Shown in pieces: positions 1-64,000 of a DNA stretch of 64,000 nucleotides (positions are counted from its first letter, which is position 1; every line of letters starts with the position of its first letter). This DNA is from Natrialba magadii ATCC 43099 (GTDB taxonomy: Archaea > Halobacteriota > Halobacteria > Halobacteriales > Natrialbaceae), in contig NC_013922.1 of the NCBI RefSeq assembly GCF_000025625.1, forward strand, positions 3,410,001 to 3,474,000, in the 5' to 3' direction. The notes below the pieces were generated by a model that was given only the letters and a program-made list of their open reading frames with translations, was not told the DNA's origin and searched no databases. The position numbers and the translations under genes are program-made.

Positions 1-1211
1 TCCCCACCGTCCGCTGCCATGTCGTCGCCGGTGCTTCCGCTCGCGATGTTGAGGAAGCCAGCGCTCTCCTCGAGTGTCTGTGTGAAGAAGCTGAGCACGG
101 TCGCGAGGAACGACTGCTCGCGGTAGGGCGTCAGCGACCAGACAAAGATCGTCAGCCCGAAGTTGAAGACGACGAGTCCAATGAGGTTGACCGGTTTCTT
201 CGCCCGGAAGACGCTCGTATCGAGGCGGGTGAGTCCGAACGGCCCAATCACGAAGACCACCTGTGCGACAAACGCGGCGAGCAGGAGGACGAGGGTGATG
301 AACGTCGACACCTGGTGGGTAAGAATAATCGCAACGCTCAGCAGGATCAACAGCGAGAAGTCACGCATCGTGTATTCGATGCGCATCACGCGGATGAGCG
401 CGTACAGGATCGCGAGGAAGAACACCAGCCCGAGGCTCGTCGGGATGAGGTGCAGCCCCCACATCGAGACGTGACTGGTGAGCGCGAACAGCGCCGTTGC
501 CAGCACAGCCCAGCGCTCGGAGACGAGCAGATTCGTCGTCGCATAGATGAGCAGGACCGATAGCGGCATCACGATACCGACGGAGAGGTACAGCGCGAGT
601 CGCAGTGGCACGTCGAGCAGAAGCGACGACGCGACGACGAGCAGATGATAGAACGGCGAGGCGTAGTGTTTATCGTGCGAAATCGCACTGAGGGACTCCT
701 CGGCGTGGATCGCCTCGACGAACTCCATGTGCGTCCAGACGTCGATTCCGATGTAGCCCGGTGTCGCGTATAACGCGGTAAACCGGAAGACGAGCGCGAA
801 GAGAACGATCTGGAGCAACAGCAGCCGCCGGTTGAACACCTCTTCGCTCGTAAAGAGGATCTGGACGACGACGAGCGTCGCCAGGACGCTCGCGGCCGCG
901 AAGTACACCGGCGTGCGCGCTCCCTGCAGGACCGTCAGAACGACCAGCGCACCGAGTCCGGCGAGGACGATACTCGGGAGTGTCATCGCGACAGGGCGAG
1001 GCAGTCGCGGCAGTGCCGTGGTTGTGTCCTGTTGATACAACGCGAGGAGATACAGCGCACACGCTGTCCCGAGGACGAACGGCACCGTGTTGAGGTAAAT
1101 CTGTGACGCAACCAGTCGCAGCGGCAGGAGTCCAACTGCTAACAGGAGGCCGATGATCGCCGCGACGGTATCGAGCCGAAACGGTCGCAGTTGCGAGATC
1201 CTGTTATACAC
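1..1211 (-). CDS. Polytopic membrane protein, GT-C (family 39-like) glycosyltransferase candidate, partial at window edge
   Basis: The frame stays open from a GTG at 1211 to the window edge, giving about 403 residues without a stop. The visible part has roughly ten hydrophobic helices separated by short loops. An acidic loop after the third or fourth helix reads GIDVWTHMEF, where GT-C enzymes usually carry their catalytic Asp or Glu, and a His-rich HDKHYASPFYH stretch follows. The GTG overlaps the stop of the GT4 gene (GTGTATAA), so translation is probably coupled and the gene is the last visible member of the surface-glycan operon. Family knowledge suggests a lipid-linked sugar transferase or a polysaccharide polymerase. 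The C-terminus is outside the window, so a flippase-like or purely structural role cannot be excluded. Confidence 0.75.
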   Translation of the reverse strand, partial: MYNRISQLRPFRLDTVAAIIGLLLAVGLLPLRLVASQIYLNTVPFVLGTACALYLLALYQQDTTTALPRLPRPVAMTLPSIVLAGLGALVVLTVLQGARTPVYFAAASVLATLVVVQILFTSEEVFNRRLLLLQIVLFALVFRFTALYATPGYIGIDVWTHMEFVEAIHAEESLSAISHDKHYASPFYHLLVVASSLLLDVPLRLALYLSVGIVMPLSVLLIYATTNLLVSERWAVLATALFALTSHVSMWGLHLIPTSLGLVFFLAILYALIRVMRIEYTMRDFSLLILLSVAIILTHQVSTFITLVLLLAAFVAQVVFVIGPFGLTRLDTSVFRAKKPVNLIGLVVFNFGLTIFVWSLTPYREQSFLATVLSFFTQTLEESAGFLNIASGSTGDDMAADGG

Positions 1212-2181
1212 CACTGGAAACACCTCGCTGCGCAGTTTTCGATCCGGATCGCGCGGTCGGATCGAGCAGGCGCTCATACAGCGACACGAGTCGGTCGCCC
1301 ATCGAATCGAGACTCAGACCGTCGATGCGCTCCCGACCCTGCGATGAACCGCCGTTCTCGAGTGCAACCGTGAGCCCGACCCCCAGTTCGTCGTCGTCGT
1401 CGCTGACGAAGCAGTTGGGAAGTCCCTCGACGGTCTCGGCGACGAAACCGACGTCGGTGGAGACGACCGGGAGGTTGCAGGCCGCGGCTTCCTTGACGAC
1501 CATCGGGCCGCTCTCGCGCTTCGAGGTCACGAGCAACACGTCGCTCGCGTTCATGTAGTACGGAATCTCGGCGTGGTCGACGCCGCTAACGGTTCGGAGT
1601 TCGACATCGACGCCCGCCTGATCGACGAGGCGTTTCGCCCGCGGGAAGTCCTTGACCGCGCGCTCGCGGTCGTAGGGAAAGAGCGCGATATTTGTATCGG
1701 GATCGGTGTCCCATCCGAGATGGTTGCGAGCCTCTGCCTGCGGAATCGGACGGAACAGTTCCGTGTCGACGCCGAAGGGAATCAGTTCGTGGTCGATCTC
1801 GAGTTGGCGCGACATCACCGGGCTCGGAACGACGGTCGCGCTCGCGCGACGTGCGCCGTGCCGGCTGAGCGACCGGAGCCACTCCTGGTCAGCCATGAGG
1901 TCCGTTCCCCACAGTGTCAGGACGACCGGCCGAGTCGGCTGAGCGAGCGCGAACGGGGCGACCAGCCCGTAGTTCGCGTGGACCAGATCGTACTCGTCAG
2001 AGCGGAGTTCCGCGAGTATCTTTGGATAAAAACGGGCGTAATCGACCGGCGTCCGGCCCGAATCGCCGTGGTGTTCGCCCGGTACGCCGACCACCGTACA
2101 GTCGACGCCGCGCTCTTCGAGTACCGACACCTGCTGGTCGAAAAACGGTCGTGGCGTGGTCACTACTTGAAGTACCTTCAT
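1204..2181 (-). CDS. Glycosyltransferase family 4 (GT-B fold)
   Basis: The 325-aa protein has the two Rossmann-like halves of a GT-B enzyme. The N-terminal half begins MKVLQVVTTPRPFFDQQVS and contains HANYG and LTLWGTDL, typical acceptor-side loops. The C-terminal half has IPFGVDTELFRP, then the donor-binding E-x7-E element in ESGPMVVKEAAA followed by NLPVVSTDVG. These are hallmarks of retaining GT4 enzymes that move a sugar from a nucleotide donor. It starts 7 nt after the DUF354 stop and overlaps the next gene, so it sits inside a tight operon. The donor sugar cannot be read from the sequence, but the operon's nucleotide-sugar dehydrogenase makes a uronic-acid donor plausible. Confidence 0.9.
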   Translation of the reverse strand: MKVLQVVTTPRPFFDQQVSVLEERGVDCTVVGVPGEHHGDSGRTPVDYARFYPKILAELRSDEYDLVHANYGLVAPFALAQPTRPVVLTLWGTDLMADQEWLRSLSRHGARRASATVVPSPVMSRQLEIDHELIPFGVDTELFRPIPQAEARNHLGWDTDPDTNIALFPYDRERAVKDFPRAKRLVDQAGVDVELRTVSGVDHAEIPYYMNASDVLLVTSKRESGPMVVKEAAACNLPVVSTDVGFVAETVEGLPNCFVSDDDDELGVGLTVALENGGSSQGRERIDGLSLDSMGDRLVSLYERLLDPTARSGSKTAQRGVSSGV

Positions 2182-2187
2182 TGTACA

Positions 2188-3255
2188 CTATCCGGGGTTC
2201 GTCGCAGCCGACGGCTGTTCCGGCCGCTCGCCGCGTGCAGTCGTCTCGAGTGCCTGTACGATTACGTTCGTCACGTCGACGCGCTCTGCGAGCAAGCGCT
2301 CGCGTCGCACCGCCCACGGTTCGTCGTCGCGATCGACGATCGACACCGCCTTCTCGAGTGCTCGCACGTGACGATCCTCGTCGTTGAACTCGAAGAGGAG
2401 GCCGTACTCCGAGTCGAGTTCAGCCGTGTAGCCGAGCGAGAGCGAGTTTACGTAGACCGAGGGCGTGCCGAGCACGGCGGCCTCGGCCGCGGTTGTCGCC
2501 CCCTCGCCGACGACGACGTCCGCGAAGGCGAGCAAGTCGTGCATCAGTTCGGGCGGCGTCTCGAGTTGGTACTCGGCGAGGTCGGCAGGTGGCTCGCCCT
2601 CTGCTGTCAGAAGGACCGTTGCGCCTACGTCCTCGAGTCGGTCGACGACTTCGCGCGGATCGTCGAAGCCGCCGTGGCCCACGTCGTGGGAGGCGTCCCA
2701 GCTACTGAGTCGAACGACGGCGATGGTTTCCTCACGCTCGACGCCGGCTAACTCGAGTACCGACGGATCTGGCTCGAACCGGTCGGGGTGGAGGTAGGCC
2801 AGTTCGTGGTAGCCGGGATAGGTGACCTGTTTCGCGCCGATTTCCTCGCGGTAGCACGTCGGCGTGCAAATCACGTCGGCGAACGGATAGCCCAGTTTCG
2901 TGATGAGCGTCGCGTGTTCGGTGTCGTAGAAGACGACGCTTTTCGCGCGAAGCGCCGTCGCGACGTGTGCTGCGGCGACACCGCCGATTGCGGTGATTAC
3001 GTCGGGGTCGATCGCCCGCGCTCGGCGGAGAAGTTTTGCCTCGTAGGTCGCCTGCACTGCTGCGAGCGAGGCGAGCGAGTCAGCGTCGCCGGCCAGCACT
3101 TCGTGATCGATGTCGTAGCCCTCGAGCAGGGCGACCGCGACGCTGCTCTCGCGGGCGAAGACGTGGACCTCGTGGCCACGGCACTCGAGTTCCTCGATCG
3201 CGTTCCGGAAGAAGTGGACGTGGCCGGGGTGCTGGATCGTGACGATGATGCGCAT
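2188..3255 (-). CDS. DUF354-family protein (predicted glycosyltransferase-like)
   Basis: This 355-aa protein starts MRIIVTIQHPGHVHFFRNAI, a beta-strand plus glycine/histidine loop typical of DUF354, a GT-B-like family found in archaeal and bacterial surface-polysaccharide loci. The C-terminal half has DVVVGEGATTAAEAAVLGTPSVYVNS, resembling the nucleotide-sugar pocket of UDP-GlcNAc 2-epimerase and MurG-like proteins. A longer frame extends upstream to 3546, but it overlaps the dehydrogenase gene and its extra residues look like shadow sequence, so the ATG at 3255 is preferred. That ATG overlaps the stop of a 49-aa ORF (TAATG). It probably transfers or epimerises an amino-sugar in the same pathway as the dehydrogenase; the exact reaction is unknown. 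Confidence 0.8.
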   Translation of the reverse strand: MRIIVTIQHPGHVHFFRNAIEELECRGHEVHVFARESSVAVALLEGYDIDHEVLAGDADSLASLAAVQATYEAKLLRRARAIDPDVITAIGGVAAAHVATALRAKSVVFYDTEHATLITKLGYPFADVICTPTCYREEIGAKQVTYPGYHELAYLHPDRFEPDPSVLELAGVEREETIAVVRLSSWDASHDVGHGGFDDPREVVDRLEDVGATVLLTAEGEPPADLAEYQLETPPELMHDLLAFADVVVGEGATTAAEAAVLGTPSVYVNSLSLGYTAELDSEYGLLFEFNDEDRHVRALEKAVSIVDRDDEPWAVRRERLLAERVDVTNVIVQALETTARGERPEQPSAATNPG

Positions 3256-3404
3256 TATGTAGCCTCCGTGCTGTCTGCGGTGGTCGCTGGCGCCGGTGCT
3301 GGTTCGGCGGCGTTCTCGCTCGCCGCTGGCGATCGGTCGTCCATCATCTCCGTCCGCAGCTCCAGTCCCATCCCAACGCCGATCGCGTCCCCCCGTCCCG
3401 TCAT
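3255..3404 (-). CDS. Possible small coupled ORF, 49 aa
   Basis: A 49-codon frame lies exactly between two operon genes. Its ATG overlaps the dehydrogenase stop (ATGA at 3404-3401) and its TAA overlaps the DUF354 start (TAATG at 3257-3253). The peptide runs from MTGRGDAIGVGM to an Ala/Pro-rich tail ending TTADSTEAT, with no membrane segment or known motif. Double stop/start overlap is how coupled genes in this operon are arranged, which favours real translation, perhaps only to deliver ribosomes to the DUF354 gene. The sequence is low-complexity and could also be a spacer that happens to be open. Confidence 0.4.
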   Translation of the reverse strand: MTGRGDAIGVGMGLELRTEMMDDRSPAASENAAEPAPAPATTADSTEAT

Positions 3405-4807
3405 ACGCGTCGATAGGTGAAGCCGGCATCCGCGGCCTCGTCTTCGTCGATCGCACCGGCAACGTCGACCAGCGCGGGATCGTCGTCGAGTTCGCTCGCG
3501 ACCGCCCCCAGGTCCATCTTGGTGAACTCGTCGTGAGGTGTCGCAAGCACGATCGCGTCGAAGCCTTCGAACGAGAGTTGTTCCTGGACCTCGAGATCGA
3601 ACGTTTCGCGGGCCGCCTCGTGGTTCGCGATCGGGTCGAATCCCTCGAGGTGAATGTCGTACTCGTTCAGCGTGTCGACGACGTTCGAGACTTTCGAACT
3701 GCGAAGATCGCCGACGCCGGGCTTGTAGGAGAGACCGAGGACGAGCACGCGACTGTCCCGGAGCGTCTTGTGACACTTGTTGAGCGCCTTGATCGTCAGG
3801 TCGGCGACGTGGGCCGGCATCGACTCGTTGACCTTCCGTCCCATCTGCATCAACTCCGGCTCGAAGCCCTCCTGTGCGGAGCGGTAGGAGAGGAAGTACG
3901 GATCGACCGGGATACAGTGACCGCCGACCAGCCCGGGTCGGTAGTCGTGGAAGTTCCACTTCGTGCCGGCCGCCTCGAGGACGTCCTGGGTGTCGACGTC
4001 CATGTGCTCGAGTGCAACCGAGAGTTCGTTGACAAACGCGATGTTCAGGTCACGCTGGGTGTTCTCGACGACCTTCGACGCCTCGGCGACCTCGATCGAG
4101 GGCGCACGGTGAACGCCCGCGTCGACGACGGAGCCGTAGAGGTCCGCCACGTCGTTGAGAACCGCCTCGGTCTGGCCGCTGACGACCTTGACGACGTCTG
4201 AAAGTCCGTGCTCCTCGTCACCCGGCGTCGCACGCTCGGGCGAATACCCAACGAAGAAGTCCTCACCAGCGGTCATCCCGGAGGTCTCCTCGAGTGCCGG
4301 GATGAGCACCTCGCGGGTCGAGCCTGGGTAGACGGTCGATTCAAGGATGACCGTCGTGCCGGCGCTCATCTTCGAGCCGACGGTCTGGCCGGCGCTTTCG
4401 ACGTAGCTCAAGTCGGGTCGGTCGTCGTCCTGAATTGGCGTCGGAACGGCGATGACCACGTACTCGGCGTCGCTGATCGCGCCCGCGTTCGTGGTGTAGG
4501 AGATGTCGTCGTTCTGGACGGCCTCGTCCGTGAGGTCGCCAGTCGTGTCTTCGCCGTCTTTGAGCTGCTCGACGGTGGACTCATCGACATCGTAGCCGAT
4601 GACCTGGTAGTCAGACTGTGCGAAGCCGACGGCGAGCGGGAGGCCGACGTAGCCGAGACCGACGACACAGATGGTCGCTTCCCTGGTGTGGTGGTCTTCT
4701 TCGACGTGCTCGAGTGTGGTCGATTCCGAACTGCGGTGCTCGAGTACCTGGTGACCGTGCATTCGATCGTCCGCTCGGTTCTCGGTGTCGCTGATTGTCG
4801 GCGTCAT
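3401..4807 (-). CDS. Nucleotide-sugar dehydrogenase (UDP-ManNAc / UDP-glucose dehydrogenase family)
   Basis: The 468-aa protein has the full UDP-sugar 6-dehydrogenase architecture: an NAD-binding GLGYVG at about residues 50-55, a central helical domain with ESTVYPGSTRE, and the thiolate motif GGHCIPVDPYF with the nucleophilic Cys near residue 298. A C-terminal UDP-binding domain follows, with VLGLSYKPGVGDLR. It oxidises the sugar C6 alcohol to a carboxylate using two NAD+. The VENTQRDLNIAFVNEL helix is more like UDP-ManNAc dehydrogenases than UDP-glucose ones. The ATG at 4807 gives a His-rich, probably disordered N-terminal extension of about 43 residues; an internal Met at about residue 16 is an alternative start. 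First gene of the glycan operon. Confidence 0.9.
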   Translation of the reverse strand: MTPTISDTENRADDRMHGHQVLEHRSSESTTLEHVEEDHHTREATICVVGLGYVGLPLAVGFAQSDYQVIGYDVDESTVEQLKDGEDTTGDLTDEAVQNDDISYTTNAGAISDAEYVVIAVPTPIQDDDRPDLSYVESAGQTVGSKMSAGTTVILESTVYPGSTREVLIPALEETSGMTAGEDFFVGYSPERATPGDEEHGLSDVVKVVSGQTEAVLNDVADLYGSVVDAGVHRAPSIEVAEASKVVENTQRDLNIAFVNELSVALEHMDVDTQDVLEAAGTKWNFHDYRPGLVGGHCIPVDPYFLSYRSAQEGFEPELMQMGRKVNESMPAHVADLTIKALNKCHKTLRDSRVLVLGLSYKPGVGDLRSSKVSNVVDTLNEYDIHLEGFDPIANHEAARETFDLEVQEQLSFEGFDAIVLATPHDEFTKMDLGAVASELDDDPALVDVAGAIDEDEAADAGFTYRRV

Positions 4808-5348
4808 GGATGTCGTGTGTGGTGGATGGTGACCGGCGCACCCGTCGTGCGGCGGTTTGAGTCGGTTGTCGGTCGATTCGTGCCCGATATGGAGTCGTCC
4901 GCAGTCCCGCCGAAGCGGGATCGCTCTCGATCCCGACAAACAGCGATGAGCGGTTTACTATAGCGCTGATAAACTGTTGCAACGATCGGACGAGAACGTG
5001 ATCGGCGTCGAAGACGGCTCACGGGCCTGTTCTCCGGGAGTTCCGAATTCGGTGTCGAACACCGGCTTAGCAGTCCGCTAAACCTGCTTGTATCGACCCA
5101 TAATGAAGGTACCACATGGTGCAGTACCGATGCGGTCGTCGTGACCGCAGTGCGATTTGGAGCCTCGCTCCGACTCGGCTGGGCGACCGTACACGCGATC
5201 GTGACTGTCCCCGTGACCGCGGTATCCTACGGTTGTGGGGTCCGAACGGGTCGCAAGCACGGACACGAGTCCGTACGAACGGTTACGACACGGCCGCGAC
5301 AGACACAGAACGAGCGACACAGAGACTGTAGACAGAAGCGCGAAATCC
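4808..5348. promoter_or_regulatory. Divergent intergenic region between dehydrogenase operon and membrane regulator
   Basis: No convincing gene is seen here; frames that cross it are shadow-like and Arg-rich. It separates two divergently read units. It contains a 22-bp segment at 4953-4974 that begins GTTTA and ends TAAAC (an interrupted inverted repeat), and an 18-bp element at 5066-5083 that recurs at two other glycan loci in this window. It is the probable promoter and operator area for both the minus-strand glycan operon and the regulator gene. Confidence 0.55.
5066..5083 (+). promoter_or_regulatory. 18-bp shared element, copy 1
   Basis: Reads CTTAGCAGTCCGCTAAAC, with an inner inverted repeat TTAGC / GCTAA separated by five bases. 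It lies 266 nt upstream of the regulator ATG, in the same orientation. Near-copies occur at 6671-6688 and, on the minus strand, at 15851-15868. After copies 1 and 2 there is also a shared spacing to TGTA five bases further on. Confidence 0.5.
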
Positions 5349-6134
5349 ATGGCACCATTACCCAGTATTCAGGTTGGCGACGGACCGCATGCACCGGTCG
5401 TGGGCACCGAGCCCGCCATCGATCCGGTCCTGTCCGCCACAGTCGACGCGTACACGGTCGAAGCGACGATACCCCTTCCAGGATTGGGCGAAACGGCAGG
5501 TGGATCGTCGTACTGGCTGTTGACGATCCGTGATGCGTCGATCTGGGAGGTGTCACTCATCGCGATTCTGTTCCTGATGATCACCGCACTGGTCGGCGTC
5601 CGTGTCGTGCAGGCACTCTCCGTGGACGACCTCGGAGCACTCGCGCGACATACCGGTACAGGCACTGGCACTGGCACTGGCACTGGTACTGGTACTGGTT
5701 CCGGATCCGGCTCCAACACCGGCTCCGACACCGGAACCGGCTCACCAGAACCCCAGCATCCCGCTGGCGCTGACTCCGCACGCGCACACTCGACCGCTGC
5801 GGATCCGAACGCTCCGGCCGGCGCCGGTTCCGACGCCAACCAGCCACGCTCCTACGAACACCTCGTCTCCGCTGACACACCACCAGAGCTACTCAGCGAC
5901 GAAGGGCGCGTCGTCCGACTGCTCGTGAAACACGGCGGCCAGATCCGGCAACACCAGATCGCCGACGAAACGGGCTGGTCGAAATCGAAAGTCAGCCGCA
6001 TCCTCTCGAGTATGTACGACGACGGCACGATCGAGAAGACCTCTGTTGGACGAGAGAACGTGATCTCGCTTCCGGATCGGCCATTCGACGAAGACCCGTC
6101 GACCACTGATAACGCGAACAATCCGGTTCCGTAG
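5349..6134 (+). CDS. Membrane-anchored winged-helix transcriptional regulator
   Basis: The 261-aa protein has a short N-terminal region, one membrane helix at about residues 67-90 (WEVSLIAILFLMITALVG), a linker of Thr-Gly repeats (about 100-130), and a C-terminal winged helix (about 180-240) containing LLVKHGGQIRQHQIADETG and SKSKVSRILSSM. The winged helix resembles the MarR/IclR-like domains that haloarchaea attach to membrane helices. It is expected to bind DNA on the cytoplasmic side while tethered to the membrane. The linker is encoded by an in-frame GGCACT/GGTACT hexamer array that could change length without a frameshift. The frame is open to 5235, but the earlier residues look non-coding, so the ATG at 5349 is chosen. 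Its position beside glycan genes and a shared upstream element suggests it controls them; that is inference. Confidence 0.75.
   Translation: MAPLPSIQVGDGPHAPVVGTEPAIDPVLSATVDAYTVEATIPLPGLGETAGGSSYWLLTIRDASIWEVSLIAILFLMITALVGVRVVQALSVDDLGALARHTGTGTGTGTGTGTGTGSGSGSNTGSDTGTGSPEPQHPAGADSARAHSTAADPNAPAGAGSDANQPRSYEHLVSADTPPELLSDEGRVVRLLVKHGGQIRQHQIADETGWSKSKVSRILSSMYDDGTIEKTSVGRENVISLPDRPFDEDPSTTDNANNPVP
5655..5702. repeat. In-frame hexamer array (GGCACT / GGTACT) in regulator linker
   Basis: Four GGCACT units then two GGTACT units, preceded and followed by degenerate versions. They encode alternating Thr-Gly. Unit length is a multiple of three, so slippage would only change linker length. Confidence 0.9.
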
Positions 6135-6893
6135 TTGCGTCTACTGGTGGAACTCGAGTACCTGGTTACTTCTCACGGTGGCAACATGTGACAGCGGTCC
6201 AAACACCCCTGTCAGTAACGATGAGCACCCACCACACCCATCAACACCGGTATCACTACCTCCGATCAGTGTCATCCATCACCCACCAGCCGACCACTAG
6301 TCCCAGACACACTGGACGAAACCGGTTGGACCGACGAACTGGTGACCAGAGCTGGACGACTACGCTTGCTATTCAGGGTCCGTCCCACAGGCACAGCCTC
6401 GGGGCTCGAGAGTGTCTTGACTGATCACATCCGCTGTCGACACTCTGCTCTCGATCCGCCCCTCTCCTCGAGTTCACGCACTCTTCCCAGTCCCTGGCAG
6501 CGACAACCCAACCGGTTAACCCGTCGCCTGGCTGGCACGGACCTGGTCTGACCGGTGGGGAAGGGAGAGTCGACCGGTGAGTCCCGAGGGTACTCGAGTC
6601 CCAACTTGCGGACCCTGACTGCACGCTGAACGGTCAGGTGTCGAAACGGAGGAGGCGGGTCGAGAGGCGCTTACCAGCCCGCTAAACAGGGATGTACTGT
6701 GTGAAACAGTGCAAACGATGGGGCCAAACTGAGTGCTGTGATCGCGGACAAATCGGACATCGTGGACTGTTTGAGAGCTGTCAGAGAAAACAGGATGGTG
6801 CGAATATTGCCATCTAAGCGACTCTCTGTCCAGTATTAGAGGAACTATTGAAGGGGTGTCCGTCACAGCGACTGTCTTATTCGCTCTATAGTA
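6135..6893. other. Long non-coding stretch upstream of glmS
   Basis: About 760 nt with no persuasive reading frame on either strand. It holds the second copy of the 18-bp element (6671-6688) and several CTCGAG palindromes. An AT-richer part (6690-6890) ends shortly before the ORFs leading to glmS, which suggests a promoter with a long leader. Confidence 0.5.
6671..6688 (+). promoter_or_regulatory. 18-bp shared element, copy 2
   Basis: Reads CTTACCAGCCCGCTAAAC, 15 of 18 bases identical to copy 1. It lies upstream of the glmS locus and in the same orientation as glmS. TGTA follows five bases later, as after copy 1. Confidence 0.5.
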
Positions 6894-7232
6894 ATGGCCG
6901 CAGGAATACTCGCGTCGAGTAGATGCTCGGATCCGCCGTTCGGGCGGGACGGGCACACGCAGCTCAAAACCATGACACTGAACAGCACCGATTCACGGGC
7001 AGCTGTCTCGAGCCGAGTTACGACGGATGCGACGACCGGAGTCGCGGGCGGATTCGCGGTCACCGGCGAATCCGAACGCAGTGTCGCGTCCGGAGACGCA
7101 GTCACGGTCGGCGAACGGGGGAAACAGCGACTCCATCGCCGTCGAACCCAGTCTCCTGCAGGGAGACAGGTCGGATCGCCGTGGTTGCCCGCCTGGTCGC
7201 CACAGGCACACGTAACGGAGGTGAGCGGCTAA
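6894..7232 (+). CDS. Possible leader ORF coupled to glmS, up to 112 aa
   Basis: A frame with ATGs at 6894 and 6972 runs into the glmS start, its TAA overlapping the glmS ATG (TAATG at 7230-7234). The middle of the peptide (GFAVTGESERSVASGDAVTVG) looks like ordinary soluble protein, but the end is Arg/Trp/Pro-rich and has no known motif. A purine-rich GGAGGTG at 7217-7223 within the frame is well placed to act as the glmS ribosome-binding site. It may be a leader peptide, a real small gene, or chance; base composition does not decide. Confidence 0.3.
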   Translation: MAAGILASSRCSDPPFGRDGHTQLKTMTLNSTDSRAAVSSRVTTDATTGVAGGFAVTGESERSVASGDAVTVGERGKQRLHRRRTQSPAGRQVGSPWLPAWSPQAHVTEVSG

Positions 7233-16003: not shown

Positions 16004-18919
16004 ATGACAAACCAGTACGATCACGCGCAAGTACAGGAGTTCTGGCAGTACGTCTGGGAACGCGACGGCGTCGCCGAACTCCCGGACGGGGCCGTCGATC
16101 CAACCTACGTTCTCGGGATGTTCCCCTACACCTCCGGGACGCTCCACATGGGTCACGTCCGAAATTACGCGATCACCGACGCGTACGCCCGTTACCGTCG
16201 GCTCCGCGGTGACGACGTCCTGCACCCGATGGGCTGGGACGCGTTCGGGCTCCCCGCGGAGAACGCCGCCTACGAACGGGCCAGCGACCCCGAATCCTGG
16301 ACCCGCGCGTGTATCCGTCGAATGCGCGAGGAACTCGAGACGCTCGGCTTCGGCTACGACTGGTCACGAGAGATTACGACCTGCGAACCGTCGTACTACC
16401 GCTGGAATCAGTGGCTGTTCAAGCGGTTCCACGAGGCCGGTCTCGTCGAATTCACCGGCGCAACGGTCAACTGGTGTCCGGATTGCGAGACGGTGCTCGC
16501 CGATGCGCAGGTTGCGGTTGACGAGGGTGGCCAAGCGGTGACAGCGACAGCGGACGAAGCCGGCGACAACGGTGATAGTGCCGGCGGTGCACACGACGAG
16601 AGTAACGGCAACGCACACGTACATGAACACAGCACCGCTCGCGTCTGCTGGCGCTGTGGCACCCCCGTCGAGCAGCGCGAACTCGATCAGTGGTTCTTCA
16701 CGATTACTGACTACGCCGACGAACTGGTCGACGGACTCGACGACCTCGACCAGTGGCCGGAGGGCGTCCGCGAGATTCAGCGCAACTGGATCGGTCGACA
16801 GGAAGGGGCACGGCTCACGTTCGACGTGTCGACGGCAGCTGACGAGTCGGACACCGCCGTCGATGTCTTCAGCACCCGCTCCGAGACCGTCTTCGGCGCG
16901 ACGTTCGTCGCCATCTCGCCCGAACACGACCTGGCGAGTGAACTCGCGAACGCGGACGAGGACGTAGCAACGTTCGTCGACCAGGCGAGAACGAGTGCAC
17001 CAGACACCGGCCATGCCGCCCGTGACGACTTCAGCACCGCAGGCGTCAAAACCGACGCGACGGCAGAGAACCCGCACACGGGAGAGGAACTGCCGGTCTA
17101 CGTCGCTGAGTACGTCCTCGCGGACGTGGGAACGGGTGCGGTAATGGGCGTTCCCGGACACAACGAGCGCGATCACGAGTTCGCTCGGGAGCACGACCTG
17201 CCGGTCGAGACAGTCGTCGTTCCGCACGGCCACAACGGCACAGGATCGGACGGTGGCGTCGCTACAGATGCACCCATGACCGGCGAGGGAACGCTGGTAC
17301 TCGAGTCCCCTGCTGATCGCGCCAGCGAGTACGACGGCCAACCGAGCGAGGACGTTCGAGAGCACCTCGTCGACGACCACGAGGCGATCGACCCTGACGT
17401 GACCTACCGACTCCGGGACTGGCTGATCTCACGCCAGCGCTACTGGGGGACGCCAATCCCGGTCGTCCACTGCGAGGACTGCGGGCACGTCCTCGTCCCA
17501 GACGAGGAGCTCCCGGTCGAGTTACCGGAGTTCGTCCAGACCACGGGGAATCCGCTCGACGCCGCCGAAGAGTGGAAAGAAACGAGTTGCCCGGACTGTG
17601 GCGGCCCCGCAGAGCGCGAGACGGACACGATGGACACCTTCGTCGACTCCTCGTGGTACTTCCTGCGATTCCTCTCGCCCGACCTCGCGGACGCGCCGTT
17701 CGACACGGAACTGGCGAACGAGTGGCTCCCCGTCGACGTCTACGTCGGCGGCGACGAACACGCCATCTTGCACCTGCTGTACATCCGGTTCGTGACGCGC
17801 GCGCTGGCGGATCTTGGCTTTCTCGACCAGCGCGAGCCCGTCGAACGACTCGTCAGCCAGGGGACGGTACTCTACGAGGGCGAGAAGATGTCCTCCTCGA
17901 GTGGGAACGTCGTTACGCCAGATGAGTACGGCGCGGAGACGACCCGACTGTTCGTCCTCTCGGCGGCCCACCCCGAACAGGACTTCGAGTGGACGGCAAA
18001 CGACGTGCGTGGTGCGTACGACCTCCAACAGGCGCTGTACAGTATGGCGACCGAGTTCGTCGACGAAGGCGAGACCCGCGTCGAACGGGTGAGCCACGAC
18101 GAGTTCGTCGACCGCGAAATCGACCGCACGATCGTCGCCGCCCGCACTGAGTTCGAGCGCTTCCGGTTCCACCGCGTCGTCACCGAGGTACAGGAACTCG
18201 CGGGACTCCTGCGCCAGTACCGCGGCTACGACCGCATCCATGGCGAGGTCTACCGCCGCGGCCTGCTCACCATCGCGGCGCTCATCTCGCCGCTCGCGCC
18301 CCACCTCGGCGAAGAGCTCTGGAACAAGCTCCGTGGCGACGGTCTCGTCGTCGAAGCCGACTGGCCGGCACTCGAGTCCGACCCGGCGACGATCGAGTCA
18401 GACTACCAGCTTGAACGGCGGCTGGTGGAGACGACGCGCGCTGACGTGCGTGATATTCTCGACGTGGCGTCGATCGATGCTCCGGACCAAATCGACCTCG
18501 TCGTGGCCGAGCCCTGGAAGTACGAGGTTGCGACGCGGCTCGCAGTGTCGGCTGGCGAACTGGACGGTGACAGCGCGACCGGGACCGTCGACACAGCGGG
18601 TGCCGATACGATCGACGTCGGCGCGCTGGCCGACGAGGTGGCTGTCGAGACGGACGTACTCGCCGAGTTCGTCGCGGACCAGCGGCGTACTGACGCTCAA
18701 CACTCGTCCTCGGAGGGACTCACGGCGTCGCGCGAACAGACGCTTCTCGAGCAGGCGGCGTGGCTGCTCGCAGACGAGTTCGACGTGACTGTCAGCGTTC
18801 GCTCGGCGACGGCGGTTGGCACCGAAGACGAGACAGCGGACGCTGCAGCGGACGACGTCCCGGACGCGGACGTCGCATCTCGTGCCCGGCCGGGGAAGCC
18901 GGCGATTCGGATTCAGTGA
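16004..18919 (+). CDS. leuS: Leucyl-tRNA synthetase
   Basis: Charges tRNA-Leu with leucine. The 971-aa class I synthetase shows the HIGH motif as HMGH (FPYTSGTLHMGH), the CP1 editing domain, RDWLISRQRYWGTPIPVVHC and the KMSKS motif as GEKMSSSSGN. Zinc-type cysteine pairs appear in NWCPDC and CWRCG and again in CEDCG/CPDCG. The architecture is bacterial-like, as in other haloarchaea. An acidic Gly/Asp/His-rich insert of about 40 residues lies between NWCPDC and CWRCG and looks like a surface salt-adaptation loop. The ATG at 16004 (MTNQYDHAQVQEFWQ) matches the family N-terminus. It diverges from the lipoprotein gene and is followed by an unrelated membrane protein. Confidence 0.97.
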   Translation: MTNQYDHAQVQEFWQYVWERDGVAELPDGAVDPTYVLGMFPYTSGTLHMGHVRNYAITDAYARYRRLRGDDVLHPMGWDAFGLPAENAAYERASDPESWTRACIRRMREELETLGFGYDWSREITTCEPSYYRWNQWLFKRFHEAGLVEFTGATVNWCPDCETVLADAQVAVDEGGQAVTATADEAGDNGDSAGGAHDESNGNAHVHEHSTARVCWRCGTPVEQRELDQWFFTITDYADELVDGLDDLDQWPEGVREIQRNWIGRQEGARLTFDVSTAADESDTAVDVFSTRSETVFGATFVAISPEHDLASELANADEDVATFVDQARTSAPDTGHAARDDFSTAGVKTDATAENPHTGEELPVYVAEYVLADVGTGAVMGVPGHNERDHEFAREHDLPVETVVVPHGHNGTGSDGGVATDAPMTGEGTLVLESPADRASEYDGQPSEDVREHLVDDHEAIDPDVTYRLRDWLISRQRYWGTPIPVVHCEDCGHVLVPDEELPVELPEFVQTTGNPLDAAEEWKETSCPDCGGPAERETDTMDTFVDSSWYFLRFLSPDLADAPFDTELANEWLPVDVYVGGDEHAILHLLYIRFVTRALADLGFLDQREPVERLVSQGTVLYEGEKMSSSSGNVVTPDEYGAETTRLFVLSAAHPEQDFEWTANDVRGAYDLQQALYSMATEFVDEGETRVERVSHDEFVDREIDRTIVAARTEFERFRFHRVVTEVQELAGLLRQYRGYDRIHGEVYRRGLLTIAALISPLAPHLGEELWNKLRGDGLVVEADWPALESDPATIESDYQLERRLVETTRADVRDILDVASIDAPDQIDLVVAEPWKYEVATRLAVSAGELDGDSATGTVDTAGADTIDVGALADEVAVETDVLAEFVADQRRTDAQHSSSEGLTASREQTLLEQAAWLLADEFDVTVSVRSATAVGTEDETADAAADDVPDADVASRARPGKPAIRIQ

Positions 18920-19042
18920 GCGACAGTCCATCGGCCGAGCGGTGGCCGAAAGCCCCGTTCGGACGAATATGTGCGGCACAACGGCCGAGTTAGCTGCCCC
19001 AGAACAGCAAGACAGATAGGTCGGCTCTCCTAACGGCCGACA

Positions 19043-19660
19043 ATGGCAACTGCCGACGCAGCACGAGAGCGGCTCCGAGAACGCCCCCTCGGCGTAACGA
19101 TTTTCCTGTCGATCGTCGGCTACGCACTGGTTATCGGAACCTTCCTGTTCGAGCTGCCGATCTATCCGGAGTTGACGAACGCGCAGGTGAACCTGTTTAC
19201 GCACGCGATTGCGGTGATTAACCTGGCGACGACGATTCTGCTGGTCGCCGGCTGGTACTGGATCCGCGTCGACGAGGTCGAGAAACATCGGCTCGCGATG
19301 ATCGGCGCGTTCGTGCTAATTCTCCTCTTCTTAGTCGTCTATCTCACCCGCGTCGGCGGTGGCGGCGGCGAAAAGCAGTTTGTCGGTCCCGACCTGGTCT
19401 ACTACGCCTATCTGCTGATGCTCGCGATTCACATCATCCTCTCGATCATCTCCGTTCCGGTGGTCCTCTACGCGCTGATCCTCGGGCTCACCCATACGCC
19501 CGCGGAGTTGCGCCAGACAGCCCACGCCAAGGTCGGCCGAATCGCAGCTTCGGCGTGGATTCTGAGCCTCGTCCTCGGGGTCGTCACCTATCTGCTGTTG
19601 AACCACATCTTCGACTACGAGTTCCCGTCGATGCTCGTCTCGCTGATCGGCGTCGGATAG
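19043..19660 (+). CDS. DUF420-family membrane protein
   Basis: The 205-aa protein has about five membrane helices (for example GVTIFLSIVGYALVIGTF and LLLVAGWYWI regions, then HIILSIISVPVVLYALI). His residues in the helices (FTHAIAVIN, LAIHIILSI, LGLTHTPAELRQTAHAKVGR) match the DUF420/YozB family, which often lies near haem-copper oxidase assembly genes. No such neighbours are visible here. A role in respiratory-chain assembly or haem handling is family-based inference. Confidence 0.8.
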   Translation: MATADAARERLRERPLGVTIFLSIVGYALVIGTFLFELPIYPELTNAQVNLFTHAIAVINLATTILLVAGWYWIRVDEVEKHRLAMIGAFVLILLFLVVYLTRVGGGGGEKQFVGPDLVYYAYLLMLAIHIILSIISVPVVLYALILGLTHTPAELRQTAHAKVGRIAASAWILSLVLGVVTYLLLNHIFDYEFPSMLVSLIGVG

Positions 19661-19691
19661 CTGCTCGCGCTGGAGTCACTGGGGGGCGACC

Positions 19692-19731
19692 CGTCTCTGA
19701 TCGTCTCTGATCGTCTCTGGTCGTCTCTGAT
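19692..19731. repeat. 10-bp tandem repeat, four copies
   Basis: CGTCTCTGAT repeats at 19692, 19702, 19712 (one mismatch) and 19722, in the gap between the DUF420 gene and the histidine kinase. The period is not a multiple of three, and no gene reads through it. Confidence 0.9.
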
Positions 19732-19832
19732 ACTGGCCGTCACCAGCACTCGGATACGATTCCACAAAAATCACCTCCTCGGGGCCGTCTCGGGACAGGA
19801 CTTACAGGGAACGACAGCGTATGTAGGTCGTC

Positions 19833-22349
19833 ATGGATTCGTCGTCCTGTGGGGACGAGACCAACCAGTCGCAACAACTCCGCCAGCAGCAGGTGCTGGC
19901 GGACCTCACTGACTGGTCACTATCGGTGAGTGAGCGCCACACCAGGTGGGGAGACCGGAGCGGAACCGGTGATGGAGACGACGTACCAGGAACCGATTCG
20001 GACAGCGACAGGCCACGGACACTCGAGTCCCTGTTCCACTTTACAACCGAAGCGGTTGCATCGGTGTTCGATGCTGACTCGGCGTACGTCCTGCAGGTAG
20101 ACGACAGTCACGATCAGTTCCGATTGCGTGCTGGAGTCTCGACGGCGGGTGAGGAACGCGCTAGCAGCGACAGTGCGAACGGGGACGGGGACAGAGACAG
20201 AGACAGAGACAGAGATGGAGACGAACAGAACTCTGGGACCAGAAGTGCAGATCACGCCGAGCGTGTGGATGAAGCTGGTGATCGTGATCATGATAGTGAT
20301 AGTGACGAGGGCGGGGACAAGAGTGGAGCTGGAACCGAGAGCGAAACCGAGACCGAGAACGGAACCGACACCACCCACACCGCCCACACCACAGACCACG
20401 ACGAACCGACACCCATCGCCGTTTCAAACAGAGACCCAATTCCGGTCGACCCGACCACACAACTCGGCGAGGCACTCGAGTCCACAGAGCCAGTGCAACT
20501 CGAGGAACTGGCGGCAGACGATCGGCCCCCATCGGCTGGCGAACCGGTGTCGGATGCAGCGACGAGCGGGATGGCCGTCAGGATCGGTACAAGCGAGCAC
20601 ACTGATGGCGTGGCCGAGGCGATGGGGGAAGCGAGCACCAGCACCAGCACCAGCACCAGCACCGAGTCACCACAGGGCGAGGGAAGCGAAACCAGCGAAA
20701 CCAGCGAAACCAGCGAAACCAGCGAAACCGACGTCGCTCGCGAAATTGACGGTTCGTGGGGGGTATTGACCGTCCATACAACGGCCGAGTGTGAGTTTAC
20801 CGACGCGGACGCCACGTTCCTCAGAACGGTCGCGAACATACTGGCGTCGGCAATCGACCGGACAACGGCACAGCGTCGTCGCGACGAGGCCACGAGCTGG
20901 GCCGACAGCGTGCTCGACGCCGCACCGGTCGGCATCACACTCGTCGACACTGACGGACAGACCGTCTTCGCGAACAGGCGTGCCGAGGAGATCACCGGAC
21001 GGCCACTCTCCAAACTGCAAACGTTCACGCACAACGACGAACGCTGGGGACTGGTCGATGAAGACGGCGACCCGATCTCGTTCACCGACCTGCCGTTCAC
21101 CCGAGTCATCGAAACTGAGGAACCGGTTCGAAACGAGGTCGTCAGCATCAGGCGACCCTCCGGTGAACGCGTTTGGCTCTCGATACACTGCAGCCCACTG
21201 TACGACTCGATCGGCGACCTCGACGGCGTCATCTACGCCTTCAGGGACGTCACCGAACGCCGCGAACTCGAGTCCCGACTCGAGGAGATTCTGGGTCGGG
21301 TCGACGAAGCGATCTGTGCGTTCGACGAGGACTTTCGGTACACGCACGCTAACGACAGGGCTGAGGAACTCCTGCAACGCTCACGCGAGGAGCTCCTTGG
21401 GGAACAGCTCTGGGAGGCGTTCCCCGAATCGGCGAACGAGGATGTCGTCCGGAACAGCTTCCAGGAGGCGATGGACTCACAGGAGCCGACCAGCTACGAG
21501 CACTACTACGAACCGGCAAACGCCTGGCTCGAGGTGACGATCTATCCCTCCGAAACCGGCTCGTCGGTCTACTTCCGGGACGTGACCGACCGACGGGAGT
21601 ACCAACGGCGGCTCGAGGAGTCGAACGAGCGCCTCGAGCAGTTCGCCTACGCAGCCTCACACGACCTGCAGGAACCACTCCGGATGGTCAGCAGCTACCT
21701 CGATCTGCTCGAAACGCGATACGCGGACGAACTGGACGAGGACGCCCAGGAGTTCATCGACTACGCCGTCGACGGAGCCGAACGGATGCGACAGATGATC
21801 AACGGGCTACTCGAGTTCTCCCGCATCGAAACACAGGGAGAACCGTTCGAGCCGGTCGATCTGGACGAGGTACTCGAGGACGTGATGCGAGACCTGCGGG
21901 TGAAAATCGTCGAGAACAGCGCCGATATTTCAGCAGCGGAGTTGCCACGAGTCGCGGGCGACGGCAACCAGTTGCGACAGGTGTTCCAGAACCTGCTGTC
22001 GAACGCGATCGTGTACTCGGGCGAGGAGCCGCCGGAAATCGATATTCAGGCACACGATACAGGCTCGGAGTGGGTAATCTCAGTAAGTGACAACGGCGTC
22101 GGTATCGATCCCGACGACACTGAACAGATCTTCGGACTGTTCGAGCGTCGACACAGCGGTGGCGAGCACACGGGAAGCGGGATCGGGCTGGCGCTCTGTG
22201 AACGGATTATCGAGCGCCACGGCGGCGAAATCTGGGTCGACAGCGAGCCAGGCGAGGGGGCAACGTTTTCGTTTACGCTTCCAACGCGGCTAGACACCGT
22301 AGATGTTGCGTCGTCGAACTCCGGGTCAGAGGCTGTAAATTCCGGATAG
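19833..22349 (+). CDS. GAF-PAS-PAS sensor histidine kinase with low-complexity insertions
   Basis: The 838-aa soluble kinase has a GAF domain in the first 350 residues, two PAS domains (about 350-480 and 480-595; VLDAAPVGITLVDTDGQTVF and LGRVDEAICAFDEDF), a HisKA helix with FAYAASHDLQEPLRM (His near residue 610), and an ATPase with NLLSNAIVYS, SDNGVGIDP, GSGIGLALCERI and FSFTLP. There are no membrane helices or receiver domain, so the partner regulator is elsewhere. The GAF domain is split by repeat-coded segments (Asp-Arg, Ser-Thr, Ser-Glu-Thr). Its core strands YVLQVDD and WGVLTVHT lie on either side. The signal sensed is unknown. Confidence 0.88.
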   Translation: MDSSSCGDETNQSQQLRQQQVLADLTDWSLSVSERHTRWGDRSGTGDGDDVPGTDSDSDRPRTLESLFHFTTEAVASVFDADSAYVLQVDDSHDQFRLRAGVSTAGEERASSDSANGDGDRDRDRDRDGDEQNSGTRSADHAERVDEAGDRDHDSDSDEGGDKSGAGTESETETENGTDTTHTAHTTDHDEPTPIAVSNRDPIPVDPTTQLGEALESTEPVQLEELAADDRPPSAGEPVSDAATSGMAVRIGTSEHTDGVAEAMGEASTSTSTSTSTESPQGEGSETSETSETSETSETDVAREIDGSWGVLTVHTTAECEFTDADATFLRTVANILASAIDRTTAQRRRDEATSWADSVLDAAPVGITLVDTDGQTVFANRRAEEITGRPLSKLQTFTHNDERWGLVDEDGDPISFTDLPFTRVIETEEPVRNEVVSIRRPSGERVWLSIHCSPLYDSIGDLDGVIYAFRDVTERRELESRLEEILGRVDEAICAFDEDFRYTHANDRAEELLQRSREELLGEQLWEAFPESANEDVVRNSFQEAMDSQEPTSYEHYYEPANAWLEVTIYPSETGSSVYFRDVTDRREYQRRLEESNERLEQFAYAASHDLQEPLRMVSSYLDLLETRYADELDEDAQEFIDYAVDGAERMRQMINGLLEFSRIETQGEPFEPVDLDEVLEDVMRDLRVKIVENSADISAAELPRVAGDGNQLRQVFQNLLSNAIVYSGEEPPEIDIQAHDTGSEWVISVSDNGVGIDPDDTEQIFGLFERRHSGGEHTGSGIGLALCERIIERHGGEIWVDSEPGEGATFSFTLPTRLDTVDVASSNSGSEAVNSG
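20170..20220. repeat. GACAGA hexamer array in kinase gene
   Basis: At least four consecutive in-frame GACAGA units with degenerate flanks encode Asp-Arg repeats inside the GAF insertion. Confidence 0.85.
20634..20663. repeat. AGCACC hexamer array in kinase gene
   Basis: Five perfect in-frame AGCACC units encode Ser-Thr repeats. Confidence 0.95.
20685..20729. repeat. 9-bp AGCGAAACC array in kinase gene
   Basis: Five perfect in-frame copies encode Ser-Glu-Thr repeats 20 bp after the AGCACC array. Both arrays lie between core strands of the GAF domain. Confidence 0.95.
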
Positions 22350-22391
22350 TACCGGTCATGCGAGCGCGTCAAAGTGAGCTAACCGGCAGAC

Positions 22392-23165
22392 TCAATCGGT
22401 TCGTGGAATCGACCGCGCACCGAGTGCGAACGTAATCGCCGAGAGCACCGCGAGAATCGCGAGGTTCGCGAGCGCTGGGTCGAGACCAGCGATGGTCGTG
22501 GGATTCGCAGCGGGATCGGTCGCCGCGCGGACGCCGCGGGAGAAGTACGTCAGCGGTGAGAGATTCACGAGCGGTTCGAACCAGCCCGGTAGCTGGTCGA
22601 GCGAGATGAACGTCTCCGAGAGGAACAACAGGGGCAGACCGATCGCGTTACTCGCTGCAATCGCGCCGTCTTGCGAGTCGGTGTAGCTCCCGAGCAGCGC
22701 GCCGATACCACAGAAGCCGACGACGCCGACGAGAATATACGGCACGAGCAGCGCCGAGAACGTGATCTCGGCACCTGTCAGTAGAACGACAAGTGCGAGG
22801 ATCAACAGACTCGCGAGACCGATGATGACCGCGTTGACAGCCGTCTGTGCGAACAGCCACTCGGTACGTGTCAGTGGCGTCGTCGCGAGCTTTTCGAAGC
22901 GGTTGCCCTCGCGGTGGCGTGCGACCTCACTTCCCATTCGCGAGAAGGGTGTAAAGAGGACGACAACGGCGAGATAGCCCGGGACGTAGTAGGCCGCCGG
23001 CTCAGCGAACAGGCCGCCCTCTCCGGGATCCGTCCGGACGAGCGCGCCAAAGATGACGATCAGAATGACCGGGAAGAAGAACGTAAAGAACACCGCGGTC
23101 CGGCGGCGGATGAACGACCGCCAGCCAGCACTCGTCGCGGATCGAATGCGTCCGAGGCGACTCAT
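22392..23165 (-). CDS. ABC-2 type exporter, permease subunit
   Basis: The 257-aa protein has six hydrophobic helices with the ABC-2 layout: an N-terminal cytoplasmic helix (GRIRSATSAGWRSFIRRR), FFFPVILIVIFGALV, then the conserved EGNRFEKLATTPLTRTEWLFAQ loop after helix 2 and LSPLTYFSRGVRA before the last helix. It overlaps the ATP-binding gene by 4 nt (ATGA), so the two form an exporter. The substrate (drug, lipid or glycan) cannot be told from the sequence. Confidence 0.92.
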   Translation of the reverse strand: MSRLGRIRSATSAGWRSFIRRRTAVFFTFFFPVILIVIFGALVRTDPGEGGLFAEPAAYYVPGYLAVVVLFTPFSRMGSEVARHREGNRFEKLATTPLTRTEWLFAQTAVNAVIIGLASLLILALVVLLTGAEITFSALLVPYILVGVVGFCGIGALLGSYTDSQDGAIAASNAIGLPLLFLSETFISLDQLPGWFEPLVNLSPLTYFSRGVRAATDPAANPTTIAGLDPALANLAILAVLSAITFALGARSIPRTD

Positions 23166-24190
23166 GCGGTCTCACCTGTTTGCGTGACATCGGCCGCAGA
23201 CTCACCATCTGACGTCTTTTCACCACTCTCGCCAGCACTCTCCGTCCGCTCGCGCTCCATCCGATCTGCCAGTTCGAGATAGACGTCCTCGAGATCCGGC
23301 TCGGTCCACGAGAGGCTGGTGTACTCGAGTCCCTGCCGCTCGAGGGCGTCGACCACGGTCCCGATTGCGGCAGGGCCGATATCCTGCACGACGAGGGTGT
23401 CAGTCGGTGTCGACGACGACACTGTACCGTCCGCAGCTGTGCGCGATCGGCTCTGGGCGCGTTCGACGGGGTACTCGAGTTCGGCGAACGCCTCGGGGTC
23501 GGCGGCCGTCTCGATCTCGAGTCGGCTCGAGCCGCCGTACTCGGCGACCAGCGCGTCGGGGGTGCCCTGTGCGATCAGCGAGCCGTCGGCCAGCAGGCCG
23601 ACACGGTCGGCCAGTCGTTCGGCTTCGGCCATATCGTGGGTCGTGAGCAGGACGGTTGTCCCGCCGGCTGCAAGTTCCTCGATCAGTCGCCAGACGGTGC
23701 GGCGGCCGGCGGGATCGATGCCGGTCGTCGGCTCGTCGAGAAAGAGTACGTCGGGGTCGTTGACCAGCGTCGAGCCGACACAGACGCGCCGTTGCTGGCC
23801 ACCGGAGAGGTCCTCATACCAGGTATCACCGGTGTCAGCGAGACCAACGTCGGCGAGTACGGCGTCTGGATCGCGCGGGTCGTCATAGAGGCCGGCGTAG
23901 TAAGCGAGCAGTTCGCGGGCGGTGAGACGGTCCGGTGGCGAGAAGTCCTGTGGGAGGACACCGAGGCGGTCGCGATCGATCGCCGTCGGCGACTCATCGA
24001 GCACCGTTGCCGTGCCCGAGTCCGGCTCCGTCGTCCCTGTCAACGCGCGGACGAGCGTCGTCTTTCCCGCGCCGTTGGGGCCGATCAGTCCGAAGACTTC
24101 GCCGGCTGGAATCGAGAGCGACGCTCCCGACAGAGCGACGGTCTCGCCATAGCGCTTCTCGAGGGCCGTCGCCTCGACTACGGCAGTCAT
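23162..24190 (-). CDS. ABC-2 type exporter, ATP-binding subunit
   Basis: The 342-aa ATPase has Walker A GPNGAGKTT, the signature LSGGQQRR, Walker B VLFLDEPTTGIDP, and the switch His in LLTTHDMAEAERLA. The start at 24190 gives MTAVVEATALEKRYGETVAL, the normal N-terminus. A C-terminal extension of about 110 residues carries a divergent DUF4162-like region (TSLSWTEPDLEDVYLELA). It couples by ATGA to the permease and would energise export. The family is often called the DrrA/NatA type. Confidence 0.93.
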   Translation of the reverse strand: MTAVVEATALEKRYGETVALSGASLSIPAGEVFGLIGPNGAGKTTLVRALTGTTEPDSGTATVLDESPTAIDRDRLGVLPQDFSPPDRLTARELLAYYAGLYDDPRDPDAVLADVGLADTGDTWYEDLSGGQQRRVCVGSTLVNDPDVLFLDEPTTGIDPAGRRTVWRLIEELAAGGTTVLLTTHDMAEAERLADRVGLLADGSLIAQGTPDALVAEYGGSSRLEIETAADPEAFAELEYPVERAQSRSRTAADGTVSSSTPTDTLVVQDIGPAAIGTVVDALERQGLEYTSLSWTEPDLEDVYLELADRMERERTESAGESGEKTSDGESAADVTQTGETA

Positions 24191-24234
24191 ACGCGTCGCT
24201 AGCGATGCGGTGGGGGTAAGGGGTTCGGTTCGCG

Positions 24235-25731
24235 TCAGTCGTCCGCTGGCGCAGAGACCGACTCCGCTGTCGATTCAGCGTGCTGTTCTGACGGATTGAC
24301 GACGTGGTGCTCCGGCAGGTCCGGTTCGGGCTCCCGGCCGACGGTGAAGAAGCGCTCGGTACGAGTGAGTTCCTCCGAGGCCGGGCTCGGTTTGGTGATC
24401 TGTTCGAAGCCGACGGTAACGCGTGGCGATGCTGTCTCGTCCGCATCGCCGTCTGCGGCCGTCGCGGCGGAGTCGGACGCAACTGCGTCTGGCGACGATG
24501 GCTCGGCTGCGATCCGGACCGCTGCAAGCTGATACGAGGGGTAAAACACCGGAGGCAGAATGCCGATGATGCCGTCGCGCCGGTGGAGGCGCTTGAGCCA
24601 CGTTCCGGTATTGACGAGGACGCCGCCGTTGACCGCCTTGAGCATCGGTCGGTGCGTGTGACCGAAACAGAAGATGGTCGTCTCCGGTTCGCTGGCGAAG
24701 ATTTCGCGGGCTGTCTCCTCGTAGGACGCCGTGGGATCGACCGTCAGCTCCGTCTCGAAGACGCCGAAGCGATTGATCGTCTTCCGGATGTCCCGGCGGA
24801 CGAAGTACAGCGGGATTCCGATGAGCACCAGCATGCCGGCGATGCCGACGTTGAGCAACAACAGGAACCAGGCGGCCGTTCCGGCCGTCCCGAACCGGCC
24901 GAGGAAGGTGGTCGTCTGCTCGACGGGAAGCGTCCAGATCCCCGCCAGATGCAGTCCCGACAGCACCGCGAGTAGCGCGCTGATGTTGAACAGCAACAGG
25001 AACGGCACCAGCGAGTATCGGATGAGCGGATTCATCTCCCGGTAGAAGTACTTCGAGAAGAGCCAGATCGGCATCCGCTCGGTCGGCGTCACCGCCTGCA
25101 CGTCCTTCAGCCAGTTGTACCGACCGCGGTTCGACAGCTGGCCCGCTCGACTCGTCACGAGCGTGTTGTAGTAGTACCCAAGCGGTGTCGCGTGCGGGTT
25201 CCCCCAGTCTTCGATCCGATTGTTCGAATCCTGCTGGTGGCCGTGCTCGAAGTGAATTGCCTGGTCTCCCACGGGCCGGGTGATCGACTTCTCCTGGACG
25301 AGAGTGACGTTGTACTCGGCGAATCGCTCAACGAACTCATCGTAGGCTGCCAGTTCGTGATCGTGATTCCCTGGCAGTAGCGTGATCGGGATGTTCTCGC
25401 CCGTCGACCGAAACTGTTCGAATAGCTCCGGGTACGTCTCCTCGAGTACGTCGAACTTCTCGGCACCGTCGACCCTCGTGAACTCCCAGAGGCCGAACGC
25501 GTCGCCGTTGATCACGAGCTCTGCGTTCTCGTCGGTTTCCTCGAGGCGTTCGAGGAAGGCGAGCAGTTCGTCTAAAAACTCGATCTCCTCGAGTTGTTCG
25601 TCGCCGCCGATGTGGAGGTCGCTGATGACGTAGTAGACCCGGTCGTCGTGGTCGCCATCGCCCTCGACGGGAGTCTCGGCGTCGTTGGCACCGTCTTCGT
25701 CACCATCGCCATCGTCGGATTCGGTACCCAT
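24235..25731 (-). CDS. Membrane-associated metallophosphoesterase (calcineurin-like)
   Basis: The 498-aa protein has the five calcineurin-like metal motifs in order: YVISDLHIGG, VINGDAFG, LLPGNHDHE, FEHGHQQDS and FCFGHTHRP. Between the fourth and fifth lie two membrane helices (SLVPFLLLFNISALLAVL, LLLLNVGIAGMLVLIGIP), so a membrane-inserted hairpin interrupts the catalytic fold. The architecture resembles UDP-2,3-diacylglucosamine pyrophosphatase relatives seen in archaea. The ATG at 25731 precedes an Asp-rich N-terminus; the longer frame is shadow-like. A phosphoester or pyrophosphate substrate at the membrane is likely. Confidence 0.88.
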   Translation of the reverse strand: MGTESDDGDGDEDGANDAETPVEGDGDHDDRVYYVISDLHIGGDEQLEEIEFLDELLAFLERLEETDENAELVINGDAFGLWEFTRVDGAEKFDVLEETYPELFEQFRSTGENIPITLLPGNHDHELAAYDEFVERFAEYNVTLVQEKSITRPVGDQAIHFEHGHQQDSNNRIEDWGNPHATPLGYYYNTLVTSRAGQLSNRGRYNWLKDVQAVTPTERMPIWLFSKYFYREMNPLIRYSLVPFLLLFNISALLAVLSGLHLAGIWTLPVEQTTTFLGRFGTAGTAAWFLLLLNVGIAGMLVLIGIPLYFVRRDIRKTINRFGVFETELTVDPTASYEETAREIFASEPETTIFCFGHTHRPMLKAVNGGVLVNTGTWLKRLHRRDGIIGILPPVFYPSYQLAAVRIAAEPSSPDAVASDSAATAADGDADETASPRVTVGFEQITKPSPASEELTRTERFFTVGREPEPDLPEHHVVNPSEQHAESTAESVSAPADD

Positions 25732-25891
25732 TCGTGTATGTTCCCAGTCTGTGGCTCCACTTCGAAAGGTGTTGTCGTCTGGGGTCGCTGTGAGACAGGT
25801 GGACTCGAGTCCAGCGTCGCTTGCCAACCGACGAGAACCGCGCTCGTGCAGGCTCAACCGTTACCCTCGGGTTCGTGGTAGCGAGCCCGGA

Positions 25892-26848
25892 ATGACACAG
25901 TTTGGCTACACCCTCTCGAGCGAGGAGCACGGCCCGACCGAACTCGTCGAGTACGCACAACGCGCCGAGGAAATCGGCTTCGACTTCGTCTCGATTTCGG
26001 ATCACTTCCATCCGTGGGTCTCCGCGCAGGGAGAGTCGGCGTTTGTCTGGTCCACGCTGGGAGCCATCGCGACGGCGACCGACGAAATCGAAGTCGGGGT
26101 CGGCGTTACCTGCCCGACGATGCGAATTCATCCGGTCAACGTCGCCCACGCAGTCGCGACGGTCGACGTGATGTTCGACGACCGGTTCACGTTCGGCGTC
26201 GGCACCGGCGAGAATTTAAACGAGCACGTCACCGGCCAGCGATGGCCCGAACACGACGTTCGCCTGGAGATGTTAGAGGAGGCGATGGACGTGATGCGAA
26301 AACTCTGGACCGGCCAGACGACGAGCCATCACGGCGAACACTACACGGTCGAGAACGCTCGGCTCTACACGGTGCCAGACGACCAGCCGACCACCATCGC
26401 GAGCGCGTTCGGTCCGCAGACGGCCCGCTGGGCTGCAGGCCACGGCGACGGCATCTGGTGTTCCGGACCGAAAGGCGAGGTCGTCGAAGCGTACAGAGAC
26501 GCCGGCGGCGAGGGGCCAGCCTACACGCAACTGCACATGTGCTATGCCGAGAACGAGGACGAGGCCGTCGACACTGTCCACGAGTACTGGCCCAACGGCT
26601 CCATTCCGGGCGAACTCGGTCAGGAACTCCCCACGCCGGCGCACTTCCAGCAGGCCGCCCAGCTGGTCGAACGCGAGGACATCGCCGAGGGAAGCACCGT
26701 CACCGGCCCGGACCCAGACGCTCACATCGACAGCATCGAACAGGCGATCGACGCGGGCTACGACCACGTCTACGTCCACCAGATCGGCCCCGAGCAGGAA
26801 GAGGCACTCGAGTTCTACGAGGAAGAAGTGCTGCCCGCGGTTCGGTGA
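25892..26848 (+). CDS. F420-dependent LLM-class oxidoreductase (F420-G6PDH-like family)
   Basis: The 318-aa TIM-barrel protein starts MTQFGYTLSSEEHGPTELVE and shows the coenzyme-F420 luciferase-like pattern: FVSISDHFHPWVSAQGES, VGVTCPTMRIHPVNVAHA, FTFGVGTGENLNEHVTG, and a C-terminal YDHVYVHQIGP. This matches the TIGR03557 family, related to F420-dependent glucose-6-phosphate dehydrogenase, but the sugar-phosphate residues cannot be confirmed by eye. It reads divergently from the phosphoesterase gene. Hydride transfer between F420 and an alcohol or sugar is expected. Confidence 0.9.
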   Translation: MTQFGYTLSSEEHGPTELVEYAQRAEEIGFDFVSISDHFHPWVSAQGESAFVWSTLGAIATATDEIEVGVGVTCPTMRIHPVNVAHAVATVDVMFDDRFTFGVGTGENLNEHVTGQRWPEHDVRLEMLEEAMDVMRKLWTGQTTSHHGEHYTVENARLYTVPDDQPTTIASAFGPQTARWAAGHGDGIWCSGPKGEVVEAYRDAGGEGPAYTQLHMCYAENEDEAVDTVHEYWPNGSIPGELGQELPTPAHFQQAAQLVEREDIAEGSTVTGPDPDAHIDSIEQAIDAGYDHVYVHQIGPEQEEALEFYEEEVLPAVR

Positions 26849-26903
26849 GAACGAGCGGTTCAGGACAGTCGTGGTTCCAGCGGTCCGTTCTCGGTCGCCG
26901 TGC

Positions 26904-27092
26904 TCACTCCCCGTCCTTGTCCTTGTCCCCGTCCCCGTCCCCGTCCCCGTCCCCGTCCCCGCCCCCGTCCCTGACCCGTGAACGGCCATCGTTCTGGCGC
27001 TCCGACTGCCACCAGCTCATCGCGAGGGTTGGCAGGAAGAGCAGGACACCACCCACGACGAGCACCACGACAAACAGGAGGAACTCGAGCAT
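26904..27092 (-). CDS. Small membrane protein with Gly-Asp tail
   Basis: A 62-aa frame starting MLEFLLFVVVLVVGGVLLFL with one membrane helix, a short basic segment, and a C-terminal Gly-Asp repeat encoded by a GTCCCC hexamer array (26926-26972, on the plus strand). Single-helix acidic-tail proteins of this kind are common in haloarchaea. The ATG at 27092 is preferred over one at 27113. Function unknown. Confidence 0.55.
   Translation of the reverse strand: MLEFLLFVVVLVVGGVLLFLPTLAMSWWQSERQNDGRSRVRDGGGDGDGDGDGDGDKDKDGE
26926..26972. repeat. GTCCCC hexamer array
   Basis: About seven near-perfect units, reading as Gly-Asp codons in the minus-strand small membrane protein. Confidence 0.9.
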
Positions 27093-27305
27093 CGTTCTGT
27101 CTCGACAGTACACGGTGTCGAGACCTTACTGTTTCGTCCCGACACGTTTTCAGAGAATATGAGTGTGGGAAAATTGGTACTCGAAACGGCCGTATTCCAG
27201 ACGCTCAGAGATATTCAGTGCTGATCAGTCAGTTTCAATTCGTCTTCGCGTCAGGTGGCAAATTACAGTCTCCCAAGAACCCCGATACGCCTAAGGCACC
27301 GAGCC

Positions 27306-27325
27306 GTGTACGTGTACACGTACAC
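27306..27325. promoter_or_regulatory. 20-bp perfect palindrome, probable vapBC operator
   Basis: The 20 bases from 27306 equal their own reverse complement and are built from TACACG-type hexamers that continue to 27339. The VapB ATG is at 27340, so in a leaderless promoter this sits exactly where TBP binds (about -25 to -34). Confidence 0.7.
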
Positions 27326-27339
27326 GTACACGTAGACGT

Positions 27340-27579
27340 ATGGGAACGAAGAACATTACAATCACGACGGAAGCGTACCAGAATCTCAAAGCGCACAAAC
27401 GGGATGACGAGAGCTTTACGGACACGATCCTGCGCCTCACCGAGGCAGACAAGGACGTCATGAAGGGGTTCGGCATGCTCGCCGAGGACGACGGCTTCCC
27501 AGATTCGAGCGAGCGTACTCGAGTCAATCTCGATGAGGCGTTCGACGAGCGAGGGGAGCGACGGGACCGGAGCCTCTGA
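27340..27579 (+). CDS. vapB: VapB-type antitoxin
   Basis: The 79-aa protein starts MGTKNITITTEAYQNLKAHK, then SFTDTILRL, which is the archaeal VAPB_antitox (PF02697-type) DNA-binding segment. The C-terminal half is acidic and probably wraps the toxin. It precedes a PIN-domain toxin by one base, the usual antitoxin-first order. It is expected to neutralise VapC and, alone or with VapC, to bind the palindrome at its own start. Confidence 0.88.
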   Translation: MGTKNITITTEAYQNLKAHKRDDESFTDTILRLTEADKDVMKGFGMLAEDDGFPDSSERTRVNLDEAFDERGERRDRSL

Positions 27580-27580
27580 G

Positions 27581-27961
27581 ATGATCGCACTGGATGCGTC
27601 GTTCGTGATCGACTATCTGAACGGCGTCGAGGCAACACGGTCGTTTCTGGAGCAGCGAGACGAACTGGTCTACTACGTGCCGACGCTGGCGCTGTTCGAA
27701 GTCGCCCGGGAAGCGGCCTGGGCCGAGAGCCGATCAGTCGCGGACGTACTGGCGGGGATCGACTGGACAGAGCCGCTGGCGTTCGACGCGGGTGCGAGTC
27801 GAGAAGCGGTGCAGATTCACGCGGAACTGCTCGAAAACGGGACGCCGATCAACGCGGCCGATGTGATGATCGCCGGCATCTGTCGACATCACGGTGCGTC
27901 GCTGGTCACGCGCGACGGCGACTTTACGGACGTTTCCGGTCTGGAACTGGTCGGCTACTGA
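27581..27961 (+). CDS. vapC: VapC-type PIN-domain toxin
   Basis: The 126-aa PIN-domain protein shows the acidic metal-binding set in order: MIALDASFVIDYL (Asp5), LALFEVARE, PINAADVMIAG and SLVTRDGDFTDV. Family members cleave RNA, often tRNA or rRNA, when not bound by VapB. The ATG follows the vapB stop by one base (TGAgATG). A longer frame to 27533 would overlap vapB and is not used. Confidence 0.9.
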   Translation: MIALDASFVIDYLNGVEATRSFLEQRDELVYYVPTLALFEVAREAAWAESRSVADVLAGIDWTEPLAFDAGASREAVQIHAELLENGTPINAADVMIAGICRHHGASLVTRDGDFTDVSGLELVGY

Positions 27962-28107
27962 GGAGGGCGTTGCTCTCCGCTGTGGTTCCATATAGGATTC
28001 TGCCAAGTACGAGAGACAGAGACTGTGATACTGGCAGTGGCAACGGTAGTGACAGCAAGCAGCGAGACACAAAAGCAAACCGAGAACGTGAACTGAACGC
28101 AGCGACG

Positions 28108-29361
28108 TTATGCGTCTTCGTACAGCGGATTCGCCGCACAGAGCTCGTCGACTTCCGCACGAACCGACTCGAGTACGTCCTCGTCGTCCGGGTCGTCGAT
28201 CACGCGGGCGATGAGGTCGGCGACCGTTCGGCAGTCGTCTTCGTCGAAGCCGCGGGTCGTCAGCGCCGGCGTGCCGGCGCGGATACCCGACGGATCGAAC
28301 GCCGAGCGGGTCTCGCCGGGCACCGTGTTGCCGTTGAGGACGATGCCGGCGTCCTCGAGTGCCTCCTCGGCGTCGCCGCCGGAGGTGTCGGGGTGGCTCT
28401 CGCGCAGGTCGACGAGCACGAGGTGGTTGTCGGTGCCCTCGGAGACGAGCGAGAAGCCGTGTTCTGCGAGCTGGTCGCCGAGCGCCTTCGCGTTGGCGAC
28501 GGTTTGTTCGGCGTAGTCTTCGAATTCGGGTTCCAGTGCTTCTTTGAAGCCGACGGCCTTGCCGGCGACGTTGTGCATGAGCGGGCCGCCCTGGCCGCCG
28601 GGGAAGACGGCGGAGTCGACATCGTCAGCGTACTCTTCCTTGCACATGACGATGCCGCCGCGGCCGGAACGGATCGTCTTGTGGGTCGAGCCGGTGACGA
28701 AGTCGGCGGTGCCGACCGGTGAGGAGTGAACGCCGGCGGCGACGAGCCCGGTGATGTGGGCGATGTCTGCGAGGTGGAGTGCGTCGACGTCGTCGGCGAC
28801 GTCCTGAATGCGCTCCCACTCGATCTCGCGTGGGTAGGCGGAGTAGCCCGAGACGATGATGTCCGGTTCGAACTCGGCGGCCTGTGCTTCGAGTCCGTCG
28901 TAGTCGATGTAGCCCGTCTCAGCGTCGACCTCGTACTGTTCGACGTCGTAGAACTGGCCGACGAAGTTCGCCGGGTGGCCGTGGCTCAGGTGGCCGCCGT
29001 GGGTCAGATCCAGCGAGAGGATCTTATCGCCCGGTTCGAGCATCGCGAAGTAGACGGCCTGGTTGGCCTGTGTACCCGAGTGAGGCTGGACGTTAACGTG
29101 GTCGGCACCGAACAGTTCCGTGGCGCGCTCGATGGCGAGTTCCTCGACCTCGTCGGCGTACTCACAGCCGCCGTAGTAACGCGAGCCGGGGTAGCCCTCG
29201 GCGTACTTGTTCGTCAGCGCGCTCCCCTGGGCGTCGATGACGGCCTCGCTGACGTGGTTCTCGCTCGCGATCATCTGCAGGGACGATCGCTGGCGGTCTA
29301 CCTCTCCCTCGAGTGCGTCGGCGACGGCGGGATCGACCTCCCGTACGTGCTCGTGGTCCAT
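28108..29361 (-). CDS. glyA: Serine hydroxymethyltransferase
   Basis: Interconverts serine and glycine with a C1 carrier. The 417-aa PLP enzyme begins MDHEHVREVDPAVADALEGE and shows MIASENHVSEAV, TNKYAEGYPGSRYYGGCEY and NVQPHSGTQANQAVY. The lysine PLP-site motif appears as VTGSTHKTIRSGRGG. The frame runs open to 29565 through an 11-bp repeat array; those residues (DHYTTT repeats) are not protein-like, so the ATG at 29361 is used. The enzyme feeds the one-carbon and methylation pools. Confidence 0.97.
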   Translation of the reverse strand: MDHEHVREVDPAVADALEGEVDRQRSSLQMIASENHVSEAVIDAQGSALTNKYAEGYPGSRYYGGCEYADEVEELAIERATELFGADHVNVQPHSGTQANQAVYFAMLEPGDKILSLDLTHGGHLSHGHPANFVGQFYDVEQYEVDAETGYIDYDGLEAQAAEFEPDIIVSGYSAYPREIEWERIQDVADDVDALHLADIAHITGLVAAGVHSSPVGTADFVTGSTHKTIRSGRGGIVMCKEEYADDVDSAVFPGGQGGPLMHNVAGKAVGFKEALEPEFEDYAEQTVANAKALGDQLAEHGFSLVSEGTDNHLVLVDLRESHPDTSGGDAEEALEDAGIVLNGNTVPGETRSAFDPSGIRAGTPALTTRGFDEDDCRTVADLIARVIDDPDDEDVLESVRAEVDELCAANPLYEDA

Positions 29362-29716
29362 GTGCGAAGTGGTGTTTGGCTGCTGTATAAGTGTACCTCT
29401 CTTCGGCAAGCCGAGCCACGAACACAAGCGATTGCAGTGGTCGTGCAGTGGCCGTGTAGTGGTCGTACAGTGGCCGTGTAGTGGCCGTGTAGTGGTCGTG
29501 CAGTGGTCGTGTAGTGGTCGTGCAGTGGTCGTGTAGTGGTCGTGCAGTGGTCGTGTAGTGGTCAAAGTGGTCGTGCAGTGGTCAAAGTGGCAAGAGTTGT
29601 CAGTCTAACTGATAGGTTCTCGCGTCCGGTGGCAGTCAACTGCCAGCTGTCGTGTTCCCTGCAAGCGATTACCATCCGATACAACTAACTACCTCGCGTT
29701 TGATCTGTCGTATTGA
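29362..29716. promoter_or_regulatory. Divergent region between glyA and CHAT gene, with 11-bp array
   Basis: Contains the 11-bp minisatellite (29440-29589) nearest glyA. A less repetitive part next to the CHAT gene must hold its promoter. Confidence 0.5.
29440..29589. repeat. 11-bp tandem repeat, 11 consecutive copies plus shorter variants
   Basis: Units of the type GTCGTGTAGTG or GTCGTGCAGTG run from 29440 to 29560. After that, two 9-bp GTCAAAGTG variants alternate with one more full unit. Each unit is about one helical turn long. The array lies upstream of glyA and is not coding. Confidence 0.93.
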
Positions 29717-32017
29717 ATGCTCGTGTGGGATGAGCGACAGGATGGTGTTCGCGTTACCGACACTGACAGCGCCACGCTGGCGATTACTGGTACAGGATTT
29801 GCCATTCGTGACTGCGATCCTGACCTTCCGCGCCCGGTCGACGAAACCCTCTCGGTACAGGCAAGCGAGCTCCGCTTTCCACACGCCGTCGTCTACGCCT
29901 TCCCGATGGATTCGTCGTCACCGATCGAACTCGACCCTTGCGGCGATCTGCTCACGCTGCCGCCCGGCGAGTACGTCGTGGACATCGACACCGAAATCAA
30001 GAGCTACCTCCAGTTTCACAGTTCGGCCCGTATCGAACGGACCGACGACTTCGAATCCGTGGTGGTTTCGTTTCCCGAACGGACTACCGTCGACCTCGGT
30101 TTTCGCAGCCACCACGAGTTCCCCGCCGATACTATCACCGTCCCTGACTCCCCTTCGGCGCTTGCGACCGCCATCTCGCATCTGGCCTCCTCGCACAAGA
30201 CGACGAGCGCTGACCGATCCTATCCGACCCTCCGGGGCCATCCGCCACTTCTCGAGTCCGGCGATGAACTCCACGTCCCTGACTGCATCCGAGCCGACAC
30301 ACCCGAAACCGGAATCGAACTCGTCGTCCCGCCCTGCTACGAGTCGATCTATCTCGTCGCGCCACTCGCGTACTACCTGCAGGCCCGGCTTCGGACCGAC
30401 GCGTCGCTCTGTCCCGACCCAGCGGCCGGTGTCGTGCTCCACCTCTCCGACCTCGACATCGACCACCACCTCGCCGGCTCGCCCGCACTCGAGTCCGACG
30501 TCACAGAACTCCTCCGGCAGACGTTCTTCCTCGACTGCCTGGTTCGCAACGCCGGCCCCTACGGGACGGCGTTAGCGGAGGAAGCAGCCCTCGACGAGGA
30601 GCAGGTCGATATCGAGCCGGCACAGCTCTACGAGGCAACACCCCAGGAGCGGCTGGCGGCCTCCCTCGATATTCCGTTCGACGCCATCGAGTCCCACCTG
30701 CCGGAGTGGCATCTCGCGACGTACGTTGCGCCCGAGTACGAGCACGTCGAGACGCTCCCGTTCCTGCTGGATCGGCTCAGTCTGCTCTACCGGCCGGAAA
30801 CCTCACGCCTCGACGGCCAGGAACTGGTCGACCGGTCGCTCACCGCCTGCTACCGCGGCGGCGCTCGGTCCGGTCCCAGCGGGGATGTCGCGTCCGTCGA
30901 CATCGTCAAACCCGAACTGCGACACGGGCGAGTCCACGGCTGGCTCGCAGACGGCGTCCCGATCGACGTCTTCAACGCTGCCCCCGAGGCGTACGCGAAC
31001 CGACTCGAGTTCCTCGAGCGGGCGAGCGAGGAGACGTCGGTCTGTGTCGTCCTGAATGATCCAGAGATGGCCGGCGAACACAACGACGTTTCGGAAATCT
31101 ATCGCGCGCGGTCGGGTGAGTTACCGATGAGCGTCACGATCACTGAAGGGGCTACGACGGACGAACTTGCGCGAATCTTCGAGGACGGGGCGGATTTCGT
31201 CCACTACATTGGCCACTGTGATGAGGCTGGTCTGCGTTGTCCAGACGGCCACCTGTCGATGACGAGTCTCGACCGCTGTGAGACGCAAACGTTCTTTCTC
31301 AACGCCTGTGGGTCGTTCTACGAGGGACGGACACTGATCGAGAAGGGAAGCGTCGCGGGAGCCGTCACCGTCAGGACAGTGCTGAACGAACACGCCGTCA
31401 AGGTCGGGTCGACCTTCGCAAAGCTGCTGGTCCACGGGTTCAGTATCGAACGAGCACTGGCGCTCGCTCGACGGCGGATCATCATGGGCAAGGACTACAC
31501 TGTCGTCGGCGACGGCACTCACTCGCTCACACAGGGTGAACACCGCCTCCCGACGACGGTTCGCGTCGACGAACTCGATGCAGCAACTGGGGAGACAGTA
31601 TCAGAGCTGCGAGCGGAGACGAACGTTACCGACACTGACACTAACACTAACACTGACACTGACACCGGCACCGGCACCGGCACTGACACCAGCACTGCCG
31701 ATACCGATACCCGTACCGGTACCGGTACCGTACTTGAGTACCCACGCGATACCACTCCTCCCCAAACTAATGCTGATGCCGAAACTGGTGACGAGCGGTA
31801 TCTGGTCACGATCGACTGCTACTCGCCGCGCCTTACGGGGTCGTACTACTTTCCCCATACTGCAGACAACGAGGTAGCGTACCTCTGTGGGTCGGAGTCG
31901 ACGTTCGTGCTCTCGGCGTCGGAACTCGTGACGTTGCTCAAAGAAACGTCAGCGTCGGTGATCTACGATGGCGACATCGAGTGGTCGCACGCGATCTGGC
32001 CGACGTTCGAACCGTGA
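29717..32017 (+). CDS. CHAT-domain (caspase-like) protein
   Basis: The 766-aa protein has a long N-terminal region of unknown fold (about 1-430), a CHAT/caspase-like domain (about 430-620), and a C-terminal tail beyond a repeat-coded Thr/Asp/Asn/Gly linker (about 635-675). The caspase-like dyad is visible: His in FVHYIGHCDEAG (residue 500) and Cys in FFLNACGSFYEG (residue 531). A helix IEKGSVAGAVTVRTVL follows, as in CHAT proteins. CHAT proteins are proteases, some acting as triggered effectors in bacterial defence. No gasdermin, TPR or sensor partner is recognised beside it, so its substrate and trigger are unknown. The divergent glyA and the downstream tbsP-like gene appear unrelated. Confidence 0.85.
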   Translation: MLVWDERQDGVRVTDTDSATLAITGTGFAIRDCDPDLPRPVDETLSVQASELRFPHAVVYAFPMDSSSPIELDPCGDLLTLPPGEYVVDIDTEIKSYLQFHSSARIERTDDFESVVVSFPERTTVDLGFRSHHEFPADTITVPDSPSALATAISHLASSHKTTSADRSYPTLRGHPPLLESGDELHVPDCIRADTPETGIELVVPPCYESIYLVAPLAYYLQARLRTDASLCPDPAAGVVLHLSDLDIDHHLAGSPALESDVTELLRQTFFLDCLVRNAGPYGTALAEEAALDEEQVDIEPAQLYEATPQERLAASLDIPFDAIESHLPEWHLATYVAPEYEHVETLPFLLDRLSLLYRPETSRLDGQELVDRSLTACYRGGARSGPSGDVASVDIVKPELRHGRVHGWLADGVPIDVFNAAPEAYANRLEFLERASEETSVCVVLNDPEMAGEHNDVSEIYRARSGELPMSVTITEGATTDELARIFEDGADFVHYIGHCDEAGLRCPDGHLSMTSLDRCETQTFFLNACGSFYEGRTLIEKGSVAGAVTVRTVLNEHAVKVGSTFAKLLVHGFSIERALALARRRIIMGKDYTVVGDGTHSLTQGEHRLPTTVRVDELDAATGETVSELRAETNVTDTDTNTNTDTDTGTGTGTDTSTADTDTRTGTGTVLEYPRDTTPPQTNADAETGDERYLVTIDCYSPRLTGSYYFPHTADNEVAYLCGSESTFVLSASELVTLLKETSASVIYDGDIEWSHAIWPTFEP
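31628..31735. repeat. Repeat-coded linker in CHAT gene
   Basis: Imperfect hexamers (ACTGAC, ACTAAC, GGCACC, GGTACC types) in frame encode a Thr/Asp/Asn/Gly linker after the CHAT domain. Confidence 0.85.
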
Positions 32018-32603
32018 GAATTGGCAGGAAAGTGACGCGGGCTTCTCGAGTTGTGGGTGGTAGTGCTGGGTCAGGTGTCTCTGGAGAGTTGTTGTTTGCG
32101 GGCCGAGACTGTGTTGGGGTTGAGTTGGGTTGAGATTGGGGTGGTGTTGAGTTGGGATCGTGATAGGAAACAGGGTGGTTTATAACTGAAACTGGAGTCG
32201 ATGCTGGAGGCCAACCGCGAACCTAGGGGCCGCCGTACGTACTCACACGCTCCATCCTGACTCGAGAGGCCACAGTTCGAATCTGTGCGCTAACTGCGAG
32301 AACGGAGTGGTGGAGGGTCCGAACGGCAGTCCAGGGGCGGGTATGTGGAACAACCATACAGACTAACAATACCAGAACAAGTGCATATAATTAGTGCAAA
32401 GTTTACTTGTTTTAGAGAATGTATTAAACACCCGACTTCGTCACGTTGAGATTCGTAATCAGTTCATGTAGATCAGATAAACATATCTGTGCAATGAATA
32501 ACAACCGGACAAAAATTACTGGCTCGTCAATTAGGTGAGAAGTTCTGCCGTGAGTAGAGCCACCAAAATTAAGTACTACGCACTCGTTTACTTCTGTAGA
32601 GAG
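32018..32603. other. Intergenic region, AT-rich before the TbsP-type gene
   Basis: About 585 nt. 32090-32150 has a degenerate GGGTTGAG-like repetition. 32350-32600 is AT-rich and likely holds the promoter of the TbsP-type gene; the CCACCAAAATTAAG at about 32559-32572 is a candidate BRE/TATA. No gene is recognised. Confidence 0.5.
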
Positions 32604-33422
32604 ATGGCTTCGAATTTACTCAACCACCAGATTGACGATATACTGGAATCGATTCTCGAAGATGCAAGCGGTAACGTGTACATGGTCAACCCGTCACGGG
32701 ATGCTATCGAGGAGTTCATTTCCGTCGCCACAGCGTTCGACGACTCGCTCCCGTCGGTCCACATGCTCGCCGACGAACGCACCCTGAAAGCGGTCATGGA
32801 CGACTTCATCGTCGCCTCGAACGCAGCGGACCTCATCAGCGAGGGCGCACTCGCACTTCACACCCTCGATGAGGCACCTGAGAACTCGCTGCTCGTCACG
32901 GACGAGCGCGTCATCGCCGTCGTTCACGCCGGCGACCGCGTCGGCGGCCTCGTCACCGACGACGACAGTTTCGTCGAGGACACCTACGATACCTACGCGG
33001 CCCGCTGGGAGGACGCCTCCGCGTTCAACCTCCGGACACCGCCGATTACGGACGTTCGCGAGACGCTCGCCGACGAGATCAGTCCCGACGCCGAGGAGGA
33101 CTTTACGGCGATCCTCAACTCGCTCGAGACCGCTCGCGGCGACGGCGACGGCCTCGACGAAGTCACGATTTCGCTGCTCGTCGCGGCGAAGAACGAGGCC
33201 CTGCTGTACGATATCAGCAAGTGGGGAGAGGACGTGGGCATCGCCAGCAAGGCGACGTTCAGCCGCACGAAGACCAAACTCGAGGACATGGGCCTGATCG
33301 ACACCGAGAAGGTTCCGATCGATGTCGGCCGCCCACGACTTCGGCTGAAGATCGGTGACGACCGCCTGCGCGAGGCCGACAACGGCCAGCTCGCGACAGT
33401 TGCACAGTCGATTCTGAACTAA
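32604..33422 (+). CDS. TbsP-type transcriptional regulator (DUF5821 family)
   Basis: The 272-aa protein starts MASNLLNHQIDDILESILED and continues MVNPSRDAIEEFI, LADERTLKAVMDDFIVAS and NSLLVTDERVIAVVHAGDRV. Its C-terminal winged helix carries VTISLLVAAKNEALLYDIS and KATFSRTKTKLEDMGLIDTE. This matches the haloarchaeal DUF5821/TbsP family; TbsP in Haloferax works with TrmB on central-carbon genes. The family assignment is from memory of its pattern. The ATG at 32604 follows an AT-rich promoter region; the longer frame to 32535 adds non-conserved residues. Confidence 0.8.
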   Translation: MASNLLNHQIDDILESILEDASGNVYMVNPSRDAIEEFISVATAFDDSLPSVHMLADERTLKAVMDDFIVASNAADLISEGALALHTLDEAPENSLLVTDERVIAVVHAGDRVGGLVTDDDSFVEDTYDTYAARWEDASAFNLRTPPITDVRETLADEISPDAEEDFTAILNSLETARGDGDGLDEVTISLLVAAKNEALLYDISKWGEDVGIASKATFSRTKTKLEDMGLIDTEKVPIDVGRPRLRLKIGDDRLREADNGQLATVAQSILN

Positions 33423-33588
33423 CCCCTTTTGCCCCCTTTCGAGCGGTTGTGCGTTGGTGAACAGGTGTCGACTTTGTGCACCACTGTGTCGTACTCATAG
33501 CGACACTGATCGCTCAGCAGTCGAAACCGTCGGACGCCACGCCGGAAGAAACCAGAATCAACTTGAAACAGCCAATACGAGTGACACT

Positions 33589-35089
33589 ATGTCTGGCGTG
33601 GTCTCCCGACGAACGCTCCTCCAGTCGATCGGTATTGGGGCAGCGGTGCCAGCGATCGAGACAGTGACAGGGTCGAAAACGAGTCAGTTGTCGTTTCGTG
33701 ACCAGTCGCCGCCAGTAACGTGGTCACAGACCTACGACCCGGGCGGACTGGCAACCGACTCGAGCGTGAACGATCACATCGTTGTCTCCGATCTCCAGCC
33801 GAGCAGCCACGGCGTGCTAGCGGTCGGATACGGTTACACTGCAGACGCGGGCCACGGCTGGATCACGAGTATCGACGGCTCCGGCCACCGCCAGTGGGAA
33901 CACGTGTTCGACGGAAACGTGGAGTTTCGCGCTATCGAGTCGGCCCAGTCCGACGGCGATAGTGATCGGTCCGAACCACACGATGCGATCGTCTGCGGTG
34001 CAACGAACTCGACAGTGCGGCCCGAGGCGGGTGCCAGAAATTTCGATCCGTACTGTGCCCGTCTCGATGATGAAGGAGAACTCACGGTGGGGTCTCACGT
34101 ATCAAACGGACCACTCATACGGTGGAACATACGGTAACAGTAACAGTAACAGTAACAGCAGCAGTAACAGTGGTGGTACTCTCGGGGGAAGCGGCCGACT
34201 ATTCGACATGGCGGCTGTCGGCAACCGCTACGTCGCCGTCGGAATCGAGAGCGAGAACCGGCGGCTGCCCTCTGCGATCTCGATCGCCGATAGCGGAGAT
34301 CTCGAGTGGCGCTGGCAGCACCCTGCCGACGAACGAGGCACGACCTGGGCGGTCACAGCTCTCGGCGCCGACGTCGTACTCGTCGGTTCCTTGAGAGTGG
34401 ACAATCAAGACGGTGAGACACCGTGGATCGCCAGAGTCGATGCGAACGGCGAGACGGTCTGGGAAACGTTCCTCTGGGATGAGGCTGACGACGCCAGACT
34501 CACCACCGTCACCCGCGGTCCCGACGAAACCGTCTTCGTCGCCGGAACCAGTGAGGGAGGCGAGATCGGATCGTTCGCGGTCGACGACCACGACGGTGAC
34601 GTACAGTGGCGTCGCACCACCGACGAGACTGTGTCGGAACTCGAGGACGTGGAGGCACTCGGCGACGGCTACGCTCTCGTCGGCTCCCGCGAAACCGACG
34701 ACGGAACGGCAGCCTGGGTAGGCGTGCTGGCTCAGGACGGAGAGACAGTCTGGACGACGACTCTCACCGAGGAGCGCCGCACTACCGGGACCTCCATCTG
34801 TGAAACCGCCGACGGAGGCCTCCTCGTCGGCGGTGAGACGAGAAACGACGCTTCACGTGCGTGGCTCGCCAAACTCGGTGGCGATGCGGAGGTCGAAGAC
34901 AGGTGGGAGATGCCATCCCCATCGTTGCCGGGTTGGGTCACACCGTTTGTCGCTGGTATCGGAATCGGTGGCGGAGTCGCCGGCGTACTTGCACGTCGCC
35001 GGTCTGGAGCAACAGCGAGTGCGACCGCTGGAGCGAGCGACCAGACCGACGACCCGTCGAATGACGCAAACCCCAAGTCCTCGCCGTGA
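33589..35089 (+). pseudogene. Frameshifted Tat-exported beta-propeller protein
   Basis: The gene starts at 33589 with MSGVVSRRTLLQSIGIGAA (twin-Arg Tat signal). It continues in one frame to about 34085, where repeat signatures such as ARLDDEGEL break off into an unrelated tail ending at 34137. The neighbouring frame then resumes the pattern, reading RWGLTYQTDHSYGG, and keeps PQQ-propeller-like blades (ARVDANGETVWETFLW, GVLAQDGETVWTTTL) to a C-terminal membrane helix (WVTPFVAGIGIGGGVAGVLA) and stop at 35089. One extra base within 34081-34087 explains the shift. Restored, it would be an exported, C-terminally anchored propeller of about 500 aa. It could be a real mutation, a sequencing error or a recoding site. 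Confidence 0.8.
34132..34175. repeat. AACAGT-type array after the frameshift
   Basis: Near-perfect AACAGT hexamers encode Asn-Ser in the downstream frame of the propeller gene, about 50 bp after the inferred frameshift. Confidence 0.85.
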
Positions 35090-35101
35090 GATGGGTCGTG
35101 T

Positions 35102-35812
35102 ATGTACGAGGCCGTCCACGCCTACCCCGACGGAGACAGCACGGTCGCCAGACTCGCGAAAACGGCGGCTGAGTACGGGTTCGAAGGCGTGGTCGTACGC
35201 AACGACTCGAGTACCCGCGCGGAACTGGAATTCGATGCCGACGAGATCAGCGCGGCGTACGACGTCGACGTCGTCACAGGTGTCGAGATCGACGCCGACA
35301 ACGTCGAACAGGCAAGCGGTGCGGTCGGGAACTACCGAACTGATGAGACCATCGTCACGGTCTCGGGTGGCTCGCCGGTGATGAACCGCTTTGCCGTCGA
35401 GAACGAGAAGGTGGACGTGCTCGCTCATCCGATGACCGACAGCGGCGACGTGAATCACGTGCTCGCGAAGGCGGCCGCCGAGAACGGGGTCCGATTCGAG
35501 TTCGATCTCTCGGGTGTGCTCCGGACACATGGTGGCCGGCGAGTTCGAATCATCCAGTCGTTGCGGAAGTTAGAAGATATCATCGGCTACTACGACGCGC
35601 CCTACGTCGTGAGCGCGACGCCGCGCTCACACCTCGAACTGCGCGCACCCAGAGAACTGGCAGCGCTTGGCGACCAGATCGGCTTTTCGAAGTCATTTAT
35701 CGAGGACGGACTCGCCGAGTGGGGCCACCTTGCCGAGCGCAATCGTCGGATTCAGTCCGAGTCCTTCATTGAGCCGGGGGTCAAACGGGGCAGGTATGAA
35801 GAAAAGCATTGA
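35102..35812 (+). CDS. rnp3: RNase P protein component 3 (Rpp30/Rnp3)
   Basis: One of the archaeal protein subunits that activate RNase P RNA for 5' tRNA maturation. The 236-aa protein starts MYEAVHAYPDGDSTVARLAK and has a PHP-like TIM barrel with GFEGVVVRND, VDVVTGVEIDADNV, DVLAHPM and VRFEFDLSGVLRTHGGRRVR. It overlaps the next gene by 17 nt, indicating a co-transcribed unit rnp3-methyltransferase-rnp2-psmA, matching the conserved archaeal exosome/proteasome neighbourhood. Confidence 0.92.
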   Translation: MYEAVHAYPDGDSTVARLAKTAAEYGFEGVVVRNDSSTRAELEFDADEISAAYDVDVVTGVEIDADNVEQASGAVGNYRTDETIVTVSGGSPVMNRFAVENEKVDVLAHPMTDSGDVNHVLAKAAAENGVRFEFDLSGVLRTHGGRRVRIIQSLRKLEDIIGYYDAPYVVSATPRSHLELRAPRELAALGDQIGFSKSFIEDGLAEWGHLAERNRRIQSESFIEPGVKRGRYEEKH

Positions 35813-36425
35813 GGAACACGCCGCCCGCTTCGACGAGGCTGCAAGCGAGTACGACGACGACAGCTCCGAAGAGTACCGTGCGTGTGCGAATCTGGTAATC
35901 GAGCACGCAGCGCCTGACGCGGACGAGGTCGTCCTCGACCTCGGCACCGGAACTGGCGCAATCGCGCTCGCGCTTGCCCCCGACGCAGAACGCGTCGTCG
36001 GCCGCGACATCAGCGAGGGCATGATGGAGGAAGCAGCGTCCAAAGCGGCCGACCAGGGAATCGAGAACGTCGAATTCGATCGCGGGACGTTCCGCGAGCC
36101 CAAGTACGACGACGAGGTCGATGTCGTCACCTCCAACTTCGCGATGCACCACCTCTCGGACGAGGAAAAGCGCGAGGCTATTTCGGTCATCGGCGACCTC
36201 GGCCCGCAACGGTTCGTCCTCGGAGACCTGATGTTCTTCGATGAACCCAACCCCGACGCACCGTTCTACTCGCCCGAGGTCGACGATCCCGCGACCGTTG
36301 GCTTCCTCGCCGACGCGCTCACCGACGCCGGCTTCTCGTTGACGGCCGTCGAGCGCGTCCACGAACAGGTGGGCGTGCTGGTAGCCGAACGTGGCCATGG
36401 TCGTGACGAAACCGACGCCCAGTAA
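35796..36425 (+). CDS. Class I SAM-dependent methyltransferase
   Basis: The 209-aa protein begins MKKSIEEHAARFDEAASEYD and carries VLDLGTGTGAIALAL (SAM motif I), VVGRDISEGMMEEAA (motif II region) and VDVVTSNFAMHHLSDEEK (motif IV region), the usual Rossmann methyltransferase core. The start at 35796 lies inside rnp3 (17-nt overlap), and its codons look like those of the neighbours. Its presence between two RNase P protein genes suggests an RNA or tRNA substrate, but nothing in the sequence proves it. Confidence 0.88.
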   Translation: MKKSIEEHAARFDEAASEYDDDSSEEYRACANLVIEHAAPDADEVVLDLGTGTGAIALALAPDAERVVGRDISEGMMEEAASKAADQGIENVEFDRGTFREPKYDDEVDVVTSNFAMHHLSDEEKREAISVIGDLGPQRFVLGDLMFFDEPNPDAPFYSPEVDDPATVGFLADALTDAGFSLTAVERVHEQVGVLVAERGHGRDETDAQ

Positions 36426-36463
36426 CACTCCGAAGCCGTACTGAAACACCACTCCAAGCCGCA

Positions 36464-36976
36464 ATGAAACACCTTCCCAAACACCTCCGCCCGCGCTGGC
36501 GCTATCTGGCAGTTGAACTCGAGTGCTGGCCCGATGCCTCGATCGACCGGCGGGCGTTTCAGCGCGAGTGCTGGTACGCCGGCCAGAATCTGCTCGGCGA
36601 TCCGGGGGGTGCCCGCGCCGACCTCTCCGTGCTGCAGTTCGAGTTTGACTCGACGACAGGCATCGGTGAGGCGCTCGTCAAAGTCAGACACGGCTGGAGC
36701 GACGAGGCCCGGGCGGCGATCACCTGTATCGACGCCATCGGCGGTGAACCGGTCGGTGTGCGGGTCACTGGTATCAGTGGCACGATCCGTGCCGCTGAAG
36801 AAAAGTATTTAGGACGCCGCGGGCAAGATTCTGAAGAGAGACACGTCGTGTTCGGGAACGAGGAGCGAGTCGCCGTTGTGCGCGATGGATCTGTAGACGT
36901 GCGACTCGATGCGGCGTTCGCGGGGACGACAGACCTCGATTACGACGATTACGATTACGATTACGATTTAGCGTGA
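36464..36976 (+). CDS. rnp2: RNase P protein component 2 (Pop5/Rnp2) with Tyr-Asp tail
   Basis: The 170-aa protein begins MKHLPKHLRPRWRYLAVELE, the Pop5-family N-terminus, and has LSVLQFEFDSTTGIGEALVKV and GVRVTGISGTIRAAEEKYL of the RRM-like core. Pop5 pairs with Rpp30 on the RNase P catalytic domain. The C-terminus is extended by an Asp-Tyr repeat (36940-36970) encoded by GATTAC hexamers. The proteasome gene starts 4 nt after its stop. Confidence 0.92.
   Translation: MKHLPKHLRPRWRYLAVELECWPDASIDRRAFQRECWYAGQNLLGDPGGARADLSVLQFEFDSTTGIGEALVKVRHGWSDEARAAITCIDAIGGEPVGVRVTGISGTIRAAEEKYLGRRGQDSEERHVVFGNEERVAVVRDGSVDVRLDAAFAGTTDLDYDDYDYDYDLA
36940..36970. repeat. GATTAC hexamer array at rnp2 3' end
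   Basis: Four or five near-perfect in-frame units encode the Asp-Tyr tail of Rnp2, showing the array lies inside a core gene without breaking it. Confidence 0.85.
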
Positions 36977-36980
36977 TACT

Positions 36981-37736
36981 ATGCAGGGACAAGCCCAACA
37001 GCAGGCGTACGACCGAGGCATCACGATCTTCTCGCCCGACGGCCGACTCTACCAGGTGGAGTACGCCCGCGAGGCGGTCAAGCGTGGCACGGCGAGTATT
37101 GGCGTTCGAACCGACGACGGCGTTGTGCTGGCCGTCGACAAGCGCGTTCCCTCGCCGCTACTCGAGGACTCGAGTGTCGAGAAGATTCACAAGGCAGACG
37201 ACCACATCGGCATCGCGAGCGCCGGCCACGTTGCCGACGCGCGCCAGCTGATCGACTTCGCGCGCCGCCAGTCGCAGGTCAACCAGCTGCGTTACGGCGA
37301 GCCAATCGGCGTCGAGACGCTGACGAAGGAGGTCACAGACCACATCCAGCAGTACACCCAGGTCGGCGGTGCCCGTCCGTTCGGCGTCGCGCTGATCGTC
37401 GGCGGTGTCGAGAACGGCGAACCGCGCCTGTTCGAGACTGACCCATCCGGCACGCCGTACGAGTGGAAGGCCCTCGCTGTCGGTGCCGACCGCAGCGAAC
37501 TCCAGACCTACCTGGAGGAGAACTACGACGAGGAGGCTGATCTGGACGGCGGTATCCAGCTTGCCCTCGACGCACTCGCGTCGGTCAACGACGGCTCGCT
37601 GCTGCCAAGCGAGGTCGGACTCGCGACCATCGACGCCGAAAGCGAGAGTTTCGAGCAGTTCGAACAGGACCACATCGCGGACCACCTAGAAGAGAACGAC
37701 CTCCTCGACGACGGCGAGGAGGAGGCAGACGAGTAA
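36981..37736 (+). CDS. psmA: Proteasome alpha subunit
   Basis: Forms the outer rings of the 20S proteasome and gates substrate entry. The 251-aa protein starts MQGQAQQQAYDRGITIFSPDGRL, with the YDR gate motif, QVEYAREAVKRGTASIGV and HIGIASAGHVADARQLIDFA, and ends in an acidic tail (DDGEEEADE). It follows rnp2 by 4 nt, in the archaeal superoperon order. Confidence 0.97.
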   Translation: MQGQAQQQAYDRGITIFSPDGRLYQVEYAREAVKRGTASIGVRTDDGVVLAVDKRVPSPLLEDSSVEKIHKADDHIGIASAGHVADARQLIDFARRQSQVNQLRYGEPIGVETLTKEVTDHIQQYTQVGGARPFGVALIVGGVENGEPRLFETDPSGTPYEWKALAVGADRSELQTYLEENYDEEADLDGGIQLALDALASVNDGSLLPSEVGLATIDAESESFEQFEQDHIADHLEENDLLDDGEEEADE

Positions 37737-37957
37737 TCGAGATCACGACCAGGTCACGGTCACAGTCACCACAGCGAGTGACTGCACGTCCTCACGGACG
37801 GCGACTAACGACGATACGGAACGAACGGCGAACCGCGAACCGCACCACTTCTCGACCGGCCGTTTCGAACCCGACACTTCCACCCTGAGTCCCAACTTCG
37901 TGTTGCCGCCACCATCCCCAGTACAACGCTTGCCCAACAGCCCACCAGCAGGAAAAA

Positions 37958-37967
37958 CTCTTTTAGG
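37958..37967 (+). promoter_or_regulatory. TATA-like box of sbds
   Basis: CTCTTTTAGG is centred about 26 nt before the ATG at 37989, indicating a leaderless transcript. Confidence 0.55.
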
Positions 37968-37988
37968 CGGCCGACGGAACTCTCTGCT

Positions 37989-38714
37989 ATGATATCACTC
38001 GACGAGGCGGTGACAGCGCGGCTCGAATCACACGGGGCGCGCTTCGAAGTGTTGGTCGACCCCGACGCCGCGCTTGCCATGAAGCGCGACGAGTTTGACG
38101 GCGAACTGGAAGAAGTCATCGCCGCGGAGGACGTCTTCGAGAACGCCTCCCGTGGCGACCGCCCCGCCGAGGACGATCTCGAGACGGTCTTCGATACGAC
38201 GGACCCACTCGAGATCATTCCCGAGGTCGTCAAAGAAGGGGAGATCCAGATCACGGCCGAACAGCGCCGCGAGATGCAAGAGCAGAAGCGCAAACAGCTG
38301 ATCAACACCATCGCGCGCAACGCGGTCAACCCGCAGATGGACAACGCGCCCCACCCGCCAGAGCGAATCGAGAACGCACTCGAGGAGGCGGGCTTTACGG
38401 TCGACCCGATGGAGACGGTCGAGTCCCAGGTCGACGACGCGCTCGACGACCTTCGACCGGTGATCCCGATCCGATTCGAGGAAGTGACGATCGCGGTCCA
38501 GATTCCGGCGGAGTACGCGGGCAGTGCGCAGGCGCAGGTTCGCCAGTTCGGTGACTTAGAACGCGAGGAGTGGCAGCCCGACGGCTCGTGGATCGGCGTG
38601 GTCACGTTCCCAGCAGGGATGCAAAACGAGTTCTACGACGTCGTCAACGAGCACTCGAGTGGGAAGGCAGAGACGGAGTTGGTCAAGGACAAGGACGACC
38701 TGCAGACGCGGTGA
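37989..38714 (+). CDS. SBDS-family ribosome assembly factor
   Basis: The 241-aa protein begins [20 protein letters not shown] and has the three SBDS domains: the N-terminal FYSH fold with [20 protein letters not shown], the middle [25 protein letters not shown] region, and a C-terminal ferredoxin-like domain. It helps release the anti-association factor from the large subunit. A TATA-like box 26 nt upstream supports a leaderless start. It lies beside the proteasome gene, as in other archaea. Confidence 0.95.
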
Positions 38715-38794
38715 ACTGACAGAATACACTCATCTGTTGCAGGGCGGAGGAGTGTGCGAAACCGTAATCACGCTTTCCGTTTGACACTCAACTA

Positions 38795-38998
38795 CTGAGT
38801 CTGTGGTCTCTCGATAGCTTACTCGGTGGCGTTGTCAGAGCGGTCGCAGCGGTGGTCGTCCTTCTGTTTCTCTGGTTCTATTTCTCGTCGCATACACCGC
38901 TGTTCTACCTGCTTGGCGGGATCGTTGCAGGATTCGTCCTGCCGTACGTCGCCATTGCCATCCATCATACCTGGATGCGGCCGCACGAACCTCAGTAG
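38795..38998 (+). CDS. Small two-helix membrane protein without an ATG, GTG or TTG start
   Basis: The frame open from 38768 to a TAG at 38998 encodes a clear two-helix protein (AVAAVVVLLFLWFYF and PLFYLLGGIVAGFVLPYVAI) ending HHTWMRPHEPQ. Its codons and hydrophobic pattern look real. There is no ATG, GTG or TTG in frame before the helices; the best candidates are CTG at 38795 (LSLWSLDSLLGG) or 38801. The normal start may have mutated from ATG, or the gene may use CTG. Alternatively it is a fragment of a decayed gene. Function unknown. Confidence 0.5.
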   Translation: MSLWSLDSLLGGVVRAVAAVVVLLFLWFYFSSHTPLFYLLGGIVAGFVLPYVAIAIHHTWMRPHEPQ

Positions 38999-39241
38999 AC
39001 GCACAAACATAGACTGTGCTACTGGGACATCCGTGCTCGCCCCTGGTTGGTACTCAGTAGTCACTGAGGTGAGAGAGGGAAACAAATAGGAGAGAAGGAC
39101 TCTACTGAAATCCTCAATTGGTGATAGATTTCGCGCATCGTGCTGGATATGGAGGATCTATGCAGCACGGTAGCTCACTACTTCCCCCTCGAACCGTTGA
39201 ACCACCCGCTCCTTAGATTTTGATGTAACCGAAACGTAATA

Positions 39242-39655
39242 TCAGCATCTAATATCGGCTGATTGTGCAAGTTGAGTGCGGTCACCATCGTCAAGCCGAT
39301 AATAAAAGGACGTATGGAGGCAATAATCCTCGTCAATGTTATCCACTCCAAGGAACTCAACATCAGCTGCGAAGTCGTCAACAGCACCATGTAACGCTAC
39401 TGGTGATGAATCCTCAGGTGGCGTCATCACAACCGATTTGGCGGTTTCTGTATCGACAGAATACGACTCCCATTCCATGATTTCGCTTTCGAGTTCAAGA
39501 GCGAGGTGAAACGTGTGAGGTTCGCCATTTCCGTTGTGAAGCTCAACTTGGACTTCCTGAAGTGATCCAGATGTTCTGAATGTATCCAGACAACCAGCGA
39601 GCGTCGAACTCAGAAGGGGTCCGGCTGTGAGGAGTGCTTCACGTCGGGAGGGCAT
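39242..39655 (-). CDS. Small Tat lipoprotein
   Basis: The 137-aa protein starts MPSRREALLTAGPLLSSTLAGC: a twin-Arg motif and a lipobox ending in Cys22, so it is probably exported by Tat and lipidated. The mature part has a beta-rich pattern (QEVQVELHNGNGEPHTFHLA) like haloarchaeal small exported lipoproteins. The DNA is less GC-rich than the neighbours, so it may be a recent arrival. Function unknown. Confidence 0.65.
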   Translation of the reverse strand: MPSRREALLTAGPLLSSTLAGCLDTFRTSGSLQEVQVELHNGNGEPHTFHLALELESEIMEWESYSVDTETAKSVVMTPPEDSSPVALHGAVDDFAADVEFLGVDNIDEDYCLHTSFYYRLDDGDRTQLAQSADIRC

Positions 39656-39860
39656 AGTATGAACTATCAATTCGACTGAGTAAACTATTACGTCTCACGA
39701 GGGACCCGAGCTGCGCGATCTAACTGCCACTCGGTGAACGGCCATCTCATGCCACATTTGTGCTGTATTCAGCACGCAGTTCACATCAGCACTGAAGGAT
39801 TTCAACAGAGCCGAGAGAATCGAACGAGGGCGATACATTGTATCGACTCGTCCTAATCGC

Positions 39861-40211
39861 CTATGCTCGGTGGTAGCCAATCAGAAACCCACTCGTGAAG
39901 CCGACTGCGATCGACCCAACCGAGAGCAGCGACTCCAGCCAGTGGACGTCCATCCCGGCCTGGTGGGTCTCAGCCGCTCCCTCGCTCGTCGACACGAGCC
40001 CCGCCGAGAGCCGATCCCAGTCGACGATGAGAATCTCCTGGGACTGGAGATAGCGAACCACCATCAGTTGCACACCAAAGATAATCGCGAGCACCTTCGC
40101 GATTCGTTTGGTCGCAAAACCGAGTAGGCCGCCGAGAATCGCGCCGGCGAGGAACTCGAGTGCGAGCATCGTGGGATCGACAGAGACCATCATCGCGAGC
40201 ATTCGTAGCAC
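39861..40211 (-). CDS. FUN14-family membrane protein
   Basis: The 116-aa protein has the FUN14 pattern: LEFLAGAILGGLLGFATKRIAK, AIIFGVQLMVVRYLQSQEIL and a C-terminal SLLSVGSIAVGFTSGFLIGY, giving three helices. FUN14 relatives are found in mitochondria and across prokaryotes; their role in archaea is unknown. Several close Met codons at the N-terminus leave the exact start uncertain. Confidence 0.8.
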   Translation of the reverse strand: MLRMLAMMVSVDPTMLALEFLAGAILGGLLGFATKRIAKVLAIIFGVQLMVVRYLQSQEILIVDWDRLSAGLVSTSEGAAETHQAGMDVHWLESLLSVGSIAVGFTSGFLIGYHRA

Positions 40212-40781
40212 CGATAATGACTGTTGTGATCGAGTGAGTGTGTTGTGGGGTGATTGATCCGGCGTGGCGGGTTGGGTGTGGGAGTGTAAGTATGATGGGG
40301 TGGGCGTGGTGGATTGAGCGTGGTGGTGTGAATGCGATGGATTCGGCGTGGTGGATTGGACGCGTCGGAGTCAAGTGGTCGACCGAATACAGCAGGTGAT
40401 CGGTGTGTGACCCGAGAGATCAGTGGGGCGAGCACGGGATTCAAGGCGCTTGGAACCGTACGCGCGAGTATGGCTGTGGATCGTCTAACGGAGGTGGCGG
40501 ACCGGCACGACGAGCGTGGTTGATCGCGTCCCAACGGCGTTGCGAGGGCGACGACGCGGGGAACCACCACGAGCGCCGCGGCGGCATCGTCCGTTCTCTC
40601 CGCAGTTACACGAACATGATATAGTACGCAGGCAGCCACGCGCGACCAGTCGCGTCTCTGCAGCACTTCCGCTCGCAGCCACGATAGAGCGACTTCTCTT
40701 CGAACCCGAATCCGAACCCGAACCCGAACCCGAATCCGAACCCGAATCCGAACCCGAAACAGAACCCCCACTCAAATCCGC
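40212..40781. other. Intergenic region rich in short degenerate repeats
   Basis: No gene is supported. It contains a degenerate GGCGTGGTGGATT-type repetition (about 40260-40360) and, immediately before hflX, a GAACCC hexamer array (40703-40760). Confidence 0.5.
40703..40760. repeat. GAACCC / GAATCC hexamer array upstream of hflX
   Basis: About nine units, ending about 20 nt before the hflX ATG, so it must lie in the promoter or leader of that gene. Confidence 0.93.
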
Positions 40782-42083
40782 ATGAGAGCAATCATCGCAA
40801 AGCGCGTCGACTCCGGAACGCCAGATACGACCGAGATCTCCGACCTCGCAGCCGCAGCAGGGTACACCGTCGCCGGCGAGGTTACCCAGTCCCGCCGGGC
40901 TGATCCGGCACTCCAGCTCGGCGAGGGGAAAGCCGAGGAGCTCGCCGAGGTCGTCGAAGCGACCGAGGCCACGACCGTCATCTTCGACAATCGGCTCGGA
41001 CCCTACCAGACATACAACCTCGGCCAACTGCTCCCCGAGGGTGTCGAAGTCATCGACCGGTTCACACTGATCCTCGAAATATTCGGCCAGCGTGCCCAGA
41101 CCCGAAAGGCACAGCTACAGGTCGAACTCGCCGAACTGCGCTACGAACTCCCGCGTGCCGAGGCCAAGACCAGCCTCGCAAAGCGCGACGAGCACCCCGG
41201 CTTCATGGGCCTGGGCGAGTACGACGAGAGCCGCGAACAGGACATCAAAAACCAGATCAGCCGGATCAACGACGAACTCGAGCGCATCGAGCAGACCGAG
41301 GAGCACCGCCGAGAGCGCCGGCGTGATTCCGGCTTCGATCTGGTCGCGCTCGCGGGCTACACGAACGCCGGCAAGTCGACGCTGCTGCGTCGCCTCTCGG
41401 AGGATCTCGACGTCGACGAGAACGAGGACCTCCATCAGGATCTCGACGCGACCGCCGAATCCCAGGACAAACTGTTCACCACGCTCGGGACGACGACCCG
41501 ACGCGCCGCCATCGAACCGCGTGACGTGCTCGTGACCGACACTGTCGGCTTCATCAGCGACCTCCCACACTGGCTGGTCGAATCGTTCAAGTCGACACTC
41601 GACTCCGTCTACCGCGCCGACCTCGTCCTCCTCGTCGTCGACGTGAGCGAAGACGTGGACGACATCCACGAGAAACTCGTCACCAGTCACGACACCCTCT
41701 ACGAGCGCAACGAGGCTCCGATCGTCACCGTGCTCAACAAGATCGACGCCGTCGACGAGGCGGAACTCGAGGAGAAGCGCGAGGCACTCTCGGCACTCGC
41801 GCCGAACCCGGTCACTGTTAGCGCGCAGGAGGGGCAAAACATCGACGCGCTGCTCGATCGGATCGACGACGAACTGCCCGACTGGGAGGAAGAGCGACTC
41901 ATGCTCCCGATGACGGACGAGACGATGAGCGTGGTTTCGTGGATTCACGACAACGCCCACGTCGACGACGTGACCTACGGCGACGAGGACGTACTGGTCT
42001 CCTTCGAGGCCCGTCCGGCAGTTATCTCGCAGGCTCGCACGCGTGCGAGCGAGTTACAGGCGACTGTGGCGGACTCGGCCTGA
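40782..42083 (+). CDS. hflX: GTPase HflX
   Basis: Ribosome-associated GTPase that splits stalled ribosomes in bacteria. The 433-aa protein begins MRAIIAKRVDSGTPDTTEIS and has the HflX N-terminal domain (VIFDNRLGPYQTYNL, DRFTLILEIFGQRAQTRKAQLQVELA), a coiled-coil linker, and a G domain with GYTNAGKSTLL, TDTVGFISDLPHWLVESFKST and NKIDAVD. The length is typical. Confidence 0.95.
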   Translation: MRAIIAKRVDSGTPDTTEISDLAAAAGYTVAGEVTQSRRADPALQLGEGKAEELAEVVEATEATTVIFDNRLGPYQTYNLGQLLPEGVEVIDRFTLILEIFGQRAQTRKAQLQVELAELRYELPRAEAKTSLAKRDEHPGFMGLGEYDESREQDIKNQISRINDELERIEQTEEHRRERRRDSGFDLVALAGYTNAGKSTLLRRLSEDLDVDENEDLHQDLDATAESQDKLFTTLGTTTRRAAIEPRDVLVTDTVGFISDLPHWLVESFKSTLDSVYRADLVLLVVDVSEDVDDIHEKLVTSHDTLYERNEAPIVTVLNKIDAVDEAELEEKREALSALAPNPVTVSAQEGQNIDALLDRIDDELPDWEEERLMLPMTDETMSVVSWIHDNAHVDDVTYGDEDVLVSFEARPAVISQARTRASELQATVADSA

Positions 42084-42171
42084 CGCTCTGGTGTCGGCGA
42101 CCAATGTTGCTCTTACTGGTTCGCCTCTGGTAGTAGACCGGTCAATCGGTGGTTTGGCGGGCCAACGGACA

Positions 42172-42219
42172 GACGAACCGATGAACCGACGAACCCGCGA
42201 ACCGGCGAACCGATGAACC
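42172..42219. repeat. 8-bp tandem repeat, six copies
   Basis: Units of GACGAACC / GATGAACC / CGCGAACC type at 8-bp spacing, 70 bp before the thiolase gene. The period is not a multiple of three, and the array is non-coding. Confidence 0.9.
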
Positions 42220-42289
42220 GACGACTGCAGGAGAGACCCCAGGACCACTGACCCCATCTTATAAAACACAGACCTGTGTGCAGTAGGAT

Positions 42290-43444
42290 ATGGAACGTGT
42301 TGCTGTAATCGGCTCGTCGATGACCCAGTTCGGGCAACGAGACGGGTGGATTCTGGACCTCCTCGCGGAGGCCGGCCTCGCCTGTCTCGACGACGCGGGC
42401 GTCGACGCAGCCGACGTCGACCACCTCTACGTCTCGAACATGGCAAGCGGCGAGTTCGAGGGCCAGACCGGCATCATGAACGCGCTGGCCCAGGACATCG
42501 ACGCGACGCCAGCGTACACCCAGCGAATCGACCAGACGAGTTCGAGCGGCGGTGCGGGCATCTACGCCGCCTGGCAGTCCATCGCCAGCGGTGCAAGCGA
42601 CATGACGCTGCTCGTCGGCGGCGAAAAGATGACCCACCGGACGACCGGCGAGTCGACCGACGTGATCGCCTCGCTGACCCATCCCGTCGAGTACAAACAG
42701 GGCGTGACGCTGCCCTCCTTCGCGGGCCTGACCGCACGCCACTATCTGGAGCGCTTCGACGCACCCCGCGAGAGCCTCGCGAAGGTCGCCGTCAAGAACC
42801 ACGCAAACGGCGTCCACAACCCCCATGCCCAGTTTCAGAAGGAAGTCGATCTCGAGACGGTACTCGAGTCCCCCATCGTCGCCGACCCGCTTCGGCTGTA
42901 CGACTTCTGTCCGATTACGGACGGCTCGGCGGCGCTCATGCTCTGTCCAGAGTCGGTGGCACAGGAGTATACGGACGACTACGTCGTCATCTCGGGCATC
43001 GACGGCGCGACGGACACCCACGTCGTCCACGAACGCGAGGATCCGACGATCATGGGCGGCGTCGTCGAGAGCGGTGAGAGAGCCTACGAAATGAGCGGCC
43101 GCGACCCCGACGATATCGACGTCGCCGAACTCCACGATATGTTCACCATACTCGAGTTCCTCCAGATGGAGGGACTCGGCTTCGCCGAGCACGGCGAGGC
43201 CTGGAAGCTGGTCGAGGAGGGAGAAACAGAACGGGATGGCGAACTGCCGATCAACACCTCGGGCGGGCTCAAATCGAAGGGGCATCCGCTGGGGGCGAGC
43301 GGCGTTGCACAGGGCGTCGAGATTTACGAACAGCTCATGGGCGAAGCCGGCGACCGGCAGGTGGAGGCCGAGGTTGGCCTCTGCTGTAACGTCGGCGGGT
43401 TTGGTAACTGTGTGATTACGACCATCATGGAGGCAGCACAATGA
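42290..43444 (+). CDS. Thiolase-family protein lacking the nucleophilic Cys
   Basis: The 384-aa protein begins MERVAVIGSSMTQFGQ and has thiolase topology: IDQTSSSGGAGIYAAW where the active Cys loop should be, then PIVADPLRLYDFCPITDGSAA, GGLKSKGHPLGASGVAQ (the GHP motif) and CCNVGGFGNC. The site normally occupied by the acylated Cys reads Ser84 (TSSSGG instead of a CxSGG pattern). Without it, the usual Claisen chemistry is not expected. It may bind acyl-CoA, or be a partner subunit of the downstream OB-fold protein, as in archaeal thiolase-DUF35 complexes. Start and length fit the family. Confidence 0.87.
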   Translation: MERVAVIGSSMTQFGQRDGWILDLLAEAGLACLDDAGVDAADVDHLYVSNMASGEFEGQTGIMNALAQDIDATPAYTQRIDQTSSSGGAGIYAAWQSIASGASDMTLLVGGEKMTHRTTGESTDVIASLTHPVEYKQGVTLPSFAGLTARHYLERFDAPRESLAKVAVKNHANGVHNPHAQFQKEVDLETVLESPIVADPLRLYDFCPITDGSAALMLCPESVAQEYTDDYVVISGIDGATDTHVVHEREDPTIMGGVVESGERAYEMSGRDPDDIDVAELHDMFTILEFLQMEGLGFAEHGEAWKLVEEGETERDGELPINTSGGLKSKGHPLGASGVAQGVEIYEQLMGEAGDRQVEAEVGLCCNVGGFGNCVITTIMEAAQ

Positions 43445-43800
43445 CGATGGAAGCAATGCGGTACGAGGACGGCACGATCAGCTACCCCGGCCATCCGCGC
43501 GGGCCGGGTGGAACGGAGCCGGTCGAGACGGTCGATCTGAGTGAGTACACCGCAGAGGTGATTACCTGGACGACCTCGATGGCGACCCCGCCAGGTGTCC
43601 GTGAGCCGAACCATCTCGCAATCGTCGAGTTCGACGTCGATGGCGAGAGTGTCCGTGCGCTGGGCCAGCTTACGACTGGTGACGTCGAGACGGGTGACGA
43701 GGTCCAGCCCGTTCACGTCGACGAGTTGCGCGAGCCAGGAGCCGGAATCCGAGAGCCTGAGAGTCAGGAGTGGGACGGCTACCGGTTCGATCCGGTCTGA
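43441..43800 (+). CDS. OB-fold (DUF35-like) partner of the thiolase, without zinc ribbon
   Basis: The 119-aa protein overlaps the thiolase stop (ATGA) and has an OB-fold pattern: YTAEVITWTTS, HLAIVEFDVDGESVRALGQL, ETGDEVQPVHVDEL. It resembles the acyl-CoA-binding OB domain of DUF35 proteins, which normally carry an N-terminal zinc ribbon; here there is no cysteine at all. It very probably forms a complex with the upstream thiolase-like protein and may shape the acyl-CoA site. Confidence 0.82.
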   Translation: MTMEAMRYEDGTISYPGHPRGPGGTEPVETVDLSEYTAEVITWTTSMATPPGVREPNHLAIVEFDVDGESVRALGQLTTGDVETGDEVQPVHVDELREPGAGIREPESQEWDGYRFDPV

Positions 43801-44784
43801 TCAGTGACTGGTTCCGGTCTGTGAGCCGTCACTGCTGTCGTCTTCGCCACCGTTCTCGTCGTCGCTGCTTTCGCCTGTATCGGTGGTGTCCTCGTTGCTG
43901 CTGTGGCTCCTATCTGTGCCAGCGCTGCCGTCAGCGCTGTCACTGTTGGTGTCCTGCCCGTCCTGTCTATCGCCCTGTCTATCGTCCGCAGCGGCCTCAC
44001 CGTCTGCAGACTGCTCGTCGGCTTCCGGTTCGTCGGTAGACCCGTATCGGTCCCGCAGCGTCTCGAGTTCGGCGTCGACGTCGACGGTCGATTCGGGTTC
44101 GCTCGTTGATTCGACATCGACCGTGCCATCGTCGCTACGGCCGTCTGCTCTCGCCTCCGATTCGTCGTCCGTAATATCGATCCGAACCGCATCCTGTCGG
44201 TCGCTATCGACTGTGTCGGCCGCGGTAGTGTCGCTCTCAGAACCCGAACTCCCACTTGTCGCATCGCGCAGGCGAGTATCGACCTCGTCTCGAAGCTCGC
44301 GCGCTTCGGTGAGCAGGTCGCGGGCGTCCTCGTCAGCGGGGAGCGCACCCGAAGAGGCTGCTCGCTGAAGCTGTGAGAGGACGGTGTCAAGCTGTGAAAG
44401 CGTCGTTTTCCGGAGGTCGGTTGCGCGCTCGTTCGTCGCTTCGGCCGCCTCGCTCGTTCGCTCGCTGACCTCGCGTTCCGTCCGAACGAGTTTGAGTCCG
44501 CGCTGGAACGTCTCGAGTGCACGCACGCTGGACTCGAGGACGGTGATCGCAGCGGGAATCGCGACCCTGTCGGTAAAGGAGAGCACTTCGCCGGGTGTCG
44601 GCGGTCGGAGACGTGAAGGTGGTCGCGGCGGCGTTCTCCGTCGCATGCCGTTTCCGTTTGCGAGTTCCTCGCGAAGTTCGTCGATCGTCTCCGTGAGTTC
44701 GTCGACGGCGTCGGCGAGGTCGTCCGTCGGCTCCGTGGACCCTCCGCCGGAGCCAGCGTCGGGACCAGTGTCGGGATCGCTCAT
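43801..44784 (-). CDS. Haloarchaeal coiled-coil protein with long acidic disordered tail
   Basis: The 327-aa protein starts MSDPDTGPDAG and has a helical core (about residues 20-180) with DAVDELTETIDELREELANG, VAIPAAITVLESSVRALETFQ and DLRKTTLSQLDTVLSQLQRA. A long Asp/Glu/Ser-rich tail follows. The core may be a coiled-coil oligomerisation module of a haloarchaeal DUF family; no catalytic motif is seen. The ATG at 44784 is chosen (another Met lies two codons earlier). It converges with the OB-fold gene. Confidence 0.7.
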   Translation of the reverse strand: MSDPDTGPDAGSGGGSTEPTDDLADAVDELTETIDELREELANGNGMRRRTPPRPPSRLRPPTPGEVLSFTDRVAIPAAITVLESSVRALETFQRGLKLVRTEREVSERTSEAAEATNERATDLRKTTLSQLDTVLSQLQRAASSGALPADEDARDLLTEARELRDEVDTRLRDATSGSSGSESDTTAADTVDSDRQDAVRIDITDDESEARADGRSDDGTVDVESTSEPESTVDVDAELETLRDRYGSTDEPEADEQSADGEAAADDRQGDRQDGQDTNSDSADGSAGTDRSHSSNEDTTDTGESSDDENGGEDDSSDGSQTGTSH

Positions 44785-44942
44785 ACGCATCCTACGGGGC
44801 CCCGGTATGAAAATCCGGGCATCGTGTTGGTGGCCGAAGAGGAACACGGCTGGCGGGCGAGGGACAAGAACGTGGGGGTCGACGCATCGCGGCCGCCCGA
44901 CAGATCCAAGCGCTTTTCCTTCCACCACTCCCCTCCACTGGT

Positions 44943-45695
44943 GTGCGAATCGAGAACAGTTTCATCCCGGTCCGCGGCGTCGGTGAAACGACCGAGCGCC
45001 GCCTCTGGGAACACGGGATCACCCATTGGGACGACTTCGACGGCAACGTCGTCGGTGACACGCTCGCCGATCGAATCGAGGACTTCATCGCAGACGGCCG
45101 CCAGCACCTCGATCGGGGCAACCTCACGCCGTTCGCCGAGGCGCTCCCCGCCTCGAGTCGCTGGCGACTCTACGAGAACGTCCGCGAGGAGACGTGCTTT
45201 CTGGACATCGAGACCACCGGCCTCGACGCGAGTTGCAACGACGTAACGACCGTGAGCCTCCATCGGGGCGGCGAAACGAAGACGTTCGTCAAGGACCGCG
45301 ACCTGACGAGCGATCGACTCGCAAGCGAACTCGAGTCCGCCTCGTTGCTGGTCACCTTCAACGGGCAGCGCTTTGACGTGCCGTTCCTCGAGACCTGCTA
45401 CGATGTCGACGTGACGACGCCCCACGTCGATCTCATGTACCCCTGCAAGAAGGTCGGCCTCGATGGCGGGCTGAAGGCAATCGAACAGGATCTCGGTATC
45501 GAGCGCGAGATGCCCGATATTAGCGGTCGCGACGCGGTTCGACTCTGGCACGAGTACGAACGCGGCGACGAGAGGGCACTCGAGACGCTTATCGAGTACA
45601 ACCGGGCCGACACGAAGAACATGGAACCATTGATGGACCGCGTTGCGACACGACTCCACGAGGAAGTCTTCGAGTCCGTTCAGCGGACGGCCTGA
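44943..45695 (+). CDS. RNase H-like exonuclease (YprB family)
   Basis: The 250-aa protein has a GTG start at 44943 (MRIENSFIPVRGVGETTERRL), an N-terminal helix-hairpin-like segment, and an exonuclease-fold core with the DEDD-type motif FLDIETTGLDAS, TFNGQRFDVPFLE and YNRADTKNMEPLM. The first residues (GVGETTERRLWEHGI) look like a helix-hairpin-helix DNA-binding start. Family members are YprB-like DnaQ/RNase H-fold nucleases; the substrate is unknown. Confidence 0.85.
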   Translation: MRIENSFIPVRGVGETTERRLWEHGITHWDDFDGNVVGDTLADRIEDFIADGRQHLDRGNLTPFAEALPASSRWRLYENVREETCFLDIETTGLDASCNDVTTVSLHRGGETKTFVKDRDLTSDRLASELESASLLVTFNGQRFDVPFLETCYDVDVTTPHVDLMYPCKKVGLDGGLKAIEQDLGIEREMPDISGRDAVRLWHEYERGDERALETLIEYNRADTKNMEPLMDRVATRLHEEVFESVQRTA

Positions 45696-45790
45696 GAGCC
45701 ACACCGTTCAGCGGGAACACAACAACTGAGTGACCGAAAACGCGGCCTGAACCAGCAACGCTACAGGGGTCGACTTCGTCAGCCGAGACC

Positions 45791-46228
45791 ATGACTCAAG
45801 ATAGCGACAATCGCGAGACGCGCACGTCGTTCGACGCCGACTACGAAGTCGAAGTCGACGTTCGACTGCGGGATGTCGATTTTATGGGTCACGTCAATAA
45901 CGCGACGTACGCAACGTACCTCGAACAGGCCCGCGAGGCGTTCTTTACGGACGTGTTCGGAACGTCACTCGTCGATCTCGACACCGTTCTCGCCAACGTT
46001 GAACTCAACTACGAACGGCCGATCGAGGCCGACGCAACGGTCACCATTGGGCTTGCGATTGGCGACCTTGGAACGACCAGTCTGCCGATGCGCTACGAGA
46101 TTCGTGCCGATGGAGCTCGCGCTGCCACCGCCAGCACAGTCCAGGTGTTTATCGACCGCGAGAGCGAACAGTCTCGACCAATTCCAGACGAGTGGCGCAC
46201 CCGGCTCGAGCAGTACCAACTCGAGTAA
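45791..46228 (+). CDS. Acyl-CoA thioesterase (hotdog fold, 4HBT family)
   Basis: The 145-aa protein has the hotdog pattern VEVDVRLRDVDFMGHVNNATY with the active-site Asp and FMGHVNN loop, then YLEQAREAFFTDVF. It hydrolyses acyl-CoA or acyl-ACP esters, in the FcbC/YbgC-like group. The beta-strand ending TASTVQVFIDR closes the fold. It reads as a single gene after the nuclease. Confidence 0.88.
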   Translation: MTQDSDNRETRTSFDADYEVEVDVRLRDVDFMGHVNNATYATYLEQAREAFFTDVFGTSLVDLDTVLANVELNYERPIEADATVTIGLAIGDLGTTSLPMRYEIRADGARAATASTVQVFIDRESEQSRPIPDEWRTRLEQYQLE

Positions 46229-46268
46229 CGACCGGACGGGAGCGAACGATCGACCGAAAATGTGCTGC

Positions 46269-46553
46269 TCAGACGGAAGCGTCCTGTACGCTAACGTCGC
46301 CCTCACCTTCGACGATGATATGATAATCATTAAACATAAACTCGACACGTCCCGGTAACCGGTCAGAGCCGTCCTGTCGCGGTGCAAACAGCGAATCCAG
46401 TGCTTCAGGGTTGACGACATCATAGAGCGCCTCGTACTCCGGCGGTTCGATATCGGTCGGATCGACACCCTCTCGTTCGGCGACTGCGGCAATTACTTCG
46501 AAACTCGGTGACTGCGAATCAGTGGCCTCCGAACGATCGACTGAGAGTAGCAT
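46269..46553 (-). CDS. HalOD1 output domain protein
   Basis: The 94-aa protein (MLLSVDRSEATDSQSPSFEV) contains the HalOD1 pattern: FEVIAAVAEREGVDPTDIEP, PEYEALYDVVNPEALDSLF, and GRVEFMFNDYHIIVEGEGDV. HalOD1 is a haloarchaeal output domain often at the end of signalling proteins; here it stands alone. The ATG at 46553 lies 27 nt from the TATATAAA at 46577-46584, so the leaderless start is well supported; a longer frame from 46598 is not. Confidence 0.85.
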   Translation of the reverse strand: MLLSVDRSEATDSQSPSFEVIAAVAEREGVDPTDIEPPEYEALYDVVNPEALDSLFAPRQDGSDRLPGRVEFMFNDYHIIVEGEGDVSVQDASV

Positions 46554-46576
46554 TGACCGCACTCTTTTCCCGCCCA

Positions 46577-46584
46577 TATATAAA
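46577..46584 (-). promoter_or_regulatory. TATA box of HalOD1 gene
   Basis: TATATAAA on the plus strand (TTTATATA on the minus strand), about 27 nt upstream of the ATG at 46553. Confidence 0.75.
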
Positions 46585-46799
46585 TCCACTGGCCTCAACC
46601 CATGCTTGTGGTATTTTTATAGCCACCAGTGATTGAATGTGATCACCGATGTATTTCTTTATCATATAATATGGACAAATATAGTTGTATTCAGGCAAAT
46701 TGGATGGCTTCAAGCAAGGGTATATGTCGAGAAGGAAGTGATTGCATCCCTAATTACTGATTCGAACAGCTACTACAATTGCCAGCGTTCGATCCAGCC

Positions 46800-47819
46800 C
46801 TACGCATTCGGCGTTGGCGATGGCGCGAGATCGTCAGCGAGGTACTCGAGTGTCTGGTCGATGCTCTCGACCTGATTCGTCTGGTGTTGGATTTCGCCTG
46901 CAATTTCTTCGGTCTGTTCGGCGATGTTCTCGGCGCTTGCGACTGTCTGATCGACCATACTCGCAACTTCTTCGGTGCTCGAAGCTTGTTGGTCGGTGGC
47001 CGCTGCTACTTCGGCGATACCGTCCGAGACCTCGTCGACGGCGTCGTGGATCTCCTCGAGGATGTTGATCGCCTGATTGACGGAATCGATCCCCCGTTCG
47101 ATCCGGTCGTTGTTCGCTTCGAGACTCTCGGCGGCAGTCGCCGTGTTCTCTTCGACGTCGTTGATCATGCGCTCGATTTCCGTCGCCCGCTTCTGGGAGT
47201 CCTCTGCGAGCGTCTTGACCTCGCTCGCGACGACGGCGAAGCCGTCGCCGGCCTTGTCCGCGTGAGCAGCCTCGATCGAGGCGTTGAGCGCGAGCAGGTT
47301 CGTCTGGTCCGCGATGTTGTTGATCACTTCGACGACCTTGTCGATCTCGGCGACGCTTCGCTGAATCGTTGCCACGTCGGCTGACACGTCGCTTGCGGCC
47401 TCCTGAATCGCGCTCATTGCCGACCCGATTTCGGATGCAGACTCCTGTCCGTTTTTGGCGAGATCGCGAGCGGTTTCGCCGGCAGCAGACACCTCCTCAG
47501 CAGAGGAAGCGATCTCCTCGACGGATGCGGACAGATTCGATGTCTCGTCTGCGACCTGCATGATCGCCTCGTGTTGGTCACTGGCTTCGGCGTGGATGGT
47601 CTCGAGTCGGTCCCCAATTTCGGTGGTGCTCTCGCCGAGCGTCGCGAGCGATGTTTGCATCTCGTTTGCGGCCTCGTTGTCGTAGTCGACATCGGTATCG
47701 ACACTCTCCGTTGTCGCGGCGTCGAGTTCGTCACTAATTTCTCGATCTGCGAACGACTCCTGTTTCACAGCTATTTTTGAAACAGTCCGCCGTATTAGCC
47801 GTTCTGCCCAACTAGACAC
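46800..47819 (-). CDS. Soluble chemotaxis-type transducer without a sensor domain
   Basis: The 339-aa protein has only the cytoplasmic signalling part of a methyl-accepting chemotaxis protein: long helices and the tip motif [22 protein letters not shown] followed by [18 protein letters not shown]. There is no membrane helix, HAMP or recognisable sensor domain; the first 60 residues are short and acidic. It can still join CheA/CheW arrays in haloarchaea, where soluble transducers exist. The input could be a partner protein. Confidence 0.85.
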
Positions 47820-48299
47820 TCATTTATTTCAACTGCTGTACTATCGGTCACTACTATCCGACGGTACCACAACGTTGCACCGACTGGGTAACGCTGAGAG
47901 GAGACAGATTGTAAATCGGAAGGACTGGTGCAACTTCCCACCAGATATTACCAGGGCTATCCAATACATTTACCATATGTTGAACGAGAGACTATATTGC
48001 AGGGACACAACCACCATTGCCAACGCAAGGTAGCGATACCCTGCAGTAGCCATCCATGGCTCAGTGATCACCACCAATATCACTGACTCGGCCCTCCCAG
48101 GGCCGATTTGCCAGAGGCGCACGGACGCTCTACTGAAAAGCCGTCTATTGCAGACGCTACACGCTAGACGTTAGGAGCCCAACGGTCAGCTGTTTCTCCA
48201 CGTCAAACTCCGTTAGGAACAGCGTCATCGCTACAAGATGGAGCGCAGACCCCACACAGACTGATCCTACAGCCACCTCACTGGGACAAAATCTGAGAG
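47820..48299. other. Intergenic region flanking tRNA-Thr 3' end
   Basis: About 480 nt. The minus-strand frame at 48157-48351 holds a hydrophobic ending (VAMTLFLTEFDVEKQLTVGL) but no clear start or family. The 3' side of a tRNA gene is a common site for element remnants, but no direct repeat of the tRNA end is seen here. Confidence 0.4.
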
Positions 48300-48373
48300 A
48301 GCCAGGGCGGGGATTTGAACCCCGGAAGTCTCGATTACAAGTCGAGTGCATGAACCGCCCATGCTCCCCTGGC
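48300..48373 (-). tRNA. tRNA-Thr (anticodon TGU)
   Basis: On the minus strand the sequence folds with acceptor GCCAGGG/CCCTGGC, anticodon arm CTCGA CTTGTAA TCGAG (anticodon TGT) and T-arm CGGGG TTCAAAT CCCCG; base 48300 gives a U discriminator. The D-arm is GCAT GGGCGGTTC ATGC. My alignment places G, not U, at position 8 and G at position 14, so the usual U8-A14 pair is absent. No CCA is encoded. Confidence 0.85.
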
Positions 48374-48482
48374 GCTGTCCGTTGGTTAGGAATCCTCCTT
48401 TGAGTGTGTATCGTTTTCGGTTTCCGGTTTCCGGGATCCGGTCACAACCGTCGTTCGCATTACAAGCACCTCGAACTCGAGT

Positions 48483-48983
48483 TCAGTCCTCGTCACTCAC
48501 GTCAGTAAGCGGCCGCTGCATCCCGAGACGATACGGTTCAAACCCGTGTGACCGGTAGAACCGCCGCGCTGCATCGTTTGCTGCCATCACTTCGAGTAAC
48601 AGCACCTCCGCACCCTGGTCCTCGAGTTCGGTCGCCGCTGCGACGAGGAGTTTCGAACCGATCCCCTGTCCTCGATAGGCAGGCAGGACGTAGAGGTTCG
48701 AGAGTAGACCGCGGGTTCGGTCGAGTTCGAGACTCCCGCGCTCGAGTGAGACGGAAGCGAAGCCGACGATATCGTGTGTGTTGTCGTCCTCACCGACTCT
48801 GGCGACGAGCAAGCCGTCTGTGATCTGATGGGCAGCGAGCGTCTCGCGCATCGCCTCGCGGTTTGCCTCAGCACGGACGGCAGAGTCGTGCTCGCGTTGG
48901 CCCTGTGCCAACTGGACCCACAGGTCAGTGACCGCGTCGATGTCGTCAGTCGTGGCGTGTTCAATCGTCAGCTCGGGGGCCAT
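48483..48983 (-). CDS. GNAT-family acetyltransferase
   Basis: The 166-aa protein begins MAPELTIEHATTDDIDAVTDL and has the GNAT acetyl-CoA loop LSNLYVLPAYRGQGIGSKLL (V/I-x-x-x-Y-R-G-x-G) and the C-terminal NDAARRFYRSHGFEP. Its first 23 nt overlap the end of pgk, so it is the downstream gene of a pgk unit. The acceptor molecule is unknown. Confidence 0.88.
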   Translation of the reverse strand: MAPELTIEHATTDDIDAVTDLWVQLAQGQREHDSAVRAEANREAMRETLAAHQITDGLLVARVGEDDNTHDIVGFASVSLERGSLELDRTRGLLSNLYVLPAYRGQGIGSKLLVAAATELEDQGAEVLLLEVMAANDAARRFYRSHGFEPYRLGMQRPLTDVSDED

Positions 48984-50175
48984 TCTCGAGTGCAGTCACG
49001 GCTGGCAGCGGTTCGGCGGTGAGCATTCGGAGCGCGGCACCGCCACCAGTGCTGACGTGCGAAAAGCCCTCGACACCGAGCTGGCGCAGCGCTGAGGCGG
49101 TGTCGCCGCCGCCAACGATGCTCATCGGCACCGACGTGGCCGCGCCGTAGAGTTCCTTCGTCCCCGTTTCGAACGTCTCGTCTTCGAAGACACCGGCCGG
49201 TCCGTTGAGGATCACTGTGCCAGCGTCTTCGAGTATTCGTTCGTAGTAGGCGAGCGTCGAATGGCCGATGTCCATCGCGGCCTCACCGTCTCGGGGCGGA
49301 AGCGCGTTGACGGCGAGTTCGTGGCGGTCGCCATCGCGCTCGACGGCGACGTCGCGTGGGAGTGCGATGCGGTCGCCGTAGGCGTCGAGCAAGTCCTGTG
49401 CGCGGTCGATTTCGTCCCAGTAGCCCTGGTCGTAGATGAAATCTGAACTCGCGTCACCGAGGTCGACCTCGTCGGCGATGAGGAAGACATTGCCGACAAC
49501 GCCGGCCGTAAGCACGTGATCCGCGAGGCCCTTCTCGAGGACGCTCCAGGCGACGTCGATCGAGTCGGGGACTTTCGCACCACCGATGACGTAGACTCGC
49601 GGCTCGGGTGTCACCTCAATCGAGCCGAGGACGTCGAGTTCGGACTCCATGACGCGACCTGCGTAGCCTGGAAGTACGGTCGGGAAGCCGACCAACGAGG
49701 GCTGTGAGCGGTGTGCTGCCGCGAAGGCGTCGTTGACGTAGGCGTCGAGCACGGGCGCGAGGCCTTCAACGAGATGCGTGCGGGCTGCGCGTTCGGGCTC
49801 GAATTCCATGTACTCCTCGCTGTAGAAGCGGGTGTTCTCGAGGACGACGCACTCGCCGTTGTCGAGCGAACGGACGGCCTCGCGTGCGGCATCGGTGAAG
49901 GTAGCATCGGCGTACTCGACGGGGCGGTCGAGCAGGACAGACAGTCGATCGGCGTGTGGCGCGAGTGAGACGAAATCGTCGCCGCCGGGACGGCCCTGGT
50001 GGGCGAGAACGGCGACCCGACCGCCACGCTCCAGGAGCTCCGAGAGCGTATCGACGTGTGCGCGAAGTCGGGCGTCGTCGGCGAGTGACCCCTCGGCGTC
50101 GATCGGACTGTTGACGTCGACGCGAACGCCGACGGTTGTCCCTTCGACGTCGAGGTCGTCGAGGGTATCGATCAT
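48961..50175 (-). CDS. pgk: Phosphoglycerate kinase
   Basis: Interconverts 1,3-bisphosphoglycerate and 3-phosphoglycerate in lower glycolysis and gluconeogenesis. The 404-aa protein shows VGVRVDVNSPIDAEG, LAHQGRPGG, ENTRFYSEEY, DAYVNDAFAAAHRSQ, VIGGAKVPDSI and the nucleotide end NGPAGVFEDE and SIVGGGDTASAL. The ATG at 50175 (MIDTLDDLDVEG) fits the family start; Met at 50190 is less likely. It shares 23 nt with the GNAT gene downstream. Confidence 0.97.
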   Translation of the reverse strand: MIDTLDDLDVEGTTVGVRVDVNSPIDAEGSLADDARLRAHVDTLSELLERGGRVAVLAHQGRPGGDDFVSLAPHADRLSVLLDRPVEYADATFTDAAREAVRSLDNGECVVLENTRFYSEEYMEFEPERAARTHLVEGLAPVLDAYVNDAFAAAHRSQPSLVGFPTVLPGYAGRVMESELDVLGSIEVTPEPRVYVIGGAKVPDSIDVAWSVLEKGLADHVLTAGVVGNVFLIADEVDLGDASSDFIYDQGYWDEIDRAQDLLDAYGDRIALPRDVAVERDGDRHELAVNALPPRDGEAAMDIGHSTLAYYERILEDAGTVILNGPAGVFEDETFETGTKELYGAATSVPMSIVGGGDTASALRQLGVEGFSHVSTGGGAALRMLTAEPLPAVTALENGPRADD

Positions 50176-50265
50176 TGTCGACCAGTCCACCGCGGCACCC
50201 GAAAGGTCTTTCTATCGGAGAGATAGTCACCATCTGCTGATTCACGAACACGAATGGGAACGCAA

Positions 50266-50332
50266 GCGCGGGTGCGGGTGCGAGTGTGGGCGTGGATGTA
50301 AGTGCAAGTGCGAGTGCGAATGCGAGTCCGAA
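50266..50332. repeat. GTGCGA-type hexamer array upstream of pgk
   Basis: Degenerate hexamers (GTGCGG, GTGCGA, GTGGGC, GTGCAA types) about 90-155 nt upstream of the pgk ATG, between pgk and the CBS gene. Non-coding. Confidence 0.8.
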
Positions 50333-50406
50333 CCCGGACAAAAACGAATGAACCGAACTGTCGAGTCAACCGCTCGAATCGAACCGGAGTCCGAATCCGT
50401 GTCTCG

Positions 50407-51045
50407 CTATACGCTCCGACAGTCCGAGCAGACAAACTGCCCGTTCGAATCCCAGAGTTCGTCCGCGAGTGAGCCACAGGTCTCACAGACGCCCTGTGTC
50501 GAGTACTCGTCGCCGCCGTTTGGCTGAATCTGGTCCTGTGGCTCGTGCTCAGTTCCGGTGAGCGGCATGGCTGCGAGTCGCTCGTCGGCTGGTTCCTCCT
50601 CGGAGAATCCGTTTGCCGCTGGATCGCTGGACTGGTTCCGGGACCGAGACTGCGTCGTGGGTTGGAACGACCCCGCGGCCGCAATAATATCCCGCTGGGT
50701 GACGAGCCCCAGCACCTCGTCGTTGCTATCGACGACGAGGTTTCGGATACTCTCGCGAGCCATGATCGTTGCCGCGTCCGGTACCGACTGCGTCGGATCG
50801 ACTGTAATCACCGGCGACGTCATGATTTCTCCGACAGTCGTCTCCGCCGGGTCACCGCCGTCCTCAACGAGGCCGAGCACGTCCCACTCCGTCATGATGC
50901 CGACTGGATCGGGGCCGCGGACGACGAGCACACAGCCAGTCTGCTCTGCTCGCATCAGTGAGACCGCGCCCTGAACAGTATCCGACTCGCTCACGCCAAC
51001 GTATTCGCTCGTCAAGACGTCCCTGACCGACAGTTCTGATTCCAT
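50407..51045 (-). CDS. CBS-domain protein with C-terminal zinc ribbon
   Basis: The 212-aa protein has two CBS motifs (SVRDVLTSEYVGVSESDTVQ, TEWDVLGLVEDGG, then TVGEIMTSPVITVDPTQSVP and TQRDIIAAAG) forming a Bateman module that can bind adenine nucleotides. A disordered linker leads to a C-terminal zinc ribbon VCETCGSLADELW...FVCSDCRSV. Such proteins sense energy status and may bind nucleic acid or a partner through the ribbon. Partner unknown. Confidence 0.9.
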   Translation of the reverse strand: MESELSVRDVLTSEYVGVSESDTVQGAVSLMRAEQTGCVLVVRGPDPVGIMTEWDVLGLVEDGGDPAETTVGEIMTSPVITVDPTQSVPDAATIMARESIRNLVVDSNDEVLGLVTQRDIIAAAGSFQPTTQSRSRNQSSDPAANGFSEEEPADERLAAMPLTGTEHEPQDQIQPNGGDEYSTQGVCETCGSLADELWDSNGQFVCSDCRSV

Positions 51046-51186
51046 ATGTGAACAAACCGCGTGGTCGGGCTAAAAACTACCTCCACTACACTTAAGCGGC
51101 CAGCCGGCGAAGTTCTGTGATTACGGGTACAAACCGGGCCTCCTGCTGTCGTTCACGAGGCCAGCTGTTCTCGTTTCGCCCTGTTC

Positions 51187-51951
51187 TCACTTCCACTCGA
51201 GTTCAACACGCGTCCCGTCAGCCCGACACGTCTCGAGTGCGTGCTTTGCGTCGAAGCCAGCGTCGTGGGCGTTCTCGCCGCGGCCGACGCCAACCTGGAG
51301 TTCGACGCCGACGGCCTCTTCGACGTGGAAGATGGCGTCCTCGTAGTCGCCTTCGGTGAGGTCGGGACAGGTGACAATGATGTTGTCACCGCCGACGAAG
51401 AACGAGAGGCTATCGTGGGCGTGGCGCATGTGGCGCATGAGTTCGGCGTACCCCTGCTCGATCTCGATGAACGTGTCGAAGGCGTTGAGTTCGTCGGTGT
51501 AGTTACCGGTCGCGTCGATGACGTCGAAGTGGGCGATCTGGACGTCGTCGGTGGTTCGGTGGCCGTCCTCGATGGTCCGCCCGTCGAGACACTCTCGGCG
51601 GCTCTTGTCCTGTGCACTGCCGGCTTCCTGGATGAGCGCGGTTGCATCGGCGAGCGCCTGGACGGGCGTCGTGCCAGTCGCGACGCCGAGGCTAAGCGTC
51701 ACGGGGTAGCGGTTGCCGACGGATTCCTGGAGAAGTTCGTGATCGTCCATCGACAGCCCGTTCGTTACCGCGATGATGTTGTCGAAGCGAGTGAAGAAGG
51801 TGTAGCCGCCGCGGTTACCGACGAACTGAGAGATGTCGGCGTAGAGGCGAGATTGCAACGTCTGGAGGTCGGCCTCGCGTCGCGGCTCCGGCGTCACGGT
51901 CCACGGTCCGTAGTTGTCGATCTGAACGAGCGTTACCTGCGTGTTAGTCAC
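51187..51951 (-). CDS. gch3: GTP cyclohydrolase III (archaeal)
   Basis: Archaeal enzyme making the formylated pyrimidine that starts riboflavin/F420 biosynthesis. The 254-aa protein starts with GTG at 51951 (VTNTQVTLVQIDNYGPWTV) and has two related halves: GNRGGYTFFTRFDNIIAVTNG with TLSLGVATGTTPVQAL, and FFVGGDNIIVTCP with LQVGVGRGENAHDAG. These match GCYH-III. A TATA-like box lies 30 nt before the GTG, so the transcript is leaderless. It would serve the cofactor used by the F420 oxidoreductase in this window. Confidence 0.9.
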   Translation of the reverse strand: MTNTQVTLVQIDNYGPWTVTPEPRREADLQTLQSRLYADISQFVGNRGGYTFFTRFDNIIAVTNGLSMDDHELLQESVGNRYPVTLSLGVATGTTPVQALADATALIQEAGSAQDKSRRECLDGRTIEDGHRTTDDVQIAHFDVIDATGNYTDELNAFDTFIEIEQGYAELMRHMRHAHDSLSFFVGGDNIIVTCPDLTEGDYEDAIFHVEEAVGVELQVGVGRGENAHDAGFDAKHALETCRADGTRVELEWK

Positions 51952-51978
51952 GGTACCCGAAGATTTCGGCCACCATCG

Positions 51979-51984
51979 TATAAG
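51979..51984 (-). promoter_or_regulatory. TATA-like box of gch3
   Basis: CTTATA on the minus strand, about 30 nt before the GTG at 51951. Confidence 0.6.
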
Positions 51985-52096
51985 TGATACGTAATCCAGA
52001 TTCGTGATGCGCCCTACGGTATCGAGGATCCATGGGCCAGCGGCGGAAGCTGGTTGCTGCACGGAAACAGGAACTGAGACAGAACTGAGACCGGAC

Positions 52097-52423
52097 TCAG
52101 GCGCGTTTCTTCTCCGGATTGGCTCCCTTCGGGTGGTACTCCCAGAAGTCACCCTCGCGCATCGCCGCACCGACTGCCTTGTGCATGTCCATAATCGTCT
52201 CGAACTCCGCCTGATCGACGTACTCGAAGATGTCGCTGAGCGAAACGACTCGCTGATAGTTGACCCGAATTGGGTCGTCGCCGTACTCCGCGACGAACTC
52301 GTCGCGCTCGAGTGGGAAGTCCTCTTCCTCGTCGACCTTCTTGGCGATGATCGCCATGTCGTACTTGCGCATCCCCTCGCTGCCTTCCTCCCCGTCGGGG
52401 TCGTGTGGCCAGTCCGAACTCAT
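52097..52423 (-). CDS. Small haloarchaeal protein (probably DUF5785 family)
   Basis: The 108-aa protein begins MSSDWPHDPDGEEGSEGMRK and has YDMAIIAKKVDEEEDFPLER, VSLSDIFEYVDQAEFETIM, and MREGDFWEYHPKG. The whole sequence looks like a compact, conserved haloarchaeal family of unknown function, with no membrane segment. The ATG at 52423 is favoured over longer frames whose extra residues look non-coding. Confidence 0.75.
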   Translation of the reverse strand: MSSDWPHDPDGEEGSEGMRKYDMAIIAKKVDEEEDFPLERDEFVAEYGDDPIRVNYQRVVSLSDIFEYVDQAEFETIMDMHKAVGAAMREGDFWEYHPKGANPEKKRA

Positions 52424-52593
52424 ACTCGGACGTGTGTGTGGGTCCCGCAAAAGGGTTGCCTTTGCTCGCGTCGCTTGCCGCTCGTCCCTCAAACGGCGAG
52501 GAACAGCATACACGGAGAACGCCCCCACAAATCGATTGTGAGGGTGACTCACACCGTCCACACGTTCAAGAACGAACGCCGACCACTCATCGT

Positions 52594-53067
52594 ATGGCTC
52601 CGGAACTCGTCGAAGCCAGCGCAACCGACCTCGAGGATCTCGTCTCTCGCTGGTACGCACTCGCAACCGCGATGGAACCGTACGATGAACTGAACGAACT
52701 CGAGTACACCGCCCTCGATGACGTCCCCGACGACGGCTTTCGGGCGCATCTCGACGACGAGTCGATCACGGACTATCTGATCGTCCACGAGGACACCACG
52801 ATCGGCTTCGTTACGCTTTGCGAGGGCTCTCACCCGTCGCGGCGCTACTCGAAGTCTCTCCGTATTGTGAACCTCGCGATCGACGAGGTACATCGGAATC
52901 AGGGCCACGGCTCGAAGGTTATCGAGCGCGTGCGAGCGCTAGCCCACGAGCGCGGCTGTGACCACCTGAAGGTTTCCTGTGAGTGGCACAACGAGGACGC
53001 GCGTCGCTTCTACCGCGAGGTGGGCTTCCGACAGAAGCAGGTCGAGTACGCAGAGTCGCTGGAGTGA
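52594..53067 (+). CDS. GNAT-family acetyltransferase
   Basis: The 157-aa protein starts MAPELVEASATDLEDLVSRW and shows the GNAT acetyl-CoA motif IVNLAIDEVHRNQGHGSKVI and CEWHNEDARRFYREVGFR. A different GNAT from the one beside pgk (different surrounding residues). Substrate unknown. Confidence 0.87.
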   Translation: MAPELVEASATDLEDLVSRWYALATAMEPYDELNELEYTALDDVPDDGFRAHLDDESITDYLIVHEDTTIGFVTLCEGSHPSRRYSKSLRIVNLAIDEVHRNQGHGSKVIERVRALAHERGCDHLKVSCEWHNEDARRFYREVGFRQKQVEYAESLE

Positions 53068-53120
53068 TTCGGTTTCGTGCTTGACACGGCTGCTCTACAC
53101 CTGCTGTAGCGCCAGATCGG

Positions 53121-53927
53121 TCACCGTCTATTCGTCTCGCGAACCAGACCGACCTCAGAGGGCCGAACAGCAACGACACGAAGTCGACGATAGTCTGCAA
53201 CCCACGTCCCGTCGACGAAGTACTCGTCACGAAGTCGGTCCTCGACCGCCCCAATCACGTCCGCGCGTTCGGCTTCTGGGACCTCCGCGAATAGCTCATC
53301 ACCGAACATCTCGAGCCACGAGGTCAGCCCGTCCACGCCGCCGTCGAGTTCCGTCGGCCGATCGAACAGCGTCGCATACCGGACCTCGAAGCCGGTGGAC
53401 TCGAGTACCGTTGCGTACTCGCCGACGCTCGGGAAGTACCACGGGGAGTCGACATCGTACCCGCGCTCGCCCGCGGCGGCGCGTACCGCCTCGACGATCG
53501 ACTGCACGTTGCCGACGCCACCGAGTTCGGCGACGAACCGGCCGCCCGGACGCAGTGACGCCGCGACGGAGTCGAGGACGGCGTCCTGGTCTGGAATCCA
53601 GTGCAGCGCCGCGTTCGAGAAGACGGCGTCGAACTCGGCCTCGAAGGAAAAGTCGCGCGCGTCTGCGCGGACGAACTCGCGGTCGGGATAGCGTTCGCGG
53701 GCCTCGGCGAGCATCTCCCCAGAGGCGTCGAGTCCGACGACGTCAGCGCCGCTTCGTGCGATCTGGTCGGTCAGATGGCCGGTGCCACAGCCGAGGTCGA
53801 GGATTCGTTCGTCCGGTGCTGGCTCTAGCAGGTCGACGACGTCCTCACCGTACTCGAAGACGAACGAGTGATTTCCGTCGTAGGAGGTACTGTCCCACTC
53901 GGTGTCCGTGTCGTCACGTGGTGACAT
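53121..53927 (-). CDS. SAM-dependent methyltransferase (Tam-like)
   Basis: The 268-aa protein carries ILDLGCGTGHLTDQIA, VVGLDASGEMLAEARERYP, FVRADARDFSFEAEFD and FSNAALHWIPDQDAVL, the pattern of trans-aconitate 2-methyltransferase relatives. It reads away from the methylaspartate cluster, separated by the 17-bp repeats. Substrate not proven. Confidence 0.85.
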   Translation of the reverse strand: MSPRDDTDTEWDSTSYDGNHSFVFEYGEDVVDLLEPAPDERILDLGCGTGHLTDQIARSGADVVGLDASGEMLAEARERYPDREFVRADARDFSFEAEFDAVFSNAALHWIPDQDAVLDSVAASLRPGGRFVAELGGVGNVQSIVEAVRAAAGERGYDVDSPWYFPSVGEYATVLESTGFEVRYATLFDRPTELDGGVDGLTSWLEMFGDELFAEVPEAERADVIGAVEDRLRDEYFVDGTWVADYRRLRVVAVRPSEVGLVRETNRR

Positions 53928-54035
53928 ATCCGGAGCAAGGGCGCGCCTTACTTATCAGTGGTCATGTGTGTCAACATGACACAGGAACAAACCAGGAAAC
54001 TGAAAATCGGGCATCTGATCCAAGCTGTGGCCGTT

Positions 54036-54086
54036 GCCAGTCTGTTGTCGTTTCCAGTCTGTCGTCGTTGCCAGTCTGTTACCGTT
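54036..54086. repeat. 17-bp tandem repeat, three copies
   Basis: Units of GCCAGTCTGTTGTCGTT type at 54036, 54053 and 54070 with a few mismatches, just after the CoA-transferase stop. Non-coding, period not a multiple of three. Confidence 0.88.
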
Positions 54087-54091
54087 GTCAG

Positions 54092-55279
54092 CTAGTCGTC
54101 AGCCGCCTGTTCCACATCAGTCGTTTCCTTATCCGAGCCGAGCACCTCCTCCCGGTGCTCGTCGAGCAACGGCGCGCGACCACGTGGCTGCGGCGGCGTC
54201 TCGGTCATCTTGATCGGCGAGCCCGCGATCTCGACTTCCTCGTCCGTTCCAGGCTGTTCCACCGGCACGAGCATCTCTCGCGTTTCGACGTGCGGGTCCT
54301 CGAAAATCTCCTCGGTGGTCTGGACCGGTGCGACAGGGACCCGGCCCTCGAGTGTCCCCACGAGTTCGTCGTTGGTCAGTCCGCTGGCCCAGTCGGCGAT
54401 TTCCTCGCGCAGCGACTCTCGGTTTTCGAGGCGCTCCGCAGCGGTGGGGTACTCCTCGGCGAGGTCCTCGCGGCCCATCGCGTCACAGACTTCGTTCCAG
54501 TGATTCGTTCCGAAGGCGGCGATGACGGTATGACCGTCCGCGGTTTCGAACGCGTCGTAGGGGAACAGCGTCGGGTGGGAGTTACCCCGTCTGGAGGGTG
54601 CCTCGCCGGTGTAAGACTGCTGGTAGATGGCGCGCTCGGTCAGGCTGAGCATGGAGTCGTACATCCCGGTGTCGACGTACTGGCCCTCGCCGGTCTGCTC
54701 GCGGTGGTTGACGGCGGCGAGGATGCCGATACAGTTCAGCGTGGCCGTGAAGAGGTCGCCGATACCGGGGCCGACCTTCGTCGGCGGGCCGTCCTCCTGG
54801 CCGGTGGTCTCCATGACGCCGCCGAGCGCCTGTGCGATGAGGTCGAAGGAGGGCTGGCCCTGTCGGTCCGTCTCGCCCGTGCGCGGATCGCCGAAGCCAC
54901 GGATCGAGGAGTAGATCAGCTGTGGGTTGTACTCGGTGAGCGTTTCGTAGCCCAGGTCGTACTTCTCCATCGTGCCCGCGCGGTAGTTCTCGACGACGAT
55001 GTCGGCTTCCTCGACCAGCGAGAGGAAGTCCGCGCGGTCCTCGTCGTCGTTGAAGTCGAGTTCGATGCTGCGCTTGCCGCGGTTGACGCTCTGGAAGTAG
55101 CCGCCGTAGGCTTCCTTCTCGGGGTCGTCGACGAACGGCGGATTCGAGCGGATGAGGTCGCCGCCAGGTCGTTCGATTTTGACCACGTCAGCGCCCATGT
55201 CCGCGAGTAACATCGTACAGTACGGGCCCGCGAGGACCTGCGTCAGATCCAGCACGCGCAGATTCGAAAGTGCGCCCAT
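54092..55279 (-). CDS. mct: CaiB/BaiF CoA-transferase (succinyl-CoA:mesaconate CoA-transferase candidate)
   Basis: The 395-aa class III CoA-transferase starts MGALSNLRVLDLTQVLAGPY and shows GADVVKIERPGGD, SVNRGKRSIELDFND, VENYRAGTMEKYDLGYE and a C-terminal GSPIKMTETPPQPRGRAP. Next to mutase, ammonia-lyase and mesaconyl-CoA hydratase genes, its best role is activating mesaconate to mesaconyl-CoA in the methylaspartate cycle. It is divergent from that operon, with a TATA-like box about 27 nt before its ATG. Confidence 0.88.
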   Translation of the reverse strand: MGALSNLRVLDLTQVLAGPYCTMLLADMGADVVKIERPGGDLIRSNPPFVDDPEKEAYGGYFQSVNRGKRSIELDFNDDEDRADFLSLVEEADIVVENYRAGTMEKYDLGYETLTEYNPQLIYSSIRGFGDPRTGETDRQGQPSFDLIAQALGGVMETTGQEDGPPTKVGPGIGDLFTATLNCIGILAAVNHREQTGEGQYVDTGMYDSMLSLTERAIYQQSYTGEAPSRRGNSHPTLFPYDAFETADGHTVIAAFGTNHWNEVCDAMGREDLAEEYPTAAERLENRESLREEIADWASGLTNDELVGTLEGRVPVAPVQTTEEIFEDPHVETREMLVPVEQPGTDEEVEIAGSPIKMTETPPQPRGRAPLLDEHREEVLGSDKETTDVEQAADD

Positions 55280-55300
55280 GATGGTGTCGTTGCGATAGCG

Positions 55301-55310
55301 ATATCTAAAC
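55301..55310 (-). promoter_or_regulatory. TATA-like box of the CoA-transferase gene
   Basis: GTTTAGATAT on the minus strand, about 27 nt before the ATG at 55279. Confidence 0.6.
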
Positions 55311-55396
55311 CTTTACTATTGATCATGTAGGTGTGAACTTGTGTCATTGAGGGGTAGCTAAGGTGTTTAAGGTATATTATCATGGAAGATCATTAA

Positions 55397-55403
55397 CTTT
55401 ATA
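55397..55403 (+). promoter_or_regulatory. TATA box of the methylaspartate operon
   Basis: CTTTATA centred about 30 nt before the ATG at 55431. This supports the start at 55431 rather than the earlier ATG at 55416. Confidence 0.65.
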
Positions 55404-55430
55404 CCGGAGTCCATCATGGTTCTGCATACG

Positions 55431-55871
55431 ATGTCCCAAACGGTTGTCCTCGGCGTGATCGGCTCTGACGCCCACGTCGTCGGCATTACGATCCTCGAGC
55501 AGGCATTCAGTGCAGCTGGCTTCGATGTCATCAATCTCGGCGTCCAGACTTCCCAGGAGGAGTTCGCCGAGGCCGCAGTAGCACACGATGCCGAGGCCGT
55601 ACTGGTCTCATCGCTCTACGGACACGCCGAGCAGGACTGCCAGGGATTCCACGACGTGCTCGACGCCGAAGGCGTCGACGCACTCACCTACATCGGCGGC
55701 AACCTCGCCGTCGGGCAGGACGACTTCGAGCAGACGCGGGAAACGTTCGAAGACCTCGGCTTCGACCGGGTCTTCAACTCCGAAACTGATCCCGAAGAGG
55801 CAATCGCTGCGCTCCGACAGGACCTCCAGATCACGACGACGGAGGCCGAGCGCGCGACCATCAGCTCATAG
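55431..55871 (+). CDS. mamA: Methylaspartate mutase, small (B12-binding) subunit S
   Basis: With subunit E it rearranges glutamate to 3-methylaspartate using adenosylcobalamin. The 146-aa protein has the cobalamin-binding loop GSDAHVVGITILEQAF (Asp-x-His-x-x-Gly), then VINLGVQTSQEEF and DALTYIGGNLAVG. The start at 55431 (MSQTVVLGVIG) follows the TATA box at leaderless spacing. First gene of the operon. Confidence 0.93.
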   Translation: MSQTVVLGVIGSDAHVVGITILEQAFSAAGFDVINLGVQTSQEEFAEAAVAHDAEAVLVSSLYGHAEQDCQGFHDVLDAEGVDALTYIGGNLAVGQDDFEQTRETFEDLGFDRVFNSETDPEEAIAALRQDLQITTTEAERATISS

Positions 55872-55879
55872 AGGCCTCG

Positions 55880-57319
55880 ATGATACGAGACGAACGCATT
55901 CCAGCCGACGAGCTACGGCGTATCGACGACGAAATCCGGTCCAACTGGCCGACGGGGGACGCAGTCGACTTCGACGAAGCCATCGACTACCACGAGTCAC
56001 TGCCCGCCCACAAACAGTTCGCCGACGTCCTCGAGAACGCGGACAAGCCACTCTTGCAGCCACGAGCCGGCGTCCCGCGACTCGACGATCAGATCGAGCT
56101 ACTCGAGTACCTCCACGAATCTGGGCAGGCAGACCTCCTGCCGACCACGATTGACTCGTACACGCGCGACAACGAGTACGGGAAGGCACAGGAGGGACTC
56201 GAGAAGGCCCGCGAGACCGGTGAGGACACCCTCAACGGGTTTCCGGCGGTCAACCACGGCGTGGAGGACTGTCGAAATCTGATCGAGGCGATCGACGCCC
56301 CGATTGAGGTCCGCCACGGGACGCCAGACGCGCGCCTGTTGGCGGCGATCACGTTCGCCGGCGGCTTCCAGAGCTTCGAGGGCGGGCCGATCTCCTACAA
56401 CATTCCGTACACGAAACGCCACGGACTCGAGGAGACGATCGAGAAGTGGCAGTTCGTCGACCGGCTCGCAGGAGCCTACACGGAGCGCGGAGTGCGGATC
56501 AACCGCGAGCCGTTCGGTCCCCTCACGGGAACGCTGGTTCCGCCATCGATCGCGATCGCGATCATGATCGTCGAGGGCCAGCTCGCTGCGACGCAGGGCG
56601 TGCGCTCGATTACCCTCGGCTACGGACAGGTCGGCAACGTCGTCCAGGACGTTGCAGCCCTGAACGCACTCCAGAAGCTTGGCGACGAGTACCTGCCCGA
56701 CGAGGTCGTCGTCACGACCGTCTTCCACGAGTGGATGGGCGGCTTCCCGCCGGACGAGGCCCGCGCCAACGGCGTGATCAGCCTCGGCGGGATGACCGCT
56801 GCCATCGCACAGCCGGACAAGGTTATCACGAAGTCGCCCCAGGAGTTCCAGGGCGTGCCGACGAAGGAGGCAAACGCCTCGGGCCTGCGCACCACGCGCC
56901 AGGTCATCGATATGGCGATCGAACAGGAGATCGACATCGACGGCATCGCGGAGGAACAGGACCTGATCGAGCGCGAAACCCGGTGTCTGATGGACACCAT
57001 CTTCGAGCACGGCGACGGCGACGTCGTCCAGGGAACTATCAAGGCGTTCGACTCGGGGGCACTCGACGTGCCGTTCGCGCCGAGTGACAGCGCACGAGGG
57101 GCGGTCCTCCCGGCTCGCGACGACGACGGTCGCGTCCGCATCTTCGAGTGGGCCGACCTCGCGATGGACGACGATATCAAGGAGATCCACAAGGCCAGAC
57201 TCTCGCGGCGCGCCGACACCGAGGGCCGCGATCAGTCGTTCCGCATGGTGGCAGACGACGTCGACGCGATCAGCGACGGAAAACTCATCGGTCGCCCGCA
57301 GAACGCGGGGGACGTCTAA
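55880..57319 (+). CDS. mamB: Methylaspartate mutase, large subunit E
   Basis: The 479-aa TIM-barrel subunit forms the active site with adenosylcobalamin bound by subunit S. It has GVPRLDDQIELLEYLHESG, GFPAVNHGVEDCRN, FAGGFQSFEGGPISYNIPYTK, and EPFGPLTGTLVPPSIAIAIM, all typical of glutamate mutase E. It starts 8 nt after the mamA stop. A CGACTA-type hexamer array lies just after its stop. Confidence 0.95.
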   Translation: MIRDERIPADELRRIDDEIRSNWPTGDAVDFDEAIDYHESLPAHKQFADVLENADKPLLQPRAGVPRLDDQIELLEYLHESGQADLLPTTIDSYTRDNEYGKAQEGLEKARETGEDTLNGFPAVNHGVEDCRNLIEAIDAPIEVRHGTPDARLLAAITFAGGFQSFEGGPISYNIPYTKRHGLEETIEKWQFVDRLAGAYTERGVRINREPFGPLTGTLVPPSIAIAIMIVEGQLAATQGVRSITLGYGQVGNVVQDVAALNALQKLGDEYLPDEVVVTTVFHEWMGGFPPDEARANGVISLGGMTAAIAQPDKVITKSPQEFQGVPTKEANASGLRTTRQVIDMAIEQEIDIDGIAEEQDLIERETRCLMDTIFEHGDGDVVQGTIKAFDSGALDVPFAPSDSARGAVLPARDDDGRVRIFEWADLAMDDDIKEIHKARLSRRADTEGRDQSFRMVADDVDAISDGKLIGRPQNAGDV

Positions 57320-57324
57320 GAGCA

Positions 57325-57350
57325 CGACTACGACTACGACTACGACGCAC
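57325..57350. repeat. CGACTA hexamer array between mamB and mal
   Basis: Three to four copies in the 42-nt gap between the two genes, non-coding. Confidence 0.8.
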
Positions 57351-57361
57351 ATACATCGAGA

Positions 57362-58648
57362 ATGCAGATCACAGACATCCACGCGACGCCCGGCTACTCC
57401 GGGTTCTTCTTCGACGACCAGCGCGCGATCAAACAGGGTGCCCAACAGGACGGGTTCACCTACGACGGCGAGCCCATCACCGACGGCTTCGACGAAATTC
57501 GTCAGGCCGGCGAAACCCTCATCGTCGATATCGAACTCGCCGACGGCACTACGCATCGCGGCGACTGTGCCGCAGTCCAGTACTCCGGCGCAGGCGGGCG
57601 CGATCCGCTCTTTCAGGCTGCAGAGTACGCTCCCGTCGTCGAGGGCCCCGTCGCCGAAGCACTCGCCGGACGCGACGCGACCGAGTTCCTCGCGAACGCG
57701 GACCTTCTCGAGGACCTCGAAATCGACGACAAACGACTGCACACCGCGATCCGCTACGGCGTCTCCCAGGCGCTTCTCGCCGCCGCGGCCGCAACCCAGG
57801 GGACAACCCGAACCGACGTCCTCGCCGACGCCCTCGGCACGGAGCCCGCGACCGAACCCGTACCCGTCTTCGGGCAATCCGGGGACAACCGCTACGCCAA
57901 CACCGAGAAGATGTTCATCAAGGGCGTCCCCGTCCTCCCGCACGCGCTGATCAACAGCGTCGAGAAGATTGGGGAAGATGGAGAGACGCTACTCGAGTAC
58001 GTCGAGTGGCTCACCGAGCGCTCGCAGGAACTCGGTCCCGATGGCTACGAGCCGCGATTCCACATCGACGTCTACGGCATGATCGGCGAGGTGTTTGGCG
58101 CGCCCTACGACCGCGACGAGGTGATCGACTACTTCGGGGCACTCGAGACGGCCGCCGCGCCGTACCCGATCCAGATCGAGGGACCGATGGACGCCGGGAG
58201 TCGCGAGGCACAGATCGAGGCGATGGTCGAGCTTCGGACAGGGCTGCAAGAAGCTGGCGTCGGCGTCGATATCGTCGCCGACGAGTGGTGTAACACCTTC
58301 GAGGACGTGCAGGCGTTCGTCGACGCAGGCGCGGCCGACGTCGTACAGATCAAGACGCCCGACCTCGGCGGGATCCACCGCAGCGGACAGGCCGTTCGGT
58401 ACTGTGAGGGCACCGAGACCCGCGCCTATCTCGGCGGGACCTGCAACGAAACGGAAACGTCCGCACGCGCCTGCGCACACGTCGCGCTCGCGACGGATGC
58501 CGCACAGGTGCTCGCAAAGCCCGGCATGGGGTTCGACGAGGGCTACATGATCGTCGAAAACGAGATGCGACGGACCATCACCCAGCGGAATCGCGAGCAG
58601 ACCACAGAGACAGAGACAGAAACTGACGAAATTACTGCAGATGACTAA
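57362..58648 (+). CDS. mal: Methylaspartate ammonia-lyase
   Basis: Deaminates 3-methylaspartate to mesaconate. The 428-aa enolase-superfamily protein starts MQITDIHATPGYSGFFFDD and has VPVLPHALINSVEKIG, RFHIDVYGMIGEVFG, IEGPMDAGSREAQIEAM and VDIVADEWCNTFEDV, with KTPDLGGIHRS and YLGGTCNETETSARAC of the metal/base region. It overlaps the next gene by 8 nt. Confidence 0.95.
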   Translation: MQITDIHATPGYSGFFFDDQRAIKQGAQQDGFTYDGEPITDGFDEIRQAGETLIVDIELADGTTHRGDCAAVQYSGAGGRDPLFQAAEYAPVVEGPVAEALAGRDATEFLANADLLEDLEIDDKRLHTAIRYGVSQALLAAAAATQGTTRTDVLADALGTEPATEPVPVFGQSGDNRYANTEKMFIKGVPVLPHALINSVEKIGEDGETLLEYVEWLTERSQELGPDGYEPRFHIDVYGMIGEVFGAPYDRDEVIDYFGALETAAAPYPIQIEGPMDAGSREAQIEAMVELRTGLQEAGVGVDIVADEWCNTFEDVQAFVDAGAADVVQIKTPDLGGIHRSGQAVRYCEGTETRAYLGGTCNETETSARACAHVALATDAAQVLAKPGMGFDEGYMIVENEMRRTITQRNREQTTETETETDEITADD

Positions 58649-59795
58649 AGAGCCACAACGGGATTCCGACACCGACACCGACACCGGGAGCGGAGAGCAA
58701 CCCGAACCGCGACCGATCGACTGGACCGATCCCGACACGTTTGCACAGGCACTCGAACAGGTCGAGACGAAGGAGAAGGGCAACTACTTCGAGGACTTCT
58801 CGGAAGGCGACCTCCTCGAACACGACCCCGGGCTCACGCTCACCCGCTGGGGGAACGAGTCATGGATGAGCCAGACGCTCAACCACGACCCGGCCTACTG
58901 GCGCGCCGACGCCGCCGCGGAGCGCGGCTTCGACGAACCGCCGATCCATCCGGACTATCTCACCGCTGCCACGCTCGGCATCACTGTCGAGGACCTGAGC
59001 GAGAAAGGAGGCTACTTCCTCGGCCGGACAGACGTTCGGTTCCCTGGCACGCCGGTCTACGCCGGTACCGAACTGCACGTCGAAAGCGAGGTCGTCTCGA
59101 CGGCGACCTCGAGTTCCCGTCCCGAGTTCGGCATCGTGACGTGGCGAACGCGCGGCACCGACGCCGAGACTGGTGACGTGCTCTGCTCGTACGAGCGGAC
59201 GAACATGATTCCGCGGCGAGAGCCGGTTGCGACGGACGGCGGCGGGAGTGCTGCAACGGCCGACGCCGACGCAAACGGCGACAACACCCCTGCGCTCCCC
59301 GAAACGTTCGTCACCCCCGACGGCGGCTACTTCGAGGATTTCGTGGCTGCACTCGAGACGGCCGAGGGAGACGACGAGAACGCCGCAGTTGCCTATCGCC
59401 ACGAGCGCGGCCGTACGCAGGACGACGTAACCGTCGCCTCGCTCCCGCTCGCGACGCTGAACACGGCCAAACAGCACCACAACATCGACGTGATGGCCGA
59501 CTCGCCGTCGGGCGATATCGTCACCTACGGCGACGTGACCCGATCGACCGCGCTTGGCCACGCGCGCTCGGACGAACAGACCTGGCGCGAGGTCGGCTTC
59601 GACGACGAGCAGTTCCACACGTTCGTCGCGGCCGGCGACACCGTCTACGCGTTCACGCGCGTCCTCGACGCCGAAGACGATGCGTCCACCGACGCAGCGG
59701 GAACGGTCCGGTTCGAACACATCGCGTTCAACCAGGACGACGAACCCGTCTACTCGGGAACCAGAACAGCGGAAATCCAGAAGCGCACAGCCTAA
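58641..59795 (+). CDS. mch: Mesaconyl-CoA hydratase (MaoC-type)
   Basis: Hydrates mesaconyl-CoA to beta-methylmalyl-CoA. The 384-aa protein has two MaoC/hotdog halves: EKGNYFEDFSEGDLLEHDPG with TRWGNESWMSQTLNHDPAYW, and TLNTAKQHHNIDVMADSPS with VTRSTALGHARSDEQTWREV. A GACACC hexamer array near its start encodes a Thr/Asp linker. It is co-transcribed with mal. Confidence 0.9.
   Translation: MTKEPQRDSDTDTDTGSGEQPEPRPIDWTDPDTFAQALEQVETKEKGNYFEDFSEGDLLEHDPGLTLTRWGNESWMSQTLNHDPAYWRADAAAERGFDEPPIHPDYLTAATLGITVEDLSEKGGYFLGRTDVRFPGTPVYAGTELHVESEVVSTATSSSRPEFGIVTWRTRGTDAETGDVLCSYERTNMIPRREPVATDGGGSAATADADANGDNTPALPETFVTPDGGYFEDFVAALETAEGDDENAAVAYRHERGRTQDDVTVASLPLATLNTAKQHHNIDVMADSPSGDIVTYGDVTRSTALGHARSDEQTWREVGFDDEQFHTFVAAGDTVYAFTRVLDAEDDASTDAAGTVRFEHIAFNQDDEPVYSGTRTAEIQKRTA
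58667..58687. repeat. GACACC hexamer array in mch
   Basis: Three copies in frame near the N-terminus, coding Asp-Thr. Confidence 0.85.
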
Positions 59796-59843
59796 CGAGT
59801 ACGTGCGACCACGCTTCCAACAAACAACACACTCATATCTGCT

Positions 59844-60887
59844 ATGACCGACGACATCCGACTCTGCCGAACCTTCCAGACCGCACCGGCCGCCGTTCCG
59901 AAAGACGACTCGGCGAAGTACCTCGTCTCCGGCCTCGCAGCCGAGGGCTTCCAGGCACCCGACTGGCTCGTCCCCGATTTAGAGGACGGCACCGCACCCG
60001 ACATGAAAGCCGAAGGCCTGGAGAACACCATCGACCGCGTGCCCGAGTACGACTTCCCCGGCGAAATCTGGCCCCGCGTCGAGTGGAGCTACGAGGACGC
60101 CGACTATCGTGAGAAGGGGCAGAATCAGATCGACCAGCTCGTCGCCGAACTCGGCGACGAAATCGAGGGCGTCGTCGTCCCCAAGGTCGGCCGACTCGAA
60201 GACGTGAAACGCGCCGCCGAAGTCGTCGCCGAGGCCGAGTCCGAACACGGCCACCCCGACGGCTCGATCGGCCTCTCGATCATCATCGAAACGGGCCGCG
60301 CGAAGTCCGACCTCCGGAAGATCGCAAAGTTCGGCGAGGACTCCCGGCTCACCGCGCTCGTCTTCGGTCCCGTCGACTACACCGCCGAACTCGGCGGCCG
60401 CGACCTCGGTGACGGCCGCCCGCGCTGGGACGGCCTTCTCGAGGAGCTCTCGAACGAGGCCAGCGCCGGCGGCCTGCTCTCGATCGGCGGCCCGTTCGAC
60501 GACCTGTTCAAAGAACGCGCCGGGCTGACCTACTACAACGCCGACGACTATGCGGATCAGGTCGAACACGAAGCACACCTCGGACTCGACGGCTCCTGGT
60601 CGCTCTATCCCAAGCAGACCATCCAGGCAAACACGATCCATATGCCGACGTCCGAAGAGCTCGAACGCGACGTGAGCAAGATCGAACGGTTCAACGAGGC
60701 CAAACGCGAGGGTACCGGTGCCGTGACGCTCGACGGCCAGATGGTCGACGAAGCCACGTTCAAGGTCTTCCGTAACACGATCCAGCAGGTCCGCGCCATC
60801 GACGAGACACGGCCCGCCCAGACCGAGGACCACTACGACGACGCACTGCTGGAGCGCGCACGGGAACTCGAGTTGTCCTACCGGTAG
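59844..60887 (+). CDS. mcl: Beta-methylmalyl-CoA lyase (CitE-like)
   Basis: Cleaves beta-methylmalyl-CoA to propionyl-CoA and glyoxylate, closing the methylaspartate cycle. The 347-aa TIM-barrel protein has WLVPDLEDGTAPDMKAEG, EGVVVPKVGRLEDVKRAAEV, ALVFGPVDYTAELGGRDLGD and SWSLYPKQTIQANTIHMPTSE. It starts 48 nt after mch and ends the operon; a short T-tract follows. Confidence 0.93.
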   Translation: MTDDIRLCRTFQTAPAAVPKDDSAKYLVSGLAAEGFQAPDWLVPDLEDGTAPDMKAEGLENTIDRVPEYDFPGEIWPRVEWSYEDADYREKGQNQIDQLVAELGDEIEGVVVPKVGRLEDVKRAAEVVAEAESEHGHPDGSIGLSIIIETGRAKSDLRKIAKFGEDSRLTALVFGPVDYTAELGGRDLGDGRPRWDGLLEELSNEASAGGLLSIGGPFDDLFKERAGLTYYNADDYADQVEHEAHLGLDGSWSLYPKQTIQANTIHMPTSEELERDVSKIERFNEAKREGTGAVTLDGQMVDEATFKVFRNTIQQVRAIDETRPAQTEDHYDDALLERARELELSYR

Positions 60888-61198
60888 CACACTTTTTGTG
60901 CCTTCGGTCGCGGTGTCGCGTCGACAGAACGACCGTTCTTCGGGAGTTCGTTTTTCTACGCGCTAGTGGACAGTAAGTCCAAGATAGGATACGCCTCGTA
61001 GGCCATGTCGTTCACCGCCGTATTGGAACTACAACCGTGATTGGGCGGATGATGTTACGGATGCGCTTGCTACATATTGTGGTTTACTAACTGAGTTATA
61101 ATTATGGTAGAAATTTATAGAACCAATTCTACAATATGCTTGCTGCATACTGGAAACCTCAAACAACTAAATCATGAAAACAGCATTTCACGCATAAT
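60888..61198. other. Intergenic region with T-tracts, AT-rich toward the small ORF
   Basis: After mcl, T5 runs at 60893-60897 and at about 60953 (GTTCGTTTTTC) are candidate terminators. From about 61040 the sequence becomes AT-rich and may hold the promoter of the 56-aa ORF. No other gene seen. Confidence 0.45.
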
Positions 61199-61369
61199 AT
61201 GAAAGGAGTGAAATTAGTGATGTTCGGATTACAAGTGACTCTTGTAGGGGCTCTTTTCCCAAATGAGCAACATTGGGGCCTTATATATTTTGGAATGTTC
61301 ATTTCCATTATTGGAATTATCGTCAATGACGGCAACAGGATGTCACAAGGAACGCCAGTTGGGGAGTAA
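61199..61369 (+). CDS. Small membrane protein, 56 aa
   Basis: A complete short frame (ATG 61199, TAA 61369) in AT-rich DNA encodes MKGVKLVMFGLQVTLVGALF, then a second hydrophobic helix (WGLIYFGMFISIIGIIVN) and a short polar end. The hydrophobic pattern and codon-like structure support a real small two-helix membrane protein; GC content differs from the surrounding genes. It lies near a duplicated tRNA end, so it may have come with a mobile element. Confidence 0.55.
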   Translation: MKGVKLVMFGLQVTLVGALFPNEQHWGLIYFGMFISIIGIIVNDGNRMSQGTPVGE

Positions 61370-61437
61370 TTGTAGAGGTCAGAAGGATTGCCAGACTGCG
61401 CGGACTTCGTCCGTCAAATCTAGGAAGGTGAAGTAAG

Positions 61438-61462
61438 AAACGGTGGGGATGGGATTTGAACC
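61438..61462. repeat. Partial duplicate of tRNA-Ser 3' end (att-like)
   Basis: A 25-bp direct copy of 61556-61580, which is the 3' end of tRNA-Ser and 3 flanking bases. It lies about 118 bp away and ends at the T-arm. This is the pattern left when an element integrates at a tRNA 3' end. Confidence 0.75.
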
Positions 61463-61499
61463 ACGGTCGGAGCAAAGCTCCTCCCTGATTCAAATCCCA
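61450..61499. repeat. Nested inverted repeat inside the tRNA-end duplication
   Basis: TGGGATTTGAA (61450-61460) pairs perfectly with TTCAAATCCCA (61489-61499). Inside, GGAGC and GCTCC (61469-61473 and 61477-61481) form a second stem around AAA. Confidence 0.75.
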
Positions 61500-61558
61500 G
61501 CGTGACGTCTTCCGCTCACAGACTCCTCGCTACGCTCGTCGTTGTTGTTCGCGGAAAA

Positions 61559-61642
61559 CGGTGGGGATGGGATTTGAACCCATGAGGCTTGACAGCCACC
61601 TGCTCTCAAGGCAGGCGCGTTGGGCCGCTCTGCCACCCCACC
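61559..61642 (-). tRNA. tRNA-Ser (anticodon TGA)
   Basis: On the minus strand: acceptor GGTGGGG/CCCCACC with G discriminator, U8-G9 present, D-arm GCAGAGCGGCC, anticodon arm CCTGC CTTGAGA GCAGG (anticodon TGA), a long type-II variable arm, and T-arm ATGGG TTCAAAT CCCAT. It lies at the edge of the AT-rich patch and its 3' end is copied at 61438-61462. Confidence 0.92.
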
Positions 61643-61682
61643 TCACATGCGTCTTCCTCGTGCGTTCAAAAAGGGTTATCGG

Positions 61683-62480
61683 TTACGACCGCTCGAGTTG
61701 CTCGTCATCGCCAACCGAGAGCCCTAGGTCAGAGACGACCGTTGCCGTCGCCTCTGCATTTAATCGCCCGGCCTGTTTGCGGGCCTCGAGCATCGCGAGC
61801 GTCGCACACAGTCCCGCCTCGGTCCCGATCGTCGGGAGCATGGGCGCGAATCCGATTCTGTGGTCTGCGGCTGCTGCCTGCGTCGCAAGCGTCGATACCG
61901 CTGGCGTCTCGTAGGCATCAGTGAAATCGATTGGCTCGCTGAAGCCCGCGAAGTACGCCCGGCCGTTCGATGACGGACCAATCACGGTGTCGTGGCGGCG
62001 CAACGACATCGCCGCGCCGTCGATTTCGGTCCGGGCGACCAGCGGCACCGTCGGCTCGAGTACCCCCACGGCGTCAGCCCCCTCGCGCTCGAGAAGATGG
62101 GTGACGGTGTTGCCGATGCGCGCCGCGTGTGTGGAGCCGACCTGGCGTTCGAATCGGACGGGGGCGTCGTCTGCACTGTCGGCAGCGGCGACCGACTCGA
62201 GTGCATCCGCAGCGAGCGTTCGGATTTCGGCTTCGGCGTCGGTGTCGGCGTCTGTGTCGGTGTCGGTGTCGATGTTGTCGCCGAACTCGGCGGGAAGTGT
62301 GTCCTCGTCGCGGTAGTTGAGCAGCACCTCGCCGCCGCTTTGCTCGGCGGCGCGGAGTGTATCGGTGACGGCGGCTTCGTAGAGCGCGACGGCGTCGGTG
62401 TCGGTGAGTGGTGTCGATTCGACGAGCGACGACAGCACGAGTCCCGGACGCGGCGGGTCGACGGAAACGACGACGATCAT
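61683..62480 (-). CDS. DUF2064-like (glycosyltransferase-related) protein
   Basis: The 265-aa protein starts MIVVVSVDPPRPGLVLSSLV and has VGVLEPTVPLVARTEIDGAA and the box VIGPSSNGRAYFAGFSEPID, resembling the GPTDDGGYW-type box of DUF2064/nucleotidyltransferase-like proteins. A DTDT-type linker is encoded by a hexamer run (about 62230-62275). The ATG at 62480 is preferred over longer frames. The reaction is not known; the fold resembles nucleotide-dependent transferases. Confidence 0.65.
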   Translation of the reverse strand: MIVVVSVDPPRPGLVLSSLVESTPLTDTDAVALYEAAVTDTLRAAEQSGGEVLLNYRDEDTLPAEFGDNIDTDTDTDADTDAEAEIRTLAADALESVAAADSADDAPVRFERQVGSTHAARIGNTVTHLLEREGADAVGVLEPTVPLVARTEIDGAAMSLRRHDTVIGPSSNGRAYFAGFSEPIDFTDAYETPAVSTLATQAAAADHRIGFAPMLPTIGTEAGLCATLAMLEARKQAGRLNAEATATVVSDLGLSVGDDEQLERS

Positions 62481-62603
62481 GTGCGGTGGTCGGGGCCGTG
62501 AACTCTTGAACGCGGCGCTTTGCTGGGCGCTCTGCCGGAGACGAGTCGTGCTGGGGCTATATCGACCCAACTCACGACCCGACAGCACCGCGAAACTCGG
62601 ACG

Positions 62604-62612
62604 TATTATAAT
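62604..62612 (+). promoter_or_regulatory. TATA-like box of small membrane protein gene
   Basis: TATTATAAT centred about 27 nt before the ATG at 62635, consistent with a leaderless transcript. Confidence 0.6.
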
Positions 62613-62634
62613 CGTGGAGTCTGTGCACTCGCGT

Positions 62635-62859
62635 ATGGCTACTCGATCACTTACGATTCCGGGACTGCTCGGCGCGCTGTCTATCGGCGTGCTGGCCGTC
62701 CTCGGCGTCTACGGATTCGTCACTGGCTACCTACTCGAGTCCCCCGGTGCGTTGTTCGTGCCGACGATTGCGACGCTCGGGCTCACGGTGGTTGTCGTGG
62801 GAGTGTTGGTTGTTGTCGGCGCGCGCTCGAAGCGCTGGCGGGAGAATCCGTACTGGTAG
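62635..62859 (+). CDS. Small two-helix membrane protein
   Basis: The 74-aa protein has two helices (LGALSIGVLAVLGVYGFV and LTVVVVGVLVVVGARS) and ends RWRENPYW. A TATA-like box 27 nt upstream supports the start at 62635. Conserved small haloarchaeal membrane proteins look like this; function unknown. Confidence 0.7.
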   Translation: MATRSLTIPGLLGALSIGVLAVLGVYGFVTGYLLESPGALFVPTIATLGLTVVVVGVLVVVGARSKRWRENPYW

Positions 62860-62892
62860 TATAGCGCCTTCTCGTCCGCTCGTTACCGTCCG

Positions 62893-63543
62893 CTACCGTT
62901 CCTGCCGTCCCTTCGTCTGGCGATAATCCGATGCCATCAGCGACGCGAAGTGCTCGACCCACGCCTGCGTCTGGTCCTCTGACTGCTCGCGCGGATCGAT
63001 CATCGGAACCAGTTCGAAGCCACGGCCGCGGATCGTCGTCGCGTGTGCGTCGGGCAGCGTCAACTCGTCTGCAGGCGTCGTGGTGTACTCGGTCCCGAGT
63101 TCTGCCAGCGCGCGTTCGCCAATCGGGATCAGAATCTCGGGGTTGATCATCCGAATCTCGGCGTTGAGGTAGGGTTCACAGGTGTCGATCTCCTCGTCGG
63201 TCGGCGGCCGCTCCGGATCGCGACAGCGCGTGAGGTTCGTCAGGTACACGTTCTCGAGTGCGGGCCGGTCTGCAGGCGAGGTCGCATCGCAGAGCGCGAG
63301 GCGTTCGAGGATGCGACGGAGATCTGTCTCGGTGTCTGTGTCGCCCGCCGCCGGTCGGGCTACCAGCGGAATCCCCGTCTCGTCGGCCGCCTCGGTCGGC
63401 CGCTCGCCGACGAACAGGAAGTCCGCGCCGACGTCGCCGTAGCCGTGGACGACCTGCGTGCGCGTCTCGCAGAGTGCCGGGCAGTTCCGACACTTCTCGT
63501 CCATGCTAAACGGGTTCGCCCACGTTTGCTGATTCGCGTCCAC
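62893..63543 (-). CDS. Uracil-DNA glycosylase-superfamily protein with divergent catalytic motifs
   Basis: The 216-aa protein begins with GTG (VDANQQTWANPF) and carries iron-sulfur-type cysteines (CRNCPALCETR, TRCRDPE, TCEPYL) as in family 4 UDG. Motif 1 is GERPTEAADET instead of GEAPGxxED, and where family 4 has a catalytic HPS/HPA, this reads MIDPREQSED. So uracil removal is doubtful. The start at 63543 matches family alignment better than the ATG at 63504. It probably still binds DNA, perhaps a different lesion. Confidence 0.8.
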   Translation of the reverse strand: MDANQQTWANPFSMDEKCRNCPALCETRTQVVHGYGDVGADFLFVGERPTEAADETGIPLVARPAAGDTDTETDLRRILERLALCDATSPADRPALENVYLTNLTRCRDPERPPTDEEIDTCEPYLNAEIRMINPEILIPIGERALAELGTEYTTTPADELTLPDAHATTIRGRGFELVPMIDPREQSEDQTQAWVEHFASLMASDYRQTKGRQER

Positions 63544-63595
63544 AGCGGGTACTCGAGTGGCGAGACTAAAAACGCCGCGACTGTCGCTGTATTGG

Positions 63596-63865
63596 TCAGC
63601 GACCCAGGCCGCCGCGCTCGTTGACCTCGAGAATGAACTTGACGTTGCGGACGATTTCCTCGGGTGACGTGTCTTCGGTCTCGTCGTAGAGGTCGCTGGT
63701 TCGGTAGAGGATGTTCGCGAGTTGCTTGCTCTCACTCGAGTCGCCGCGGACGTCGTCAGCGATGGCGCGGATGCGTTCGACGCGCTCTGGGTCTGGGGCA
63801 AACTCGCCCTCATCGGCGCTTTCGCCGCCGTCCGTCAGTACCGCTGTGCCTTCAGTCCCCGTCAT
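63596..63865 (-). CDS. Hypothetical acidic protein, 89 aa
   Basis: The 89-aa protein has an acidic N-terminus and a helical C-terminal part with ERVERIRAIADDVRGDSSES, LANILYRTSDLYDET and PEEIVRNVKFILEVNER. No known motif. Its ATG overlaps the upstream gene's stop (ATGA), so the two are co-translated. Confidence 0.65.
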   Translation of the reverse strand: MTGTEGTAVLTDGGESADEGEFAPDPERVERIRAIADDVRGDSSESKQLANILYRTSDLYDETEDTSPEEIVRNVKFILEVNERGGLGR

Positions 63866-64000
63866 TGATCCAGCGACGGCGTGTCGTGCTGTCGGCCCTG
63901 GGAGACGCCCTGCCGGTGGACGATTCCCGTGTTGTTCGCCACGTTCTGGGTGAGCGTTCGGAGTGCATCGCCCGTCTCGCTGTCGTCGTCGAGCACTGTC
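63862..64000 (-). CDS. C-terminal end of a gene continuing outside the window
   Basis: An open frame ending in TGA at 63862-63864 runs to the window edge (45 residues, TVLDDDSETGDALRTLTQNV...). It overlaps the 89-aa protein start by ATGA. The part shown has no recognisable motif. Confidence 0.55.
   Translation of the reverse strand, partial: TVLDDDSETGDALRTLTQNVANNTGIVHRQGVSQGRQHDTPSLDQ

Follow-up and report, generated by a model that had tools for sequence, protein, structure and literature searches.

What does a CHAT-type, caspase-like protein do in a haloarchaeon when it is lodged between glyA and the gene of the transcriptional regulator TbsP? The window analysed here, a stretch of 64,000 nucleotides from Natrialba magadii ATCC 43099, carries such a protein as an ORF of 766 aa that starts with ATG, as read from the ORF list and its translation. 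The original prediction had described a solitary CHAT protein, merely flanked by glyA and a tbsP-type gene, with trigger and substrate left open. The genes that frame the question are the following:

28108..29361, reverse strand: glyA, divergent conserved neighbour (ORF list, locus comparison)
29717..32017, forward strand: CHAT/caspase-fold protein of ortholog group A, 766 aa (ortholog alignment, model, structure comparison)
32604..33422, forward strand: tbsP, transcriptional regulator and candidate substrate (PF19138 and PF23336; NF047393)

An alternative glyA start at 29565, which would make the protein 68 aa longer, reads through repeats and is doubtful; positions 29433–29583, in the intergenic region between the divergent glyA and CHAT genes, hold about 14 tandem copies of the 11-bp unit TGCAGTGGTCG, and this array also lengthens the apparent glyA ORF. 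Beyond glyA lies a PIN-domain (VapC-like) protein (27533–27961). Downstream of tbsP (33454–35089), overlapping ORFs of 227 and 375 aa occupy different frames, neither with a Pfam hit; their junction is near a repeat-coded Asn/Ser stretch, and they are possibly one frameshifted gene.

Searches of Pfam, NCBIfam, PADLOC and PDB sequences with the single CHAT protein found nothing above cut-off, and a CHAT profile run against PDB sequences gave one match at chance level. The CHAT model PF12770 left the window protein and the rest of its genome unmatched; with E ≤ 0.1 as the limit it recognized 11 of 56 orthologs, the best of them at 3.8e-4. The metacaspase/caspase model PF00656 (C14) had no match in the window protein or its genome. 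The full-length AlphaFold2 model, built from 56 sequences (pLDDT 77, pTM 0.80), was confident for residues 1–360 and less confident in the catalytic part, where 10-residue blocks ranged from pLDDT 46 to 84 over residues 431–610 and the block containing C531 reached 47. Foldseek with this model gave a best E of 3.2e-5, and VIA-align gave the matches detailed below; the three together yield a caspase fold, as the original prediction had claimed, and the missing fold that it had named as an argument against protease function did not materialize. The protein is hence predicted to adopt the caspase/CHAT fold over residues ~331–607 and is divided as follows:

29717..30145, forward strand: residues 1–143, predicted beta-sandwich (at best Z 8.8 to galactose-mutarotase-like folds, a weak match)
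30152..30706, forward strand: residues 146–330, predicted alpha/beta region (model; a region that the fold search barely probed)
30707..31537, forward strand: residues 331–607, caspase-like (CHAT) module (VIA-align structure matches)
31058..31060, forward strand: D448, candidate S1 acid for a P1 Arg (invariant in group A, directly after strand 440–446)
31214..31216, forward strand: predicted catalytic H500 in YIGHC (ortholog alignment)
31307..31309, forward strand: predicted catalytic C531 in NACG (ortholog alignment)
31625..31771, forward strand: Thr/Asp-rich repeat-coded linker, residues 637–685, not conserved (TRF arrays within 31628–31730)
31784..32014, forward strand: residues 690–766, conserved C-terminal tail of group A (ortholog alignment)

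A separate N-terminal region had been proposed for the first ~430 residues; such a region does exist, but its boundary is nearer residue 330, as the caspase-like matches start at ~331. Modelled alone, residues 1–380 gave a pLDDT of 90 and no Foldseek hit at 1e-3. Residues 1–135 show a weak likeness to galactose-mutarotase-type sandwiches, the Z of 8.8 being scarcely beyond what common arrangements reach, and residues 1–143 are a candidate regulatory or interaction domain judging from the model. The sensor folds that had been suggested for this part (TPR, STAND, NACHT) were found neither in the Pfam hits nor among the listed fold matches of residues 1–380, within which 146–330 was barely probed. 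The repeat-coded linker ahead of a conserved tail was recovered as it had been described.

The closest structural relative was SAVED-CHAT of type III CRISPR (8tl0; Z 14.5 over 171 residues, CHAT residues 432–607), which shares the caspase fold and the His-Cys dyad, whereas the N-terminus of the window protein is a predicted beta-sandwich, no SAVED domain is among the matches listed, and the locus is one of glyA and tbsP. Csx29, the TPR-CHAT of Craspase (Z 11.6), is a CHAT protease acting on a transcription-control protein, since Csx30, which it cuts, inhibits a sigma factor (PMC10028731); it differs in its TPR part, a match not listed for the window protein, and in cutting Csx30 between residues 427 and 429 (PMC10028731), against a predicted P1 Arg here. 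Separases matched with Z ~12–13 (separases, gingipain R and Csx29 together cover Z 11.6–13.3), several rows spanning residues 331–606, and share the proposed ExxR-type site; in contrast, separase was absent from the Pfam hits up to E 1 and from the PDB sequence searches, so that the likeness is at the fold level only, there is no cohesin or securin context, and the 766 aa include no large helical arm. Gingipain R (Z 11.8–12.6) resembles the window protein also in an acid after beta1 and through a weak Pfam C25 match, which at E 0.023 is below that family's cut-off. The transmembrane anti-sigma factor DdvA (8rw5, 8rot) matched with Z 12.4–12.8 over model residues 338–598, from which it has a caspase-like part; by its entry title alone it too is a transcription-signalling protein.

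The His and Cys positions given in the original prediction (500 and 531) were confirmed, and each residue is kept in 80 of 80 orthologs (30 of 30 in a first set); the Cys motif reads NACG in 78, NGCG in one and NACC in one. In the model H500 follows strand 494–498 and C531 follows strand 525–529, which is the order of clan CD. Together with D448, both residues are invariant in the 56-row alignment of group A, the ortholog group defined by a match of >640 bits. D448 sits between strand 440–446 and helix 449–466, as the second residue of N447-D448; its position is Asp in 56 of 56 group-A rows and Asp or Glu in 58 of 62 paralogs, and the surrounding pattern N-[DE]-x-x-M-x-x-E is broken in proteins that have lost the dyad. 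In gingipain R and MALT-1 the P1 Arg is held by an Asp in helix alpha1, and in gingipain R this Asp lies at nearly the position that Arg64 occupies in caspase-3 (PMC4626109). By this analogy, in which D448 is equated with gingipain R Asp163 by its place in the secondary structure and not by residue-level superposition, D448 is a candidate S1 acid that would bind a P1 Arg. The CHAT protein is likely to act as a protease.

The CHAT family is real, conserved and chromosomal in haloarchaea. Matches were found in 54 of 61 genomes searched, most genomes of the window's family having one close copy alongside copies of ~35% identity. Across the order, 119 of 136 genomes have a family member, 87 of them with a match above 640 bits (counted by eye), and one further genome has a group-A fragment at a contig end; in a phylum sample of 294 genomes 50 matched, four of them outside the order and all in one family. 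The protein is not solitary even in its own genome, which has at least two further members (C1:951356-953485 and C1:3333849-3335831), and it has conserved neighbours in glyA and tbsP. The four genomes outside the order (L197–L200) hold distant members, one lacking the dyad, in a common neighbourhood of dihydroorotase-like and acetyltransferase-like genes (judged by eye).

Bacterial CHAT proteases also act in gasdermin systems. Together with their role in CRISPR systems (PMC10028731), and the occurrence of paralogs in 25 plasmid records, this could point to a triggered death or defence effector, the analogy drawn in the original prediction. We consider such a role very unlikely: PADLOC anti-phage models gave 0 families for the window protein, 50,697 phage records yielded no match, and among viral contigs 50 pattern matches included no confirmed relative, the contig scan using group-A patterns that could miss distant paralogs. 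Against an effector, too, the gene occupies a fixed site among housekeeping genes across many haloarchaeal families, and its paralogs are tied to sensors and regulators.

That fixed site was compared in 80 ortholog loci, with neighbours counted by our own crude gene caller. A glyA-cluster gene lies within two genes upstream in 75 of the 80, and in 72 it is the immediate upstream neighbour in divergent orientation; the gene that follows CHAT is a co-directional tbsP in 73, so that the proposed comparison of haloarchaeal neighbourhoods did produce a conserved partner candidate where the original prediction had seen none beside the gene. Order-wide, tbsP lies within ~1 kb of group A in 83 of 87 genomes (coordinates compared by eye), and neighbours beyond glyA and tbsP vary between families. 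The gap between CHAT and tbsP, using our own gene starts, is 155–844 nt, hence co-transcription is not evident. Where group A is missing from the genome, glyA and tbsP stand side by side without CHAT at 10 loci of one set and 11 of a second. The CHAT gene therefore has a fixed site but is separable from its neighbours, and the adjacency of group-A CHAT and TbsP is partly due to a stable neighbourhood, since glyA and tbsP stay together without it; for the same reason adjacency as proof of partnership was rejected.

Two exceptions to the common arrangement were observed. In four genomes of one family (f7) the CHAT gene remains with glyA and the best TbsP is elsewhere. In five genomes of one genus (g34) the gene immediately upstream of TbsP is a clade-B CHAT, and the retrieved stretch contains no glyA; this counts as one independent linkage event, supportive and not decisive, given that the chance of the order showing an event of this kind at all is roughly estimated at a few to 15 percent. 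TbsP-family genes are also expanded in genus g34, where a genome can have as many as 12.

Evidence of another kind came from TbsP itself, in which one segment follows the presence of CHAT:

33120..33155, forward strand: TbsP linker SLETARGDGDGL ahead of the helix-turn-helix (predicted cut after Arg, codon 33135–33137)

Identities were measured to a Natrialba reference or to the window sequence itself. In a first set, comparing TbsPs of 40 genomes with and 12 without CHAT and excluding the window's family, identity in this segment fell from 0.91 to 0.44, the largest drop among 278 12-aa windows of TbsP; in an extended set (62 versus 26) it again ranked first, falling from 0.90 to 0.53 while TbsP as a whole went from 0.61 to 0.49. 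The Arg-Gly pair at the centre of the linker is kept in 104 of 105 TbsPs with the protease versus 10 of 29 without it. By class, it is present in 95 of 96 TbsPs adjacent to group A, four of four where group A is present and TbsP detached, five of five adjacent to group B, and 10 of 29 with no group A and no adjacent CHAT; the single miss (L103) is an A-linked TbsP that ends at a contig edge. Among TbsPs next to glyA without CHAT, 6 of 21 have the pair. The TbsP set omits five rows, namely L217 and L231 (two copies of genome G041) and L232–L234 (second copies); of the genomes without group A, 11 with a TbsP match were left out (mostly incomplete, and one may hold a group-A fragment) and four have no TbsP match.

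Newly added genomes alone gave 22 of 22 versus 6 of 14 (p = 1e-4). As the genome sets may overlap, sequence-level p-values are not independent, and the value to quote is that by genus, tallied by reading tables: 20 of 20 versus 7 of 16 (p = 0.0001), or 9 of 16 (p = 0.0014) when Lys-Gly, found in g37 and g39, is counted. The genera that retain Arg-Gly without group A are g17, g2 and g27, which are all three CHAT-less genera of the window's family, and g34, g60, g149 and g50. As g34 TbsPs retain the linker whether or not a CHAT adjoins them, group B adds linkage and no linker evidence. GlyA served as a control: its identity was 0.780 in 33 loci with CHAT and 0.775 in 18 without, so that the lineages lacking CHAT are not simply more distant.

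These patterns have to be weighed against an active regulatory CHAT protease with another substrate, in which case the proximity of TbsP would be inherited synteny and the linker change would mark a different TbsP role in lineages that lose CHAT. The persistence of glyA–tbsP adjacency without CHAT is in keeping with it, as are the lower conservation of TbsP as a whole where CHAT is missing, the linker retained in seven CHAT-less genera, and the other partners (DUF7504, kinases) that paralogs adjoin. It is nevertheless an unlikely explanation, though one to be taken seriously, since the linker is the single most affected part of TbsP while GlyA is unchanged, and a clade-B CHAT reached the side of TbsP independently.

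The content of the linker bears on how CHAT might act on it. The minimal separase consensus is ExxR (PMC6858450), and the site has also been given as D/ExxR, with SIEVGR in yeast (PMC4626109); the TbsP linker sequence SLETAR fits this pattern. In shuffled TbsP, [DE]xxR arises by chance in 9% of 12-aa windows and [ST]x[DE]xxR in 1%. In the Natrialba genome the DNA pattern for ETARGDG, with arginine restricted to CGN codons, has a single occurrence, which is inside tbsP. Among the 96 A-linked TbsPs, P4 is Gln in 10 and Ser in one. A search of TbsP against PDB sequences gave one match, at chance level.

A partnership could also operate without proteolysis of TbsP, with the linker as a docking or allosteric site or with TbsP controlling transcription of CHAT. 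The shared locus and the covariation would be accounted for equally under such a scheme, and members without the dyad occur in operon-like pairs with kinases, which indicates that the fold can serve without catalysis. We regard it as rather improbable, because none of the 56 group-A rows departs from the His, the Cys or the acid that follows beta1, and a Gly/Asp-rich linker with a separase-like site has the expected look of a cut site.

The predicted preference for Arg at P1 also bears on the caspase-like activity reported from Haloferax volcanii, which favours Asp substrates (PMC3615174). CHAT is a haloarchaeal caspase fold, and the accessible part of that source assigns no gene to the activity (PMC3615174); the reported substrates, however, have P1 Asp (LEVD, VEID, IETD), while the acidic S1 candidate predicts Arg, and CHAT as the origin of this activity, which we deem highly improbable, was set aside for that reason. 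The analysis identified no family member in H. volcanii; PF12770 has no match there, a result that is uninformative as the same model misses the window genome. A 2012 survey reported metacaspases in 5 of 114 archaeal genomes, and its main text contains neither CHAT nor Halobacteri- as words (PMC3501461). In open-licence PMC papers we found no recognizable earlier account of the present family among work on CHAT proteins, caspases or separases of haloarchaea or archaea at large.

The paralogs place this locus within a wider set of pairings. Among 62 paralog ORFs, 51 have both dyad residues, 10 lack both and one is cut off; dyad loss, which the original prediction took as speaking against protease function, thus occurs among distant homologues and in none of the 80 orthologs. 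Nine of the 10 losses form two clades, dead1 (five rows) and dead2 (four rows), each with starred support, and the tenth row belongs to the family outside the order. The trees had 80 and 76 rows. They omit one truncated paralog ORF (the second at L159) and some of the orthologs, and the second tree is also without dead2 and the four rows that lie outside the order. The Natrialba copy at 3.33 Mb on C1 is a dead1 member without His and Cys. All three dead1 loci, with five proteins, directly adjoin a GAF/PAS-HisKA-HATPase kinase encoded on the same strand; the genes overlap or almost overlap at two loci and are 91 nt apart at the third (crude gene caller). In the window's own genome (L146:5790-10060, C1 at ~3.33 Mb), the dyad-less paralog overlaps the histidine kinase gene by a few bases; two more genomes have this pairing, and in one of them three dead copies stand in tandem.

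The active paralog of the same genome sits after an AAA/Cdc6-type gene and genes taken by eye for glpABC. DUF7504 (PF24336) immediately precedes a CHAT paralog in the same orientation in 15 pairs from 13 genomes, against ~0.1 expected on rough assumptions, as counted from tables covering 28 genomes with 198 DUF7504 matches; the rate is somewhat inflated because the 28 include all 12 that already showed such a neighbour, and the remaining 16 gave two pairs. Such genes precede clade-B paralogs in several genera (e.g. L151:6833-7546). The TbsP and DUF7504 profiles gave no alignment, hence kinship of the two partner types is not shown. At four loci the neighbour is a HalX response-regulator cluster (Pfam checked on one).

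We tentatively favour, somewhat short of calling it probable, the reading that CHAT is an Arg-specific regulatory cysteine endopeptidase that cuts TbsP; adjacency and apparent co-evolution suggest that it switches TbsP by cutting the conserved Arg linker. From catalysis and Arg specificity to TbsP cleavage, its trigger and its consequence, we infer the following sequence of events. The N-terminal beta-sandwich and alpha/beta region would sense a signal and thereby activate the caspase-like module on their C-terminal side, which would then cleave after a P1 Arg. Its main substrate would be the neighbouring TbsP, cut once in the linker between SLETAR and GDGDGL, and the cut would part the N-terminal portion of TbsP from the helix-turn-helix portion. 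Splitting TbsP would alter the expression of its targets, which according to the literature include gapII and concern glucose metabolism in H. volcanii, where second-site tbsP mutations suppress the lethality of a trmB deletion and TbsP and TrmB co-regulate gapII (PMC11834397, PMC13286277). As TbsP has genetics in H. volcanii, CHAT and the TbsP site would be quick to test.

The broader proposal, which we hold more guardedly still, is that haloarchaea may own a separase-like, Arg-specific CHAT protein making one cut in the central-carbon regulator TbsP, within a diversified signalling family in which TbsP or DUF7504 is the partner of active members and a sensor histidine kinase that of dead ones. 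The family is in any case newly tied to TbsP. If the proposal is true, a native archaeal caspase-fold protease would have a specific substrate and cut-site prediction, for which we found no precedent in the open-licence PMC literature; an archaeal transcription regulator would be seen to be switched by site-specific proteolysis, and an Arg-specific, separase-type cleavage logic would operate in ordinary archaeal signalling.
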